This document shows, piece after piece, positions 1-64,000 of a stretch of 64,000 bases of DNA. Each line of letters opens with the position of its first letter. The stretch's first letter is position 1. Origin of the DNA: Rosa chinensis (taxonomy: Eukaryota; Streptophyta; Magnoliopsida; Rosales; Rosaceae); NCBI RefSeq assembly GCF_002994745.2, contig NC_037088.1, positions 59,290,397 to 59,354,396 of the forward strand, in the 5' to 3' direction. The notes below the pieces were generated by a model. It saw nothing but the letters and a program-made list of their open reading frames with translations. It was not told the origin of the DNA and made no database searches. Made by a program: the position numbers and the translations under genes.

Positions 1-3000
1 TTTATACCAATGTAAAAGTTCATCACAAAAAAGACATTTCTCATCAAAATTATGTGCCAAGTTATTTTAAAACAAAATTGGCCAAGACAAATTTAAAGTT
101 CTTTTTACCTTTATTTGATCTTTCTTTTTCTTTTTTATCCGGCGATATAATTTAATGGTTAAGACAATTCATTTCTTAAATCACTATTTAGAAGATATAT
201 CTATTTACACCATTAACAAGTAAAATAATCCATTTCACATAAATATCCAGTCCAAAAGGCAACCCCACAGACAGAAAAGATCGATCAAAACATCACAAAC
301 TCAAATCAGAGCTACATTCATAAACATACATGCTTCTTGAAATCAACATGATAAAATATTGAAATGAATAAACATAGGTGCCCTCAATCAACTCATTTTG
401 ACCATTGCAATTTGCAAGATAATCTATTCCAAAGAGTGGAGCACATAATGGAAGAGGGAACCCAATTTTCTTTCATGTTTTTTCACTTTTTGTTCCACAG
501 CCAATATATTGTTAATACATGCATTTCCAATTTTCTGGTAGATATATTGGAAGCACAATCATGGCGTTCAATGTACTCCCAAAAGACATTGATTTCTTTT
601 AGAAAGAATGCTCAATTGGAGTTGGAATTGGATTTCAATCACCTTTGATGTGAAATTCTTGGGTTGATGCTTGAGTAGACACCATTAATGGACAAATTCT
701 CAATAGATTAACGGTTTTATGGCAAAAATTAAACAAAGTTGCCTTTGTCCACTCGTGGGTACGTACAAGCACAAATTCTAGCCCTCTTTCAGTGTATGTA
801 AATGTAGGACATAATTTGCTCGTTTCTTCCTTGACTTAGATTGATTGTGACAATATTAGATCAAGATAGCTTTACAAGCGAAAGGGACAAAATAGATTAC
901 GGTGATAATACAAAGCTAGCTACAAGAAATAAACTCTGTACTCAAGTAAGAATAGCAATTTAAGATAACTAGTGTAAATAACTCATGAAGTATATGATAG
1001 CTACATTTTCACCAAGCTTCTGTTTTTCTTTCCCAATTGCATAATCAAATGTTTAGGTTCAAGATCTGTTCTCCAAACGCTATCTTTGTAAAACGTCAAT
1101 CGAATGATTAGAAATATTCTAGATATCGTATATTTATGGTTATTCATTTCTTTGATTTAGTTAGTAGATAAAATGATCTTGACTTGGTCCACTTTTTTTT
1201 TCTTTACGTGTTTGAGTTGGAAAAAACAATTTTCAAAATGAGTCCTTTTGATCGATAGAAGGAGATGGACCGGAGAAACTAGACCGGTGGAAAAATTGAA
1301 ATGAGTCCTCTTAAATCATTTGCTGATAAAATTACTCTTAATGAGATGAGAATCACAATATAATTTGAAGTGACTAGCTATTTGAAATGACCAGCACGCA
1401 CCAAACAAACTATCATCAGGTTAATTTCTGCAGATTTCAAAGATTCTAAGTGGAGGTTTCTAGTGATGACCGAATGATTCCAGTGAAGTGTACAAGGGCA
1501 TATGAATGTCATATCATATCCTATATATCTAGCTACGTTGAATTAGCGAGTGGTTATGGTTACATTCTTTCCTGCAATTGATTGATCCTGAAGAGAACAA
1601 TAATCAATAATTACCGTACCGTATTCATCTTCTACTGCTCCCCACCAACAAAATGTGTTGCACTCATGCATTGCATTTTCCTTAATATACTTGATCTCCC
1701 CTTCTACCTAGCTAGGTATGGCTAGGTTTTAATTTCTTCGTTTCTCGATCATCATCTGTATATGATTTGCATATTATATGTATATATTCAATTCCTTAAT
1801 CTGGTTAAAAGCATTATTAATTTGTAAAAGAAAAGTGTTTCGATCAGTACTCTAACAGATATTATGTCCTCATGAAATGGATTTAGCTTTGTATACTCTA
1901 GATAACTCTTATTTTCTTAGAAAAGTGTTTCGATCAGTACTCTAACAGATATTATGTCCTCATGAAATGGATTTAGCTTTGTATACTCTAGATAACTCTT
2001 ATTTTCTTGATCTTTATCTCTCTTTCTGTTACTAGTTATTACGTACTGAGTCAGACTCACCCTAATACTGCAAATCAAACTATTATATCAAACTGATAAG
2101 ACCCTGCATATGCATTTGGACCCCAACAGCCACAAGTTCTTGATGGTTCAGAGCATGCATGCATTTTGGATGACGAAAACGGCCACTCTTCTTCCCTCCA
2201 CTTGTAGTTGCTAAAAAAATAAAAATAAAATAATAATAAAAATAAACAAGAAAACGAGAGTAATGTACGTACTGTAGTTTGGTATATAACCAGGACTGAC
2301 TTGCCATTGATATTGAAAGCTAGCAATGACCTATTATACAAGATCCAACTCCAAAACAGCTGGCTGAATGCATGAACCTCATAGCTAGCTAGATTTTAAA
2401 AAGTGAAGTTTGTATACCGGTTCTTGTCTGCTTCGAAGATACCCTAGATAGATTGGGCTATTTTGTAATTAAAGGATAAACTTGTTTTCTCAGTACTTCT
2501 GCAACCAAGTTTCAAACCATCGAAAATGTTTTCTATAATGCCAGTGGTTGCGAAAGTATATGTATAGGAAGGAACCTTTCCTAAAGCTTGTAACATATAT
2601 CTCTAACAGCTAGCTCCAAGTCCAGGTTCAGGTTTGATTTAGAATGCAAAACTCTTACGTATGTACTGGCTGATGATGTATATGCATGCACTGATCATGT
2701 TTGGCCTCAGTGTCTCTGACTTTCTAGTTTTAACTTAGTTGAAGCAATATGATGTACTACAAGAAACAAAATATTGAAATCTTTTTTCGGCAGGTCTCAT
2801 CAATGGGGGGTTAAGTTGTTGATCAATTGGGGATAGATTTACGACATTTTATAATATGTGGCGGCAAGTTTATCTAAAGTCGACCTAGAGGTTTTAAATA
2901 GCTCAGGTGCAAACTACTGAACTTAATTAGATAAAACTATAAAAGACCTCCCTAAATTGAATTTGAAAAGCAGCTTTCTGTTCATATGAATATACTGAGT

Positions 3001-4006
3001 ATCAGGGTAATAAAATTAGTGCAAAATTTAAACACGTGTCTTAATTTTGACTTCGGCTAAGGCCTAATTTTGAATTTTGAATCAATTAGTGGTATAAAAC
3101 AATCAAATTAAGTTTATCAGCTCAAGTTAGCCCAGATTATGTCATAAAAACAGTTATTTGGTTGTAGTTGGTGCTGGTTAAAGAAATGTCAACAGATATT
3201 ATATTTTTGCTTGGTAAACTTTCAATTATTTTCTTTCTATATCAAAATTATTAAGGAATAAGAAAATACATAGACGTCAAAGTATTGCACAGGGGGTGAG
3301 GGGGGCGCAGTGGTTGGAACTTGCTAGCCTGTTTGGTTAATTGTCTGCATTATGCAGCTGTACTTGTACGTAGTAGTTGATATGATGGGGGTGAGAGAAA
3401 ACGACCACGTCCCTAGCACCATTTCATTATCTCCATAAAAATTCCTTAATATCATGTTGGAATGGAAGAATGGAACCTCTAAGATTTTTTTGGGGGAAGG
3501 GGTGTTGGGGTGGGGGGCCTCTCTTAGACTCTTAGTCATGCAACATGACTGCAAAGCGTGGGAACATATTTATGCTTTGGAATAATGGAATCTCAAGTAT
3601 TGTCTCATTATTAAACTTTTCATTCGTAATCCAAACTACCTAAGCTAACTACCTTTTTAAAGTATCACATAGCCCTTAAACTGCTTCGACCAACGTAACC
3701 ACACTTTCTATCACTAATATTAATCACCAGGTGATACAACGTACAACTATGAACATGTACATCAATGTGGTTAGTAGATTACTCTTATATGAACATAAAT
3801 GGGTATAATCTATTAATTTTTCCCTAATTATCAATTCAACGTAAGATATGCAGACTAGTTAATTTGCCTAGCTTCGATAGTAGCAGATCCAGATGCTTAG
3901 GTAGCTAGTGGCAATATGTGGAAAAAAAACAAAAAAAACCAAGGGACTTGAATTGGGAAGAAAATTAAAATAAAGTGTGTGGTAATTTATCTCAAAGATA
4001 CTACTC
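1..4006. other. Gene-free AT-rich region
   Basis: I see no supported gene here. Open frames are short (under 100 codons), AT-rich, lack recognisable domains and have no splice-consistent neighbours. The only clear structure is the 90-bp tandem duplication listed separately. The end of the stretch is the target site of a retroposed insertion. Confidence 0.6.
1831..2010. repeat. 90-bp direct tandem duplication
   Basis: The block starting AAAAGTGTTTCGATCAGTAC occurs twice head to tail (1831-1920 and 1921-2010). The copies are identical apart from the last couple of bases. This is a recent tandem duplication in non-coding DNA with no coding content. Confidence 0.9.
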
Positions 4007-5241
4007 AAACTATCAAATTATTCTAGAATCCTAGCTTTTCGGAGTGATCTTGAGCGGCGAAAGATCGGCGAAACCCTCTTAGGGTTTCGTGTAGCGGTGG
4101 CGGCAACCTAGAAGTCTCATACCAGGTAGCAAGGACGGCAACGGCAAGGGGATGGAGGGCAGACTTCTTGTTTGGCGGAGTCGTTGACTCGTTGTTCTAG
4201 TAGAGTGCTCAATGGAAACGTTTTGAGGCAGTAAGGCTCCAATCGAGGTGGCTCGTGGGTTACGGCAGTTCGTGTTTGTTGGGGGCGGCGATCTGAACAT
4301 GTGTGTTTGTGTCACGCCCCGATTTGTTACACAAATAAAAATCGATATATAATCTCATAATTATACATGCGTGATGGTTCAGCCATCAATACAAAATACC
4401 TGAAAAACTTTTTCCTTTTAAACCAAGTACATACTGATGCCCTGAACCCACAATGTCAATATATACCCGCTCCGCAGAGTCATATATTACACAAGCTTAC
4501 AAATTAAATTGCCACAACAAGATAAGAAGTAAATGCTCCTCAGAACTTACTATAAGCGGAAGTCTTAATAATGGTAAAGTCACAAAATTGGCTTCCTACC
4601 GTAAAGCTGCTAGCACGCTATCTCAGTTTTCAGCCACGATTACCCTGACCTGCAAGATTAACCCCTACACCATTGAATAGTGCACCGAGTTGCCACACAA
4701 CAAACCCGGTAAGCTTATGAAAGCTTGTATGAGTAACTCAAAACAATTCACACAAAATCACGGGATAAACCCACATGTTTCAATCAAGAAACAACTCACG
4801 CAAATCACGGCGGACAGACTAGAGCTTTAACTGATCGTATCCACTAACCAGGCCAAAGGCGTGAAGACCCGATTTTCCCACCCTCGATCACGTTTCGTGA
4901 TCCACGATCCTCAACTCGTAAGTCTTTGGATCCACGGTATAAATACCAAAACATTTAAAGGAGTTGTACTGGACCCAAAATGTTACACAAATCTAAAATA
5001 AAAAATTCTCTGTAATTGATCCCTATCAATTACTCCCAGTACAATACCCACATTTAAATAAGCCACATGCGAACTAAAAATGTTCCACAATACACAACAC
5101 TTTTCAAAACAATAGAAATCAATCATTTCACAAAATATTGTTTCATGAAAAGTCACACCCCAAAACAATAAAATGAACGCACCTACAATTATTGTTTTAT
5201 CACAACAAAACCACCAACACACATATATTTCACATAAATAT

Positions 5242-5574
5242 TGATAAAGTAATCTGAGGTTCACATCCAAAACCAATTGGCAATGGATGGAGTAGCCCAA
5301 ACCCTTATATACTTATAGGCAAGGTCCCATTTTTCCCATGTGGGATGTATATATTCTCAACACGCCCCCGCACGTGTGGTGAATTTTCAAGCCATACACG
5401 TAGACAACTTTTGGGTGACGTGTAGGCATACACACATGGGTAACCCGCTCTGATAATATGATAAAGTAATCTAGGGTTTACATCCAAAACCAATTGGCAA
5501 TGGATGAAGTAGCCCAAACCCTTATAAACCCATATGCAATGTCCTATTTTTCCCATGTGGGATGTATATATTCT

Positions 5575-5579
<5 letters not shown>
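5242..5579 (-). mobile_element. TRIM (terminal-repeat retrotransposon in miniature), complete
   Basis: Two 121-bp direct repeats (5242-5362 and 5459-5579) with TG...CA ends flank a 96-bp interior. On the minus strand, the interior next to the 5' LTR contains TATCAGAGC, the core of the initiator-tRNA-Met primer binding site. A G-rich polypurine-like tract (GTGCGGGGGCG) abuts the other LTR. A perfect 5-bp target duplication AATAT occurs at 5237-5241 and 5580-5584. There is no coding capacity, as expected for a TRIM, which relies on enzymes supplied by other elements. The two LTRs differ at several positions, so the insertion is not brand new. Confidence 0.92.

Positions 5580-5611
<32 letters not shown>
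5580..5611. repeat. AT dinucleotide microsatellite
   Basis: An uninterrupted (AT)n run abuts the right end of the TRIM. The target-site copy AATAT merges into it. Confidence 0.9.
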
Positions 5612-5613
<2 letters not shown>

Positions 5614-7764
5614 TAGACATTCACTCAGGAATACTACTAATACCAATTATAGTTTGCAGTTAACTAAATAACTCCCAAAACGATAAGGTAAACTCATTCG
5701 TAAATGAACATTGTAAGATTACTCACCTTGGAATCTTGTTGCGTCTTCTATACAGAACCGAACTAACACTCACACCAACAACTCGTCCAAATCACCTTGA
5801 GAATCACCTAATCACCAATGGTCTCAAATCAGTATACGAATCACCAAGTGATTAAAGTTCGATCCCCAAATCAAACAACAACCCTGAAAGTAACGCCAAT
5901 TGAGGCGAACCCTCATCCGAGACCATCGAAAGTCTCTTGAATGTTTTTATGATTGATGTGACAGAATCACAAGTCGATTGGACAGTCAGATCCTCACGGA
6001 TCGATAATCGAAACTATAGAAATCACAAAAATCCTAACATGCTCATACGATCTCCAAAAATTACGTATTGTATATTGAAATGCTCGTATCGACGAGTAGA
6101 TCAAAATTAAGAAAGAAACTATCCCTGAAGTGGCCGAAACCACTGGAAAATACCACCACAGTGGCGGCACCAGCGGCGGCCCGAAGTCAGAATTTGACAA
6201 AACTTCCAAACAAAAGTTCTTCATCTCAACTCCAATTACAACTTTCATAACTACACCAAAGTCAAATTATAAGAAAAATTTTTGAATTTTACCTTAGAAT
6301 AAGTCAGAGCCGATTGAACCCTAGATCTTCAAAACTTCGATTCGTCCTCCGCAAGTGAAATCGCTGCAACCCACCTTTGGAGAAACCTTCCCCAACCTCT
6401 AGGCTACAAAACCCCTAAAGAAATACCGGCTATGGTGGCCGGAATCGCCGACTCCGATCAAAGCGATTTCAGCTCCGCTCGGTTTCTTCTCGTCGATGAT
6501 TCTCCTTCCACAGCTCGAATCTTGGGGAATTTCTTCCACAGACTCGTAGAAGAGATCGAGGCGAAGAAAACCCACTTTGTTTGATGTCTTATGGTGGACG
6601 GACAGTGGAGAATGAAACCGGCGAAGGGAGAAGGGCGACTCGAGCTCAGGGGAGAGAAGAGAGAAAATATTTCCAAAAAGGGAAACTTTGATATTTTCCA
6701 GAAATTTTCCTATTTAACCAAAATTGAAACTTTTTTCAATGATCATAACTTCTCCATACGAACTCCGATTTCTGTGTTCCACATGTTTACGAACTCATAT
6801 CGACGCGCTCTACTACTTTTGTGAATGAAGTTTTAGGAGAAACCCAACGAATAAAAAGTCAACCTTTGCGACCCCCCTAAAATGACGTTTCCTGAATAAT
6901 TATTCGTCCGAAACACTTTCGCTCCATCCACAAGCCACGAAACAGTCCAATAACCACAAATTAGATTCCATAAAATCTTCAGAAAGTAATAACGAATTTC
7001 TGAGGTACTACAATTTGAGTGGTCGGGGTCTTGGAGTTCTCTCTCTAAACTAAGGCTATGGCAGAGGATCGGGGTCGACCTCCAGATCGATGATGGGTTG
7101 CTGTCTCCGAGGGCTTGTAGCAGGTTGATCTGGAGGGAGAAGAAAGGCTGCCGGGTTTTGCGTCAATCAGAAAGGAGGCTTCGTGGTGGTTTGAGTCGGT
7201 GATGGTGACAGAATTGGCTCAGGCGGAGTTCGAAGGTGGATCGGACTGGTTGAACCTTCTATCCAGTTTTATCGGTGGAAATCCTAGCTTCATGCTAGGG
7301 TTCAGGTTGGGCCTAGGGCGGTGGGTTAGTGGGCCAATTGGGTATGCTGGGCTGGGTTTTTCCTTTTCTTCTTCTTTTAGATTGGGCTATTATGGGCTGT
7401 TGTGAGGTAGTTGAGTTTTTTCCTGTTTTCAATAAGTACTCTCACTTTGTTCTGCCCTTGGTCGTAGTTGTAAGCTAGTTGATGAGTGGCGATGTACACC
7501 AGGAAGGTCTTAAGAGTCAACGCTTGTCGAGTTGGTTGCTCTGATTTAGGGTTGGATAGGTGTAGGATTTTTACATTCTGTTTTTTAGTTTTGGTTAGTT
7601 TTTTAATTTTTATTTTCCTGATTATTCTGGTTTTTGCAGTCTGAATTGTACTTTGAGTTGTATTATGAAGGATTCTCAAATCCTTCTAGCTTAACGCAGT
7701 GACATCGTTAATATATTGGAACCTGATTCCGTTCCCCTAAAAACAAAAACTATCAAATTATTCT

Positions 7765-8847
7765 TTTGTTGTTTTCAATATATAATTCAATTACGCATTG
7801 TTATGTCTGTGGTGCGTGCTCATCAACTAGACCTTTTTAAATATTATCCAATTTATGGGTTTTTGTCCATTTACCCTAATTCTAGAGATTTTATTCTCAC
7901 TTACCATATTAAGTTTTCTTAATTCCCTCTTACACATGAAGACTCTAATAAAGTATTCCTTAGTACTCAATTATAATTTTTTTAGACTATTTTACCCTCA
8001 CCCCTTTATTACATAGAGAGAGAGAGAGAGATGTTATAGGAGACTTCGCCCCAGAGTCCGATCATCGACTACTGGAATCGGAACACTAGCCGCCACCCAC
8101 TAGATTTCTATGAAAACCTCGTCAGAGGTCCCCAAAGAGGTCGTCAGAGATTTCATAGGTTGCCGGAAATGTTTATTTCCCACAAATAGACCTTTATTGC
8201 CTCTTAATAGACCTCTATTTTCACCCAATAGAGGGACAATAAACCTCTATTTCCCCCTAATGGACCTTTATCGGGGGGCAATAGAGGTTTATAAAACCTC
8301 GCTGGAAGTCTCCAAAGATATTGTCGGAGATCTCATATGAAGCCGGAGAGATTTATTGCCTCCCTGAATAAACCTGTATTACCTCCCAATAGAACTTTTG
8401 ATCGCTGAAATGAGAACTAATCTCAATAAAATTAAACAAATAAAACTTTGATTAAGGAAAAAAGAGGAGATTACATCAATTCAAAACATTTATTGCCCCC
8501 TCAATAGACATTCAAAACATTTTTTTTTCTTTTTTCTTTCCATTTTTTCAAGCGGTTTTACGAAAACAAAACCATCTGAAGCTTATCTTGCTCCTGACCC
8601 TTCGAAGCTTCTCCTCTATTTCCTGCAAGTCCTTCTCGAAACTGGTCGTTGTCTCCTTTGCCGCTTTCTACTGTTTCCTTGATGCCTTGGCTGCTTTCTT
8701 GGGCGACTTGAGAGGCTGAGAGAGGCTCTCGTGGTTCTCCTTTACCATGTCTGACCCGGGTCTCATCAGGATCAGACTCGTAGCTGCCTCGGAGACCGTT
8801 CCGGCCAAGATGTTGGCTTCGTTTGTCTATGGGATCTTGGCCTTTCG
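7765..8847. other. Gene-poor stretch with short-motif repeat array
   Basis: From 8011 to 8031 there is a GA microsatellite. From about 8180 to 8510 the motif AATAGACCT(C/T)TATT and its reverse complement AATAGAGGTTTAT recur at least eight times, in both orientations, separated by C- or G-rich linkers such as CCCCC. The result is a degenerate array of palindrome-like units. I see no protein that explains it. From about 8580 the sequence carries the minus-strand gene fragment described next. Confidence 0.55.
8580..8847 (-). pseudogene. Possible gene fragment cut by the copia element (downstream part)
   Basis: The minus strand has a codon-like, GC-richer stretch, readable with two internal TAG stops, that ends in a lysine/glutamate-rich coiled-coil-like segment (EIEEKLRRVRSKI). 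A second minus-strand segment on the far side of the copia element (22319-22396) starts with ATG and reads into CGAAAGGC. The same octamer begins this segment, suggesting one coding sequence was split by the insertion. I do not recognise the protein. It could also be an older gene fragment unrelated to the other side. Confidence 0.35.
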
Positions 8848-9130
8848 TGAAAGAGTTAGTTGTATGTTTTTAGGGCTTCTTGTTAAGTTTCTTTCTGTTT
8901 GAATAAAACCCTGGTTTGTAGGGTTATCTACTTGTTTTTGAATTGTTCCAAGTTTCTATTACCACTTGACTTTAATATCGTCAAACGTGGGCTACATTTA
9001 CGTTAAGTTTGTTAGGGTTTTGTATTGAATGGCTATTTAAGCCAGAACCATCATTAATAAAACTAGGTCATTCAATCCAGTTTGTTGTGCTCTTGTTCTT
9101 AGCTTTCGTGTTTGATCATAGTTCCCAACA
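8848..9130 (+). repeat. 5' LTR of the copia element
   Basis: Direct repeat of 22029-22318 with TG...CA ends. The segment GAATGGCTATTTAAGCC followed by CATTAATAAAAC resembles a TATA region and polyadenylation-type signal. Confidence 0.93.
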
Positions 9131-9209
9131 ATCTAGTATTAGAGCCTCCACTGAGCCTGAGAAAGAAAAGCCGCAGTTTTGAGTGATTTCCAAACACAGT
9201 GAGAGAGAG

Positions 9210-12200
9210 ATGAATAACGAAGGAAATTTCGTGCAGCCATCCATTCCACACTTCGATGGTCACTACGACCATTGGAGAATGCTTATGGAAAACTTCTTAC
9301 GATCAAAGGAGTACTAGAGCCTTGTAGAGACAGGGTATGTTGAGCCAGAAGCTGGAGGATAAGCGACAGGAGCATAGCGACGAAAGATTGATGAGCTGAA
9401 GTTGAAGGACCTGAAAGTGAAGAATTACCTCTTCTAGGCCATCAACCGCACGATTCTTGAATTCATTTTGCAGAAGGATACTGCCAAACAAATCTAGGAT
9501 GCTATGAAGAAAAAATTCGAGGGGAATGCGAGGGTCAAGAGGTCCCATCTTCAAGCTCTCCGACGAAAGTTTGAAACCCTAGAGATGAGATCCGGTGAAA
9601 GTGTAACATATTACTTCACTAGGGTCATGACAGTGGCAAACAAGAAGCAAGTTTATGGGGAGGATATGCAGGATGCCAAAGTGGTGGAGAAGATCCTACG
9701 CTCCTTAACTGAGAAATTTAACTATGTTGTCTGCTCTATTGAGGAGTCAAAGGATATCGACTCTCTCACTGTTGATGAGCTACAAAGATCATTAATAGTG
9801 TATGAACAAAAAAATGTGCGGCATAATGGGGAAGAACAGGCCTTGAAGTTTACACATGAAGGAGGCAGAGGCCGTGGCCGTGGTGCTTACAGAGGAAGAG
9901 GAAGAGGGAGAGGTCGAGCAGGCTTCAATAAGGCAACTGTGGAGTGTTATCGATGCCACAAGATTGGACATTATCAATAGGAATGTCCAAATTAGAATAA
10001 AGAGGTCAACTACACAGAGCTTAATGAGGAAAATGAGATGCTTTTGATGTCTTATGTGGAATTGTGTGAGGTCAAGCGAGAAGAAGCATGGTTTCTTGAT
10101 TTGGGGTGTTATAACCATATGTGTGGTAATCGAGCTATTCAAGCTATTCAATGAGCTAGATGAAGGTTTTCGGCATTTGGTGAAATTGGGGAACAACACC
10201 AGGATGAATATGACAGGAAAAGGAAGTGTGAAGTTGTTGCTCAATGGAGTTAATCACGTTGTAACTGAAGTGTTCTATGTTCCAAAGTTAAAAAATAATC
10301 TCTTGAGCATAGGGTAGCTACAAGAAAGAGGCTTGGCTATTTTGATCAATGGAGGGCTGTGCAAGATTTACCATCCGGACAAAGGTTTGATCATTCAAAC
10401 TAGCATGAGTGCAAATAGGATGTTCATATTATTTGCTCAGTGATAAGCACTTTCTCAAGCACAACAAGACAAGTGTTTTCACACAAGCTCTCAAAATCTC
10501 TCTCATCTTTGGCATTGGTGGTATGAACATTTAAGCTACAAGGGTTTGAGAACCTTGCAGTACAAGAAAAAGGTACGCGGACTTCCTCAACTCCATGTTT
10601 CAAATGTAACATGCACTAACTACATCATTGGGAAGCAACACCATGATCCTATTCCCAAAAAGAGTACTTGGAGAGCAACTCAACAGCTGGAGCTTATTCA
10701 TGCGGACATTTGTGGTCCGATCACCCCCACATCCAGTAGCAAAAAGAGGTACACTCTGAGTTTCATTGATGACTATAGTAGAAAATCATGGGTGTATTTC
10801 TTAGTAGAGAAATTAGAGGCCTTGAATTCTTTTAAATGCTTTAAGAGAATGGTGGAGAAAGAAAAAGGGTTGTTTGTAAAGTGTTTGCACACAGACAGGG
10901 GAGGAGAATTCACCTCAAGTGAGTTCAATAATTTTTGCAAGAGAAATGGCATCAAGAGGCAGTTGACCACCCCTTATACTCAGCAATAGAACGGTGTGGC
11001 CGAAAGGAAGAATAGAACTGTGATGAATATGGTTCGTTCAATGCTCTCTGACAAGAAGATTCCCAAAACTTTTTGGCCGGAAATGGTAACTTGGAGTATC
11101 TATGTTCTAAACAGGTGCCCTACATTGGCTGTCAAGGAAATTACTCCAAATGAGGCCTGGAGTGGGGTGAAGCCCTCAGTAGAACATTTTTGAGTTTTTG
11201 GATGCATAGCGCACGTTCATGTTCCAGTTGTAAGGAGGACTAAACTTGGTAACAAAAGCTTTCCTTGTGTGTTAGCAAGGAGTCTAAAGGTTATAGGCTA
11301 TATGATCCTATTGCTAAAAGGGTTGTTGTGAGTAGAGATGTAGTTTTCGAAGAAGATAGGCAATGGGATTTGGATGTTAGTTATGAAGAGAAAATAATAG
11401 TAGATTTAGAATGGGGTGATGGTGATGCAGATAGAAAGTGGATGAGGACGAAGAAGGAGTGAGTGAAAATGGGAGTGGGGATGATGCTAATGAAGAAGTA
11501 GGAGAGACTAGTGTTGAGAGAGTTGGAGGCGAGGAAGATGGTTCTCCTATTTCTAACAACGAGACCAGTGAGGATGAGGAGAGAGTGAGACAACCTCCTA
11601 TTTGGATGCATGATTATGTTACTGGGGAGGGTTTATCTGAGGGTGAAGATGAAGCAAATATGGTACTAGTGGTGTCAACCAATGATCCGTTGTATTATGA
11701 ACAGGATATGAAGAATGCAAACTGGATATTGGCCATGGATTGTGAAATCAAGTCCATTGAGAAGAACAAGATGTGGACACTCACTGAGCTGCCGGTTGGA
11801 GCCAAAAAAAATCAGAGTAAAGTGGGTTTATAAAACCAAATACAATGAGCATGGGGAGATTGACAAGCACAAGGCATGCTTGGTTGCTAAAGGGTATTCT
11901 AAGAAGCATGGAGTAGATTACACAGAAGTCTTTGCACCAGTGGCAAGGATGGATACTGTAAGGATGATTATTGCCCTAGTAGCGCAGAAGGATTGGAAGA
12001 TATTTTAGTTGGATGTTAAGTCAGCTTTTCTACACAGTGAGCTGAGTGAGGATGTCTATGTGGAGCAGCCGAAAGGCTATGAGAAAAAAGGCAGTGAACA
12101 TTTGGTCTACAAGCTTCACAAATCTTTGTATGGACTAAAACAAGCTCCACGAGCTTGGTTTAGTCGAATCAAAACACATTCCATTAGTGAAGGATTTCGG

Positions 12201-12638
12201 AGATATGAGCAGACTTTATTCACAAAGAGGAGCAAAGAAGGAAAAATTAACATTGTAAGTGTTTACGTTGATGATTTAATTTTTACTAGTGATGATGATG
12301 TGATGACTGAATGTAAAAGTTCTATGGTGAGAGAGTTTGACATGTCTGACTTGGGAAGAATGAGGTATTTCCTTGGCATCGAGGTGTTACAAGAGCCTGA
12401 TGGTATCTTTATATGCCAAAGAAAATATGCGTTGGAGGTCTTGAAGAGATTTGGAATGATGGAAAGTAATTCGGTGAGCAGTCCAATAGTTCCAGGTTTC
12501 AAAATGAGCAAAGATGAAGATGGAGTCACTATTGATGAGACGTATTACAAGAAATTGGTGGGAAGTTTAATGTATCTCATAGCCACAAGACTTGACATGA
12601 TATTTGTTACTTGTCTCATAAGTAGATATATGGCAAAG
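9210..12638 (+). pseudogene. Copia gag-pol polyprotein, broken (gag to mid RT)
   Basis: Starting from the ATG at 9210 the frame encodes a copia Gag (UBN2-type) whose motifs include HFDGHYDHWRMLM and the zinc knuckle CYRCHKIGHY near 9943-9975. Then come a protease-like region in which the catalytic D-S/T-G reads D-L-G, a pre-integrase domain, an integrase core (HADICGP about 10698, HTDRGGEF about 10890, NGVAERKN about 10990), and a copia RT with LDVKSAFLH and the catalytic YVDD at 12263-12274. It is dead: in-frame stops lie at 9315, 9360, 9375, 9435, 9495, 9978, 10315, 10987, 11191 and 12006, and a frameshift lies near 10140. Most stops are one transition away from a family-typical Gln, Trp or Arg codon. 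The frame breaks off exactly at the CAAAG target site of the nested element. Confidence 0.93.
12634..12638. repeat. Target-site duplication CAAAG (left copy)
   Basis: CAAAG immediately precedes the TGATAGG start of the nested element and recurs at 21396-21400 right after its GCGCGTCA end. This is a perfect 5-bp duplication made by integrase. Confidence 0.97.
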
Positions 12639-12865
12639 TGATAGGAGCATTTTAATGCGACGTTTTAACTGCATTTCCCTACATTTCTTACGTTATTTCC
12701 TTATTAAAATCCTGTTTAGGAAAGTTTCCATTCTTTGATTGGGAAAGTTCCTATTTGTAGAAAGTTTATATTTTTGTAGTTTCTATTTATCATTTTTAGT
12801 AAGTTGCCATTTTTCATTTTAGGAAAGTTTCTATTTTTCTTATTAGTTTCTATTTTTAGGACCTC

Positions 12866-13100
12866 CAAGCAAGTGGAAAATCTTGAGGAGGAAAATCAAA
12901 GTTGCAACCAAGTGGAAAATCTTGAGGAGGAAAATCAAAGTTGCAACCAAGTGGAAATTCTTGAGGAGGAAAATCAAAGTTGCAACTAAGTGGAAAATCT
13001 TGAGGAGGAAAATCAAAGTTGCAACCAAGTGGAAAATCTTGAGGAGGAAAATCAAAGTTGCAAGCAAGTGGAAAATCTTGAGGAGGAAAATCAATTCAAG
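12866..13100. repeat. 39-bp minisatellite in the LTR, six units
   Basis: Unit AAGTGGAAAATCTTGAGGAG... is 39 bp long and repeats about six times, the last unit being divergent. Because 39 is a multiple of three, all frames that are open in one unit stay open, giving spurious ORFs on both strands (for instance a 13-residue repeat QVENLEEENQSCN). The same array is at 19842-20076 in the 3' LTR. The related solo LTR at 53913-55627 has only four units. Confidence 0.93.
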
Positions 13101-13203
13101 TTGAACAAGTGATAAACAAGTGGGAAGATATTTTTTACAAATTTGTCTAACATATCTAGCCCTTCATTTATGTTCATCTCCACCCTCCATTCATCATTTT
13201 TTG

Positions 13204-13215
13204 GGCTATAAATAC
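13204..13215 (+). promoter_or_regulatory. LTR TATA box
   Basis: GCTATAAATACA followed by a CT-rich stretch is a canonical plant TATA context inside the LTR and is the likely RNA start region of the element. It is also present at 20180-20191 in the 3' LTR, where it could drive transcription into flanking copia sequence. Confidence 0.7.
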
Positions 13216-14423
13216 ACTTCTCCTCTCACTCTCAAAAGACACATTCCTTCATCCATTCCATCTTCTTTGTCTCTCCATTTCCTTTCCATTTTCTCTCCAT
13301 CCTCTAGTGCATTCAACATTTCAAGCAAGGCCAAGGGAGAAGAAGAATTGCCGTGAGCATCATCCTCCATCACCATCCTTGAAGCTTGCTTTCGAGATTC
13401 AAGAGACCACATCCTCAATTCGTTCATCTCATCTTCATCCACGGTGTAATCCGATTCTCCTTTGTAACCTTTGCTTTGATTTTGTTGGTTTTGTTCTAGT
13501 TGACATATGTGTTTGAATGAATATTAATTTCTGGAATTTTATGATTAATTGAGAATTTTCAGATTCATATAATTGTGATTCTAAGTTGCTTATGTGAGTT
13601 TGTTCGATTAAATTTGCTTTACAGAAAACTTTTATATGTTTATCTTATTTGGGTCGACACTTATAGGATTTGCATGTAATTGGTGCTAGGTTTAAGAACA
13701 TGAAATCGACTTTTCGTTTTGTGTAACTTGAATCAAAAGTAGTAAAGGTTCTGGACAAGAATCGAATTTAATTGAAGATGATTGCAATTAGGTGGACTTT
13801 TCCATAACTAAGTTGTACACTTGAGTTGATAGCCTTTCTCTATGTCTAATGCATTAAACATGTCATGATTGACTAGCTTTCTAGGGCTTGATTGCATGTT
13901 TGATAGGATTAATCTAGGTGCTTTCGCTTAGGTTAATTAGCATTGAAAAGTAAAATATGGGAAATCATTTGCTTTCGAATGTTTCACATGATCAACTCCT
14001 CTCTCATGACTTAGATGAACAATATTAGGGTTTGAATCAATTTTAATCATATGTTTCGGTTTTTGATCTTTGTTCTCTCACTCTATTTTATTTTTATGTT
14101 TTTGCATTTTAATTATTTTGTTAACTTAGTTTTATTTTCGAAAATCCAAAAACAAAATCCCCCTTATTTTTGTTCACTTGTATATATTTATATTCTTTAT
14201 TTTATTTTTGTAAATAATACTTTATTATTTTAATTCTTTATTTGTTTATACAATTGTATATATTTATATTCTTTATTTTATTTTTGTAAATAATACTTTT
14301 CTTTATTTGTTTCACAATTACAAGTGTACCCTCAATCCCCGGAATAGAACGATCCCTATTTGCTTATACTACTAACGATATTTCAGGGTTAAATTGCGCG
14401 CTCGCTCAAAGCGCGTCAATTTT

Positions 14424-14441
14424 TGGCGCCGTTGCCGGGGA
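14424..14441 (+). other. Primer binding site (tRNA-Asp type)
   Basis: TGGCGCCGTTGCCGGGGA starts five bases after the 5' LTR. It is the conserved primer site of Athila/Tat-type Ty3/gypsy elements and assigns this coding-less element to that lineage. Confidence 0.85.
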
Positions 14442-15213
14442 TTGAAAAATCACTAGCTAAATTGTGTCATATATTGTATATATTTGTTGTATATAAATTG
14501 TTTAAAACTTAGTTTAAATATTATTTATATTATTAAACACGAATTTTAATTGTAGGTTGTAAATTGAGAGGAATAGGTGAAGTCTCTTTTATTAATATTG
14601 GCCTAAACCCCTTATTGGTACCTAGCTCAGGTCCCTTAAGGTTGAGGGCGGCCTTTATTAACACTTGTTGAACTGTCTTCACACTTATGAACTTTTTCAT
14701 CTTAGTAAGTATAGCCTATGTGGAATGGTGTCTAGGAAGGGGACAACGTTCATGACGGGTTTTTGAATCCAGAAGTGCTTGCAAATGGGCCTAAACCACT
14801 ATGTGGGAGTAGCTCATGCCAAAATGGATTTTTCCTCTCGTGTTCGTCCTCCCCCACCTGGCCATTTCAGTAAGGTTGCCCAAACGATTTGAAAGGGAGT
14901 TTGTGTCTAGGCGACTATACTTGGGCCGCACGTCCACTTGATTTACCGCTTGGAATTTGATTCGATATCAATAATGTTTATAATAAAAGAAATACTTGTG
15001 AATACTCTATACGTGTAAATTATTTTGTTGTTTCACACTTTAATACTTGTAAAAATACTTTTCACGTTTTATACTCACTTGTACTTAACTTGTGTCTTTT
15101 GTACAATATACTTGTTAATTTTACTTGTAGTTTGTAATTAATAGTTATACTTGTTTTTATTTTGTATTTCTTTGTTAATTATAGTTACTAACTTTATTTA
15201 ATGTAGGTACCGT
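14442..15213 (+). other. Leader of the non-autonomous element, non-coding
   Basis: No protein domain is visible and there are frequent stops in all frames. Where autonomous relatives would have gag-pol there is only AT-rich sequence, so the coding region has been lost. Confidence 0.7.
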
Positions 15214-15430
15214 CTGGCTGCAAGACGTAAAATACAAGCGCTACTTGGGAGGCAACCCATGCTAATCAGATTTGCTTTCTTTATCCTTATATTTTATTTT
15301 TCGTTTTTGCTTATTTGTTTTAGTTGTTATTTTCGTAAATTTCATCCCTATATGCTTACTTATTTCATTGCATGCTTTTAATTGATTACATTGAAGATAA
15401 TGCAATATTTAAGTGTGGGGGAAGAGATTT
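15214..15430 (+). repeat. Hairpin plus GTGGGGG module, copy A
   Basis: AGCGCTACTTGGGAGGCAAC (hairpin TGGG-AGGCAA-CCCA) is followed by CAGATTTGCTTTCTT, then by TTGAAGATAATGCA and AAGTGTGGGGGAAGAG. The same ordered set of motifs recurs at 17427-17690. The two copies are clearly homologous but diverged. Such modules are known in Athila/Tat-related elements downstream of coding regions. Confidence 0.8.
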
Positions 15431-15618
15431 ATATTTTTGTCTTTCATTTTGAGTCCAATATATATTTATATTTGTCTTTTATTTTTTGAGTCCTTTATAT
15501 ATATATAAAAAAAAAAAACTGCATTCATTCAGTCTTATTAAATTCAGCTATTTACAAAAAAAAAAAAAAATAATAAAAAAAAAATTAAAAATAATAATAA
15601 TAATAAAAATACTCTATA

Positions 15619-16293
15619 CTAAACCATGTCTGCATCTCCGTAGGAGTTGAGGCTGAGCTCAAGGGAAATGCGAGAGTCACCGCCATAGCCACTACCTCCC
15701 TTGGAAGTAGTCTTCATGTTGCTAAAGATGTCCTCACCATGCATGGGGAATAGTGGAAGGGTTTCAATCTCCTGGTGATCTCCTCCTCGTTGTTCCATGA
15801 AAGATTGTCCTCCTGTTGTGCCAAAGGAGGTAGTACTGGTATTAGTGTTGAAGGGTGAGGAGGAATATGGGTCAACACCATAGCCGACACGTGACCCAAA
15901 GTTTAGATCAATGGATCTACCATCATCAGTAGAACTAGTGGATCCAAAATTGAGATCGAGAGATCCACCAACCGGAACGTTCTGAAATTCCTTCAACTTC
16001 TGCCTCTCACGAGCCTTGAGGTTCTGGAACCAAAAGAAGACGTTTTTGTCCTCGATCTGCCCATACTGTTTCAGATGAAGGCAGATCTCTTGAATCTGCT
16101 CTGGAGTTGGGTACTTAAAACCCTTATCATAGTAAAGGCCCTTGAGGATTCTTAGTTGAGGCGGTGTGGGAGCCCACCGGTTACTACTCCCGGCTGCTTG
16201 GATGCTTCCTCCCTCCTCGGTTGGTTGCTGGGCTTGTAATTCCATTTGTTGCTGGGTTTGTAACTCCATTAGATGCAGAGTTCGTGGTTCCAT
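15619..16293 (-). CDS. WUSCHEL-like homeobox protein captured by a retrotransposon
   Basis: An intact 224-residue ORF, antisense to the element. WUS-type homeodomain at residues 37-102 (RWAPT...KNVFFWFQNLKARERQK). WUS box TLPLFPMHGED at 178-188. EAR-type repression motif LELSL at 211-215, plus two extra EAR-like motifs LDLNF (112-116) and IDLNF (128-132). The WUS box followed by HGED and the LYY after helix 1 match WUS itself better than WOX1-6. The family represses or activates target genes in the nucleus and maintains stem cells. The homeodomain is uninterrupted, although WUS genes usually have introns, which points to an mRNA-derived copy. His in the otherwise near-invariant [11 protein letters not shown] is Leu here (residue 92). 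I chose the ATG at 16293 because it lies about 80 bases after the expected start site of the TATA box at 16403. The frame is open up to 16563, but that extension runs through the TATA box. Whether it is expressed is unknown. Confidence 0.9.
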   Translation of the reverse strand: MEPRTLHLMELQTQQQMELQAQQPTEEGGSIQAAGSSNRWAPTPPQLRILKGLYYDKGFKYPTPEQIQEICLHLKQYGQIEDKNVFFWFQNLKARERQKLKEFQNVPVGGSLDLNFGSTSSTDDGRSIDLNFGSRVGYGVDPYSSSPFNTNTSTTSFGTTGGQSFMEQRGGDHQEIETLPLFPMHGEDIFSNMKTTSKGGSGYGGDSRISLELSLNSYGDADMV

Positions 16294-16402
16294 GTTGATG
16301 AAGAAAGGATTTGAGTTTCGAAAGAAAGGCTGAAGGGTTGAGAGAGAAAGACTGGAACTCGGAAGAATTTTCTTTTGGAGTGAACAGTCGCTCAGAATGC
16401 AC

Positions 16403-16412
16403 CTATTTATAG
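16403..16412 (-). promoter_or_regulatory. TATA box of the captured WUSCHEL-like gene
   Basis: The minus strand reads CTATAAATAG, a canonical plant TATA box, about 110 bases upstream of the ATG. This suggests the cargo includes a core promoter and not only coding sequence. Confidence 0.65.
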
Positions 16413-16509
16413 AACGAGTGAGCAGATCTCCACCGTTGGATCGACGATCTCTGAGATTAAATCTACGCGTTGGATTAAAGTCACCTGAAAACACGGAAAA
16501 GCTGTTGGC

Positions 16510-16725
16510 TCGTGAAGGACACGTGGGGGAACCAAACTTATCTCGAGGAGCTGTGACAGACAAGCTACAGCAGAAAGCAGGTTTAATTGCCGTGAATCAA
16601 GGAAAAGAAAGGACGCGTGGGGGAATCAAACGAATCTCGAGGATCCGTGACAGACAAGCTATAGCCGAAAGCATGCCATAAATCCAGGAAAAGAAAGGAA
16701 TATTTACACGTGGGGGAGTTTCTTG
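16510..16725. repeat. ~94-bp imperfect tandem repeats with ACGTGGGGG boxes
   Basis: Two and a quarter copies of a block containing ACACGTGGGGGA, TCTCGAGGA, GTGACAGACAAGCTA and GGAAAAGAAAGGA. The ACGTG or GCGTG box plus GGGG occurs at 16519-16529, 16612-16623 and 16707-16717. ACGTG is the core of G-box/ABRE sites. The array lies just upstream of the antisense WUSCHEL-like promoter and between it and the sense ORF, so it could act on either. Confidence 0.75.
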
Positions 16726-16895
16726 GGCCGTGAACTGTCATAACTCTTCTCCTTCCTGGAGAAGCTTTGTTAAAACCCTGTGCTTGTTGAGATTTCTACC
16801 CTATTTTGTGCTTCATATATACATCCTTTTTTGTCTCCTCCAGATTTTACTAAGGTTTGTCTAAACGTGCAGTTTCAAATTCCTTCTACTTCCTT

Positions 16896-17426
16896 ATGGC
16901 TCGAACCAAGGTTACCCCTCGCAGGGGCGTCAATCAACGCCGTGTTCTCTCTTTGGAAGAAGAAGGTCGTCAAGCGGCCACTAGAGCTGGGCTTACTCGT
17001 CCATGGGACCATCGTCCTATCCGTGAGCGTACCCGCAGTCCCCCTCCTCTGCCTCGTCGCTCTCCCAGACTGCATCCCAGAGAGTTTTCTTCCTCACCAA
17101 CTGCTCGTGCTCCTCGGCCTATGGCCACCCTGGAAAGCTTGTCGGATTCGATTGATGATTTGCGTTCCTCTCTCCGCGATGGTATTATGGTGACAGATTG
17201 GAGAGTCAATTGCATGATCGATTACATCTCTGAGATGAACTGCTCTTTGATCCGCTGTCACACTGCAATAAACAAGCTTGCTCAGGAAGTCAATAACTTG
17301 CAGAGTTATCCTCCTGGGTTTCCTCGCAAGGACGCTACTGCATCACACCATGAGAACCCTCCTCCGGAGGCTGAAACCAGCAAGAGGGCTGCCACTCGCC
17401 AGCATACCGCTCCTCCAAAGGAGTAA
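16896..17426 (+). CDS. Sense ORF of the non-autonomous element (MARTK protein)
   Basis: A 176-residue ORF starting MARTKVTPRRG. The N-terminal ~90 residues are Arg/Pro/Ser-rich and strongly basic. The middle (about 92-150: LSDSIDDLRSSL, INKLAQEVNNL) has heptad-like spacing suggestive of a coiled coil, and the tail is Pro/Glu-rich. It ends about 30 bases before the second hairpin module, where Athila/Tat elements carry an extra ORF, so I infer an element-encoded accessory or nucleic-acid-binding protein. The start at 16896 is chosen because the upstream extension (16857) has poor context. I do not recognise a named domain. The first five residues resemble the histone H3 N-terminus, which may be chance. 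Confidence 0.55.
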   Translation: MARTKVTPRRGVNQRRVLSLEEEGRQAATRAGLTRPWDHRPIRERTRSPPPLPRRSPRLHPREFSSSPTARAPRPMATLESLSDSIDDLRSSLRDGIMVTDWRVNCMIDYISEMNCSLIRCHTAINKLAQEVNNLQSYPPGFPRKDATASHHENPPPEAETSKRAATRQHTAPPKE

Positions 17427-17690
17427 ATAGAGGTACAAGTCTAGGCTGAAAGACTTTAAACATTAAGCGCTGCATGGGAGGCAACCCATTTCAACTGTAG
17501 CTGTGGAGGAGCCATCAAACGCAGATTTGCTTTCTTGAACTCTTCCTTCTATTTTATTTTCATGAATTTTAGGTTGTTTTAGGTTTCGTTGTGTTAATTT
17601 TCTCTTCTATGCTTGATTTATGCTTTGCATGATTTATATTGTTTATACATTGAGGACAATGCATGAATTAAGTATGGGGGAAGGGTTATT
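17427..17690 (+). repeat. Hairpin plus GTGGGGG module, copy B
   Basis: Carries AAGCGCTGCATGGGAGGCAA (hairpin TGGGAGGCAACCCA), CAGATTTGCTTTCTT, TTGAGGACAATGCA and AAGTATGGGGGAAGGG in the same order as copy A at 15214-15430. Copies A and B bracket the WUSCHEL-like ORF and the MARTK ORF. Confidence 0.8.
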
Positions 17691-19614
17691 GCTTTATTGT
17701 GTTTTTAGTAGTTAGTATATAAAAAAAAAAAAAAATAATAGTTGATGTTGGATTGTGTTTTTTGTGTTTTTAATTGATGTGTGATACACTAAGGTATATT
17801 GGATTAAACATAGTCTTGAAAAAGGGTAGCTGTTTCAGTCCCATTGCACATCGAGACTCCCTGTTCCCGTACCTAAGTGTTGAATTTAAATTATTTAAAA
17901 AAAAAAAAATTTGGTTACTTTTGTTTTTGTTTTTGAGTCTTAGAATGCCCTTTCAACTGTCTAAGATGATTCTATATCTCTAAAATCATGATTAAAAGAG
18001 GATCACAAAATTGAGATGATTTTTAAAATGGTATTCTTTGGTTAATTGAGATATATGAAAAATGCATGCATGTGTAGTGGATATGGATTTCGTAACCTTG
18101 GTACAGAATATGAGCATGTTAGGATGAGTTTTGATTCATAAAAGCCCATGTGAGATATTTGAGCCATGTCCCTTTTTCTTGGAGTGATAATTGAAAACTA
18201 TATTCTTAATTTCTTGGCGATGTTTTGATGATCTCATTACTCTTTCATTTGATTGATTGCTTGCCATAGATTAAGTTTGATGGACTAGAGAATGCTAGAA
18301 TTTTCTCTTGTGCTTGTTGAGACGTTTGTCAATACATAGCCCTGATTCTGGAAAGGATAGAGGCACCCTAGGAATTACCACCATTGCCATATAAACTTGT
18401 GTCCCTATTTGTGCCCGTCGTGGGACCCCCATAGATAAGCCCCTTTGAGCTTACATTAAGCCTTTTCTTTCATCACCCTTAAATCCTTAACCCTGAACCT
18501 TAGTATAGCTACACTCCTACCCTTTGTTCTAAAAACTTAGCGGAGCTATATTTTGGGACTTTACTTGAGGATTTGGCATTGAGAAAGAAGATTGAGAAGA
18601 GGTGAAAGTTCAAGTGTGGGGGTAGACTTGTCCATGAAAAAAAAAAAATTATGTGAAAGCCGTGAAAAAGAAATGAAAAAGAAAAAAAAAATGTGTACGG
18701 CTAGAAAATTAAAAGAAAGAAAAGAAAAAAAATGTATATGGATTTTAGTCCTCCATACTTAGTGAGTTTGGAGTTTGTTTTGAATTGAAGGCCCACTATT
18801 GAAAAATTTGGTCTTTGTCCAATTCACTAGTTCGAGGGAAGTTTAGAGTGAAGATTGGGCCTAACATGAAGACATTTGGCCCTTTCATAAAACCTCTATG
18901 GGATGTGACGTTTTGATATATCTTGGTGGATTTCTAGAAGTCTCTACATCTACATGAGCTCTGCTAGGTTTTTAGGACACTTTGTGAAATTCCTTACCTT
19001 TCGTTTCTTAAAACCTTGAGCCTTGGCCCCATTACAACCCTTAATAAGACCTTCTTGATCCTTAAGATGGGACAGCCTTTGATTTGTGGAGATGAGTTAC
19101 AAGAGTTGAACCTATGGCTTAGGTCCATCCGTGCAAGTAATTGATATCCTTCATGAGATCTTTTCAAAAAAATTATATTCACAAAGTGCTTTTCGTTTCT
19201 TATATATGTGAGCTATTTGATTGCCTCAAAATATTTTCTCTCACATATAATTGAGTGATTATAAGCTTTTAAGCATTGTCTTGAATTCTGAGAGAAGAAA
19301 GAGTGGATATACCTTGTGAGGATATGAATCATACTTGTTCGAAGCATGCTTAACAGAAACCATCATCATTGTCACAACCAAGTCCTACTTGTGTATGTGT
19401 GGATTATATGTTTTAATTAACTCTTGAATATCTACATATTGATTCTTGGTTGAGTGCTAATCTTGATGTTGTGAAAGTAGGAGATTTCTGAGACAAAAAG
19501 TTGAAGGGCAATAGAGTCATTGTTTTTGTAGAGTCTTTAATTTTCGTTGAGTGTTAGTGTGTGTCTTAGTGTGATTTTGCTAAGGGACTAGCAAAAGCTA
19601 AGTGTGGGGGAATT
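17691..19614 (+). other. 3' non-coding region of the element and polypurine tract
   Basis: No supported coding sequence. There are poly(A)-rich and GAAAAAGAAA-type stretches at about 18640-18735, an internal AAGTGTGGGGGT at about 18610, and the final polypurine tract TGTGGGGGAATT at 19603-19614 abutting the 3' LTR. Confidence 0.7.
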
Positions 19615-21395
19615 TGATAGGAGCATTTTAATGCGACGTTTTAACTGCATTTCCCTACATTTCTTACGTTATTTCCTTATTAAAATCCTGTTTAGGAAAG
19701 TTTCCATTCTTTGATTGGGAAAGTTCCTATTTGTAGAAAGTTTATATTTTTGTAGTTTCTATTTATCATTTTTAGTAAGTTGCCATTTTTCATTTTAGGA
19801 AAGTTTCTATTTTTCTTATTAGTTTCTATTTTTAGGACCTCCAAGCAAGTGGAAAATCTTGAGGAGGAAAATCAAAGTTGCAACCAAGTGGAAAATCTTG
19901 AGGAGGAAAATCAAAGTTGCAACCAAGTGGAAATTCTTGAGGAGGAAAATCAAAGTTGCAACTAAGTGGAAAATCTTGAGGAGGAAAATCAAAGTTGCAA
20001 CCAAGTGGAAAATCTTGAGGAGGAAAATCAAAGTTGCAAGCAAGTGGAAAATCTTGAGGAGGAAAATCAATTCAAGTTGAACAAGTGATAAACAAGTGGG
20101 AAGATATTTTTTACAAATTTGTCTAACATATCTAGCCCTTCATTTATGTTCATCTCCACCCTCCATTCATCATTTTTTGGGCTATAAATACACTTCTCCT
20201 CTCACTCTCAAAAGACACATTCCTTCATCCATTCCATCTTCTTTGTCTCTCCATTTCCTTTCCATTTTCTCTCCATCCTCTAGTGCATTCAACATTTCAA
20301 GCAAGGCCAAGGGAGAAGAAGAATTGCCGTGAGCATCATCCTCCATCACCATCCTTGAAGCTTGCTTTCGAGATTCAAGAGACCACATCCTCAATTCGTT
20401 CATCTCATCTTCATCCACGGTGTAATCCGATTCTCCTTTGTAACCTTTGCTTTGATTTTGTTGGTTTTGTTCTAGTTGACATATGTGTTTGAATGAATAT
20501 TAATTTCTGGAATTTTATGATTAATTGAGAATTTTCAGATTCATATAATTGTGATTCTAAGTTGCTTATGTGAGTTTGTTCGATTAAATTTGCTTTACAG
20601 AAAACTTTTATATGTTTATCTTATTTGGGTCGACACTTATAGGATTTGCATGTAATTGGTGCTAGGTTTAAGAACATGAAATCGACTTTTCGTTTTGTGT
20701 AACTTGAATCAAAAGTAGTAAAGGTTCTGGACAAGAATCGAATTTAATTGAAGATGATTGCAATTAGGTGGACTTTTCCATAACTAAGTTGTACACTTGA
20801 GTTGATAGCCTTTCTCTATGTCTAATGCATTAAACATGTCATGATTGACTAGCTTTCTAGGGCTTGATTGCATGTTTGATAGGATTAATCTAGGTGCTTT
20901 CGCTTAGGTTAATTAGCATTGAAAAGTAAAATATGGGAAATCATTTGCTTTCGAATGTTTCACATGATCAACTCCTCTCTCATGACTTAGATGAACAATA
21001 TTAGGGTTTGAATCAATTTTAATCATATGTTTCGGTTTTTGATCTTTGTTCTCTCACTCTATTTTATTTTTATGTTTTTGCATTTTAATTATTTTGTTAA
21101 CTTAGTTTTATTTTCGAAAATCCAAAAACAAAATCCCCCCTTATTTTTGTTCACTTGTATATATTTATATTCTTTATTTTATTTTTGTAAATAATACTTT
21201 ATTATTTTAATTCTTTATTTGTTTATACAATTGTATATATTTATATTCTTTATTTTATTTTTGTAAATAATACTTTTCTTTATTTGTTTCACAATTACAA
21301 GTGTACCCTCAATCCCCGGAATAGAACGATCCCTATTTGCTTATACTACTAACGATATTTCAGGGTTAAATTGCGCGCTCGCTCAAAGCGCGTCA
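19615..21395 (+). repeat. 3' LTR of the WUSCHEL-carrying element
   Basis: 1781 bp, matching 12639-14418 base for base by eye, apart from one extra C in a C-run near 21137. Followed directly by the second CAAAG target copy. Confidence 0.96.
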
Positions 21396-21400
21396 CAAAG

Positions 21401-21979
21401 CCAACAGAACTTCATCTACATGCAGCTAAGAGAGCACTTCGGTATTTATGAGGAACTGTGAACTATGGAATTTGCTATAAGAAGGGAGGAGATGGTGAGT
21501 TGTTGGCATTTACAGATAGTGATTATGCTGGAGATATAAAGGACATGAAGAGTACATCTGGGTACATGTTCTTGATGAGCTTGGGTGCTGTTTCATGGTC
21601 TTCAAAGAAGCAGCCTATCGTGACTTTGTCAACCACTGTGGCTAAGTTTGTGGCAACTGCAGTCTGTGCCTGTCAGGCAGTCTGGATGAAGAGGATTTTA
21701 AAGGAGCTGGGACATTCTGATGAAGGTTGTATCTATGTGAGGTGTGACAACACTTCATCCATCAAGCTGTCTAAAAATTCAGTCATGCATGGTCGTAGCA
21801 AGCATATTGATGGCAGGTATCATTTCTTAAGAAATCTTACTAAGGATGGTACAATTGAATTGGTTCATTGTGGAAGTTAGGATCAGGTAGTTGATTTAAT
21901 GACCAAACCGTTGAAGTTTGATGTCTTTCAGAAGTTTTGGAAGTTGATGGGAGTTTGCGAGATCTCTGATATAAACTAA
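21401..21979 (+). pseudogene. Copia polyprotein, 3' part (RNase H)
   Basis: Continuation of the copia polyprotein after the nested element. It carries the copia RNase H with DSDYAGD (about 21508), TSGYMFL, VSWSSKKQPIV, CDNTSSIKLSKN and HGRSKHID, and then the C-terminal DLMTKPLK motif. Stops occur at 21448-21450 and 21878-21880, so it is non-functional, like the 5' part. Confidence 0.92.
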
Positions 21980-22028
21980 TTGCTTCACAACATTTAGTGC
22001 TTCACAGCATTTAGTTTAAGGGAGGGAT

Positions 22029-22318
22029 TGAAAGAGTTAGTTGCATGTTTTTAGGGTTTCTTGTTAAGTTTCTTTCTGTTTGAATAAAACCTAGCTGGTT
22101 TGTAGGGTTATCTACTTGTTTTTGAATTGTTCCAAGTTTCTGTTACCACTTGACTTTAATTATTATCTTCAAACGTGGGCTACATTTACGTTAAGTTTGT
22201 TAGGGTTTTGTATTGAATGGCTATTTAAGCCAAAACCATCATTAATAAAACTAGGTCATTCAATCCAGTTTGTTGTGCTCTTGTTCTTAGCTTTCGTGTT
22301 TGATCATAGTTCCCAACA
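22029..22318 (+). repeat. 3' LTR of the copia element
   Basis: Partner of 8848-9130. It carries an extra CTAG near 22092 and about ten other differences from the 5' LTR. Confidence 0.93.
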
Positions 22319-22396
22319 TTCAGCGCCTTTCGGGTGGTTGTGGGCTTCCTGGTGTTGTTGGGCATCTCGGAAATTGCAGTGTCAGCCATGGCAGAG
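22319..22396 (-). pseudogene. Possible gene fragment cut by the copia element (ATG side)
   Basis: The minus strand has ATG at 22392-22390 after a CT-rich leader and reads MADTAISEMPNNTRKPTTTR before running into the copia LTR. It is probably the 5' coding end of whatever was interrupted, with the remainder at 8580-8847. The protein is not recognised. Confidence 0.3.
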
Positions 22397-23511
22397 AGAG
22401 AGAGTGGCAATATGTAATTTTTAATTTTTTGGAGCCCAAAATCGTCATTTAACTGTTAAATGGGATTTGTGGGAATAAAAATTTATTGTTGGGGTAAATG
22501 AGATAACTTTGACTTATTTTGGTGGTTTGGGTCGATCAAGAACCCTAAATTTATCTATATTCTATAATTTTCTATCCCAACACGAAAATGTTCTTCTAAG
22601 AAAACAACGACATTATTAGTGTTTTATCTGCAAAATGATACAGTTTGGTAGGGTGAACCTTTCAGAATGGGCGTCTCTTAATTTCTTGGCCGGCCTATAC
22701 AAATTAACCACATGCCCTAATTCAGAGAATCGAACGTCAAAGAGAATATTTATGCGGGACTACTCACCCACATATAAATATTTAGTTAAATTCCAAACCC
22801 AGCAGGCAGCAGGTACATGAACGCTGCTCACTAACTAAGCCACTACATGACGATTAAACCTAACTATATATAAATATAAACTAATAGACTTTGGATTGTC
22901 AACATTTTGACCTCTGCGTGATGCTCATGCAAATAAGTATAACACGTAAACCAGAAAAAAACGGCGTCGTCTGTATATGTACGTAGCTCCTGCATTTGCC
23001 ATAAATAAGAGTCTTTCACGATCCAAATGTACCTTCGTTACAGTTCATGAATCTAGGTGACTCCATTTGTAAGTAAAGCCGTAGCCGTAAGAGTAGCAGT
23101 AGCAGTGTTCATGGAATATAAATTGGTCGGTGGAATGACTATGCCAATAGTTGGCTCCTCCATTTTACATTGGTCAGAGACTCAGAGACAGACACCTACG
23201 GAGGAGATCAAAAAGCTCTAGTACTAGAGATGGCAATTAAGTTCCATCACGTTCACTTCATGACTATGTCTATAGATTAGGACCATTAGGTTGTTCAATT
23301 TGGGCTAAAGGAGCCGAGTCTCGACTAGCTCAAATCTCGCGGAAGATTTTGAAGGTCAAATACGAGATGTTCACGATCTTTACCTACCGCGTATAACAAA
23401 GTTGAAATTTGATTTTATTTTTTCTTGCGAGCTTGGCCCAAACGAGGAAGGAGCGAGCATAAGTTGAACTGATTCACAACCCTAGAATAAATGTTCTTAA
23501 TTGCAACAACT

Positions 23512-23628
23512 TTTTTTTTTTTTTTTTTTTAAAAAAAACCCACCCCATTCCCACTCTTAATGGGGCTCGAACTCCTGATCTCTTATATATGAGACCAAAG
23601 TCTTACCACCCCACCAAACACACACACC
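23512..23628 (-). mobile_element. tRNA-derived SINE
   Basis: On the minus strand the unit has an A-box-like GTGGTAAGACTTTGG and a B-box GAGTTCGAGCCCC and ends in a long A tail (plus-strand T run at 23511-23530). An 8-bp direct repeat CAACAACT flanks it (23504-23511 and 23629-23636). No coding capacity. Confidence 0.72.
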
Positions 23629-24431
23629 CAACAACTATATGCACATAAAATTAAGGAGAAAAAGTGAAAGATCGATAAGAAGAGAACGAAATACATGTTT
23701 TAAACTTTTAATTACATTCATCAAGCTAGCAAATTGCTTCATTTTTATATCGATAATAATCTCTTCATGGCCACTACTTTATCAAGCTAAGCTATAGCTT
23801 CATCTTTTACCCCATTCAGTGTACGGCAATACATTCTTGACCTTAATCGATTGGCTGATCGTGAGGGTTCTTTGTATTGTACGTATGAACCAAAAAGCGA
23901 TAATCATAATCTATAAGAATATGATTGGAACCGCCAGGAAAATTTAGAGATGGATTGGCTCTTTGTCATCATCGATCAATTACAATCCAACACTTGCAAT
24001 ATGCCTACATTGATACATGCATATATTGCCAATAATGCACGTACAAAACGTTTTCTATTAAATTGAAGGGAACTTTTCTTAATATTGTAAGAAACAAAAG
24101 GTAATTAAACTAGTGAGTATGAATATATGAATATGATAATACAGTAGTACTGATAATTTGTGTTTATGATATTACACTAGCTACCAATTAATTAACAATA
24201 CATGAATTACATGTGCATAATCCGATATTATTTTACTTAATCATTGATCAGTGCATTTGATTATAGAGGTCTCCTAAAACTGACGATCAGGTGTAAATAT
24301 TGTTTGTAATATTGTACCATATATATAAGCACTTAGAAAATTTAGGTGGGAGCATTCAAGAAGAAAAATATTAAGAGTCCATATATATCAGGAATGGGGT
24401 GGGGTGAGGAGTAACATTGTCGTCCAGAGTC

Positions 24432-24436
24432 AAAAA

Positions 24437-24474
<38 letters not shown>
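24432..24474. repeat. Poly(A) plus AT microsatellite
   Basis: About 13 A residues followed by about 14 AT units. Confidence 0.9.
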
Positions 24475-24479
<5 letters not shown>

Positions 24480-24734
24480 TTTATTTGTTCTTTTTAATTA
24501 TTTCTTTTAATAAAAGTAAGTGAAATTTCTTTTTACAGTGAGTGGAAGCTATATTGCATGTTGATAGTTAACAAAAACATTTAGCAACAAGCGAATGAAC
24601 ATAAGCACCAAAGTTTAGTAAAGAATTCGAATCCTTCACAATATACACGAACATATGTGAATAACCGGTTAGTCCAAACACAAATCATGACCTTCAAATC
24701 TTTTTTTATATATGTGTGTGAATGTAACGGCTAG

Positions 24735-24960
24735 TACAGACGCAAACTACTACTTTAAAACCTAACTCGACAGAAATAATTAATTAATGAATTGAATTAC
24801 CCGCCTTTTACAGACTCAAACTACGAGTTCAAAACCTCGACCGAAATGATTAATTAGTAAATTGAATTACCCGCTGTTTTACAGAAGCAAAGTACGACTT
24901 AATTTAAAACTTACCTCGACCAAAATGATTAATTAGTGAATTGAATTACCCCACCTTTAT
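24735..24960. repeat. ~75-bp imperfect tandem repeat, three units
   Basis: Each unit contains ACAGA(C/A)(G/T)CAAA(C/G)TAC, then a CTCGAC element, ATTAATTA and GAATTGAATTACCC. The units are diverged and non-coding. Confidence 0.75.
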
Positions 24961-26876
24961 ACATGGTCATTAAATTCTTTGCATCTCTTGTGTTTCTGGT
25001 ATAAATCCTTTGTCTCTTAGCCCCAAGGAGGATAAATGTCTTAGATTCAAAGGACTGCACCACCCGATGATGGTGGTTCCGGGGCAGGCAACCAAATGCA
25101 GAATCAAGTAACGTACCTTGCCAAATTGGCGCGTGGGCTGGTTTCGAACTGGCACACACGTGGCGCACACCCAGGTTCACTGAAACACTTTGATCTTCGC
25201 ACTGTCATACACGTGGCACGATCCTGGGGACTCTGAAGCTATGAAACCCTAAAGCCAATATGCATATATAAGGGGGGAGAGTCCTAGTATTTGGACACCA
25301 TGGCTGGTTTGGAACTGGCATTTATACTATAAACTTTGTTTTGGTACTGCAAAATAGTATTATTTTTCAGGATAAAGCAGCAAATGGAACTTCCAAGTCA
25401 AACAATTAAATAAAGCCACATACATTTTTAGCTACTTCTTAAACTGAATGTGCTTATTAATCTAATCTATGTTTTCATATAGTTAATAAAAATCAAAACC
25501 TGCCACACGCCGACAAATCAGAAATGACGGTTTGAGTCTGAAGATTCTTTCATTAACCGACCATTTTCATCAGGTAATCTCAAACATGAACAAGCTCAAT
25601 AATACAACCCTATGGGGGATTCGCAAGCTAGCAAAACCCTTATATATTAATTTAATTAATTTAATTATGCAGAAAAGTCAGTAGTTGAATAAGGTTTATG
25701 GCTAATTAAAACAGTTGAGATTCTTTGGGGCCGCGGCTATTTTAGGGATTGGGAGAATGACAGCCAACACCCAGAACGTAAATAGTCGGCGCTTTATTAA
25801 ATACTTAATTTTGCATGAAATTGATTAATACAAAGTTTAACTCACACTAGTACACTAGCTAACTGTCAAGTGAGTAGTATTTAAGCAACATGATGTATTT
25901 GTTTTAATATTGCCCTATAGAAGTTCTTAGCTAGCATAGAAGATAAAGAAACAGATTTAAACTCTTAAATTAACACATTGATCATACTAGTTGACAACTT
26001 GCGGTGAAGAAATTATTTGAAAGTTACTTCAAAAAGGGTACAAAATGTCATTTAATTAAGTTTAGTTATTAATGTGTTGTTCTACGTTCTTTTTATGATG
26101 ATTGATTTGGATGATGAAATTTTTATTCTTTTAGAGGGTGATAGACAGATATCTAAAAAAAAGAGTAAGAATTACCTGATGATTAATAATTTTCACAAAA
26201 TTTTTATATTAATTTAAAGAAATAATGGTATCTTATACTTAAGCTGGAATACACACAAAAAAATGCGTTACTATATATATAAAATCGGAAGTTGATTTCT
26301 CCATCTTTCGAATAGACACAAATTTATGAGTTTGGTCATGAATCTCATAATGAATGTTTGACTACAGTATGTGAACTATATCATTAGGAAGGAGAGTTGT
26401 TGGATGGTTCAGGAGGCATGAGTATCTCTTATGTATAGCAATTGTGTAAAGTGTAATTCAAGGCGGACTCCAACGGATATTGCTGGAGCCCTAGTTGGAT
26501 TTTATGCATGGAAAAATCTCACAGATATTCTTAAAGCAGCTACATATCTCATACAGATTATTAATTATTAGTAATTAATCACCAAAATCCACTCTGGCTA
26601 TCTGCTTGGGATCATACAAAATCTCACTGGCATTCCACATATCCTCAGCCAATTTATTACATATCTAGTACAGGGATTATATATTAATTACTAGCTGGTT
26701 ATGTCTTAACTAATTGTTATACCTGAGATTTTGAGGTCAACGATCAACATAGTGCTGTAAGCTACAGTTGCCACCCTTCTTGCTAAAGAAGTTGCCACGA
26801 TGCTGGGAAAACGCAGTTGTATGTAATTCAGAAACAAGGACTTGACTCATCACCATCATCATCCTAACGATCTCTG

Positions 26877-27062
26877 TGTTAAAACGTGTCAATGCTATGT
26901 TGACTTGATCAAGGTCTACAGCGTCTGCTGAAGAATCCATTGTGCTGATGTGGCATAGCTAGGCAAATGCATTTAACCAGCTATGACACATCAGCACAAT
27001 GGATTCTTCAGCAGACACTGCAGACCATGATCAAGTCAACATAGCATTGACCCGTTTTAACA
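26877..27062. repeat. Long inverted repeat (84-bp arms, 18-bp loop)
   Basis: The arms 26877-26960 and 26979-27062 are reverse complements with five mismatches in 84 (94%). Each arm, read outward from the loop, contains ATGGATTCTTCAGCAGAC, which opens a coding-like frame (MDSSAD...DQVNIALTRFNT). The transcript would fold into a near-perfect stem. Possible origins are an inverted duplication of a gene 5' end, a young small-RNA locus, or a foldback element. The structure ends about 460 bases before the BAHD start codon, i.e. in its upstream region. Confidence 0.9.
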
Positions 27063-27387
27063 CTCTGCAGGAAGATGAGCTGATCAGTTTTTTGGCCTTC
27101 AGTGAAAAACGCAAAAACAAAAATTGAGGTCAATAAAAATGGCCCTATTATTCACTTAGAAGCTGAAACACTGCTAATTAACACGTGGTTTCCCAATCAC
27201 CATCAACCTTGATTAGTTAACACTTCTAATGAAATGAGAGAGTCAATGTATCACCAGACCCATGCATGGAATCTCAGAGCAATTAAAACAATAAAGAAAA
27301 AAAAATCCATGACAACCAAAATCACTAAATTAAAGGCAAAACGGCTTACGTCAGCACGTTCATGAACCCAATTCCCCACCTCCCACC

Positions 27388-27396
27388 CTATAAATA
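27388..27396 (+). promoter_or_regulatory. TATA box of the BAHD gene
   Basis: CTATAAATA in a C-rich context, about 130 bases upstream of the ATG at 27523. This implies a leader of about 100 nt. Confidence 0.75.
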
Positions 27397-27522
27397 CCTC
27401 TTCAAGTTCCCATCACTCCCCACTCCCAAATCACCACATTCACAAACACCTTCCACTACTCTACTCTTCAGTCACATTACAGAATTAGGCGATCCATTTA
27501 GGAATTTGCCACAAATTTCAAA

Positions 27523-28983
27523 ATGCCTTCTTCTTCGCCAATCTCTCTCACTGTGGTGTCTGAATCCATGGTGTTTCCTGACCAGACCTCCACCCTCGGA
27601 GACCTCAAGCTTTCGGTTTCTGACCTCCCCATGCTCTCATGTCACTACATCCAAAAGGGTGGCCTCTTCACCAAGCCTTCTTTCCCAATCCAATCCCTGG
27701 TCTCGCTACTCAAGACCGGCCTCTCCCAGACCCTCACTCGCTTCCCGCCCTTGGCCGGCCGGTTGACTACGGACAAAGATGGTTACTTGTACATCACCTG
27801 CAACGACGCCGGTGCTGATTTTATTCACGCAGCGGCCACTGAGGTCTCCGTGCGTGACATTCTGTCGCCGACTCACGTGCCGGAGTCGGTGAAGGAGTTT
27901 TTTGCATTGGACAGGACTGTGAGCTACACCGGCCATCACAACCCAATCCTGGCAGTCCAGGTCACCGAGCTCCAAGACGGAGTTTTCATCGGTTGCGCCG
28001 TCAACCACGCCGTCACTGACGGCACCTCCTTCTGGAACTTCTTCAACACCTTCGCCGAGGTCTGCCGCGGCGGCAAGAGCTTCTCCAGAAAGCCGGACTT
28101 CACCCGGGACTCGATTCTGATTTCTCAGGCGGTCCTTCAGTTGCCGGAAGGTGGCCCCAAGGTCACATTCAACGTCAACGAGCCGTTGACAGAGAGAATC
28201 TTCAGCTTCAGCAGAGAAGCCATTCTGAAACTAAAAGCCACAACTAACAACAACAACAACAAATGGACCCAAAACGACGACGTAGCCACCGCCGTCGAGA
28301 TTCTCGGGAAGCAGAGCAACGACCCTTACGAAACTAACAACGACAACGCAAGAGTAACCGCCATCATCGAAAACTGGTTCAAGAATTTCAAGCCGCAAAT
28401 CACTGAGAACAAAACGGCAGCGGAGATCTCGTCGTTTCAGTCGCTCTGCGCGCTTCTGTGGAAGGCTGTGACACGCGCCAGGAAGCTACCGGAGTCGAAA
28501 ACGACGACGTTCAGAATGGCAGTGAACTGCCGTCACAGGCTGGAGCCGAAGCTGGACCCGTACTACTTCGGGAACGCAATCCAAAGCATCCCGACGTACG
28601 CGTCCTCGGGAGACGTGTTGTCTAGGGATCTGAGATGGTGCGCAGAGCAGCTCAACGACAACGTGAAGGCGCACGATAGTGATAAGGTGAGGGAGTGCAT
28701 AGAGGATTGGGAGAAGAACCCGCGGGTGTTTCCTCTAGGGAACTTCGACGGTGCATCAATGACGATGGGTAGCTCGCCGAGGTTTCCGATGTACGACAAC
28801 GATTTCGGGTGGGGCAGGCCGTTGGCGGTTCGGAGCGGGCAGGCGAATAAATTCGACGGTAAGATTTCGGCGTTTCCGGGGAGGGACGGAGCTGGGACCG
28901 TTGATCTGGAGGTGGTTTTGGCGCCTGACACGATGGCGGGGTTGGAGTCTGATTTGGAGTTCATGCAATACGTGTCAAACTAA
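27523..28983 (+). CDS. BAHD-family acyltransferase
   Basis: A single-exon, full-length 486-residue protein. The catalytic HxxxD motif is HAVTD at residues 162-166, and the structural DFGWG motif is at 427-431; both are required in the family. BAHD enzymes transfer acyl groups from acyl-CoA to alcohols or amines in the cytosol, in secondary metabolism or surface lipid formation. The overall pattern (CHYIQKGGLF near the N-terminus, intronless, FPPLAGRL) resembles the EPS1/DCR-like and At3g50280-like subgroup, but the substrate cannot be read from sequence. The ATG is preceded by a TATA box and a short leader. The coding region is clearly GC-richer than its flanks. An asparagine run at about 242-246 lies in a variable loop. 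There is no sign of damage. Confidence 0.95.
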   Translation: MPSSSPISLTVVSESMVFPDQTSTLGDLKLSVSDLPMLSCHYIQKGGLFTKPSFPIQSLVSLLKTGLSQTLTRFPPLAGRLTTDKDGYLYITCNDAGADFIHAAATEVSVRDILSPTHVPESVKEFFALDRTVSYTGHHNPILAVQVTELQDGVFIGCAVNHAVTDGTSFWNFFNTFAEVCRGGKSFSRKPDFTRDSILISQAVLQLPEGGPKVTFNVNEPLTERIFSFSREAILKLKATTNNNNNKWTQNDDVATAVEILGKQSNDPYETNNDNARVTAIIENWFKNFKPQITENKTAAEISSFQSLCALLWKAVTRARKLPESKTTTFRMAVNCRHRLEPKLDPYYFGNAIQSIPTYASSGDVLSRDLRWCAEQLNDNVKAHDSDKVRECIEDWEKNPRVFPLGNFDGASMTMGSSPRFPMYDNDFGWGRPLAVRSGQANKFDGKISAFPGRDGAGTVDLEVVLAPDTMAGLESDLEFMQYVSN

Positions 28984-29360
28984 GAGGAGGGAATAATCGG
29001 GTCCAGTTCGGCACCGGATTGTTGTCTTCGGTGGTGCGTTGACTTTGGGTTGACGGTGATGATTTGGTCTAGGACTTGTGTATTTTGTGACTATTTTTAG
29101 TAATTTTTTATTTTCTTCTTATTTTCTTGTGTCTAATTAGATTTTTCTTGTTTTGGCCGTATTAGGGACTATTAGATTATGCATTAAGCTTGTCAACTAT
29201 TTTAACCTTATCTTGTCAAGTGCGGTCTTGTTTTAATATGATTTGGGAAAGTGATTAGTCAAGTACTTATCTAAAGCATAATTAAGTTAAAAATAAATTA
29301 AGAATTGCTTCTCAATAATGTAATTAAAAATGGAGTGGACTTAAGCCGAATGACATTACC

Positions 29361-29620
29361 AATCTTAATCTAAATTTTAAATTTCTTTAGGCTTATTGTC
29401 ATCATACAATTCACCTTAATATGAAATATATTGTGGGGAACCCTATTGTGTAATACTAATCTTAATCTAAACTTTAATTTCTTTAGGCTTATAGTGATCA
29501 TACAATTAACCTTGATATGAAACCCTATATTGTAATACAAATCTTAATCTAAACTTGAATTTCTTTAGGCTTATAGTCATCATACAATTCACCTTGATAT
29601 GAAATATATTGTAAAACATT
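29361..29620. repeat. ~85-bp imperfect tandem repeat, three units
   Basis: Units share AATCTTAATCTAAA, TTTCTTTAGGCTTAT, ATCATACAATT and CTTGATATGAAA. They lie about 380 bp downstream of the BAHD stop codon, in non-coding DNA. Confidence 0.8.
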
Positions 29621-29794
29621 GATGTATCGATGTATCACTTTTAATAGCAACAAATTAGCTTTACGTAATGTGGATCAATCCGACAAAGTTGTGAACAGTC
29701 TCTATTTTGATAATCGTTTATGAAATTGTTAACTATTGTATAGAGTTTGTATCTTATTTCATCGAGACTTTATATTATTTTGTATGTAGGGAGA

Positions 29795-29863
29795 AGCCCA
29801 TTTAGGGCACAAAAGGGAGGATTGGGTTTTGAGGCAATACTGGGCCGCACTCATTTTAGCCCA
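29795..29863 (+). promoter_or_regulatory. Site II-type boxes upstream of the FAS1 gene
   Basis: AAGCCCA (29795-29801), TGGGCC (29841-29846) and AGCCCA (29858-29863) lie 240-310 bases upstream of the ATG. TGGGCC/T boxes are common TCP-bound promoter elements of broadly expressed plant genes. Confidence 0.55.
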
Positions 29864-30103
29864 TAATACAAACGTCCTCCTCTTTTTCAGCGTCGAAGTA
29901 AGAACTTCCCCTCCATGCCCATTCGTCAATCTCAAGCTTACCAGCTCTGAACTCGCAGTCTCTCTTGGAGCTTGGACGACAGTTAGAAGCTCCTACTCTT
30001 AATCTCATCAACTCCATTTCAACCCAGATCAAACGCTTTCTCCACCTCCACCTGTCGAAATCCACACCGTCAGCTAAGTGACCGTACTGGATCGTCAACG
30101 ACG

Positions 30104-30676
30104 ATGAGCAGAAGCCGGGTTTTGAGGAATCCAATCGCGTTCGTATTGGGGGTGGTATTGGTTTGCAGCCTTGTAATACTAGCACTCACAATGCTACGTC
30201 TTCCAGATCCAACCACAACAGCCACCACTCATCATTCCCACAGTGATAACAAGTTACTGATCGGAAAGTTTGGGGAGATGATGATCGAAATGTTGCCGGA
30301 AGATCTAGCTTTCACGGTCTTTCTCCCATCGGAGAAAGCTTTCAAGCGGGACCTGAGGCTGGACCCGAGTGATAGTTTTGTGGGGGAGAAGATGAATGAT
30401 ACGTATGCAGTGGTTTCTAGAGTGCTGGGGTTCTCCGCCGTGCCGCGGAGTATTGATTCCGAAACGGTGGCGTTTGGGAAGGAGATTTCGTATGATTCGA
30501 TATCGGGGTTTGTGCTGTACATAACGAAGGATGAAGATGGAAGGCTGGTTGTCAATGGGGTTCGATCGGAGAGAGTTGATCTGAGGAGGAAGGGGAGTCT
30601 TGTGCATGTCATGGATGGGGTTCTGATGGATGCCGAGTTCCAGCAATCGGTTCAGTATGATGGTGAAGAAGATTGA
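30104..30676 (+). CDS. FAS1 (fasciclin) domain-containing membrane protein
   Basis: A 190-residue, single-exon protein. Residues 11-31 form one hydrophobic segment (signal anchor). The remainder resembles one FAS1 domain: LTVF-type motif FTVFLPSEKAF at about 65-75, a middle YAVVSRVLGF, and the conserved end VHVMDGVLM near 170-178, equivalent to the H2 motif. FAS1 domains mediate adhesion or protein-protein contacts at cell surface or wall. There is no AGP-type Pro/Ala-rich region or GPI-like tail, so it is a short plant FAS1 protein and not a classical fasciclin-like arabinogalactan protein. The first ATG after the leader is used. Confidence 0.8.
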   Translation: MSRSRVLRNPIAFVLGVVLVCSLVILALTMLRLPDPTTTATTHHSHSDNKLLIGKFGEMMIEMLPEDLAFTVFLPSEKAFKRDLRLDPSDSFVGEKMNDTYAVVSRVLGFSAVPRSIDSETVAFGKEISYDSISGFVLYITKDEDGRLVVNGVRSERVDLRRKGSLVHVMDGVLMDAEFQQSVQYDGEED

Positions 30677-31034
30677 TCGGTGAAACTAACATTTTGTTTG
30701 TAATTTATGAGGAAGATAGAGGCATAGAAACCCAGAATGTAACATGGCATGAATTGCAGTTCAAAATTGTATAATAAAATGAGTTGCGTTGGACTAAACC
30801 AAATGTTGATGAGATAACATGGATAAACAAGATGGAAAGAAACGCAAATGATGGTTTATCCAATATCAATAGACAACCCGGACATCATTGTTCAGAAATA
30901 ACTTAAGCACCATCGGGCAAGTTCTGTATGCATTCCTCCAATTCAAACTTGAAATACATCGATTGATGGAATGAACTTAAAGTACGCATTGGATGATCGC
31001 ACCCCTTGAAAGTCCAAGCGCCATAAAAACTGTT

Positions 31035-33895
31035 CTAGCTGGCTGCAGCTGGTACGGCTACTTGTTTGGAGTCTTCTGCCTTTTCGTGCTCCTTATTCTG
31101 CATCTGAAATACACCAAAAAGTTTCCATCAGAATGTATGTATGAAGCAACAACTACTAACCAGAGGAATCATAATATGAAGGTTGGGGATTCAATGGAAA
31201 TCCATCTTACCTTGTTATTGATCAAGTTGTGAAGAGCAATAACACTTCGGATAAGGGAAGAAAGATAAATAACCAGCATCATATCATTTGTTTTCACTGC
31301 AAATGACATTAACCACCACATGAGTCAACACAGGCACTTAGGAACCAATCAAGCGATCAAAAACAATCAAGTATCTAGACAGGCACAGTAATCACAGCAA
31401 GGTTTCTTTACCTGCAAAGCCCTTGATCAACTCAGAAACATTCAGATTGGGGAGTAAATTGAACACATCCTACAAGATTTTGAACAGCACAATAAGAAAA
31501 TGTACAAATGTCATGGTGAAGTATCACCATCCATTAAGGTGAAATAAAATCTGAATATACCAAGCTACTCTGCACTAGAAAGCCAAAAGCCTACCTGTAG
31601 GTGGTACAAAATCTCGTGGTTCAATGGGAGCTTCTCGTCAATAACAAGATCAAGATAACTCCGGATCTCGCGGAGCCTAGCATCCAATCCTTTCAAAGCT
31701 GTGAGCTTCCCAGTAACCTGTGCAAGACATGGAAATTAAGCATCTTGTATTGCCTCTTCTGAGTATAGACCCCGTACTCCAGTATAGATACACATCCTGT
31801 GTCTATGTACAAGTGAAAAACTGAAAAAGCTAATTGAAAATCTAATCAAACATACCTCTGTTGCAAGAGTGCTGATGGTTGTATCCTTAACATCTCTAAG
31901 CAAGTGTTCCACTCCTACAGACGGTAACAAATTCATTAAAACCAGAAGTATGTAATCCAGTTAAGTCCCACCCACCAACAAAGGAAAGCAAAGAAATCAT
32001 TTGTGCATGCAATATAACAGAAGTCCTTTCAATTCAATGGGCATACCGATCTCCTCAACTTCATGCGCAGCAATTTCGGAGGGCACATGAACGAACACCT
32101 TCTGGCTTTTCTGGGTAGCATTCTGTAATTACATTGAAATAAATTTTCACATTTTTCATATAAAAAGGAATACATATCAAAAGGCCTAAGTGCCTAACCT
32201 AAGAGTACCAATTCTAACAGCCTAGCAATACAAGACAAATACAAAAAGGAGGTATAAAGATTATGACTCTACCTCTTTAACCTCTTCAACAGCACAGTAA
32301 GCTTTTGTGGGTATTCCCAGCTCCTTAGGTTGGACATCAATTATGACCAAGACAGGATTTGGAACATAGCTACATCAAAAGTAAATCAAAATACCATCAA
32401 ATGTATAACTTAATAAGTGGAAAAAAAATTATATATATGTATATAAAGAGAGGAGTAGAGTTAAGAGCAAGAAAGGAGACGGTCATTCTTGTTGCCAAAT
32501 TATACAAATCTTTTGTCTATCACTGGGAAATTTATATAAGCGCTTTTTCAGGGAGAAGAAGTACATGTTTACTCCTAATCATTGAAATCTATGTCAATCT
32601 CTAGCTTCAGTTTTAACAGTGTCAACATCACACTTCTCACTTTAATTCAATGTTGTCCGTCCAACTAAATTGTTAATTACATTAAGTATTAGAGATGATC
32701 ATGATATTCCAATGGATTTTCAGGTCCACGTAAAACTGCATTGCATAGGGTTGGTAATCTTACTCGGTAAACAAACTGTGAACATCTAAGTCATTTTCTC
32801 GCAACTTTGGGCCTGTGCTGTACCATCCCACAACATGCTCCTTTGCTGAAAAAAAGTTCTTTTGTCAATTTTCCATCATAGCAGTAACACACGACTGGTA
32901 AAAAAAAAGAAAAGAAAAAAAGACAGATAGGATAACTAGTACCGTTAATTCTCTTCGACATGGAATACATGGCTTCATGGTAGTTGTGATCAAGAAACCA
33001 GATACTTGGGTCCTTGTCATCTTCTTCAAAGGGCACTGTGAAACAAGATTTTAAAGCTTACATCAGTCACAAAGTAATTTGTTTGATGTCGAAACATATA
33101 AGCTCTCCAAAATCAACATGGGAGAGGTAAACTAAGAAAACCTTCCAGCATGGCTTTAACATAACAAAGAAAACAAAGCTAAACTAGTACAACAGTACTG
33201 CATTATAGCAATGAAACTTGAAATAGTAAAAAAATCCCAACCGGTAAAGACAATCCAATCAAACTACTATAAAACACGCAAGAAGGTTCATAATGCCGCA
33301 CAAAAATTAGAAAATTTTGTTGAAATTCAAAATTCCAAGCATTACGAAAACAATCCACAGCACAAAATTGCATGTTTATGCTACAACAATTTGGTTCCGC
33401 TCGACTTCAATTGCATATATAGACTGAACTAACTCTACAAACTAGTATAGATGCACCAAAAAACGCAACCATTAGAGCAATTTTCAGTTCAAGCTCACAG
33501 CAATTCTCAAAAGCATACTTCATATCATAACTTAAACACAAATTCCCAAACAAGCAAACAAAAATTCCGCACTTACTGATCAAAAACTGACCTAATTAGA
33601 TCCAAAAAGGGGGAAATTAAACTTCAAAAAGAGAACAACGAGATCCAAACAGAACCGAATAGCGAAAGCAGAAGCAAAATAGTCCAAAGAGCGAGAAAAG
33701 AAACTCACCGGCGTAGCTGTTGCTGACGTCCACGGTGCCGCGGTAAGAGGAACCGAGGAGAACCCCAACGACGCGCTTGCGAGTGTCCTTGGCGACCCGG
33801 TTGTAGTTGTCGACGATGCTGAGAAGAACCAGAGGGTGAACTATGACCTTCTCGATCGGCCTCGCTGAGATTTGCTGCGTTTTAATCACATCCAT
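31035..33895 (-). CDS. RPN8: 26S proteasome regulatory subunit RPN8 (PSMD7)
   Basis: Ten exons: 33895-33709, 33035-32943, 32845-32764, 32369-32273, 32122-32047, 31914-31856, 31717-31595, 31469-31412, 31296-31211, 31103-31035. All introns are GT-AG and phases agree, giving 309 residues, the usual plant length. The MPN domain starts [27 protein letters not shown] ([16 protein letters not shown]) and holds DVSNSYAVPFEED and [12 protein letters not shown] later region carries [18 protein letters not shown] and the C-terminal helical part. RPN8 is the inactive (MPN-minus) partner of the deubiquitinase RPN11 in the proteasome lid. The acidic C-terminus is short ([10 protein letters not shown]). It is transcribed towards the FAS1 gene. 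Site II boxes lie upstream. Confidence 0.96.
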
Positions 33896-34043
33896 TCTCA
33901 ATTTCCAGTTGCTTCTTCTCCAGGAAACCTCTCTACTTCTCAACCTCTCTCTCTCTCCCTTTGCTTTCTCAGTTGTTTCTCTTACCTCCCACCGAGCCTG
34001 AGTTTTATTTTATACAAAAGAGAATTTGTATTGAAGCATGAGT

Positions 34044-34115
34044 TGGGCCTCATGGCCCAAGTTATGGATATTGGGCTGCGGTTGCAAGGAGCTGGTTTGG
34101 GCAGCGGACTGGGCC
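34044..34115 (-). promoter_or_regulatory. Cluster of site II boxes upstream of RPN8
   Basis: TGGGCC (34044-34049), GGCCCA (34054-34059), TGGGCT (34072-34077), TGGGCA (about 34098) and TGGGCC (34110-34115) lie 150-220 bases upstream of the RPN8 ATG. This is a typical arrangement for plant housekeeping genes of proteasome and translation complexes. Confidence 0.65.
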
Positions 34116-34986
34116 TGCTTAAGACATAGGCGGGCTATTAGTGTGAATTTTCTTTTTCTTTTTGAAAGGAAAAAGAAGATTCGAACTTAGAACCTCTAAA
34201 AACTAGACAAATAAGATAGAATAATATAATTTAATCAATCTCCGCAGTAACTTTTATATCCTACCTCTGCACTTAAAGCTCTGTTATGAGCATCATGTGA
34301 TGATAAATGTGAGGTTGCACTTTATATATTCCCTTCTTCTGCCCTAATTTTCTAAATCGTTGTTGATGAAAAATGCCTGTCAATATGTGCATTATTATGA
34401 ATGAATATTGTTAAACAAAATGGTTTATCAACCAGAAAACGCCATTGTCGATAAGCTGTTCCAGAGTGGATGTGATCCTCACTTGCGCACGCTTTGACTG
34501 ATTTCGGAATCATCCATCAAAAAGGGTTGTGGCAGGTGAGGGAATTAGCTAGATTAGCACATGAAATTCAAAGCTGGAAGCAAACCCTAGGTAGGTATGA
34601 GTATGACCAAGCCAATTGTAAGTCAATTACATTACCACCAGTGCATTTATGCATTCCAAGGAGACATTTCTCATGTGAGGAAGCGAAATCCAATTTCCAA
34701 GCATTCACAGAAACAAGAATACAACAGAGTAAATCACAGAGAAATTAATTTACCACAGTTTTCTGAGCATGCAGAGGAGAATGTCCAAGACTAATATCCA
34801 ATATTTAATTCAAACAACAAAAGTTTCATGAGAAATTAATTTCATTAAATAAATTATTGATCAGCTACAAGTTTCATTTCTCTCCCCCTTCCCCTTTCTG
34901 TTCACCATTCGTGCCAGTTAACCCTAAGTACTACGAAAATGATCAACAGCCACGGTAATTGGCTAGAGACTACTCGATCATAAAGT
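34116..34986. other. Intergenic between RPN8 promoter and WOX5 3' end
   Basis: No gene seen. At about 34146-34200 the minus strand has a B-box-like AAGTTCGAATCTTC followed by an A-rich run, perhaps a SINE remnant, but no target duplication is evident. Confidence 0.5.
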
Positions 34987-35669
34987 TCAAAGGAAGCTTA
35001 AGCGTAGATCCAAAGGTGGATGATGATCCATTTCTGCTCCAACAGTGTAAGTAAAACCTCTAGTATTCTCTTTGCAACAAAACTCATTTGCATAAAATCT
35101 CAGCTTCTCTGCTCCTGATTCATCGAATGAGTTTATTGGGAAGAGTTGAAGCGTCTCAATCACTCTTGCAGGCTCTGAACTAACTTGATTAAGCACTTCT
35201 GAAAAGAAAATGGAACATAAGCACAATATCAGCACACAAAAGAAACATTAAGAGATCTAGAGAGAGCTCCTATATATAGAAACAAACAAAGGTACTTGAA
35301 AACAGAAAATTACATGTTAACTAAGTTACCTTTTGGAGAAGAAATCTTGTCATGATCTCGACGTATGAACTCCTTGTCGATATCAATGGAAACTTTGCGG
35401 CGCTTCTGCCTCTCCCTGGCTTTGTGATTCTGGAACCAGTAGAATACATTCTTGCTCTCGATCTTTCCATAAAAGCTTAACTGAGTAGAGATTTTCTGAA
35501 TCTGATCAGTGCTGGGGGTTCGGAGTCCAGACCTGAACAGGTCCGTCAAAACTTTGACCTGCTCAGTAGTAGGATTCCAACGCCCACACTTGTTATTACC
35601 ACCATTACCGCCACCGCCACCGCCACCGCGAATACTTTTAATACAAAACCCTGACATATTTTCATCCAT
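34987..35669 (-). CDS. WOX5: WUSCHEL-related homeobox 5 (WOX5-type) transcription factor
   Basis: Two exons (35669-35330 and 35198-34987, GT-AG intron of 131 bp) encode 183 residues, the usual WOX5 length. A glycine run (15-21) precedes the homeodomain (about 29-93: [35 protein letters not shown]). After the intron come the WUS box TLQLFP (129-134) and the C-terminal EAR-like end [10 protein letters not shown]. This combination, with [12 protein letters not shown], is diagnostic of WOX5/7. WOX5 acts in the root quiescent centre to keep neighbouring stem cells undifferentiated. An in-frame ATG four codons upstream (35681) is possible; I prefer 35669 because orthologues start at the equivalent MxExMSGF. 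A TATA box lies about 105 bases upstream. Confidence 0.96.
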
Positions 35670-35772
35670 TTTCAGCTTCAAATGCCTAGAAAGAAGAAGT
35701 CTCTAAGTCTCTGCTGTTTCTGAAACTTTCTTTCTGAGCTTCTGAACTCAAAATAGTGTGAACCCGTGTGCA

Positions 35773-35778
35773 TATATA
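35773..35778 (-). promoter_or_regulatory. TATA box of WOX5
   Basis: TATATA within ATTATATATG on the minus strand, about 105 bases upstream of the chosen ATG. Confidence 0.6.
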
Positions 35779-38700
35779 ATACCCTAAAGCTAGCGACTTG
35801 TTCAATTTAATAATCATTATTCTTTGTAATATTGTTTATGGAGTAGGTTTTGGTCTTGATGTTTTATTGAAATCAGCTAACCTTTTGTTAATTTATTGCA
35901 GTCTGCTTTGTTTTTAGGGAATTTGAGATTGAATTATATGGATTTGTTCGTACTTAATTATATATCTATTTCCTGGTTTTTGTGCACTAGAGATAGATAT
36001 AGAGGAACATGCGCCAAAGCTGCCAATATTCAACATCGGTCGGCGAGATGAGGCATCATGAAAATTTCACTAATAGTGTATAAATTTTGTTTTAACTAAC
36101 CTGTGTTTTCTCCTTGAGTTCATATATACACTGGCGGAGAAGTTTCAATGAAAGCAATTTGCCTCCACTATTGTTATTTCAGTACCTCAACATTACTTTC
36201 TCTAAAAATTATGAAGTTAAGATGTTCGGCAACTTCACTTACAGATTTAAGACAATAGAAACTCGCAGATCGTATAATCTAGCAGGCGAGTTCTGCACCT
36301 TGACCTCTATAGGAAGGAAAAATCCTAGATCCTCAGTGCACATATATATCTGTTCATTTCTTCATTGCTAGGGTTTTGTGCTTTTCAGTAAAATATGCAT
36401 ATTCTTCTATTATTAATGTGGTTGATCTTGGGTTTAGTTTTATAATTCTCATGCATATATATGCTTTAGTAGACTTATCTAGTAATAAGGCCAACACCAC
36501 AAGGACATGGGAGTAAGCCAAGCATGACCATATTTAATTCAGATGGTGTCTGCTAAAGACCATATAGAACAGTGCCAAACCCACAGTATTATCTTAATTG
36601 GGTAATTTAACCAAAAGAAACAAATTTAAGATCGATGCAAGTGAAAGTCAAAATTACACATTGTCTGATCCAGATTGGAGGGTTGTGATCGCAGCAGACT
36701 GACAAAGATACTGAGTTAGGTTTAGTTAGGCTGGTTGACCCCATATATGAACAGCTCTCTCAGTCAAGTAGTGTGGGGATGAACCTCATTTTAAGGGTTT
36801 TAAGGGAGTGGGAACATAAAGAAAGGGACAGTGAAGCCACCAAATTGAAATTAGGGAGAGGAGGAAAGACAACTCATGACCGGCCAAAAGGGGGAGACAA
36901 ATTGGAGTTTGTTATGTCATGTGGCTCCTTGTCGTAAGCAAATTAAGTGCCCTTTTACCAGTCACTTCGTTTGGTTTATATTTCGGTTTCAAACATATAG
37001 AAATTTTGGACAGAAGCTTCTCATTTGATTGAAGGTGACAAATTCTGGGAGTGATCAAAAGTAATAGGTGAAAACTTTGTACTTTGGGGCTTGTCCCTAC
37101 ACAGGTAATGAATATCATGAAGTTTGAAAATTGATTCTGAGATTTGGAATTTGGAAGCAACATCTTATAGAGAAGGAAAAGATAATGCTGCTTGATAATA
37201 TCAGGTTTCCTTAAATGTTTGAAATTCGTCTGCTGGCCTGGTGTATCTGTGTAGTTTTGAGGCAATTAATCCGGCGAAGGCCTTAGAGGCTTGTGTAGTT
37301 TTGGATGTAAGAACTTCTGGAAATGATGATTCGATAGCATATTAAATAACTTGTAACCTCAAAACATATATATTGTTACAAAAATGAAAGAACAATGAAC
37401 AATTTATAGTTTTCACGTTAGCTAGCTTTGTCGAGTTATCTATGCTTTTGTTCTCTTGAGTCTTGAGGTAATTTATAGGACAAAATTGTTCAACAAAGAA
37501 TGAGGAGATAACTATATATTATCAAACCTCTTAATTACTTTTAATATCATGACAAATAATTATTAACCTCAAAATCTTAAATTGTTAAATAAATATTGAA
37601 ATATTGTATATCAAATAAATACCATAAAACGTGTATCTTCAAGATTGTGAGTATAATTGTTTTGATCCACCTCTTTTAAAGTGACAAAATCCCAAGAAAA
37701 GTCTTCGAGCATGCATGGTTTGGTCTGAAGATATGGAATAATGTATATAATTGCCAGTCAAGATCGAAGAGCAGTAGTGGCAACTTGTGCTGTGTTGGGC
37801 ACTTTGTACAATTCCCGAGGATGTTGTGTTCACGATGAGCAAAATATTTGTCTGTTTGCTCTTGGAACACAATAGTTTGCTGACTGCTGTCTGTGAATGA
37901 ATCTGATCTAACTCTTAGGAGTCCCATTTTTGAACTACAATAAACAAACCTATAGTGAACATGGTATGCAGGCCGGGTGATCGATGACTATGATAACATG
38001 ATCACCAGGACACTAAATTTATGGTACTTGCGCACTAGGGTTTGCTGGGTAAGTGCCCCTGCCAACCCATCATCACTATCAAAACCTTGAACATGTCTCT
38101 TAATGGAAGAGCATAAAACAAAAAGACCAGTCTGAGCTTTCAAGTCATTGTTGAATCAGCTGTACTGCCCTTCGTTTTGAGATAGAAAATTGATTATCTA
38201 GGGCTGGCTATACATCATATACTGTCGAATATGAGAGACCGAGTTGAGTAATATAGGATTATAGGTCATCTCAGGCTTCGAAACCTCATAAACGTCCCTA
38301 ATTTGATGGAACGCATGCTTCTCGATCAATGCATCTTACTATATAAGAACATTTGACCGATGCCAAACTCAAATTGAAATCAAACATTTGAATTTAACAA
38401 TTGTACATATTGATAATAACCTAATAAGAGAGAGTAAGTTGAAGGATAAGTAAGATTGGTAAAAGAGCCATGCATGGTGTCCTGTTTGTGTGTCCTTTGT
38501 AATTGTCCATCCATCCTACACAAACTTTTTGAACTCGATCATTTCTATAAAGATAGTAAAGGGAGTGAAGGTGTTAATAAAAAATATCGAACAATATAGA
38601 TGAGCTTGAGTCTTTGAGACATGAGAAAGATGTGAGAGATTCGAGAAGTAGTCTTCGTTTGCTAGAATTAGGGCACGCGTGAAATCCAGGCCGCCCACTA

Positions 38701-39848
38701 AAAATCTCCCCTTCTTGTCGATTTTCTTGTCTCCATTGCCATTGCTGCTTATAATTTAAGCACTGAGCAGAAGAGGATTAGTGGAAGCTTCACTGCCATC
38801 ATCCAGACAAAAAGGCCAAAAGCCACCAATCATTCGTAGTTTATTATAGTTAAGAAAGAGAATATGGTTTTAGGGGAAAGCCAGTAGCGGCTGCTGCCTG
38901 CTGGTATGTCATTACTGGCAAAGGCCAAAGTCCTTTATTAGCATCCTTTACTGTGGGAGCATCTTTATGCAACTAAATCAAATGGGAGTGCTGAAGGTGT
39001 CTTGATGAATCTCACCTTGAAAATTTTGAGTCTAGTTATTGCCTTATTGGGTATATACACGTCCCAAGAGTCTATAATAAGGTGGGCACATCGCACAGAC
39101 TTTGTTGATGGCTTACTTCACTTTTTCTTGACGATATACTTATATACAACTGATACAAGCAAGGTTAGGCACATCGCACATCAAAAGTTATGTCACAGGT
39201 GGATATTAATATTAGCTAGATCAATTAACCAAAAAATCACGGCTGACTAATTAGGAATACTTTATGAACCTTTGGCACTGGCAAAATAGTGTCAACTAAA
39301 CCATCGTCATCGTCATCTGGTATTACCAGAAACCACCCTTTATTTCACCGAAACATGTAAAAGCATCATCATCTCTTGTCGGCTTCCTATTAAGTCACTG
39401 GACAAACAATGCCTCCAAGTACAAGCATCCAATTCAGACACCAAAAATTCATGTGTTTATTCTGTTGAAATCCACATAACAGAAATAATCCAATCATTAG
39501 ATTTGTATTCTGTGGCAGTCCTGTTATTAACAGATTGAGTAGGGACTGAACATCGGAAAACATACACCATCTTACACTGATTTGAATATGCACTCTCAAA
39601 TCATCTCAACAAAATTAGGCAATTAAGTAGTATGATTGGAAGCCGAACAATAAAAGGTCATGTTCCTAGTCAAAACTCAATCCAGATGAAACAATCTCGA
39701 ATAACATTGAAATCCCTACCTATATTCAAAATGAAGCAAAGTATTACAACCTTCTCAGAAAACAATGGTCACAGATGGCCATACATCACTAATATGACTT
39801 TGTAAGAAAAAATTGTCTTCACACATAGATCTTCAAAGTGGATAGGCC
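35779..39848. other. WOX5 upstream region; no gene seen
   Basis: About 4 kb of AT-rich sequence between WOX5 and the eIF3f stop codon. Open frames are short and without recognisable domains. It probably contains WOX5 regulatory sequence and the eIF3f 3'UTR (towards 39848). I see no mobile element with clear ends. Confidence 0.5.
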
Positions 39849-42801
39849 TTACAGAACCTGAGCAGCTGTGTTCAACTTTTCAGCTAGGGTAAGCTGTGTC
39901 CTGGTGATACTCGACAAATATAGCAAGAGCATATTGTCCTGCAAAAGACAAAATCACAGAAGTTTAATAAAGAGAAAATTGCATGCAGAAGATTTAACTA
40001 CAAAATTGAAAATGTATCTTAAAATTTCCTATAGGTAACAAAGGTAGCTTTTGTTATGATCTGAGGTAGTCAAGGATTAAGAGATTCAACAAATATACTG
40101 AAAACTACTCGTTATTGACAAAACTAGCAAAAGAGACTTCATCATACCTGCAAGCTGTCATTCACTAGCTTATCAAAAACTGCAGGAGACAATTTTGGAA
40201 GAGATTCTACAGCATCCCATAGAAACCTCCCTACATTGTTATCTGGTGCAACACGTCCTTCCTGAAAACAAGATCCTTACGTCAACATTGAAGAATGTTA
40301 CATTCAAGAACAAGTATGCCAAGACTGACTGAAGAATGTTAAAATCCTTACGTCAACACTGTCAACATATTTATACACGTCATCGATTAAAGCTAGCAGC
40401 CGCTCCATTGAGGCTTCCATTCCTTCTAAATCAGTTGGAAGCTTGTCAGTCATTGTTGTCTTAAGAATATCAACTGCCATCATGAAAAATATATGTTACA
40501 CATCAGATTGCCATTAAGTTTAATTCCAACAATCATATGCAAAAATATAAACCCATATGCATGACCCTATTTCTGATTAATGAGAAAACAACAGTCAGAG
40601 AAGCACGCATCCTTTTTCTAATCAATAACATGATCTAATATGTATGCACACAAATGTGCACATGTATGCATATATAAAGACAATATCTTCTCTATGAAAG
40701 TCCTTAGATAAGGGGCAGGCAGTATATTAGATTGCCATAAAGCTTAAAACCCAACAATCATATGCAAAAAATTACTTGAGTTCAACCCATGATTCCTGAC
40801 TAGATCCATGATTCTATTTGTGATTGATGAGAAAACGACTGAGTCAGAGAAGCACCATCCTTCTTTTTCTAATCAATAAAATGATCTAATATGTGTGCAT
40901 ACACATGTGTGCACATGTATGCATATTTATCTGGTCACGAATAAGAAATATGACCACATTTACTTTTCTGTGTATAGAGGCATATGCATATGTGATTTAC
41001 ATACAAGTGTTCGTCATGCAATACACAAATGCTATATGCATCAATACAAATTTCAACAGAACCCAGGAAAAATATTGACTGTCCTTTCTGGAAGAAGACC
41101 CCTCTATTTTCACAAAGTGAATGGGAAAAAAACAAAAACAATTGATAACATTTTGAATGCCTCATTTGACCTACTGAAAATCCAGTGAAATAAGTCATAC
41201 ACCCATGCTGAAGTTCATATGTTGTGTTCATATCAGCAAAAATATGGATCAACAATGAATCATGATAGTGAAAAAATGAAAAATGAGATGGTCTATGTGA
41301 ATACATACATCCAACTCGCTCGGCTTCAACCATGCGAAGATCAAGAGGAATTTCTTGAAACTGTGCTGCAAGTGGAAGTTGACGATCTCCTGCTTGTCGA
41401 CCTCCTGCTTGCTGTTGTTCTCCATGAGACAGAGACAAATTTGACGAAACATATGCTTTTACTGTACCCTCTCCATTACTGAATCCCGTATCAACTGTCA
41501 AATGAATTGGGTTGGGAACCTCTCCAGAATAGAAATCATGGATTAATACACTAGAACCAGTAACTCCAAGACCGGTTGAGTACCTACAAACATTGATGAA
41601 AAGCACAACAATGCAAATTTAATCAAACGGTCAAGACATAAAAAATGCATGAGAATCAGTATTTCATAAAAAATGCATGAGAATCAGTATTTCATAAAAA
41701 ATGCATGAGAATCAGTATTTCATACTCTCATCATACATCTACCAAACAACTGTTCTATTACCTCCCATTTCTTTATTTATCAATTCTTATTTCGTTGTGT
41801 AACTGACAAACATAAGTTGCACTGAGGAAGAAAGATGCATTCAAAATGAATATCATTATAACAAGCATGGGACTGCCCGAAAACTGTCAGGGTGATAACT
41901 AGCATTTTGTTTATCAAAGAAAGAACAATAAAAAGATTTCAATAGCAAGAGAAAAGTACCATAAAACTTACCATCCAACAATGACTTCCTTAGGATTCAC
42001 CTTTTGCTGAGATATCAGCATATTGTGATGGTAATCAATGTCTAAAGCAACCTGCAAAATACGCAAAACAAAAAATGTCTAAACACCTTTACAAGAATCT
42101 CAATATGAAGAATTAACAACAATTATAACAAAGCACTGATGAATGCCCATGGTATAGCAAGCTGATTACATCTACTGTATCCTAAATCATAACAATGGTG
42201 TTACATACTATTCAAAATTTCTTCATCCTACAACCAACCATTACTTTCTCGAGAAGGAAATAACAATATTGCTAGGATAATCAACCCTAACTTTTTCATC
42301 TTCACTCTTCAATTCAACTCATTCCTCTCTCTCAAAACACATTTTCAGCAGAAACTTCACCACACTTACAATTATCCACAACTAGATAACTAGATAATGC
42401 ATATCAGTAAAGAACTGAGACTCGGAGACAAATTGCATCTTCTAAGCAACCAAAACCAAAAACCGAAACGAACAAAATCAAATTGAAATCAATCCAAGAT
42501 AAATCAAAATTCAAAAACCTAACCTAAAATCCAACTCCATCTAATCACTAAACAAATTCAAACAAACACACAAGGCCGATGAGAGAACCTGCTCGGAAAA
42601 CTCGCTGTGAGGAACGGCGTAGGAGTTTCTGATGTCGACTGTGCCATCGGGGAGGACGGAGCCGAGGAGCGTGCCGATGACGCGCTCGGTCTGGTCAGGG
42701 CGGCGGACGTAGCAGTCGCAGATGTTGAAGATGACGAGAGGATGAACCTTCGCCGTCAAGGTCGGCGAGAACTGTAGCACCGTGCGCTCTGTCACCGCCA
42801 T
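39849..42801 (-). CDS. EIF3F: Eukaryotic translation initiation factor 3 subunit F
   Basis: Six exons: 42801-42589, 42051-41972, 41583-41309, 40473-40352, 40261-40148, 39938-39849. All are GT-AG and in phase, encoding 297 residues, the expected plant length. The N-terminal MPN domain begins after [13 protein letters not shown] and shows [40 protein letters not shown] and [16 protein letters not shown]. The C-terminal part includes [18 protein letters not shown] and the end [10 protein letters not shown]. eIF3f is a cytosolic scaffold subunit of the eIF3 complex and lacks a catalytic JAMM metal site in plants. Intron 2 carries a 28-bp tandem repeat. Site II boxes are upstream. Confidence 0.96.
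41637..41720. repeat. 28-bp tandem repeat, three units, in an eIF3f intron
   Basis: CATAAAAAATGCATGAGAAT-type unit of 28 bp repeated three times with no visible difference. It lies in intron 2 of eIF3f, between exons 2 and 3, and may be polymorphic in length. Confidence 0.9.
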
Positions 42802-42955
42802 TTCTCTCTGAGCTTCGTTGGATCTGGCTCGCTGGGGCTAAGAGAGAGTGTGGAGCTAACGGCACAGGGATGGCGCGAGCAACTAGGGTTTTGGAGGAGA
42901 TAGTGGAAAGCTGGTTCTGATTGTATTTGGGGATCTTTTCTCGGCTCTCTCTGAG

Positions 42956-43015
42956 TGGGCCGATCAAGGCCCATTGGACTTTAGTTTCCATGAATGGCTT
43001 TGCACAAGAGGCCCA
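42956..43015 (-). promoter_or_regulatory. Site II boxes upstream of eIF3f
   Basis: TGGGCC (42956-42961), GGCCCA (42968-42973) and GGCCCA (43010-43015) lie 155-215 bases upstream of the ATG, the same box type and distance as in RPN8. Confidence 0.6.
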
Positions 43016-43149
43016 TCGAAGTATTGTATCCAATTCGGGTCGGGTCAGGGGATTAAATTTGTCGGAAAATAAACACTTAAATCCAACCTTAATTAATAAC
43101 AAGAAATTCAGTTTATTTAATAGGTTTGAGAATAGACACAAACCAGATT

Positions 43150-43272
43150 TTTTTTTTTTTTAATTGGGAAAAAAGAGGATCAAAGGATTTCACTCCTACC
43201 CTCATGGTGACTCGAACCCATGACTTCGTACATAGGTAGTGGGTGCTCTAACCACTGAAAAATATCATTATA
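43150..43272 (-). mobile_element. tRNA-derived SINE with 12-bp target duplication
   Basis: The minus strand has A-box GTGGTTAGAGCACCC, B-box GGGTTCGAGTCAC about 40 bases later, and a 3' A tail (plus-strand T run from 43150). Perfect direct repeats ACAAACCAGATT flank it (43138-43149 and 43273-43284). The order and spacing of the boxes identify a tRNA-derived SINE. It sits about 350 bp upstream of the eIF3f start. Confidence 0.9.
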
Positions 43273-43796
43273 ACAAACCAGATTGAAAAATAAAGTTCTC
43301 AAGACTAAAGACAATCCCGGATTATTGGGGTATGATGTCTAGAAACGACATATATTGCTTTTAATTTGAGATATTATTATATTCCTACAAAAATAAAAAA
43401 AACGGGTGTTAATAAAACTACTAATGAGATTGGTTCTTATGATCTTAAAAGTCATTAGCACCCACACGTGAAATTTTAAAAGAACAAACAAAAAAAATCT
43501 CTTGAGATTGTGAGTGCTATTGCAAGGCAATCAGACATCAAGTTGGAAAATTTCAAGTTCGGCCACAAGGTCATTTTGGTTGAAAAATGAGGTTTTATGA
43601 GACTAGAATAGGACATTTCAAATATGTCTCAAACTTTATTGTTGGGTTTAAAATGTATATATTTCTCTGAATTTAAGACGGACAACTACATTAATTAATT
43701 TAAAATTTTTGAACTATATGACAAATAAATGAAACTTAAAAGTACATTGTTTACAGCTTATATTAAATATTTATATTGTGCTATATTTCCACATAA

Positions 43797-44040
43797 ATTT
43801 TATTTTTATTTTTATCGGGAGTGAGGTAGCAAACTAGTTCGGTTACGTTAGCAAGTTAGTAACACACTCATCCAGTTAATATTCGTACCGATGTCCACGA
43901 GAGTATCTCTAGAGCCAGACTAATCTCCTGCCACAGGCGCACGAACCCGAAGGCTCCTTAAACCTGCTGGTCACAAACTGATGGGAATTGGGATTCAAAC
44001 TCTAGACATGGGGGTTTCATACTATGTAGCCCAACCAACA
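43797..44040 (-). mobile_element. Probable older SINE-like element
   Basis: The minus strand shows a TGGTTGGGCTACATAG A-box-like and GAGTTTGAATCCC B-box-like pair, then a body of about 180 bases, and an A-rich end (plus-strand TTTTATTTTTATTTTTATC). I could not find a clear target duplication, so the boundaries are approximate. Confidence 0.45.
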
Positions 44041-44401
44041 TTACCACACTTAGGTGGTTACATCAATTATTAACTAATGGAACTAGAAGTTTCAATTTGA
44101 ACTTGTAACTGCAATAATCAAAGAAAGGTTGAACTGCAGCCGTTCAAAGCAGCCAGTTTAGAAACATCGATCGATCTCATCTCGATATAAACTGTGACTT
44201 CTATGAAAGCCAAGAACATGTTCAGTAACAATGCAATTATGCAAGTAGTAAATCAAATTAAACACGTACTACAATACTCTTTTTTTTTTGTTTGTTTGAG
44301 AAAACTACAATACAGATCATGCATCAAACCAAAAATCTCAAGCAATCAAAAACTATAAAGATCCAAATTGTATGTTCATCAATGTTCTCTCACATACTTT
44401 T

Positions 44402-44811
44402 CTACCTAGCTACAGTGCGCTCATGTTGATCTGGGAAACCGGCAGCTAAAACAGGCCGAGTGCTCCCATCCGTAATCTCGCCCCAACCGACAAGTCACCG
44501 ATGCTGCTCGGTTTTTCAACTTGCTACTTTGTCTCCAACGTTACTACAAACTGGAATTGTGAGTTACAATGTCGCCATATTCATCTTCACTGTAGCAATT
44601 CCCTAGCAGTACGTCTGTCACCAGTAGCCATGGTTCCTATATCCAACAGTAGAATATCATTCTTGGCCAGCTTTGGAACCGTTGTTTCATTCTCTGATCC
44701 ATCCTTCCTCTTCTTCATCCCCACTAACTCGTTCAACAGGAAGAAGTTCACCTTAAGTTGCACAAACACACAAGGAATTCCGATAGCACCTAGAACTTGG
44801 CCAACCAATTA
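44402..44811 (-). pseudogene. eIF2-gamma C-terminal pseudogene fragment
   Basis: The minus-strand translation begins LVGQVLGAIG and continues VNFFLLNELVG, VPKLAKNDILLLDIGTMATG, then, beyond stops, TIPVCSNVGDKVA, EQHR and LVGWGEITDG. These align in order with the C-terminal part of the translation factor eIF2 gamma (elements GQVLGA, VNYFLL, KLxKGEILMLNIGSMSTG, LTSPVCT, ALSRRVEKHWRLIGWGQI). At least three in-frame stops break the frame after residue ~73, and the G domain is missing. No intron is visible, so it is probably a truncated processed copy. An A-rich run on the sense strand at 44281-44295 may mark a tail, but that run has its own ACTACAATAC flanks and could be separate. Confidence 0.85.
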
Positions 44812-45104
44812 ATCTTTGTTTCCCTTGCATGCCAAACATTTTGATGCTATTACATGTCTCTATTCCTGTCACTTTTCATACGAGACTTTGCATTTATTAC
44901 CGGCACCTTTTTTCACTTAAAAATAATATAAGAAGCTGCCTAATCTTTGTTTTTATGTGTAAAATATTAATCTTTATCAATTTTAGAATGGACCTGCTTC
45001 ACACAAAAAATAATAATATGAATATCACATAAATCATGTGATATCACATACAAAACGAGCGCGTAACTCAGTTATTACATAAAATTCTCGTATACAGCAT
45101 CAAA

Positions 45105-45225
45105 CGAAAGTCAAATAAATAAAACCACAAGATAATGTAACATATTAATAAAACCACTAGATAATGTGACATATTAAACGAAAGTTAAATAAATAAAACC
45201 ACTAGAGATAATGTAACACATTAAA
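45105..45225. repeat. Imperfect tandem repeat in AT-rich DNA
   Basis: AACGAAAGT(C/T)AAATAAATAAAACCAC(T/A)AGA and GATAATGTAACA(T/C)ATTAA blocks recur two to three times in a row. Non-coding. Confidence 0.65.
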
Positions 45226-45822
45226 TAAGTTGGCAGGTGTTTAGATAAAATTTACATTTTCAATTCAGAAGTGATGCAAGGCCTATGGTTAGGTGTCCTT
45301 AATCGTAAAAGTTCAACCCCTAAACAAACCATCTAGTTAATTCAACCCAACTTGGTCATGCTTATCCTCAATCATGCCATTTATGCACACACTTGCAGTA
45401 GAGGACGACCAAAACACCAAGCCCCATGGCCCTCATTGGCTAGGTTGCCACCTAACTTCAACAACTCGCAGCTGTGATACTGCTTTGCACATGATGAGAT
45501 ATTGGAAAATGGTAGGTACGTGTTAATTATTTCTGAATTGACATTACACAACTTCACAGCCAATACATACAATGATCACTCACACAAAGCCAGGCCCCTT
45601 CGCCTAAAAAATAAAGTGAAAAAGAGGGCCTTGATCTTGAAGAAGAACCAAATATTACAATTCTTGCTTTAAGGAAAAAAACTATAAGGAAAAAAAAAAA
45701 CCCCATACAGATAGAAAAACAAACAAGCACGATCGGCCTGAGCTTCATTTGAGCTTGACATGTTCAAAGGCCACAGGTACAAAGCTGTTGATTGTTGAAA
45801 CCCTCATTCACTACTTTCGCAT

Positions 45823-46975
45823 TTACTTGGATTTGAAAGGAATGGCTCTGATCACTACCACATGGTATAAAGCTGCAAGTGCTGCCCCAATGAATGGTCC
45901 AACCCAGAAAATCCACTGTAACAATAACAAAAAGTCGGTTCACATCAATATCAAATTATCCTAAAAATTAATTGATGAGAGAATTGGACCAATTAGTCAT
46001 AAATTGGAGGCTTACTTGGTCATCCCAGGCTCTGTCCTTGTTGAAGATGATGGCTGCACCAAGACTCCTAGCTGGGTTAATACCGGTTCCGGTAATGGGG
46101 ATGGTAGCCAAGTGCACCAAGAACACGGCGAACCCAATTGGCAACGGGGCCAAAATCTGTTGATCACCGAAAAATTAGTGTCAAATTAAAAATCTCAAAA
46201 CTAGTAGATTTGACCAAAGACATGGAACAACTTATATTAAGTGGTAACATACCGGAACATGAGAGTCTCTGGCGCTACGCTTGGCGTCAGTGGCAGAGAA
46301 GACGGTGTAGACAAGGACAAAGGTCCCAATAATTTCAGCACCAAGACCACTGCCCTTGGTGTAGCCATGGGCTACAAAGTTGGCGCCACCGTTGTTGATC
46401 TCGAAGAAATGACCCTTGTTCGTAAAAGCTTTCACCACGGCGGCTCCGGCTATAGCCCCAAGGCACTGCATGATGATGTAGAACACCGCCCTTGTCAAGG
46501 ACAGCTTCCGGGCCAAGAAAAGCCCAAAAGTCACAGCCGGGTTTATGTGACCCCCTGCATACCATGATACCAAACTAATTTAGAAACCCGAATATTAGCA
46601 TAACTGAGAAAAAATGATGTAGTTAGGGCAAATGTTACCTGAGATTCCGGCGGTGCAGTAAACCAAGGCGAAGATCATACCACCAAAAGCCCAAGCGATG
46701 CCTTGAATACCTACGGTTTTGCACTTGGTTTCACCTTTCAAGACGCCCATCACTGTCAAGATGGTGATGTAGAGAAACAGAAACGTGGCGACGAACTCGG
46801 CGATCCCGGCCCTGTAAAACGACCATGACGTCAGCTCGCCTGGCTCGAAGAGCGGCGCAGGCGGTGGCTCCTTGTAGTCCTTGCCCTCGTCTTCGGTTTG
46901 AGCGGCGATACCGATCGGCTGCCTCTCCGGGAACTTGTTGGCTCCCAAACTCACATCTTCCTCCTTGGCCTGCAT
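45823..46975 (-). CDS. PIP1: Plasma membrane aquaporin, PIP1 subgroup
   Basis: Four exons (46975-46639, 46554-46253, 46156-46016, 45915-45823; GT-AG, in phase) encode 290 residues. The long N-terminus with [12 protein letters not shown] and [12 protein letters not shown] is specific to PIP1. Six membrane spans follow, with the two pore motifs [10 protein letters not shown] and [11 protein letters not shown], and the short C-terminus [10 protein letters not shown] typical of PIP1. PIP1 proteins move water, CO2 or other small solutes across the plasma membrane, usually as heterotetramers with PIP2. The N-terminus is a few residues longer than common PIP1 proteins ([10 protein letters not shown]). 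Exon structure matches the family's four-exon pattern. The exact paralogue number cannot be assigned. Confidence 0.96.
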
Positions 46976-47085
46976 GGTTGTAGTAGAAGATAAAAGCTCT
47001 AAAACGACTGCGTTTGCTGTGATTTGAGGACTGTGAGAGCAGTGGGTTTGAGACTTTGAGTGGGGAGTGGTGGCTCTGGTGTTGG

Positions 47086-47096
47086 GTTATATATAG
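47086..47096 (-). promoter_or_regulatory. TATA box of the PIP1 gene
   Basis: TATATATAACC on the minus strand, about 115 bases upstream of the ATG, giving a leader of roughly 80 nt. Confidence 0.65.
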
Positions 47097-47099
47097 CAG

Positions 47100-50000
47100 G
47101 TGTGGGGTTTCGGTAGGGAAAGGAAGGAAAGTGGCGGGGCCCACCGGGGTAAATTGGGCAGTTTGGTTTTATTTATCTATTTTATTTTTTCTTATTATTA
47201 TCATGTGGCCGACCAATCGTTTTCCGGGTTTTTCATCAAGTGTTTTTGGAAAGGGACGTAAATGTCTTTCAAACGGGAAGAAAATGAAGAATGGTGGACA
47301 CGTGGCGGAAATGTATCCACGACTGGGTTTTACCGCAGGAGGAGATGAATAGTGCACCGGCCAGTCCATATTCAGCAGTTCGAGGACGATGAGGATGAGA
47401 CAGAAGGATACGACAGTATTGGTTCCAGTGAGCTGCGATCGTGTAAGGACCGTGATCGGTCACGATCTCTCCTGCATGCAATTATATTTAGCTCGTGCTG
47501 TTCAATAATCAAAGTTTATGCTAATTAATAGGTGGCAACTGAAACTCTCTGCCTTTTCTTCTTTGAATTCTGTATTAGAAAGAATATATAAGGGAAAATT
47601 AGTTTTTAATTTTTTTTTTTATGCCAGGCCTTTCATTCTTAATCGAGCATTATGCCATTATCAATAAATTAAAACATTGCCGTTCCATGATAGTGAGTTT
47701 CTCACTCTCTCTCCTCTCTTTTTCCCCTTTATTCTCGTGCAGCTCTCACGTCTCTATGGCCTTCATTTTTAGAGGAGTCGAAATTGCACGAACATTTTTG
47801 AGATTATTGTGCAATGTCCTCAATGTCACTGATACACTAGGTACATGGCATAATGCATGAAAGAGAGCATTATATTTAAATTTGTTGGCGCTTGTCGCAT
47901 AAGGTTTATATCAGACAAAAACGAGCAAATGCATTTGAAATTGCTAGATCTCTTTTGTTGAAGTTTTTAGCAAAAACTTTCATATCACTTGAGCAATATA
48001 TAAGTAGATATTTACCCAAAAAAAAAAAAACACATGTTAGATGGAAACTTTTCTGATTTTAGCAAAAGTTCACCAAAGTAAAAAGTGATTTCAACAGAAA
48101 TCAATCATTTCAAATAGACCTAAAAAGATTATCTTTGCTGAGCTGCTTTGCTTAGACAACAATTAACAATTGAGCAAAATAAAAACAATTAGCAAGATTG
48201 GGAATCATCATGGAATTATGCTTAATCTATTAATCAAGCTTTATAATATAAATCATACAGACTAGCTAGCTAAGTAGCCTATATAGTTTAATTCATGCAG
48301 TGACATTTGCAGATAAGGAAAAATAATGGTACCCGTCGTTGTTGCATTTGCAATCATCTCCCAATACTTTATGACTTTTTTGTGCGATTTAATATTGTTC
48401 ACAATTTTGTTGTGGCGCAGAATTATAAGCCAATATTTTTAAGAAATTAGAAGCATCACATTGGGTGGAATTTGAATGTCCCATCTGTCCCCTGGTATAT
48501 ATTATACGTTTCAAACTTAAACACTGCTGGATTTGAAGTGAGCCAGATATCATGGAACTTCATCATCGACCTGCTATGGGGTCGCGCGGGGGTCTCATCC
48601 ATCTGGACCACATGTGCACCATAGTGACAACCTTTTTCAAAGCTTTACTTTGCCCTAGCTTAGCTAATGTTTCAGTAGTTAATTTGGTGTTACAATTAGC
48701 TAAAATGATTCATGGATTTCTTTGGATATAAAGGATGAATTGTTTATGCAGGAGGATAGATCGAATTAGGGTTGGTTATGATGCGTAGGGTTCGGTGTTT
48801 TAGTCAGAATAAACTATCAAATGAGTCTTGATTTTAACATTTCTTGGATACTAATTATTTTGATTTAGTGTCCAAGAAATGTTAAAATTAAGGCTCGTTT
48901 GATAGTTAGTTAATACTGAGGCACAAGTAGATTGAAATGCCACATTTCAAACCATAATTGAGGTAGGATCCCTCCACATTAATTGGAACAACATTCGGCC
49001 TAAATCCAACCAAATTTGGCTAAACTTAGCCATATTTGATTGGATTCAGCGTTATTTAGCATACTTGAATATATTATTTTTTCATTAGTATTTTACGAAA
49101 CTTAAACGGCAACTGATTCAAACATATACTAACAGTACGATTCGAGTAGTTTTCAGCTTTTGATGTCATTATCGTGCTGCAATGCTTAACGCTAAATCTA
49201 ATTCCTTATCATAACCTATTTTTGCGCCCTCTCGTTTTTATTCACGATCTGGCCATTTATGTTTATATGATTAATGAAGATACACTGTGGATATTCACTC
49301 GCTAGTTGTCCAAACTATTCCAAGCCAAAACCATAATGTTCTACCTTTTTTTAATGATCAATAAATGGTGACAAAAATCTCCTAGAATATTTGATTCTAA
49401 TAATTTGGTAGCTACCCGCCGTCCATTTGATTAGGGCCATTGCTTCTTTGCTGAGTTGGCAGCACATGCAACGTTTCTGGGGGAAGCCTTGACCGGCTAG
49501 GGTTACCGTTTCACTGCTTATAATTAATAAAAGTTTAAGTTTTAAAATATGGAATATAAGAATAATCTATATGGATTAAACCATGGAGACAAAGATAATT
49601 ATAGAATTGCAACCAAAAAGTGAGATGTTCTGTCATATTCACAAAAAATTAAGACGAAGGAGTAGGTGATTAGGTAATTTGATTCCATCACCATACATTA
49701 TAAAAAAAAAAAAACGATGATGATAAGGATTAAGGAGAGTTAAGGATAATTTAGTATATGACCCTACTCTAGTCGGAATTCTGCAAATAATAATTCCGAT
49801 CATAACTGGCTTGGATCCTCTTTCTGATTCTCCATTTAGGACCACTAACATTTGTCATTTATTATCTTTCATTACCTCAGAATTGGAGAATTTGAACTTC
49901 AAAACTTTATCTACACATATGGTGATAGAAAATATTTAATTAACTTGGGCTATGTATTTATCTGTCAACTTAAAGTTAATAATAGACCTATAAGTTTTTG

Positions 50001-51697
50001 TTTTAAAGAATGACACGCGTATTAGTTGTTTTTCACTTCAACAATTGGTTGAGATATTGTAACAAATAATTTTCACTTGTAAAATTTCATTTTCATACGA
50101 GAACAATATCTTAAATCCAATATAGAATACTAAAGTCAATAACATAATTGAATGGAAGAAGGAATTTACTTGTTGGGATGGATCAAAAATAGATGATTGA
50201 ATATTGTCGTTAGGGTTGTGGGGGGAAAGACAAAAAGAAAAAAAAGAAAAATTTGAAGATTTCTGACTATAGAATTCATCAAAACGTTGATTGCAAGAAA
50301 TAAACTGATTAAACTATCCGTTCATTCCGTTGTGGAAGACATCATCATGAAAAATGCTCCAATAGCACTATAAGATCATGTAATGCAAACTGAGATAAAC
50401 TCCCCGTCGCTAATAATGACAAGATCGGAGTGATTCGAGTCAAAAACAAATCAAGCAAAAAATACCTCAATATATTTTGAACGAGTGACGTGGATCATAG
50501 GTGGCGAAATCCTAACCTAACACGTGTAAGCTCGGTCGTGGAGATCGTTCACGCGAGGTCAAAACAAGAACAGAGATTGTTCATGTACCTAGTCCTACCA
50601 TGTAACTTGGATTTTTCTCGTAGATCCCTGTATATACAGAAAAGTCTATGAAAAAGTTATCAGCCGACTGGTTTTAAAATATTAATATTTTTGGCTCTGT
50701 GTAGTTTGTGATGTCTGTATCAGCAACGTCCATAAGAAGCTAGAAGAGAAAAAACTGATTAATTTCCCAGAGGCAGCAATAATGCGAATAAAGTAACACC
50801 GACTTTCACCGCCCTATGTCATCAACTCTTCTACTTCTTGTTCTTCTATTGCGAATTTGCGATGCGCATGGTTTTCGTGTTTGAAAACTCAAATGAGTGA
50901 GGGTGATACTGTTCCCAGTGGTCTGTGTATGATGAGAATTGCTCGGGCATGCTAAAGGAAAAGGACACTCTACTATGTACTGCGTAAATCATTTTGCTTC
51001 TTATTAAATGATGGATACGGAGAACAATTCGAGTCGAGATTGTTGACCAAACTCGTGCTTTGTTGTTGTTGTGAACTTGTGAGGCATTCGGAAATAGAAA
51101 GCAAGGGATTAACGAATATAGCATTGGAAATTTTTTTTTGTTTTAAATCTTGCAAATAGAGGGTTGTTCCATCCAAGTGTCCAACTATGTTGCACTAACG
51201 GAAGCATGTACGGTGATATGATAGGCCAGGATATGGCGATACGGCAAATATAAAAAAACTAGGATATAACACGTTAGTTAGATATAAATTAGGTAGTGCC
51301 AACTAGTCACGGTGATTTCACTAAGCTAATTGCTACAAGGCTCAAATAATAATTCAGACCATCTAGCCTCACCTTTCTCTTCTTTGAGAGCGAAAACAAT
51401 TGCTTCATTAGATATTTAGATTCACAGTGAGATTAACGTCTACAACAATATTAGGAAACTATTGATAATAATAGACACATAGTGATGGACTCGTTGGGAA
51501 TTCTAGTGGGCTAGTTTATTCAAGGCCCAATTAATGCATTGGACCAAGGTCTATGGGGATTGGGGATTTTCTATCAATCTGATAATCACTATATGGATCC
51601 AATCACAATTAAACCGGAAGTTTCATGCCATAAGTCAGATGTAGTTACGCAGCTTGCGTGTGTTCCTATAAGCAACTAGTGGTGATTAGTAAATTAA
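47100..51697. other. Gene-free region
   Basis: About 4.6 kb of AT-rich sequence without a supported gene. It contains the hairpin at 48812-48907. Short open frames here lack domains. Confidence 0.55.
48812..48907. repeat. Hairpin with 41-bp arms
   Basis: Arms 48812-48852 and 48867-48907 are reverse complements with four mismatches and a 14-base loop. They end AACTATCAAA...TTTGATAGTT. It is either a very small foldback MITE or a small-RNA-type hairpin. It matches no known microRNA that I recognise. Confidence 0.8.
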
Positions 51698-51979
51698 GAG
51701 CATTTCCAACACTGATAGCTATATTCATAGCTAAAAGAAGTTAAAAAATTAGAATATACCTAGTTAAATATTGAGTTATACTCCAACAGAATACCTAAAT
51801 TCCAAGTTAAATTTAACTTTTATTTAAATTCTCTCTCTTCTCTAGCTAAATATAGCTAGGTCTTTTAGCTAAAGTTAAATTTAGCTTTTGTTTAACTAGT
51901 CTGCTAGAGTTCAAACATTTTAGGCTATTAGTTAAATTTCAATTTCTTTTTAAAAATAAGTATTATGTTGGAAGTGCCC
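51698..51979. mobile_element. Tourist-type MITE (PIF/Harbinger)
   Basis: 282 bp with terminal inverted repeats GAGCATTTCCAACA and TGTTGGAAGTGCCC, flanked by the 3-bp duplication TAA (51695-51697 and 51980-51982). The interior is AT-rich with several TTAAATTTA and TAGCTA palindromes. TIR sequence and TAA target fit Tourist elements, which are mobilised by PIF/Harbinger transposases. No coding. Confidence 0.85.
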
Positions 51980-52358
51980 TAAACTAATAGAAAGTTGATC
52001 TCGTAATAGAATGTTGAAGATAATCATGTACCTTTTTTTTTTTTTTTTTTTAAAGAATATCATGTCGATATATAAATATTACTCAGCCAGAAAAGACCAT
52101 TACATATCCTCCCTCTACCATCTCTGGGCAGATAAAGAGTTTGTGGTGAAACCACAGTGATACATAGATTAGGTCCGATCATTTGACGGTAACTATGCTC
52201 ACTTATTAAAAGAAAGCCTATAAACTATGTTACCAATGACAAGTAAATAAGCATAATGCACAGAAAAATAAAACTAACTTGTCTCCTTGCCCTTAACACT
52301 AGGGCTAGGAGGTTTTCCAGGGCAGAGCATGCTAAGCACCTCTTCAGCTGCAACTTTC

Positions 52359-53912
52359 TTATTTGAAGGGTTTTTGTTTTTCGACCCCAGAGGCCGACCT
52401 TTTTTCTATTTTTGTTCCACCTTGATCAGCTGATTCCTTAGGGATTGAGCCTTCCTTAGGAATTAAGACACCTCCCGGAGCTTCAATGAGACCCAGGGAT
52501 TTAGCAGAAAATTTAGTGTAGAATTCTGGTACTTTCAATTTCTTGGGCACCATAGATGAGCTAGCAACAGTCTCACCTTCATTAAACAGAAGTTTCAGTT
52601 TTTTTGGGGGATGTATATGGCGATGTAGGCCGGCCTCTTTTCGCCTTGGAGGACTCCACTTCAATAGGGACCAAGGCTAAAGCATTAACATCATCATTAT
52701 GCCTCAAGTCTTCACCATGCACCACAATAGGCTTGCGGAGCTTATTCATGATAAGAGTGCCAAACAAGTTGCGCGCAACTAGGGGCAGTAAAGGGGTTTG
52801 TATTCCCTGAAACTGAAACGTTCCACTATGGAAACGAAGAGTAGAAAAACCGGGAAATTGGGATGTCAGATATTTCCCCGATGTCTTCGAACTGGCAGCA
52901 GTTTCATGCACAGTTTGGGCATCAGCATTAGGGCATACTCCTTGGTCATGAAACAAAAGATGGCAGTCTCTGCATTTTCCTCTTAAGTTCTCAAAGAAAA
53001 AAGTAATTTCTTTCACTACTCCAAGAATGATTTTGAGAGTCCTCTTCAAAAAAAATGTATGAGATATGGCATGAGCAACGTGAACCCTAATTTGACCGTT
53101 ATTGTCAAATAGTCTTTGGTCGAAGTCCAGATACTTACTCGCCACAAACGCAACATTCATGATAGTTTTCTTATCTTCTAGGGCTGGCGGGATACCTGTG
53201 ATTTTGACCCAGAAGAAGAGCAGATTCATGGGAATGCTGAGTGGATCTTGCAGACCATCATATTGTTGTAGCAGAATCGGAGCTTTGTTGAAATACCATG
53301 GCCCTCCCTTTAAAATCTTATTTCGGTCATGTTTCATATCAAAGGAGAAGGCAAAACGATCTTTGGCACAATCATGAACCTTAAAGGCTCAATCAGTGAC
53401 CCATATGCGTCTGAAATTGCGAAGTAGATCTTGAGTGCCAAACAGTTTCTTTGTCAGCGGTTTGGCCAAGAGAAAAGCTTGAGAGTTTGAGCGCCTCTCT
53501 AATCCATTCAAGTGGGAGATGTCAACGACATCAGAGCCTGCTAAGGCGAGGGATGTAGCGAAACTCGCTGTAACGTCGTCAATGGACGTTATTTTGCAGT
53601 AAACAGGGCCGCAGAGTGTACCACCGTGAGGAGGAGGACTAGGGTTTGGGAGCGGCTTCAGAGTCGCATTAGGGATGCACTCTTCCGGTTGATTGCAATA
53701 TGAATATGGTTCAGAGTCGCTATCCATGATGGTGTTCGTTTGGGTCAAGGGTTCTTTACGACTGTTATGCATGCAATTTGTGGTGTCCCCTCGGAAGGGA
53801 TTGATGAGTGTACCACCGTGAGGAGGAGGACTAGGGTTTGGGAGTGGCTTCAGAGTCGCATTAGGGATGCACTCTTCCAGTTGATTGCAATATGAATATG
53901 GTTCAGAGTCGC
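52359..53912 (-). pseudogene. DUF4283 / CCHC zinc-knuckle protein, broken
   Basis: Reading right to left: an N-terminal region starting at MDSDSEPYSY (53728), ending at an in-frame TGA (53391-53389) directly after RNFRRIWVTD. The same frame continues with FDMKHDRNKILKGGPWYF and PMNLLFFWVKITGIPP, the DUF4283 core. Then comes a CCHC knuckle CRDCHLLFHDQGVC (C-x2-C-x4-H-x4-C) near 52950. Near 52600 a run of A residues gives a frameshift, after which the tail continues in another frame to the stop at 52359. So at least one nonsense and one frameshift mutation. Such proteins bind nucleic acid in LINE particles. Confidence 0.75.
53614..53912 (-). repeat. 192-bp direct tandem duplication in the DUF4283 element
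   Basis: Copy A is 53614-53805. Copy B is 53806-53912 and resumes after the inserted LTR at 55633-55717, again 192 bp in all. The unit covers the 5' leader and the first ~38 codons. Because 192 is a multiple of three, the frame stays open through both copies. Copies differ by a few substitutions (for example Leu/Pro in CNQ(L/P)EECIPN). Confidence 0.9.
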
Positions 53913-55627
53913 TGATGCGCTCGAAGCAAGCGCACAATTTAACCCTAAAAATATCGTTAGTAGTATAAGCAAATAGGGATCGTTCTATCCGGGGATTGAG
54001 GGTACACTTGTAATTGTAAAACAAATAAAGAAAAGTATTATTTACAAAAATAAAATAAAGAATATAAATATATACAATTGTATAAACAAATAAAGAATTA
54101 AAATAATAAAGTATTATTTACAAAAATAAAATAAAGAATAAATATATACAAGTAAACACAAATAAGGGAGGGATTAGGATTCTTAAAATTAAAATTAAAA
54201 TAAATAAAATAAAGAAAACGTAAAAACATATATACAAGGGTGGAACGCAAGGAACAAAGATCAAAACCAATTCCATATAATCAAATTCGATTCAAACCCT
54301 ATAATTGTTCTTCCAAGTCATGCGAGAGGAGTTGATCATGTGAAACATTCGAAAGCAAATGATTTCCCATATTTTACTTTTCAATGCTAATTAATCTAAG
54401 CGAAAGCACCTAGATTAATCCTATCAAACATGCAATCAAACCCTAGAAAGCTAGTCAATCATGTCATGTTTAACGCATTACACATAGAGAAAGGCTATCA
54501 ACTCAAGTGTACAACTTAGTATGAATAAGTTCACCTAATTGCAATCCTCTTCAATTGAATTCGATTTTTGTCCAAAACCTTTACTACTTTGATTCAAGTT
54601 TACACAAAACGAAAAGTCGATTTCATGTTCTTAAACCTAGCACCAATTACATGCAAATCCTATAAGTGTTGACCCAAATAAGATAAACATATAAAAGTTT
54701 TCTATCAAGCAAATTCAATCGAACAAACTCACATAAGTAACTTAGAATCACAATTATGGAATTCGAAAACTTTATTTAAACATAGAAGTTGGGTTTAAAC
54801 TTTACCCTAAACATTATTGTTAACTAGAAACAAGTTCATACGAAATCAAACAAGGAAATCAAAAATGTTACAAGGAAAATGAACGAATTACACCGTGAGT
54901 GGAGATGGAGATGGAGAGCTAGATGGTTGGATCTTGAATCTTGGAAGCAAGCCTTCAAGGTGGATGATGGAGGATATGATCTTCACGGCTCCTTCTTCTT
55001 CTTCCTCTCCTTGCTTGAAAATGCAGAACTTTGCAACTAGAGAATGGAAAAGGAAAATGGAAAGGAAATGGAGAGACAAAGAAGATGAGATGGATGAAGG
55101 AATTGTATTTTGAGAGTGAGAGGAGAAGTGTATTTATAGCCCAAAAAATGATGAATGGAGGGTGGAGATGAACATAAATGAAGGGCTAGATATGGTAGAC
55201 AAATTTGTAAAAAATATCTTCCCACTTGTTTATCACTTGTTCAACTTGAATTGATTTTCCTCCTCAAGATTTTCCACTTGGTTGCAACTTTGATTTTCCT
55301 CCTCAAGATTTTCCACTTGGTTGGAACTTTGATTCTCCTCCTCAAGATTTTCCACTTGGTTGCAACTTTGATTTTCCTCCTCAAGATTTTCCACTTGCTT
55401 GGAGGTCCTAAAAATAGAAACTAATAAGAAAAATAGAAACTTTCCTAAAATGAAAAATGGCAACTTACTAAAAATGATAAATAGAAACTACAAAAATATA
55501 AACTTTCTACAAATAGGAACTTTCCCAATCAAAGAATGGAAACTTTCCTAAACAGGATTTTAATAAGGAAATAACGTAAGAAATGTAGGAAATGCAGTTA
55601 AAACGTCGCATTAAAATGCTCCTATCA
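53913..55627 (-). mobile_element. Solo LTR of the WUSCHEL-carrying retrotransposon family
   Basis: 1715 bp, minus orientation, with ends TGATGCGC...CTCCTATCA, alignable along its whole length with the 1780-bp LTRs at 12639 and 19615. A perfect 5-bp target duplication GTCGC flanks it (53908-53912 and 55628-55632). It has four minisatellite units instead of six and many substitutions relative to the nested element, so it is an older and distinct insertion. No interior remains. Confidence 0.95.
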
Positions 55628-55963
55628 GTCGCTATCCATGATGGTGTTCGTTTGGGTCAAGGGTTCTTTACGACCGTTATGCATGCAATTTGTGGTGTCC
55701 CCTTGGAAGGGATTGATGGGTGTTTGGTGCCTTAACCCTCGAGGTCAGCGATATTTCTTGGGTGGTTGGCAGTTGGCACGGCTAGGTTTGGTGGGCTTGT
55801 GGTAGGTTGATGTTGCGAATCAAAGGAAAGGAGGCTACATTTGTTTGTACTTTGTACAAGTCTGGCAGTGAGAACTTTTGATTGCCTGTTGGTGGCTATA
55901 CGGGGAAGAAGCAAATCAAATCATGGTGTCTCCTTTTTCATTTCATTTAGGGTTTTCTTTTTT

Positions 55964-56291
55964 AGAAAATATTTCAAACAGTACCCGAACTAAGGCTGAC
56001 TCCTAACTTCAATACCCGACTATGCAAAACTATCATTTTGGTACCCCAAGTTTGAAGCTCGACCCAAGAATGGTACACGCCGTTCATCACGGCGTTAAGT
56101 CTTTGCTACGTGGCAAACCATGAGGGCCCTCAAAATATGCCACGTGGTTAGCTAGTTAACGCCGTGATGGACTGCGTGTACCATTCTTGGGTCGGACTTC
56201 AAACTTGGGGTACCAAAGTGATAGTTTTGCATAGTCGGGTACTGAAGTTAAGAATGAGCCTTAGTTTGGGTACTGTTTGTAACATTTTCTC
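55964..56291. mobile_element. Mutator-type MITE with ~130-bp inverted repeats
   Basis: The arms start AGAAAAT and contain AAACAGTACCCGAACTAAGG on the left, with the reverse complement on the right. They run inward about 130 bp to ACGGCGTTAA/TTAACGCCGT around a ~58-bp loop that itself has a CACGTGG-type inverted repeat. A 10-bp duplication TTTCTTTTTT flanks it (55954-55963 and 56292-56301), the size typical of Mutator-like elements, though the target is low complexity. No coding. Confidence 0.8.
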
Positions 56292-56301
56292 TTTCTTTTT
56301 T

Positions 56302-56730
56302 GGTGTTTTAGGTCGAGTAATAAGTCTCTACTCTATTGAGCTAGGGATTAGGAGTCTTAGTCTTACTGATGTGCCATTTTCATGGTGTTTTTCCTGGGGA
56401 TTATTTGTTCAATTATCGATGCTCTCTGGTTATCAACGTGATGGTGAATCGTCGATGTTGGTGGCGAGGTCATATTGTGACACTTGTGATTGACTATCTT
56501 TCTTTGTAGCCGACGGTTGTGGGCGTAAAACTTGGTCAGGGGTTGAGGTATTTTGACTCATGGATGTCACTCAAAGTGACGGACCCGTAGCTAGTGATCA
56601 TGGTAGAAATATGTGTCGTGGTGTTGAGACCATAACTGTGTCGTGGTGTTGAGACCATAACTGGTTATTCCAATACGTTGTAATCTTTTACGTTATTAAT
56701 GAAATATTCTTCTTCTAAAAAAATAAAAAA
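56302..56730 (+). mobile_element. Possible LINE 3' end with A tail
   Basis: Non-coding, ending GTTATTAATGAAATATTC then an A-rich run (about 56710-56730), like the 3' ends of plant L1-type LINEs. It holds a 25-bp tandem pair (TGTGTCGTGGTGTTGAGACC...) at about 56612-56661. No RT domain and no target duplication found. Confidence 0.35.
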
Positions 56731-57710
56731 TCAATAAACTAAAGTCTCCAACGTAGTTGACTAACATACCCATTGTCAACAAAGTATAACCGTTGTTAAA
56801 ACAAACAACAAAATATACCTCAAAACTAATTACAAAAATTAGCAGCTTTCATGTCCAGATTTGATTATGAAACATTATTTATTACTGCAGAGAATAATTA
56901 ATTCTGATCAATAGCAAAGATGATTAATACCATTCTTGAAATATAAAATCAAGAAAGATTTTAATTTTAATATTAAAAAAAAAAAAACTCATTTCCCCTG
57001 GAATGATCAAACCACCTGAATTTTATGGTTTTACCAAAAGTTAATTTTTTAACCCACTAAAGGAAAAACATCACATAGTTACCCACTTACCCTTTTTCTT
57101 TGGCAGAATCAAATAGTTACCACAAATGGTAAATGAGATAACTATTACATCCAATAGATTCGGCACAGACTCGTATGGTAAACAAGAAACGACATCGTCA
57201 AGAGCATTTCAAGTAAAACAAAATTCTGCCCCCTCCTCCTGCTACTCCTTCCGGTCCAAACCCAGAAAGGTCAAAAAAAAATAAAATATCAACACCCCAG
57301 CCGAAAAGAATCATAAATTTTCCCGTCAGAAATGGTGGGCTTTCACTTTTCATACATCATCACATCGTAAAACCGTTGCGCAATTAACATCAATCTTTGC
57401 GTCTTCTATTTAAACACTCTAAAACTTTTACCCTCGTCGTTAAACCCCGCTCTGATTCTCAGCCCCTCCTCCGATCTGAGAACCAAAGCAGCCTGACGAC
57501 GTTGGACGGCGAGATCAACGGTCATTAGCTCCCCCCAATCTCATCTCAGCCGTCCATCTGTAACTTCTCCACCACAGCACTACCTCTCTCCATCTCCGAC
57601 GGCGAGTCACAGAACTGGATGGAAAGTTCTAGAACGGCTCAATTCGCGTGAAGCAAACTCGGTTCCGATTCGAGTTCGTCAAGACGGAGTTCGCAAAGCC
57701 ACGTGGCGCG
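56731..57710. other. Intergenic and GT64 upstream region
   Basis: No gene seen. CTATTTAAAC at 57407-57416 is a TATA-like element about 310 bases before the GT64 start, followed by CT-rich and GC-richer leader-like sequence. Confidence 0.5.
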
Positions 57711-57728
57711 ATGAGGGGGGCTGGATGA
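57711..57728 (+). promoter_or_regulatory. Five-codon upstream ORF overlapping the GT64 start
   Basis: ATG AGG GGG GCT GGA TGA. Its stop overlaps the GT64 initiation codon in the arrangement ATGA (57725-57728). This could lower translation or require reinitiation or leaky scanning. Confidence 0.6.
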
Positions 57729-60342
57729 ACCGGCGAGGGGTTCAGAGGTTCCGGCAGGCGCTGATCTCGACCGTCGGATCGGTGAAGATTAAGCTCGTGC
57801 TCGGATTCTGCATCGGCTTTACTGTCATCGCTCTCGCCGGCCGCGCTTCGGAGTTTATGGGATGGACGAGTCACACTGCTTCGCTGGAACGGTTCTCCGG
57901 TTCGAGGTGAGTGAAGTTAGTCGCGGAGTTGCTTAATTTGATTAGCAGCTATTGAATTGTGGATCACTGTTAATTGGATTCTGATTTTGGTAATACGCTC
58001 GGTGTTTAGTGTTTAATTGTTTGTGAATTTGATCACTGTTAGTTGGATTTCTATATTTAGCAAATGAGCTCTTAATTGATTTTCAAACTCTATCGAAAAG
58101 CTAAATTAAGAAAATTTAATCATCAAAATCTTGAATTTTCGCTAGATCTTATCGGTCAAATGGTGGGAAATAAATTTTTGAATCTTCTTATTTTGGAGTC
58201 TACTACTTTCCACTTAGATAAAATAGAAAAAAAAAAAAGAAATTGGTTCAAATTTTCCATATTAGATAATTGCAGGAGTAAGTAGGATGGAACATTTTTA
58301 GAAATAAAAACAAAAATTCAACATATCAGAGTTAGACTTCACCAAAAAAGGAGTATGGACTCCCGGGATGTATTTTTTCACGTATAAATTGAGGGACAAC
58401 ATGAGTTTTAAGTCAATTATCTATAGTACTAGAGATATCAATTCTTATGAAATTCATGCTGTAATCTGCAATTTGTACGCAGGAAAGGATATGCTATTGT
58501 AATGAACACATGGAAGAGATACGATCTTTTGAAGCAGTCAATTTCTCACTATTCCAGGTGTCCACGGCTTGATTCGATACATATTGTGTGGAGTGAGCCA
58601 AATCCTCCATCAGATTCTCTGAAAAAATTTCTAAACCACATTATAGAGTTGAACACTAGAGATGGACGACAAGTTAAATTGAAATTTGATATCAATAAGG
58701 AAGACAGTTTGAACAACAGATTTAAAGAAATTCCAGATTTGGAAACAGATGCTGTCTTCTCTATCGATGATGATGTCATATTCCCTTGCTCTTCTGTAGA
58801 ATTTGCTTTCGATGTTTGGCAAAGTGCATCAGATACTATGGTTGGCTTTGTGCCTCGTATGCACTGGGTTGATCCCACGGTATGCCTCAATCTGTTACAT
58901 ATTTCCTTTTGCTGCAATTTTTATTTCTGAGTTTTTCTACCTCCAGTAGAGACAGTGATGAACTCGTTATTTCTGTTAATTGTTTTCTACTTGTATAGGC
59001 TGGACAGCCTTTATATTAATGACCATTAGCATTTACTCAAGAAAGCCATTTATTTTCATGGTGTTGAAAACTCTTGATGGAAAACTTGGTCAACCATCTG
59101 ACCTATTTATGTATGCAGAATGGTCATATGGATCATTACATATATGGTGGATGGTGGTCGGTTTGGTGGACTGGTACATACAGTATGGTACTCTCTAAGG
59201 CAGCCTTCTTCCACAAAAAGTACCTAAGAATCTACACAAATGAAATGCCAGCATCAATCAAAGACTTTATAACCAAGAACAGGTTTCTCATGGATTTTGT
59301 ATTTTCAGTTGTGTCTGCAATTCTGCAAATATACTGTGTGTTTGTTTCAGTGCACACAATTACTGAATCTTGGATTGAATTTCACCAGGAACTGTGAAGA
59401 CATTGCAATGTCTTTTCTTGTAGCAAATGTGACTGGTGCTCCCCCTATATGGGTTAAAGGTAATCCTGTATCCTATAATTTACATAGTTGTAAGTTTGAG
59501 TCCTTGCATCTTCTTGTGTGTCCTTTGTATTATATGCTGTGCAATGAATGACAATTTTGGTCATTTACCTTTGTCCATGATTCATCTTTACAATTTGGAG
59601 GTTTCGAACTGATCATACTTGTGTGGTCTTTGTGGGGCTGTGTTGATCTGACTCATCAACTCGATCCTTTATTTTCAGTTTCCACAATCTATTTATAGCT
59701 TGTACTTGAGCCAACTGTCCTCCTGCTGTGTGCAACCATGTTGCTTATTACGTTTTTAAAAGTCATCTTAGTCTATACTTCATCTTTCAAATTTTAGGTT
59801 GTGGCAGGACCACAGGAATGTTGAAAATTGAGGGGGATATGTCCAGCATTAGTTGACACTATATTCTTGAATGACATTTTCTTGTTTCGATAGATTTGAA
59901 CTGCTACTCCTTTGAAGATACTTATGGTTCCTAGGGTTATCACTTTTCGGACATGTCCCAAGTCCTCCATGATTTGGTCTTTTGGAAGTTGGTTTTATGT
60001 ACAACTTTTTTTCTATTGAAGGAATATACGTCCCCCCATCATTTGTTTGCTGGAAATGGATGACAAGCTGATGCAGTAGAGCAATTACGATAGAATAGGA
60101 TATTAGTATCCATGATTTCATTCTATTTTTTATTTATTTATGTATTAATTATGTCTCGCTGTGTGTTCTATTTTCATTCAGGTAAGATATTTGAGATTGG
60201 ATCAACTGGAATCAGTAGCATGGGAGGCCATACTGAAAAAAGAACCCACTGCGTTGATAGATTCGCTGCTGAGTTTGGGCGAATGCCATTGGTACCTACT
60301 TCTGTGAAAGCTGTTGACAGTCGCAACATCTGGTTTTGGTGA
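57725..60342 (+). CDS. Glycosyltransferase family 64 (exostosin-like) protein
   Basis: Five exons: 57725-57906, 58483-58879, 59119-59282, 59389-59459, 60182-60342. All are GT-AG and in phase, encoding 324 residues. Residues ~21-41 form an N-terminal membrane anchor (type II Golgi topology). The GT64 domain follows: VMNTWKRYDLLKQSI, HIVWSEPNPP, the nucleotide-sugar/metal-binding SIDDD at 154-158, YGGWWSVWWTGTYSMVLSKAAFFH, NCEDIAMSFLVANVTG and the C-terminal HCVDRFAAEFG. This is the short plant GT64 type related to EPC1/GMT1 and At1g80290, involved in glycosylation of sphingolipids or other Golgi acceptors. The exact acceptor is not readable from sequence. A five-codon uORF overlaps the start. 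Confidence 0.93.
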
Positions 60343-63137
60343 TTTCAGAGCTTACATTGTCTATGATCAAATTGCTGGAAAATTTTCCAGTCTCTGAGTT
60401 CTGCCTAAGCTATTCCTATAGGCTATAACTCCTGACGCTTGTCGGTTCCCGAGTTGTATAATATTGCATTCCACAATATTAGTGACAGTAGCTAATTTTG
60501 CACGCCCATAGTAGATTGGTTTCTTGTATTCTTACCATGTAACACGAGGCAGTTAGATAGGATTTTTCCGAGTCTCATTATTGTAGAACATATCTTGCAT
60601 AAATGCCCCTTGAGGAATTTTTGTGTCCAGATATTATAGTTGGAGACTCCGTTTTGAATCTCTATGTACTTGCCACGTTTTTGTTTTCAATTTTTGAAGG
60701 CATCTTTTTGCAGAAGTTGGTAGCAAATTGTCTAGTCTAAAAATAGTATGGTTATATAATTTCGTCGTATTTGCGACGAAGAACTATTCTCCTAGGTTAT
60801 TAATGCATACAGAGGTTAAAAATTCATTCAAAAATTATGACATGCTGATGTGCAGCGCTGGTATGATGATCTTGAAATATAATTGAGGTTTAAGACAATA
60901 ATAAGGCACAATCTCTAAAAGCTTAATTGTTATTGTTAAGAGATCATAGCCGGCTGAACTAAATATTAATTTCTCAAACCGACTTATTACATTTATCATT
61001 GTTTTCAAGCTTTCCGTTTTTGAGCTTTCCCAAGTGTAGCCATAAGTGGCATAAAGCGACCCAAGTTCCAATAATTAATAAAAAATGATGTGAAACGTTA
61101 CAAGCTAAATTCCAAAATGTTTAGTGCAGTACTTGCACAGGTCTTCTTGAGTCTTGACCATCTGAAGGTGGACGGATTAACCTTCTTCAAGGCCAGATCG
61201 GTTTCCAACCGCTTAAGGTCGCACACTATATTTAATTTCTCCCAATATCTTTTGCCGACTATGCAGTTTTCATCAAGTGCTGCCCAAACGAAATAAATAA
61301 ACCAGTCAAACTATGTAGTTGATGAGCGACGAAAGAATGAATGCTCGGAAGATATATATACCTGATGATCAGAGCCACGTTGAATGTAGAGGTGGGAAGA
61401 AATTGCTCATGTTAGATTTTTAAGTTGCTATTAAGAAGTTACCGTCATTTACAGGCCTGATATCATATGATTTTGTTAATTGGATTCCAACAAGCTTGCA
61501 GGCCCTATATACTACTAATGCATTTTGGCTCATGACTGCAAACGTTATTCACATGTACATCCTACGATAACCAAAGGGAAATAGTTTGTGTTTTCGACGT
61601 TGTGATTGCCGTTTCATCCAGATATTGTGATTGCGGTTTCTAAAGGCATCCAAGCGTTGTGACTGATCATGATCATACATTTTGATGCTGGGTAAGTTAG
61701 GTGGTTCGGTGATATGCTCCTGGCAATCGATCACAACCTTTGCAATTGCACTCTAATATGTAAATAACTACGTATACATATATCTGCACTCGTAAACAAA
61801 CCCCGTCCCAACATCAAAGAGAAAGGAAATCATATTCTGCGCCACTTCCCTGTGTTTGAACTGGCAACAGGGCAAGGGAACAGATAAGCAACATGATTGG
61901 CATTTTATCAGAGATAATGTACTTCTAATTTGCATCAATCCATTTGCATCTCTTCTAAATGAAGTATTCAGAGTACCTTGACTTAGGTAGAAATGATCAG
62001 TTTATGGGATCCATTTTTCCATTCCCATTCTATTACAGAAAAAGAGAGTCAAGGAAATTGATATGGCTAAAATGTGAGTGGTCTTTCCTGGCAGTCTTTA
62101 CTTGCACTATTCTACAAGCACCATATGCACCAGCTATTAGTCATCTAGTCATATTTTGTGTCAACTTGTTTGTTAAAACCTTTTAATAGGGTCTTCTCCT
62201 AGGACTCATTTTCCTTTCCACCCCCTATAATCAACCAAATCAATAGTGGAGCAATTCATTCAACAATATTCCAACTTGGTGACACAAATCAATATTTACT
62301 TTTAATAGGATCACAACTACATTCTTTCACAGCTTTTAATTAGTGCCATATTATTAGGTTGCAATGGAATAAACCCAACTAAACCCTACTCCTAAGCTAC
62401 TTGATTAGTGCTGCGATGACTTTTGTAGCAAGTTAGATGACAAACTGGTGTTTTTGATATAAGTCCAACTCTTGTTCACACGCGATTGAGGAAGGTTAAC
62501 ATTAAGGGATTGCATAGTTTAGCAAGTAGTGTTGGAGCATTCATTCCAGTTTAAGGAACCTTGTCTTAGTTTACTTCTTCCATACAAGTCCAGCAGATGA
62601 ACAATAGTAGACCTCTGAATAACTCTCTGATAAGAACAGAAGACTTTTGTAGCATTACTGGCTTTCATTCAACAATATTCCAACTTTATGGTTTGAATCT
62701 ATGGATGCTAATCACATGTTCTTCATTAGCCAATTAATTAGGGTAGGTGCGGATTTATGATGAATTTTGACAAATAAACCATTGAAGCCATATGTCCGTG
62801 AAAAAGCAGAGTTAACCTTTTGTTCTGAATGCATAAGGATGTGTTCAAACTCCAATCGAAAAACTTGAAATGTCAAACTCATTTCTTATTATGATCAAAC
62901 TGGAGTACATAATATCAAAATTGGATAAGAAATTCTGCAAAAACTGAGGTTACAAAACTGAGTAATCTAATTTTGCAATCAATCTGGTCTCAACTGAGGA
63001 CAGAGATTGTTATTTCCTTGGTGGAATTACCTTGGTATGGATAACTAATCTAATTAGTGCAGTAACTCATTAGCAAATTATGTAAGAAAAAATAACGCAT
63101 CCAGGAACATATACAGCCTGTATCTTTATTTAGCTAA
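60343..63137. other. Gene-free region
   Basis: After the GT64 3'UTR (to about 60700) I see no supported gene. Open frames are under 80 codons without domain similarity. Confidence 0.55.
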
Positions 63138-64000
63138 TTACAAAACTTTATCATAGGATTCAAGAGGGTAGCAAGTGTCAGTGCCCCCAGTATGCCAAAG
63201 GAAACGGGCATACCTGGAGGCGTAATAGGGGCTCGAGGGCTCAGCTGACACTGCTTGCACGTATCTCTCTTCCGCACCCCAAATGTCGTTCCTTACATAC
63301 CACAAGAAGTCTGCATATAGGCTCAAAGCCTCGGCATCAGGTTTCTCAGCTTGCACTGCTCGCCTAAAGCACTCCTCCGCCCTGCATACATCAACATAAA
63401 TCATACAAATTACATCAGTCATAACTTGGGCATAAATTGAGATATTAACACCTAGTCGGTCATAAATTGAAAAACCATCTTCATGATAGATAATACAAAG
63501 AAGAAGTTTGTTGGTCACTTGAACTTCCTGGACCCATGTAAATTAGAGCAGCAAGATCCATAAGGATCTCATACCCAACGCCACCATACTATACATATCT
63601 TCAAAGAAGACAACATGCAGCAAAACACAAAACATCCAATCCTACATTGCCCTTATGCCAGGGCAATGCAGACCTCATAAAAACAGAATCAAATTTATAC
63701 ATCCATCAGTTCCTTCTTGGTCCAACCTAACAAATTAAGGACTTGTATACACAGACATTAAGAGTCGAAGACGCATATAGTATGCATCATTCACTTTCAC
63801 CTAAATGGTGTTTTCCTCAGAATCAAGCGAAGTTCAGACAAGCAACCAACCAACAATATAAGTATAAGCAACTAGTAAGTTGAAACAGATAATTTGGTAA
63901 TTCACCTGTCATGATCATGAGCCACGAGGTAGAGGAATTTTGCATAGTTTGACAGTAGCAGTGTATTATCGGGCTCCTGAGCTAAGCCCATCTGGTATAA
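63138..64000 (-). CDS. Tetratricopeptide-repeat protein, C-terminal exons (partial)
   Basis: Two exons are visible: 64000-63906 (continuing beyond the window) and 63381-63138, with a GT-AG intron that keeps phase (GACAG|GT ... GCAG|GGCG). The encoded TPR-like repeats have the family pattern: EPDNTLLLSNYAKFLYLVAHDHDRAEECFRRAV, KPDAEALSLYADFLWYVRNDIWGAEERYVQAV and PSSPYYASRYARFLWHTGG, each spaced ~34-38 residues, then a short tail ending YDKVL. Such plant TPR proteins act as protein-interaction scaffolds, with no enzymatic motif. The start and most of the protein lie outside the window. Confidence 0.88.

What the first reader, a model, noticed from the sequence alone, without database searches (positions are those of the whole stretch)
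12639..21395. A WUSCHEL-like stem-cell homeobox gene carried as cargo by a young LTR retrotransposon
Seen: an 8.76-kb element with paired 1.78-kb LTRs, tRNA-Asp primer site and perfect target duplication has no gag-pol but contains an intact antisense ORF with WUS homeodomain, WUS box and EAR motif. Known: some plant retroelements transduce host genes, but a complete WUS-clade regulator travelling inside an LTR element would be striking, because ectopic WUS activity alters meristems and regeneration. Inference: every new insertion could spread a WUS-like gene together with LTR enhancers.
Basis: partly seen in the sequence, partly recalled or inferred. Interest (0 to 1): 0.93.

Follow-up and report, generated by a model that had tools for sequence, protein, structure and literature searches.

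The report
Rose retrotransposon carrying a WUSCHEL gene
A young jumping element in the rose genome carries, backwards inside it, an intact copy of the plant stem-cell control gene WUSCHEL, and hundreds of sister copies do the same, which would explain the puzzling explosion of 'WOX genes' reported in roses and suggests that the element is using a host stem-cell regulator for itself.

Summary
An 8,757-bp LTR element (12639-21395) with substitution-free LTRs, a perfect CAAAG duplication and no recognisable gag-pol carries an antisense, intronless 224-aa WUSCHEL ORF with homeodomain, WUS box and EAR motif. The host is almost certainly Rosa chinensis. Of 40 genome copies found by the 5' interior, 36 carry the ORF and 33 of those keep it intact; in a cargo-blind check 5 of 10 (window included) do. 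A codon pattern for its recognition helix occurs 450 times (reversed control 0), the native type 7 times. The native three-exon WUS and an old element copy nearer to it were found. Across 33 intact copies the homeodomain is under purifying selection (omega about 0.2; 27 identical), while the adjoining linker drifts (about 0.86). A 2024 paper reports 381 RcWOX genes, 364 rose-only, and suspects genome duplication; its motifs are those of this family, and 'transpos' and 'retro' do not occur in its text. Best reading: a captured host regulator kept as an element-level accessory gene, like the unexplained antisense ORFs of Grande/Retand. Expression, DNA targets and benefit are untested; that paper found 359 of the 364 nearly silent during rooting.

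The parts
12634..12638 (.). 5-bp target-site duplication, left copy (CAAAG)
12639..14418 (+). 5' LTR, 1,780 bp, TG..CA; contains an array of 39-bp repeats
14424..14441 (+). primer binding site TGGCGCCGTTGCCGGGGA (tRNA-Asp by recall)
15205..15424 (+). left copy of a 71-81% duplicated motif that flanks the cargo
15444..17901 (.). cargo block (WUS gene, shared upstream region, plus-strand ORF), absent from the sister elements L040-L043 / L048
15619..16293 (-). WUS-derived ORF, 224 aa plus stop, intronless, antisense to the element
15991..16188 (-). homeodomain; residues R38, Q89, N90, R94 of AtWUS kept, Y86F and H91L differ
15739..15762 (-). WUS box TLPLFPMH
15646..15663 (-). EAR-like motif LELSLN
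16403..16411 (-). TATAAATAG, 118 nt upstream of the WUS start; at 117-122 nt in 29 of 37 WUS-bearing sequences examined (the old copy L051 lacks it)
16515..16673 (.). 65-bp direct repeat, two copies; CACGTG in the shared upstream region 16294-16895: 2 seen, 0.05 expected
16896..17426 (+). 176-aa ORF of unknown kind, head-to-head with WUS; relatives with an organism name only in Rosa
17431..17683 (+). right copy of the duplicated motif that flanks the cargo
19602..19614 (+). purine-rich tract GTGTGGGGGAATT before the 3' LTR
19615..21395 (+). 3' LTR, 1,781 bp, no substitution against the 5' LTR
21396..21400 (.). target-site duplication, right copy (CAAAG)

Best explanation
This is a recent insertion of a large, non-autonomous rose LTR-retrotransposon family whose accessory gene is a captured host WUSCHEL. 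SHOWN: the ORF derives from Rosoideae WUS; it lacks both native introns; the cargo sits antisense, with a TATA box upstream, head-to-head with a second conserved ORF; the genome holds hundreds of matches to its recognition helix; the homeodomain is under purifying selection among the copies sampled. INFERRED: the source was spliced WUS mRNA (both introns, the promoter and the 3'UTR are missing, but so is exon sequence next to each intron, so later deletion is not excluded). The selection acts on source elements, because young insertions differ from each other mainly by what their sources had accumulated. The product is a nuclear DNA-binding protein that keeps WUS-type base contacts and the two co-repressor motifs. 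It most likely acts in trans or on its own divergent promoter and favours expression or transmission of the element in meristem cells, the lineage that forms the gametes. The enzymes for movement must come from another element, not identified here.
For: 36 of 40 copies found by the 5' interior carry the ORF, 33 of 36 intact. 450 pattern matches of the element-type helix, reversed control 0, against 7 of the native type, one of which is itself an element copy. Cargo-blind: of the 10 three-prime-interior hits that lie in the range for which places were printed, 5 (the window one of them) have the helix 1.87-1.91 kb upstream. Native three-exon WUS on C2. L051 on C4: an intronless, decayed WUS inside the same element family, like native WUS from 34 nt before ATG to about 7 codons before the stop. 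Homeodomain in 33 intact copies: 12 synonymous to 7 nonsynonymous variants, omega 0.16-0.21, p 9e-5 to 1e-3; variants in 2 or more copies 4:0; linker 30:68, omega 0.77-0.92; HD against linker Fisher p 0.009. Native against element homeodomain: dN 0.147, dS 1.0; changes placed on the element branch 10 synonymous, 9 nonsynonymous, p 0.003-0.013. The rose proteins sampled form one clade (98/99) beside Fragaria and Argentina WUS.
Against: 359 of 364 rose-only members nearly silent during rooting (PMC11405225). No enrichment of WUS-type TGAATGAA or TAAT sites in LTR or interior; the single LTR site is shared by only 2 of 21 copies. The 40 copies were the best hits to the window's 5' interior, so they favour close kin; cargo-less elements exist (4 of 40; about half in the cargo-blind check), so the gene is not needed for movement. 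N-terminus (0.54-0.77) and C-terminal part (0.47-0.56) are only weakly constrained. Recombination may distort omega. C-terminal dS (0.17) is far below homeodomain dS (1.0), so the ORF is a mosaic. Antisense orientation is not what simple template switching from an mRNA gives. No transcript, protein or binding data here.
Confidence: 0.6

Rival explanations
1. Passive passenger. The WUS cargo was captured and rides along; copies look intact because they are young, and it does nothing for the element.
For: Nine of 21 copies have mismatch-free LTR stretches, so few disabling mutations are expected in any ORF. The linker drifts at a neutral rate. Near-silence in rooting RNA-seq. Four of 40 copies, and 5 of 10 in the cargo-blind check, lack the cargo or its helix.
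Against: Homeodomain omega 0.16-0.21, shared variants 4 synonymous to 0 nonsynonymous, beside a neutral linker in the same ORF and the same copies. TATA box at 117-122 nt in 29 of 37, though much of the region is conserved as well.
Confidence: 0.26
2. Ordinary gene-family expansion: the rose WOX genes multiplied by whole-genome or segmental duplication, as the 2024 paper hypothesises.
For: Published hypothesis (PMC11405225, section 4.1); 381 annotated genes spread over all seven chromosomes.
Against: The same paper found 0 collinear genes within rose. The 36 WUS-bearing copies were all found by the element's 5' interior, and each of the 20 fetched as about 10 kb also matches the LTR. 35 pattern hits on C1, taken as chromosome 1, against their 36 genes there. 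Canonical WUS was found at one place, C2 11.7 Mb.
Confidence: 0.02
3. Selection for RNA rather than protein: the antisense gene is kept because its transcript or small RNAs target host WUS or the element's own RNA.
For: The ORF lies antisense to the element, and part of its C-terminal region is still close to native WUS (81 bp at 93% identity).
Against: In the homeodomain synonymous sites change while amino acids hardly do, which is protein-level constraint; there the DNA is only 78% identical to native WUS.
Confidence: 0.06
4. Host-level co-option: one or a few copies now serve the rose, and their selection is what is seen.
For: Five rose-only members are expressed in the published RNA-seq.
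Against: The pattern is spread over 33 copies at separate sites, 27 with the identical homeodomain; host use of a few loci cannot constrain the rest.
Confidence: 0.06

Closest known systems
Antisense additional ORFs (aORF-3R) of plant LTR elements: maize Grande gene23, rice RIRE2, Silene Retand, PvRetro13 (review PMC7264820: passages and the first of three parts of the text read; PMC11963269: passages)
   Same: Antisense ORF kept in most copies of a family; upstream promoter of its own (reported for Grande; only a TATA box seen here); product expected in the nucleus (reported for Grande).
   Different: The review says that no clear similarity to other proteins is described for these ORFs and argues that they are not transduced genes; here the source gene is plain (WUS). 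No pol is present here, so position relative to pol and lineage cannot be stated.
Gene-transducing LTR elements such as maize Bs1 (named in PMC7264820; details recalled)
   Same: Host gene sequence without introns inside an LTR element.
   Different: By the review, transduced pieces are usually in element sense and in one or a few copies; here antisense, with about 450 genome matches and domain-specific purifying selection.
WUSCHEL (WUS-clade WOX transcription factors)
   Same: Homeodomain with WUS base contacts, WUS box, EAR motif; groups with Fragaria and Argentina WUS.
   Different: Intronless, middle region lost, SIDLNFG repeats gained, homeodomain 44 of 61 residues as in native rose WUS, moved by an LTR element.
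The 364 rose-only 'RcWOX' genes of clades I-V (PMC11405225; abstract, sections 2.4-3.1, 3.3 and 4, part of 3.2 and further passages read)
   Same: Clade IV motif YGQIEDKNVFFWFQNLKA is in the window ORF; clade V motif SHISLELSLNSYRDADMA is in sister copies such as L015; chromosome 2 is richest; limited to Rosa.
   Different: The paper treats them as a gene family; 'transpos' and 'retro' occur 0 times in its text. Here they are explained as retrotransposon cargo; the 364 were not mapped one by one.

Membership tests
LTR retrotransposon | paired LTRs with TG..CA ends, target duplication, PBS, purine tract | tested here: met
LTR retrotransposon | own gag and pol (autonomy) | tested here: not met
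   no gag or pol family in the 12 of 17 interior ORFs scanned: non-autonomous
WUS-clade WOX protein | WOX homeodomain | tested here: met
WUS-clade WOX protein | WUS box and EAR motif | tested here: met
   TLPLFP and SLELSL present; TL.LFP and SLELSL invariant in the 25 rows of A2
WUS-clade WOX protein | descent from WUS rather than another WOX | tested here: met
   clade with Rosoideae WUS, 97/97 and 98/99 (the only other WOX in that tree was the window's WOX5 exon); DNA homology with native rose WUS
WUS-clade WOX protein | stem-cell function | not testable with these tools
   needs expression and complementation
antisense-aORF LTR element (Grande/Retand kind) | antisense ORF present in most copies | tested here: inconclusive
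   36 of 40 by the 5' interior but 5 of 10 in the cargo-blind check
antisense-aORF LTR element (Grande/Retand kind) | lies between pol and 3' LTR; Retand-lineage reverse transcriptase | not testable with these tools
   no pol in the element; autonomous partner not found
antisense-aORF LTR element (Grande/Retand kind) | own upstream promoter | tested here: inconclusive
   TATAAATAG 117-122 nt upstream in 29 of 37; no transcript data
transduced host gene (Bs1 kind) | derives from a host gene | tested here: met
   native rose WUS identified; DNA homology in two blocks
transduced host gene (Bs1 kind) | came through spliced RNA | tested here: inconclusive
   native introns of 86 and 335 bp absent from L051 and the window ORF, but adjoining exon sequence is missing too
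transduced host gene (Bs1 kind) | same sense as the element, one or few copies | tested here: not met
   antisense; 450 pattern matches

The most novel reading that the evidence does not exclude
A selfish retroelement has armed itself with the plant stem-cell master regulator. The element-encoded WUS is kept by selection because it gives the element access to, or expression in, the shoot stem-cell lineage from which pollen and eggs arise, much as animal retroviruses carry captured growth-control genes. Roses would then host about 450 copies of a parasite-owned stem-cell factor.
Probability: 0.25. Interest if true: 0.96.

Novelty: new variant of a known kind. Interest (0 to 1): 0.86.

Why it matters
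It explains why rose genomes are annotated with hundreds of WOX genes (381 in R. chinensis; 9-14 in pear and other Rosaceae and 6-40 in Prunus by the same paper), which its authors left open. It gives an antisense ORF of a plant LTR element a known host source, whereas the review read here calls the origin and role of such ORFs unknown. It offers a testable case of a developmental regulator kept under selection by a selfish element. It also warns that rose WOX family studies and RNA-seq mapping may mix genes with transposon copies.

Tried and rejected
Self-regulation through WUS sites in the LTR: TGAATGAA 1 in the LTR (0.35 expected), shared by 2 of 21 copies; TAAT not enriched; not supported. 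CACGTG is enriched in the shared upstream region (2 seen, 0.05 expected; 1 of 200 shuffles reached it), but G-boxes serve many factors. Assembly chimera: rejected (clean TSD, many copies). Genome duplication: rejected for the copies sampled. ORF intactness as proof of function: rejected, since the copies are young; only the syn/nonsyn contrast counts. One search translated one base out of frame and was dropped. Rows dropped before counts: 3 of 36 WUS-bearing copies without the full ORF (L016, L020, L037) were left out of omega; the plus-ORF omega (0.56; shared variants 0.55) used the 29 copies with the same start and length. Searches for earlier print; no paper describing WUS in a rose retroelement was seen in those listings. 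Raymond et al. 2018 (the other rose genome paper, named from memory) is not held, so prior mention there cannot be excluded. Hibrand Saint-Oyant 2018 (passages): WUS, WOX and homeobox 0 times; it mentions an abundant Tat-like Gypsy family (3.4% of the genome), whose relation to this family was not tested. The R. rugosa genome paper (one passage) lists an orthogroup 'WUS/WUSCHEL' with the numbers 46, 14 and 32.
Full report
THE OBSERVATION. The element is as described. The two LTRs (12639-14418, 19615-21395) differ by one 1-bp indel and no substitution over 1,780 bp, the flanks are CAAAG on both sides, a primer site follows the 5' LTR and a purine-rich tract precedes the 3' LTR. It sits inside a Ty1/copia pol. 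With a recalled plant rate of 1.3e-8 per site and year a single substitution in the pair would mean about 20,000 years, so the insertion is very young. The antisense ORF 15619-16293 codes 224 aa with a WOX homeodomain (Pfam E 1e-10; WUSCHEL structure E 1.4e-21), WUS box and EAR motif. AlphaFold gives the homeodomain pLDDT about 90 or more and the rest low confidence (mean 58.6); Foldseek puts WUS-HD first, TM 0.90-0.95 by target. The residues that the WUS-HD structure paper names as base-reading (R38, Q89, N90, R94; PMC7203112, passages) are kept; Y86 is F and H91 is L. No gag or pol family was found in the 12 of 17 interior ORFs scanned.

THE HOST AND THE FAMILY. The window is G000:C1:59290397-59354396 of a 515-Mb genome. 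The best relatives of the ORF are clusters named 'putative transcription factor Homobox-WOX family [Rosa chinensis]', with 91 and 80 members among others, so the host is R. chinensis with near certainty. The 5' interior (14419-15500) gave 40 scored matches at 93-100% out of 3,704 candidates. I have the cargo region of all 40: the window, 20 as about 10 kb, 19 as 2 kb. Of these, 36 carry the WUS ORF and 33 of the 36 are intact (not L016, L020, L037). LTR pairs were seen in 19 of the 21 longer copies: 17 are 99.4-100% identical over the stretch held, L012 is 95.4% and L020 96.6% (one long gap); 9 of 21, the window included, show no mismatch. So the family was moving recently. Against the window, the 20 copies are 97-99% alike in the 5' interior (by which they were chosen), 96-99% in the plus ORF and 90-99% in pieces of the WUS ORF, while LTR pieces are mostly 80-87% (L019 98%, L022 92%) and most 3' interiors 68-80% (L022, L023 93%): a mosaic family.

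COPY NUMBER. A codon pattern for the element-type recognition helix (FFWFQN-L-KA) matches 450 places (222 + 228), the reversed control none. The canonical pattern (FYWFQN-H-KA) matches 7: the native WOX gene of this window, native WUS, four other WOX genes and one old element copy. As a cargo-blind check, 10 of the 40 best 3'-interior hits lie in the part of the genome for which one search printed places; 5 of these 10 have the helix 1.87-1.91 kb upstream (without the window itself, 4 of 9). So roughly half of the elements with this 3' end carry the cargo with its helix. The 36 of 40 is the upper view, because that query ran 57 bases into the cargo.

CARGO BLOCK AND EMPTY SISTERS. Four of the 40 (L040-L043; a longer stretch in L048) match the interior up to 15443 and again from 17902, with about 60 unmatched bases between, and lack WUS and the plus-strand ORF (L040 is more diverged). 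The block 15444-17901 is therefore a discrete module; whether these sisters never had it or lost it is not decided. It is bordered by a duplicated motif (15205-15424 and 17431-17683, 71-81% alike), which suggests recombination between related elements. Inside, WUS (minus) and a 176-aa ORF (plus) stand head to head over about 600 bp, with a TATAAATAG on the WUS side at 117-122 nt in 29 of 37 WUS-bearing sequences examined. The plus ORF has no Pfam family and 7 relatives in 5.8 billion proteins; those with an organism name are Rosa.

ORIGIN. Native rose WUS lies on C2 at 11.71 Mb with exons of 406, 110 and 384 bp and introns of 86 and 335 bp. L051 on C4 is an old copy with in-frame stops that is embedded in the same element family (1,450 bp at 79% to window 15773-14378) and 89% like native WUS over 409 bp of 5'UTR and exon 1. 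Its likeness to native WUS starts 34 nt before ATG and ends about 7 codons before the native stop, and neither intron is there. The alignment also skips 31 bp of exon 1 and 5 bp of exon 2 around intron 1, and 75 bp of exon 2 and 193 bp of exon 3 around intron 2 (from the coordinates). Spliced mRNA followed by small deletions is the simplest account; loss of the introns by deletion alone is not excluded. Neither native promoter nor 3'UTR came along. The antisense orientation is not explained by simple template switching on an mRNA and stays open. In a protein tree all rose proteins used form one clade (98/99) beside Fragaria and Argentina WUS, and an R. chinensis group is sister to an R. rugosa group within it; shared linker repeats (SIDLNFG) suggest capture before these species parted. 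That the R. rugosa proteins are element-borne is inferred from this likeness; no R. rugosa DNA was read.

SELECTION. Among 33 intact copies, counting each distinct variant once, the homeodomain has 12 synonymous and 7 nonsynonymous changes (omega 0.16-0.21 for transition weights 1-3, p 9e-5 to 1e-3). All 7 nonsynonymous changes are singletons; variants in 2 or more copies are 4 to 0. The linker has 30 to 68 (0.77-0.92), the N-terminus 6 to 12 (0.54-0.77), the C-terminal part 13 to 20 (0.47-0.56; p 0.04-0.12). 27 of 33 homeodomains are identical proteins. HD against linker: Fisher p 0.009. Between native WUS and the window ORF the homeodomain has dN 0.147 and dS 1.0, omega 0.15, part of which reflects constraint on the native branch; a C-terminal segment has dS 0.17 and omega 0.66. 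Placing changes with L051 gives the element branch 10 synonymous and 9 nonsynonymous, omega 0.25-0.30, p 0.003-0.013; 13 codons differ in all three and were not placed. The linker acts as an internal control: recent spread or conversion alone would not spare only the homeodomain's amino acids. The plus ORF has omega 0.56 (29 copies, p 0.01). Limits: best-hit sampling, recombination, repeats in the linker that blur its alignment, no tree-based codon model.

HOW IT MOST LIKELY WORKS. Shown: structure, source gene, abundance, domain-specific constraint. Inferred: an element-encoded nuclear factor with WUS-like DNA contacts and two co-repressor motifs, made from its own antisense promoter, that helps source elements. 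The likeliest benefit is expression or persistence in stem cells of the shoot, because that lineage forms the gametes. I found no enrichment of WUS sites in the LTR, so action on its own LTR is not supported; action on the divergent promoter (G-boxes) or on host targets remains possible.

WHAT IS KNOWN. Duan et al. 2024 (PMC11405225) counted 381 RcWOX genes, 364 of them rose-only, 226 on chromosome 2, with 170 in R. multiflora and 105 in R. rugosa, found 0 collinear genes within rose, suspected genome duplication and asked for more evidence; 'transpos' and 'retro' do not occur. Their clade IV motif is in this ORF and their clade V motif in sister copies, and their 36 genes on chromosome 1 fit 35 pattern hits on C1. 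They also report 359 of 364 members nearly silent in rooting cuttings, the strongest point against function. Vicient and Casacuberta 2020 (PMC7264820) review antisense ORFs of Grande, RIRE2 and Retand as kept in most copies, of unknown origin and role, and argue against transduction; the present case looks like those but has a clear host source. Membership of the Retand lineage cannot be tested without pol.

VERDICT. New variant of a known kind, of high interest because it answers one published puzzle and makes another testable.

Noticed in passing
window 34987-35669 (minus): A native WOX5/7-like host gene with an intron, canonical [12 protein letters not shown] helix and a TLQLFP WUS box, 14 kb from the WUS-bearing element.
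   Followed up: partly
window 53913-55627 (minus): A solo LTR of the same family (85% to the window LTR) with a perfect 5-bp duplication GTCGC.
   Followed up: partly
window 15619-16293: Homeodomain dS against native WUS is 1.0 but a C-terminal segment has 0.17: the ORF is a mosaic of segments of different age or has been partly overwritten.
   Followed up: no
window 16896-17426: Conserved 176-aa plus-strand ORF, no known family, head-to-head with WUS, omega about 0.56 in 29 copies; an accessory gene of its own?
   Followed up: partly
L009-L028: LTRs and 3' interior differ widely between copies while the 5' interior and both ORFs stay close; LTRs within a copy are near identical. Looks like rapid LTR turnover or swapping.
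   Followed up: partly
G000:C2:45526101-45537482: Three 3'-interior hits spaced about 4.84 kb apart: perhaps a head-to-tail array of cargo-less elements.
   Followed up: no
G000:C2:61784638 and 61791597: Two 5'-interior hits 6.96 kb apart, close to one interior plus one LTR: perhaps a tandem element sharing an LTR.
   Followed up: no
window 12843-13094 and 19819-20070: Array of 39-bp repeats in each LTR, open on the minus strand (83 aa with IFLLKIFHLVATL repeats).
   Followed up: no
window 27523-28983 and 30104-30676: Host genes: an acyltransferase of Pfam Transferase family PF02458 and a fasciclin-domain protein (PF02469).
   Followed up: no
P0049, P0051, P0052, P0054-P0058 (R. chinensis proteins): A deeper group of rose-only WUS-like proteins with changed helices (such as FVNQRAREK or FQNQRAREK); P0052 stands for 20 members. 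Whether element-borne was not tested.
   Followed up: no
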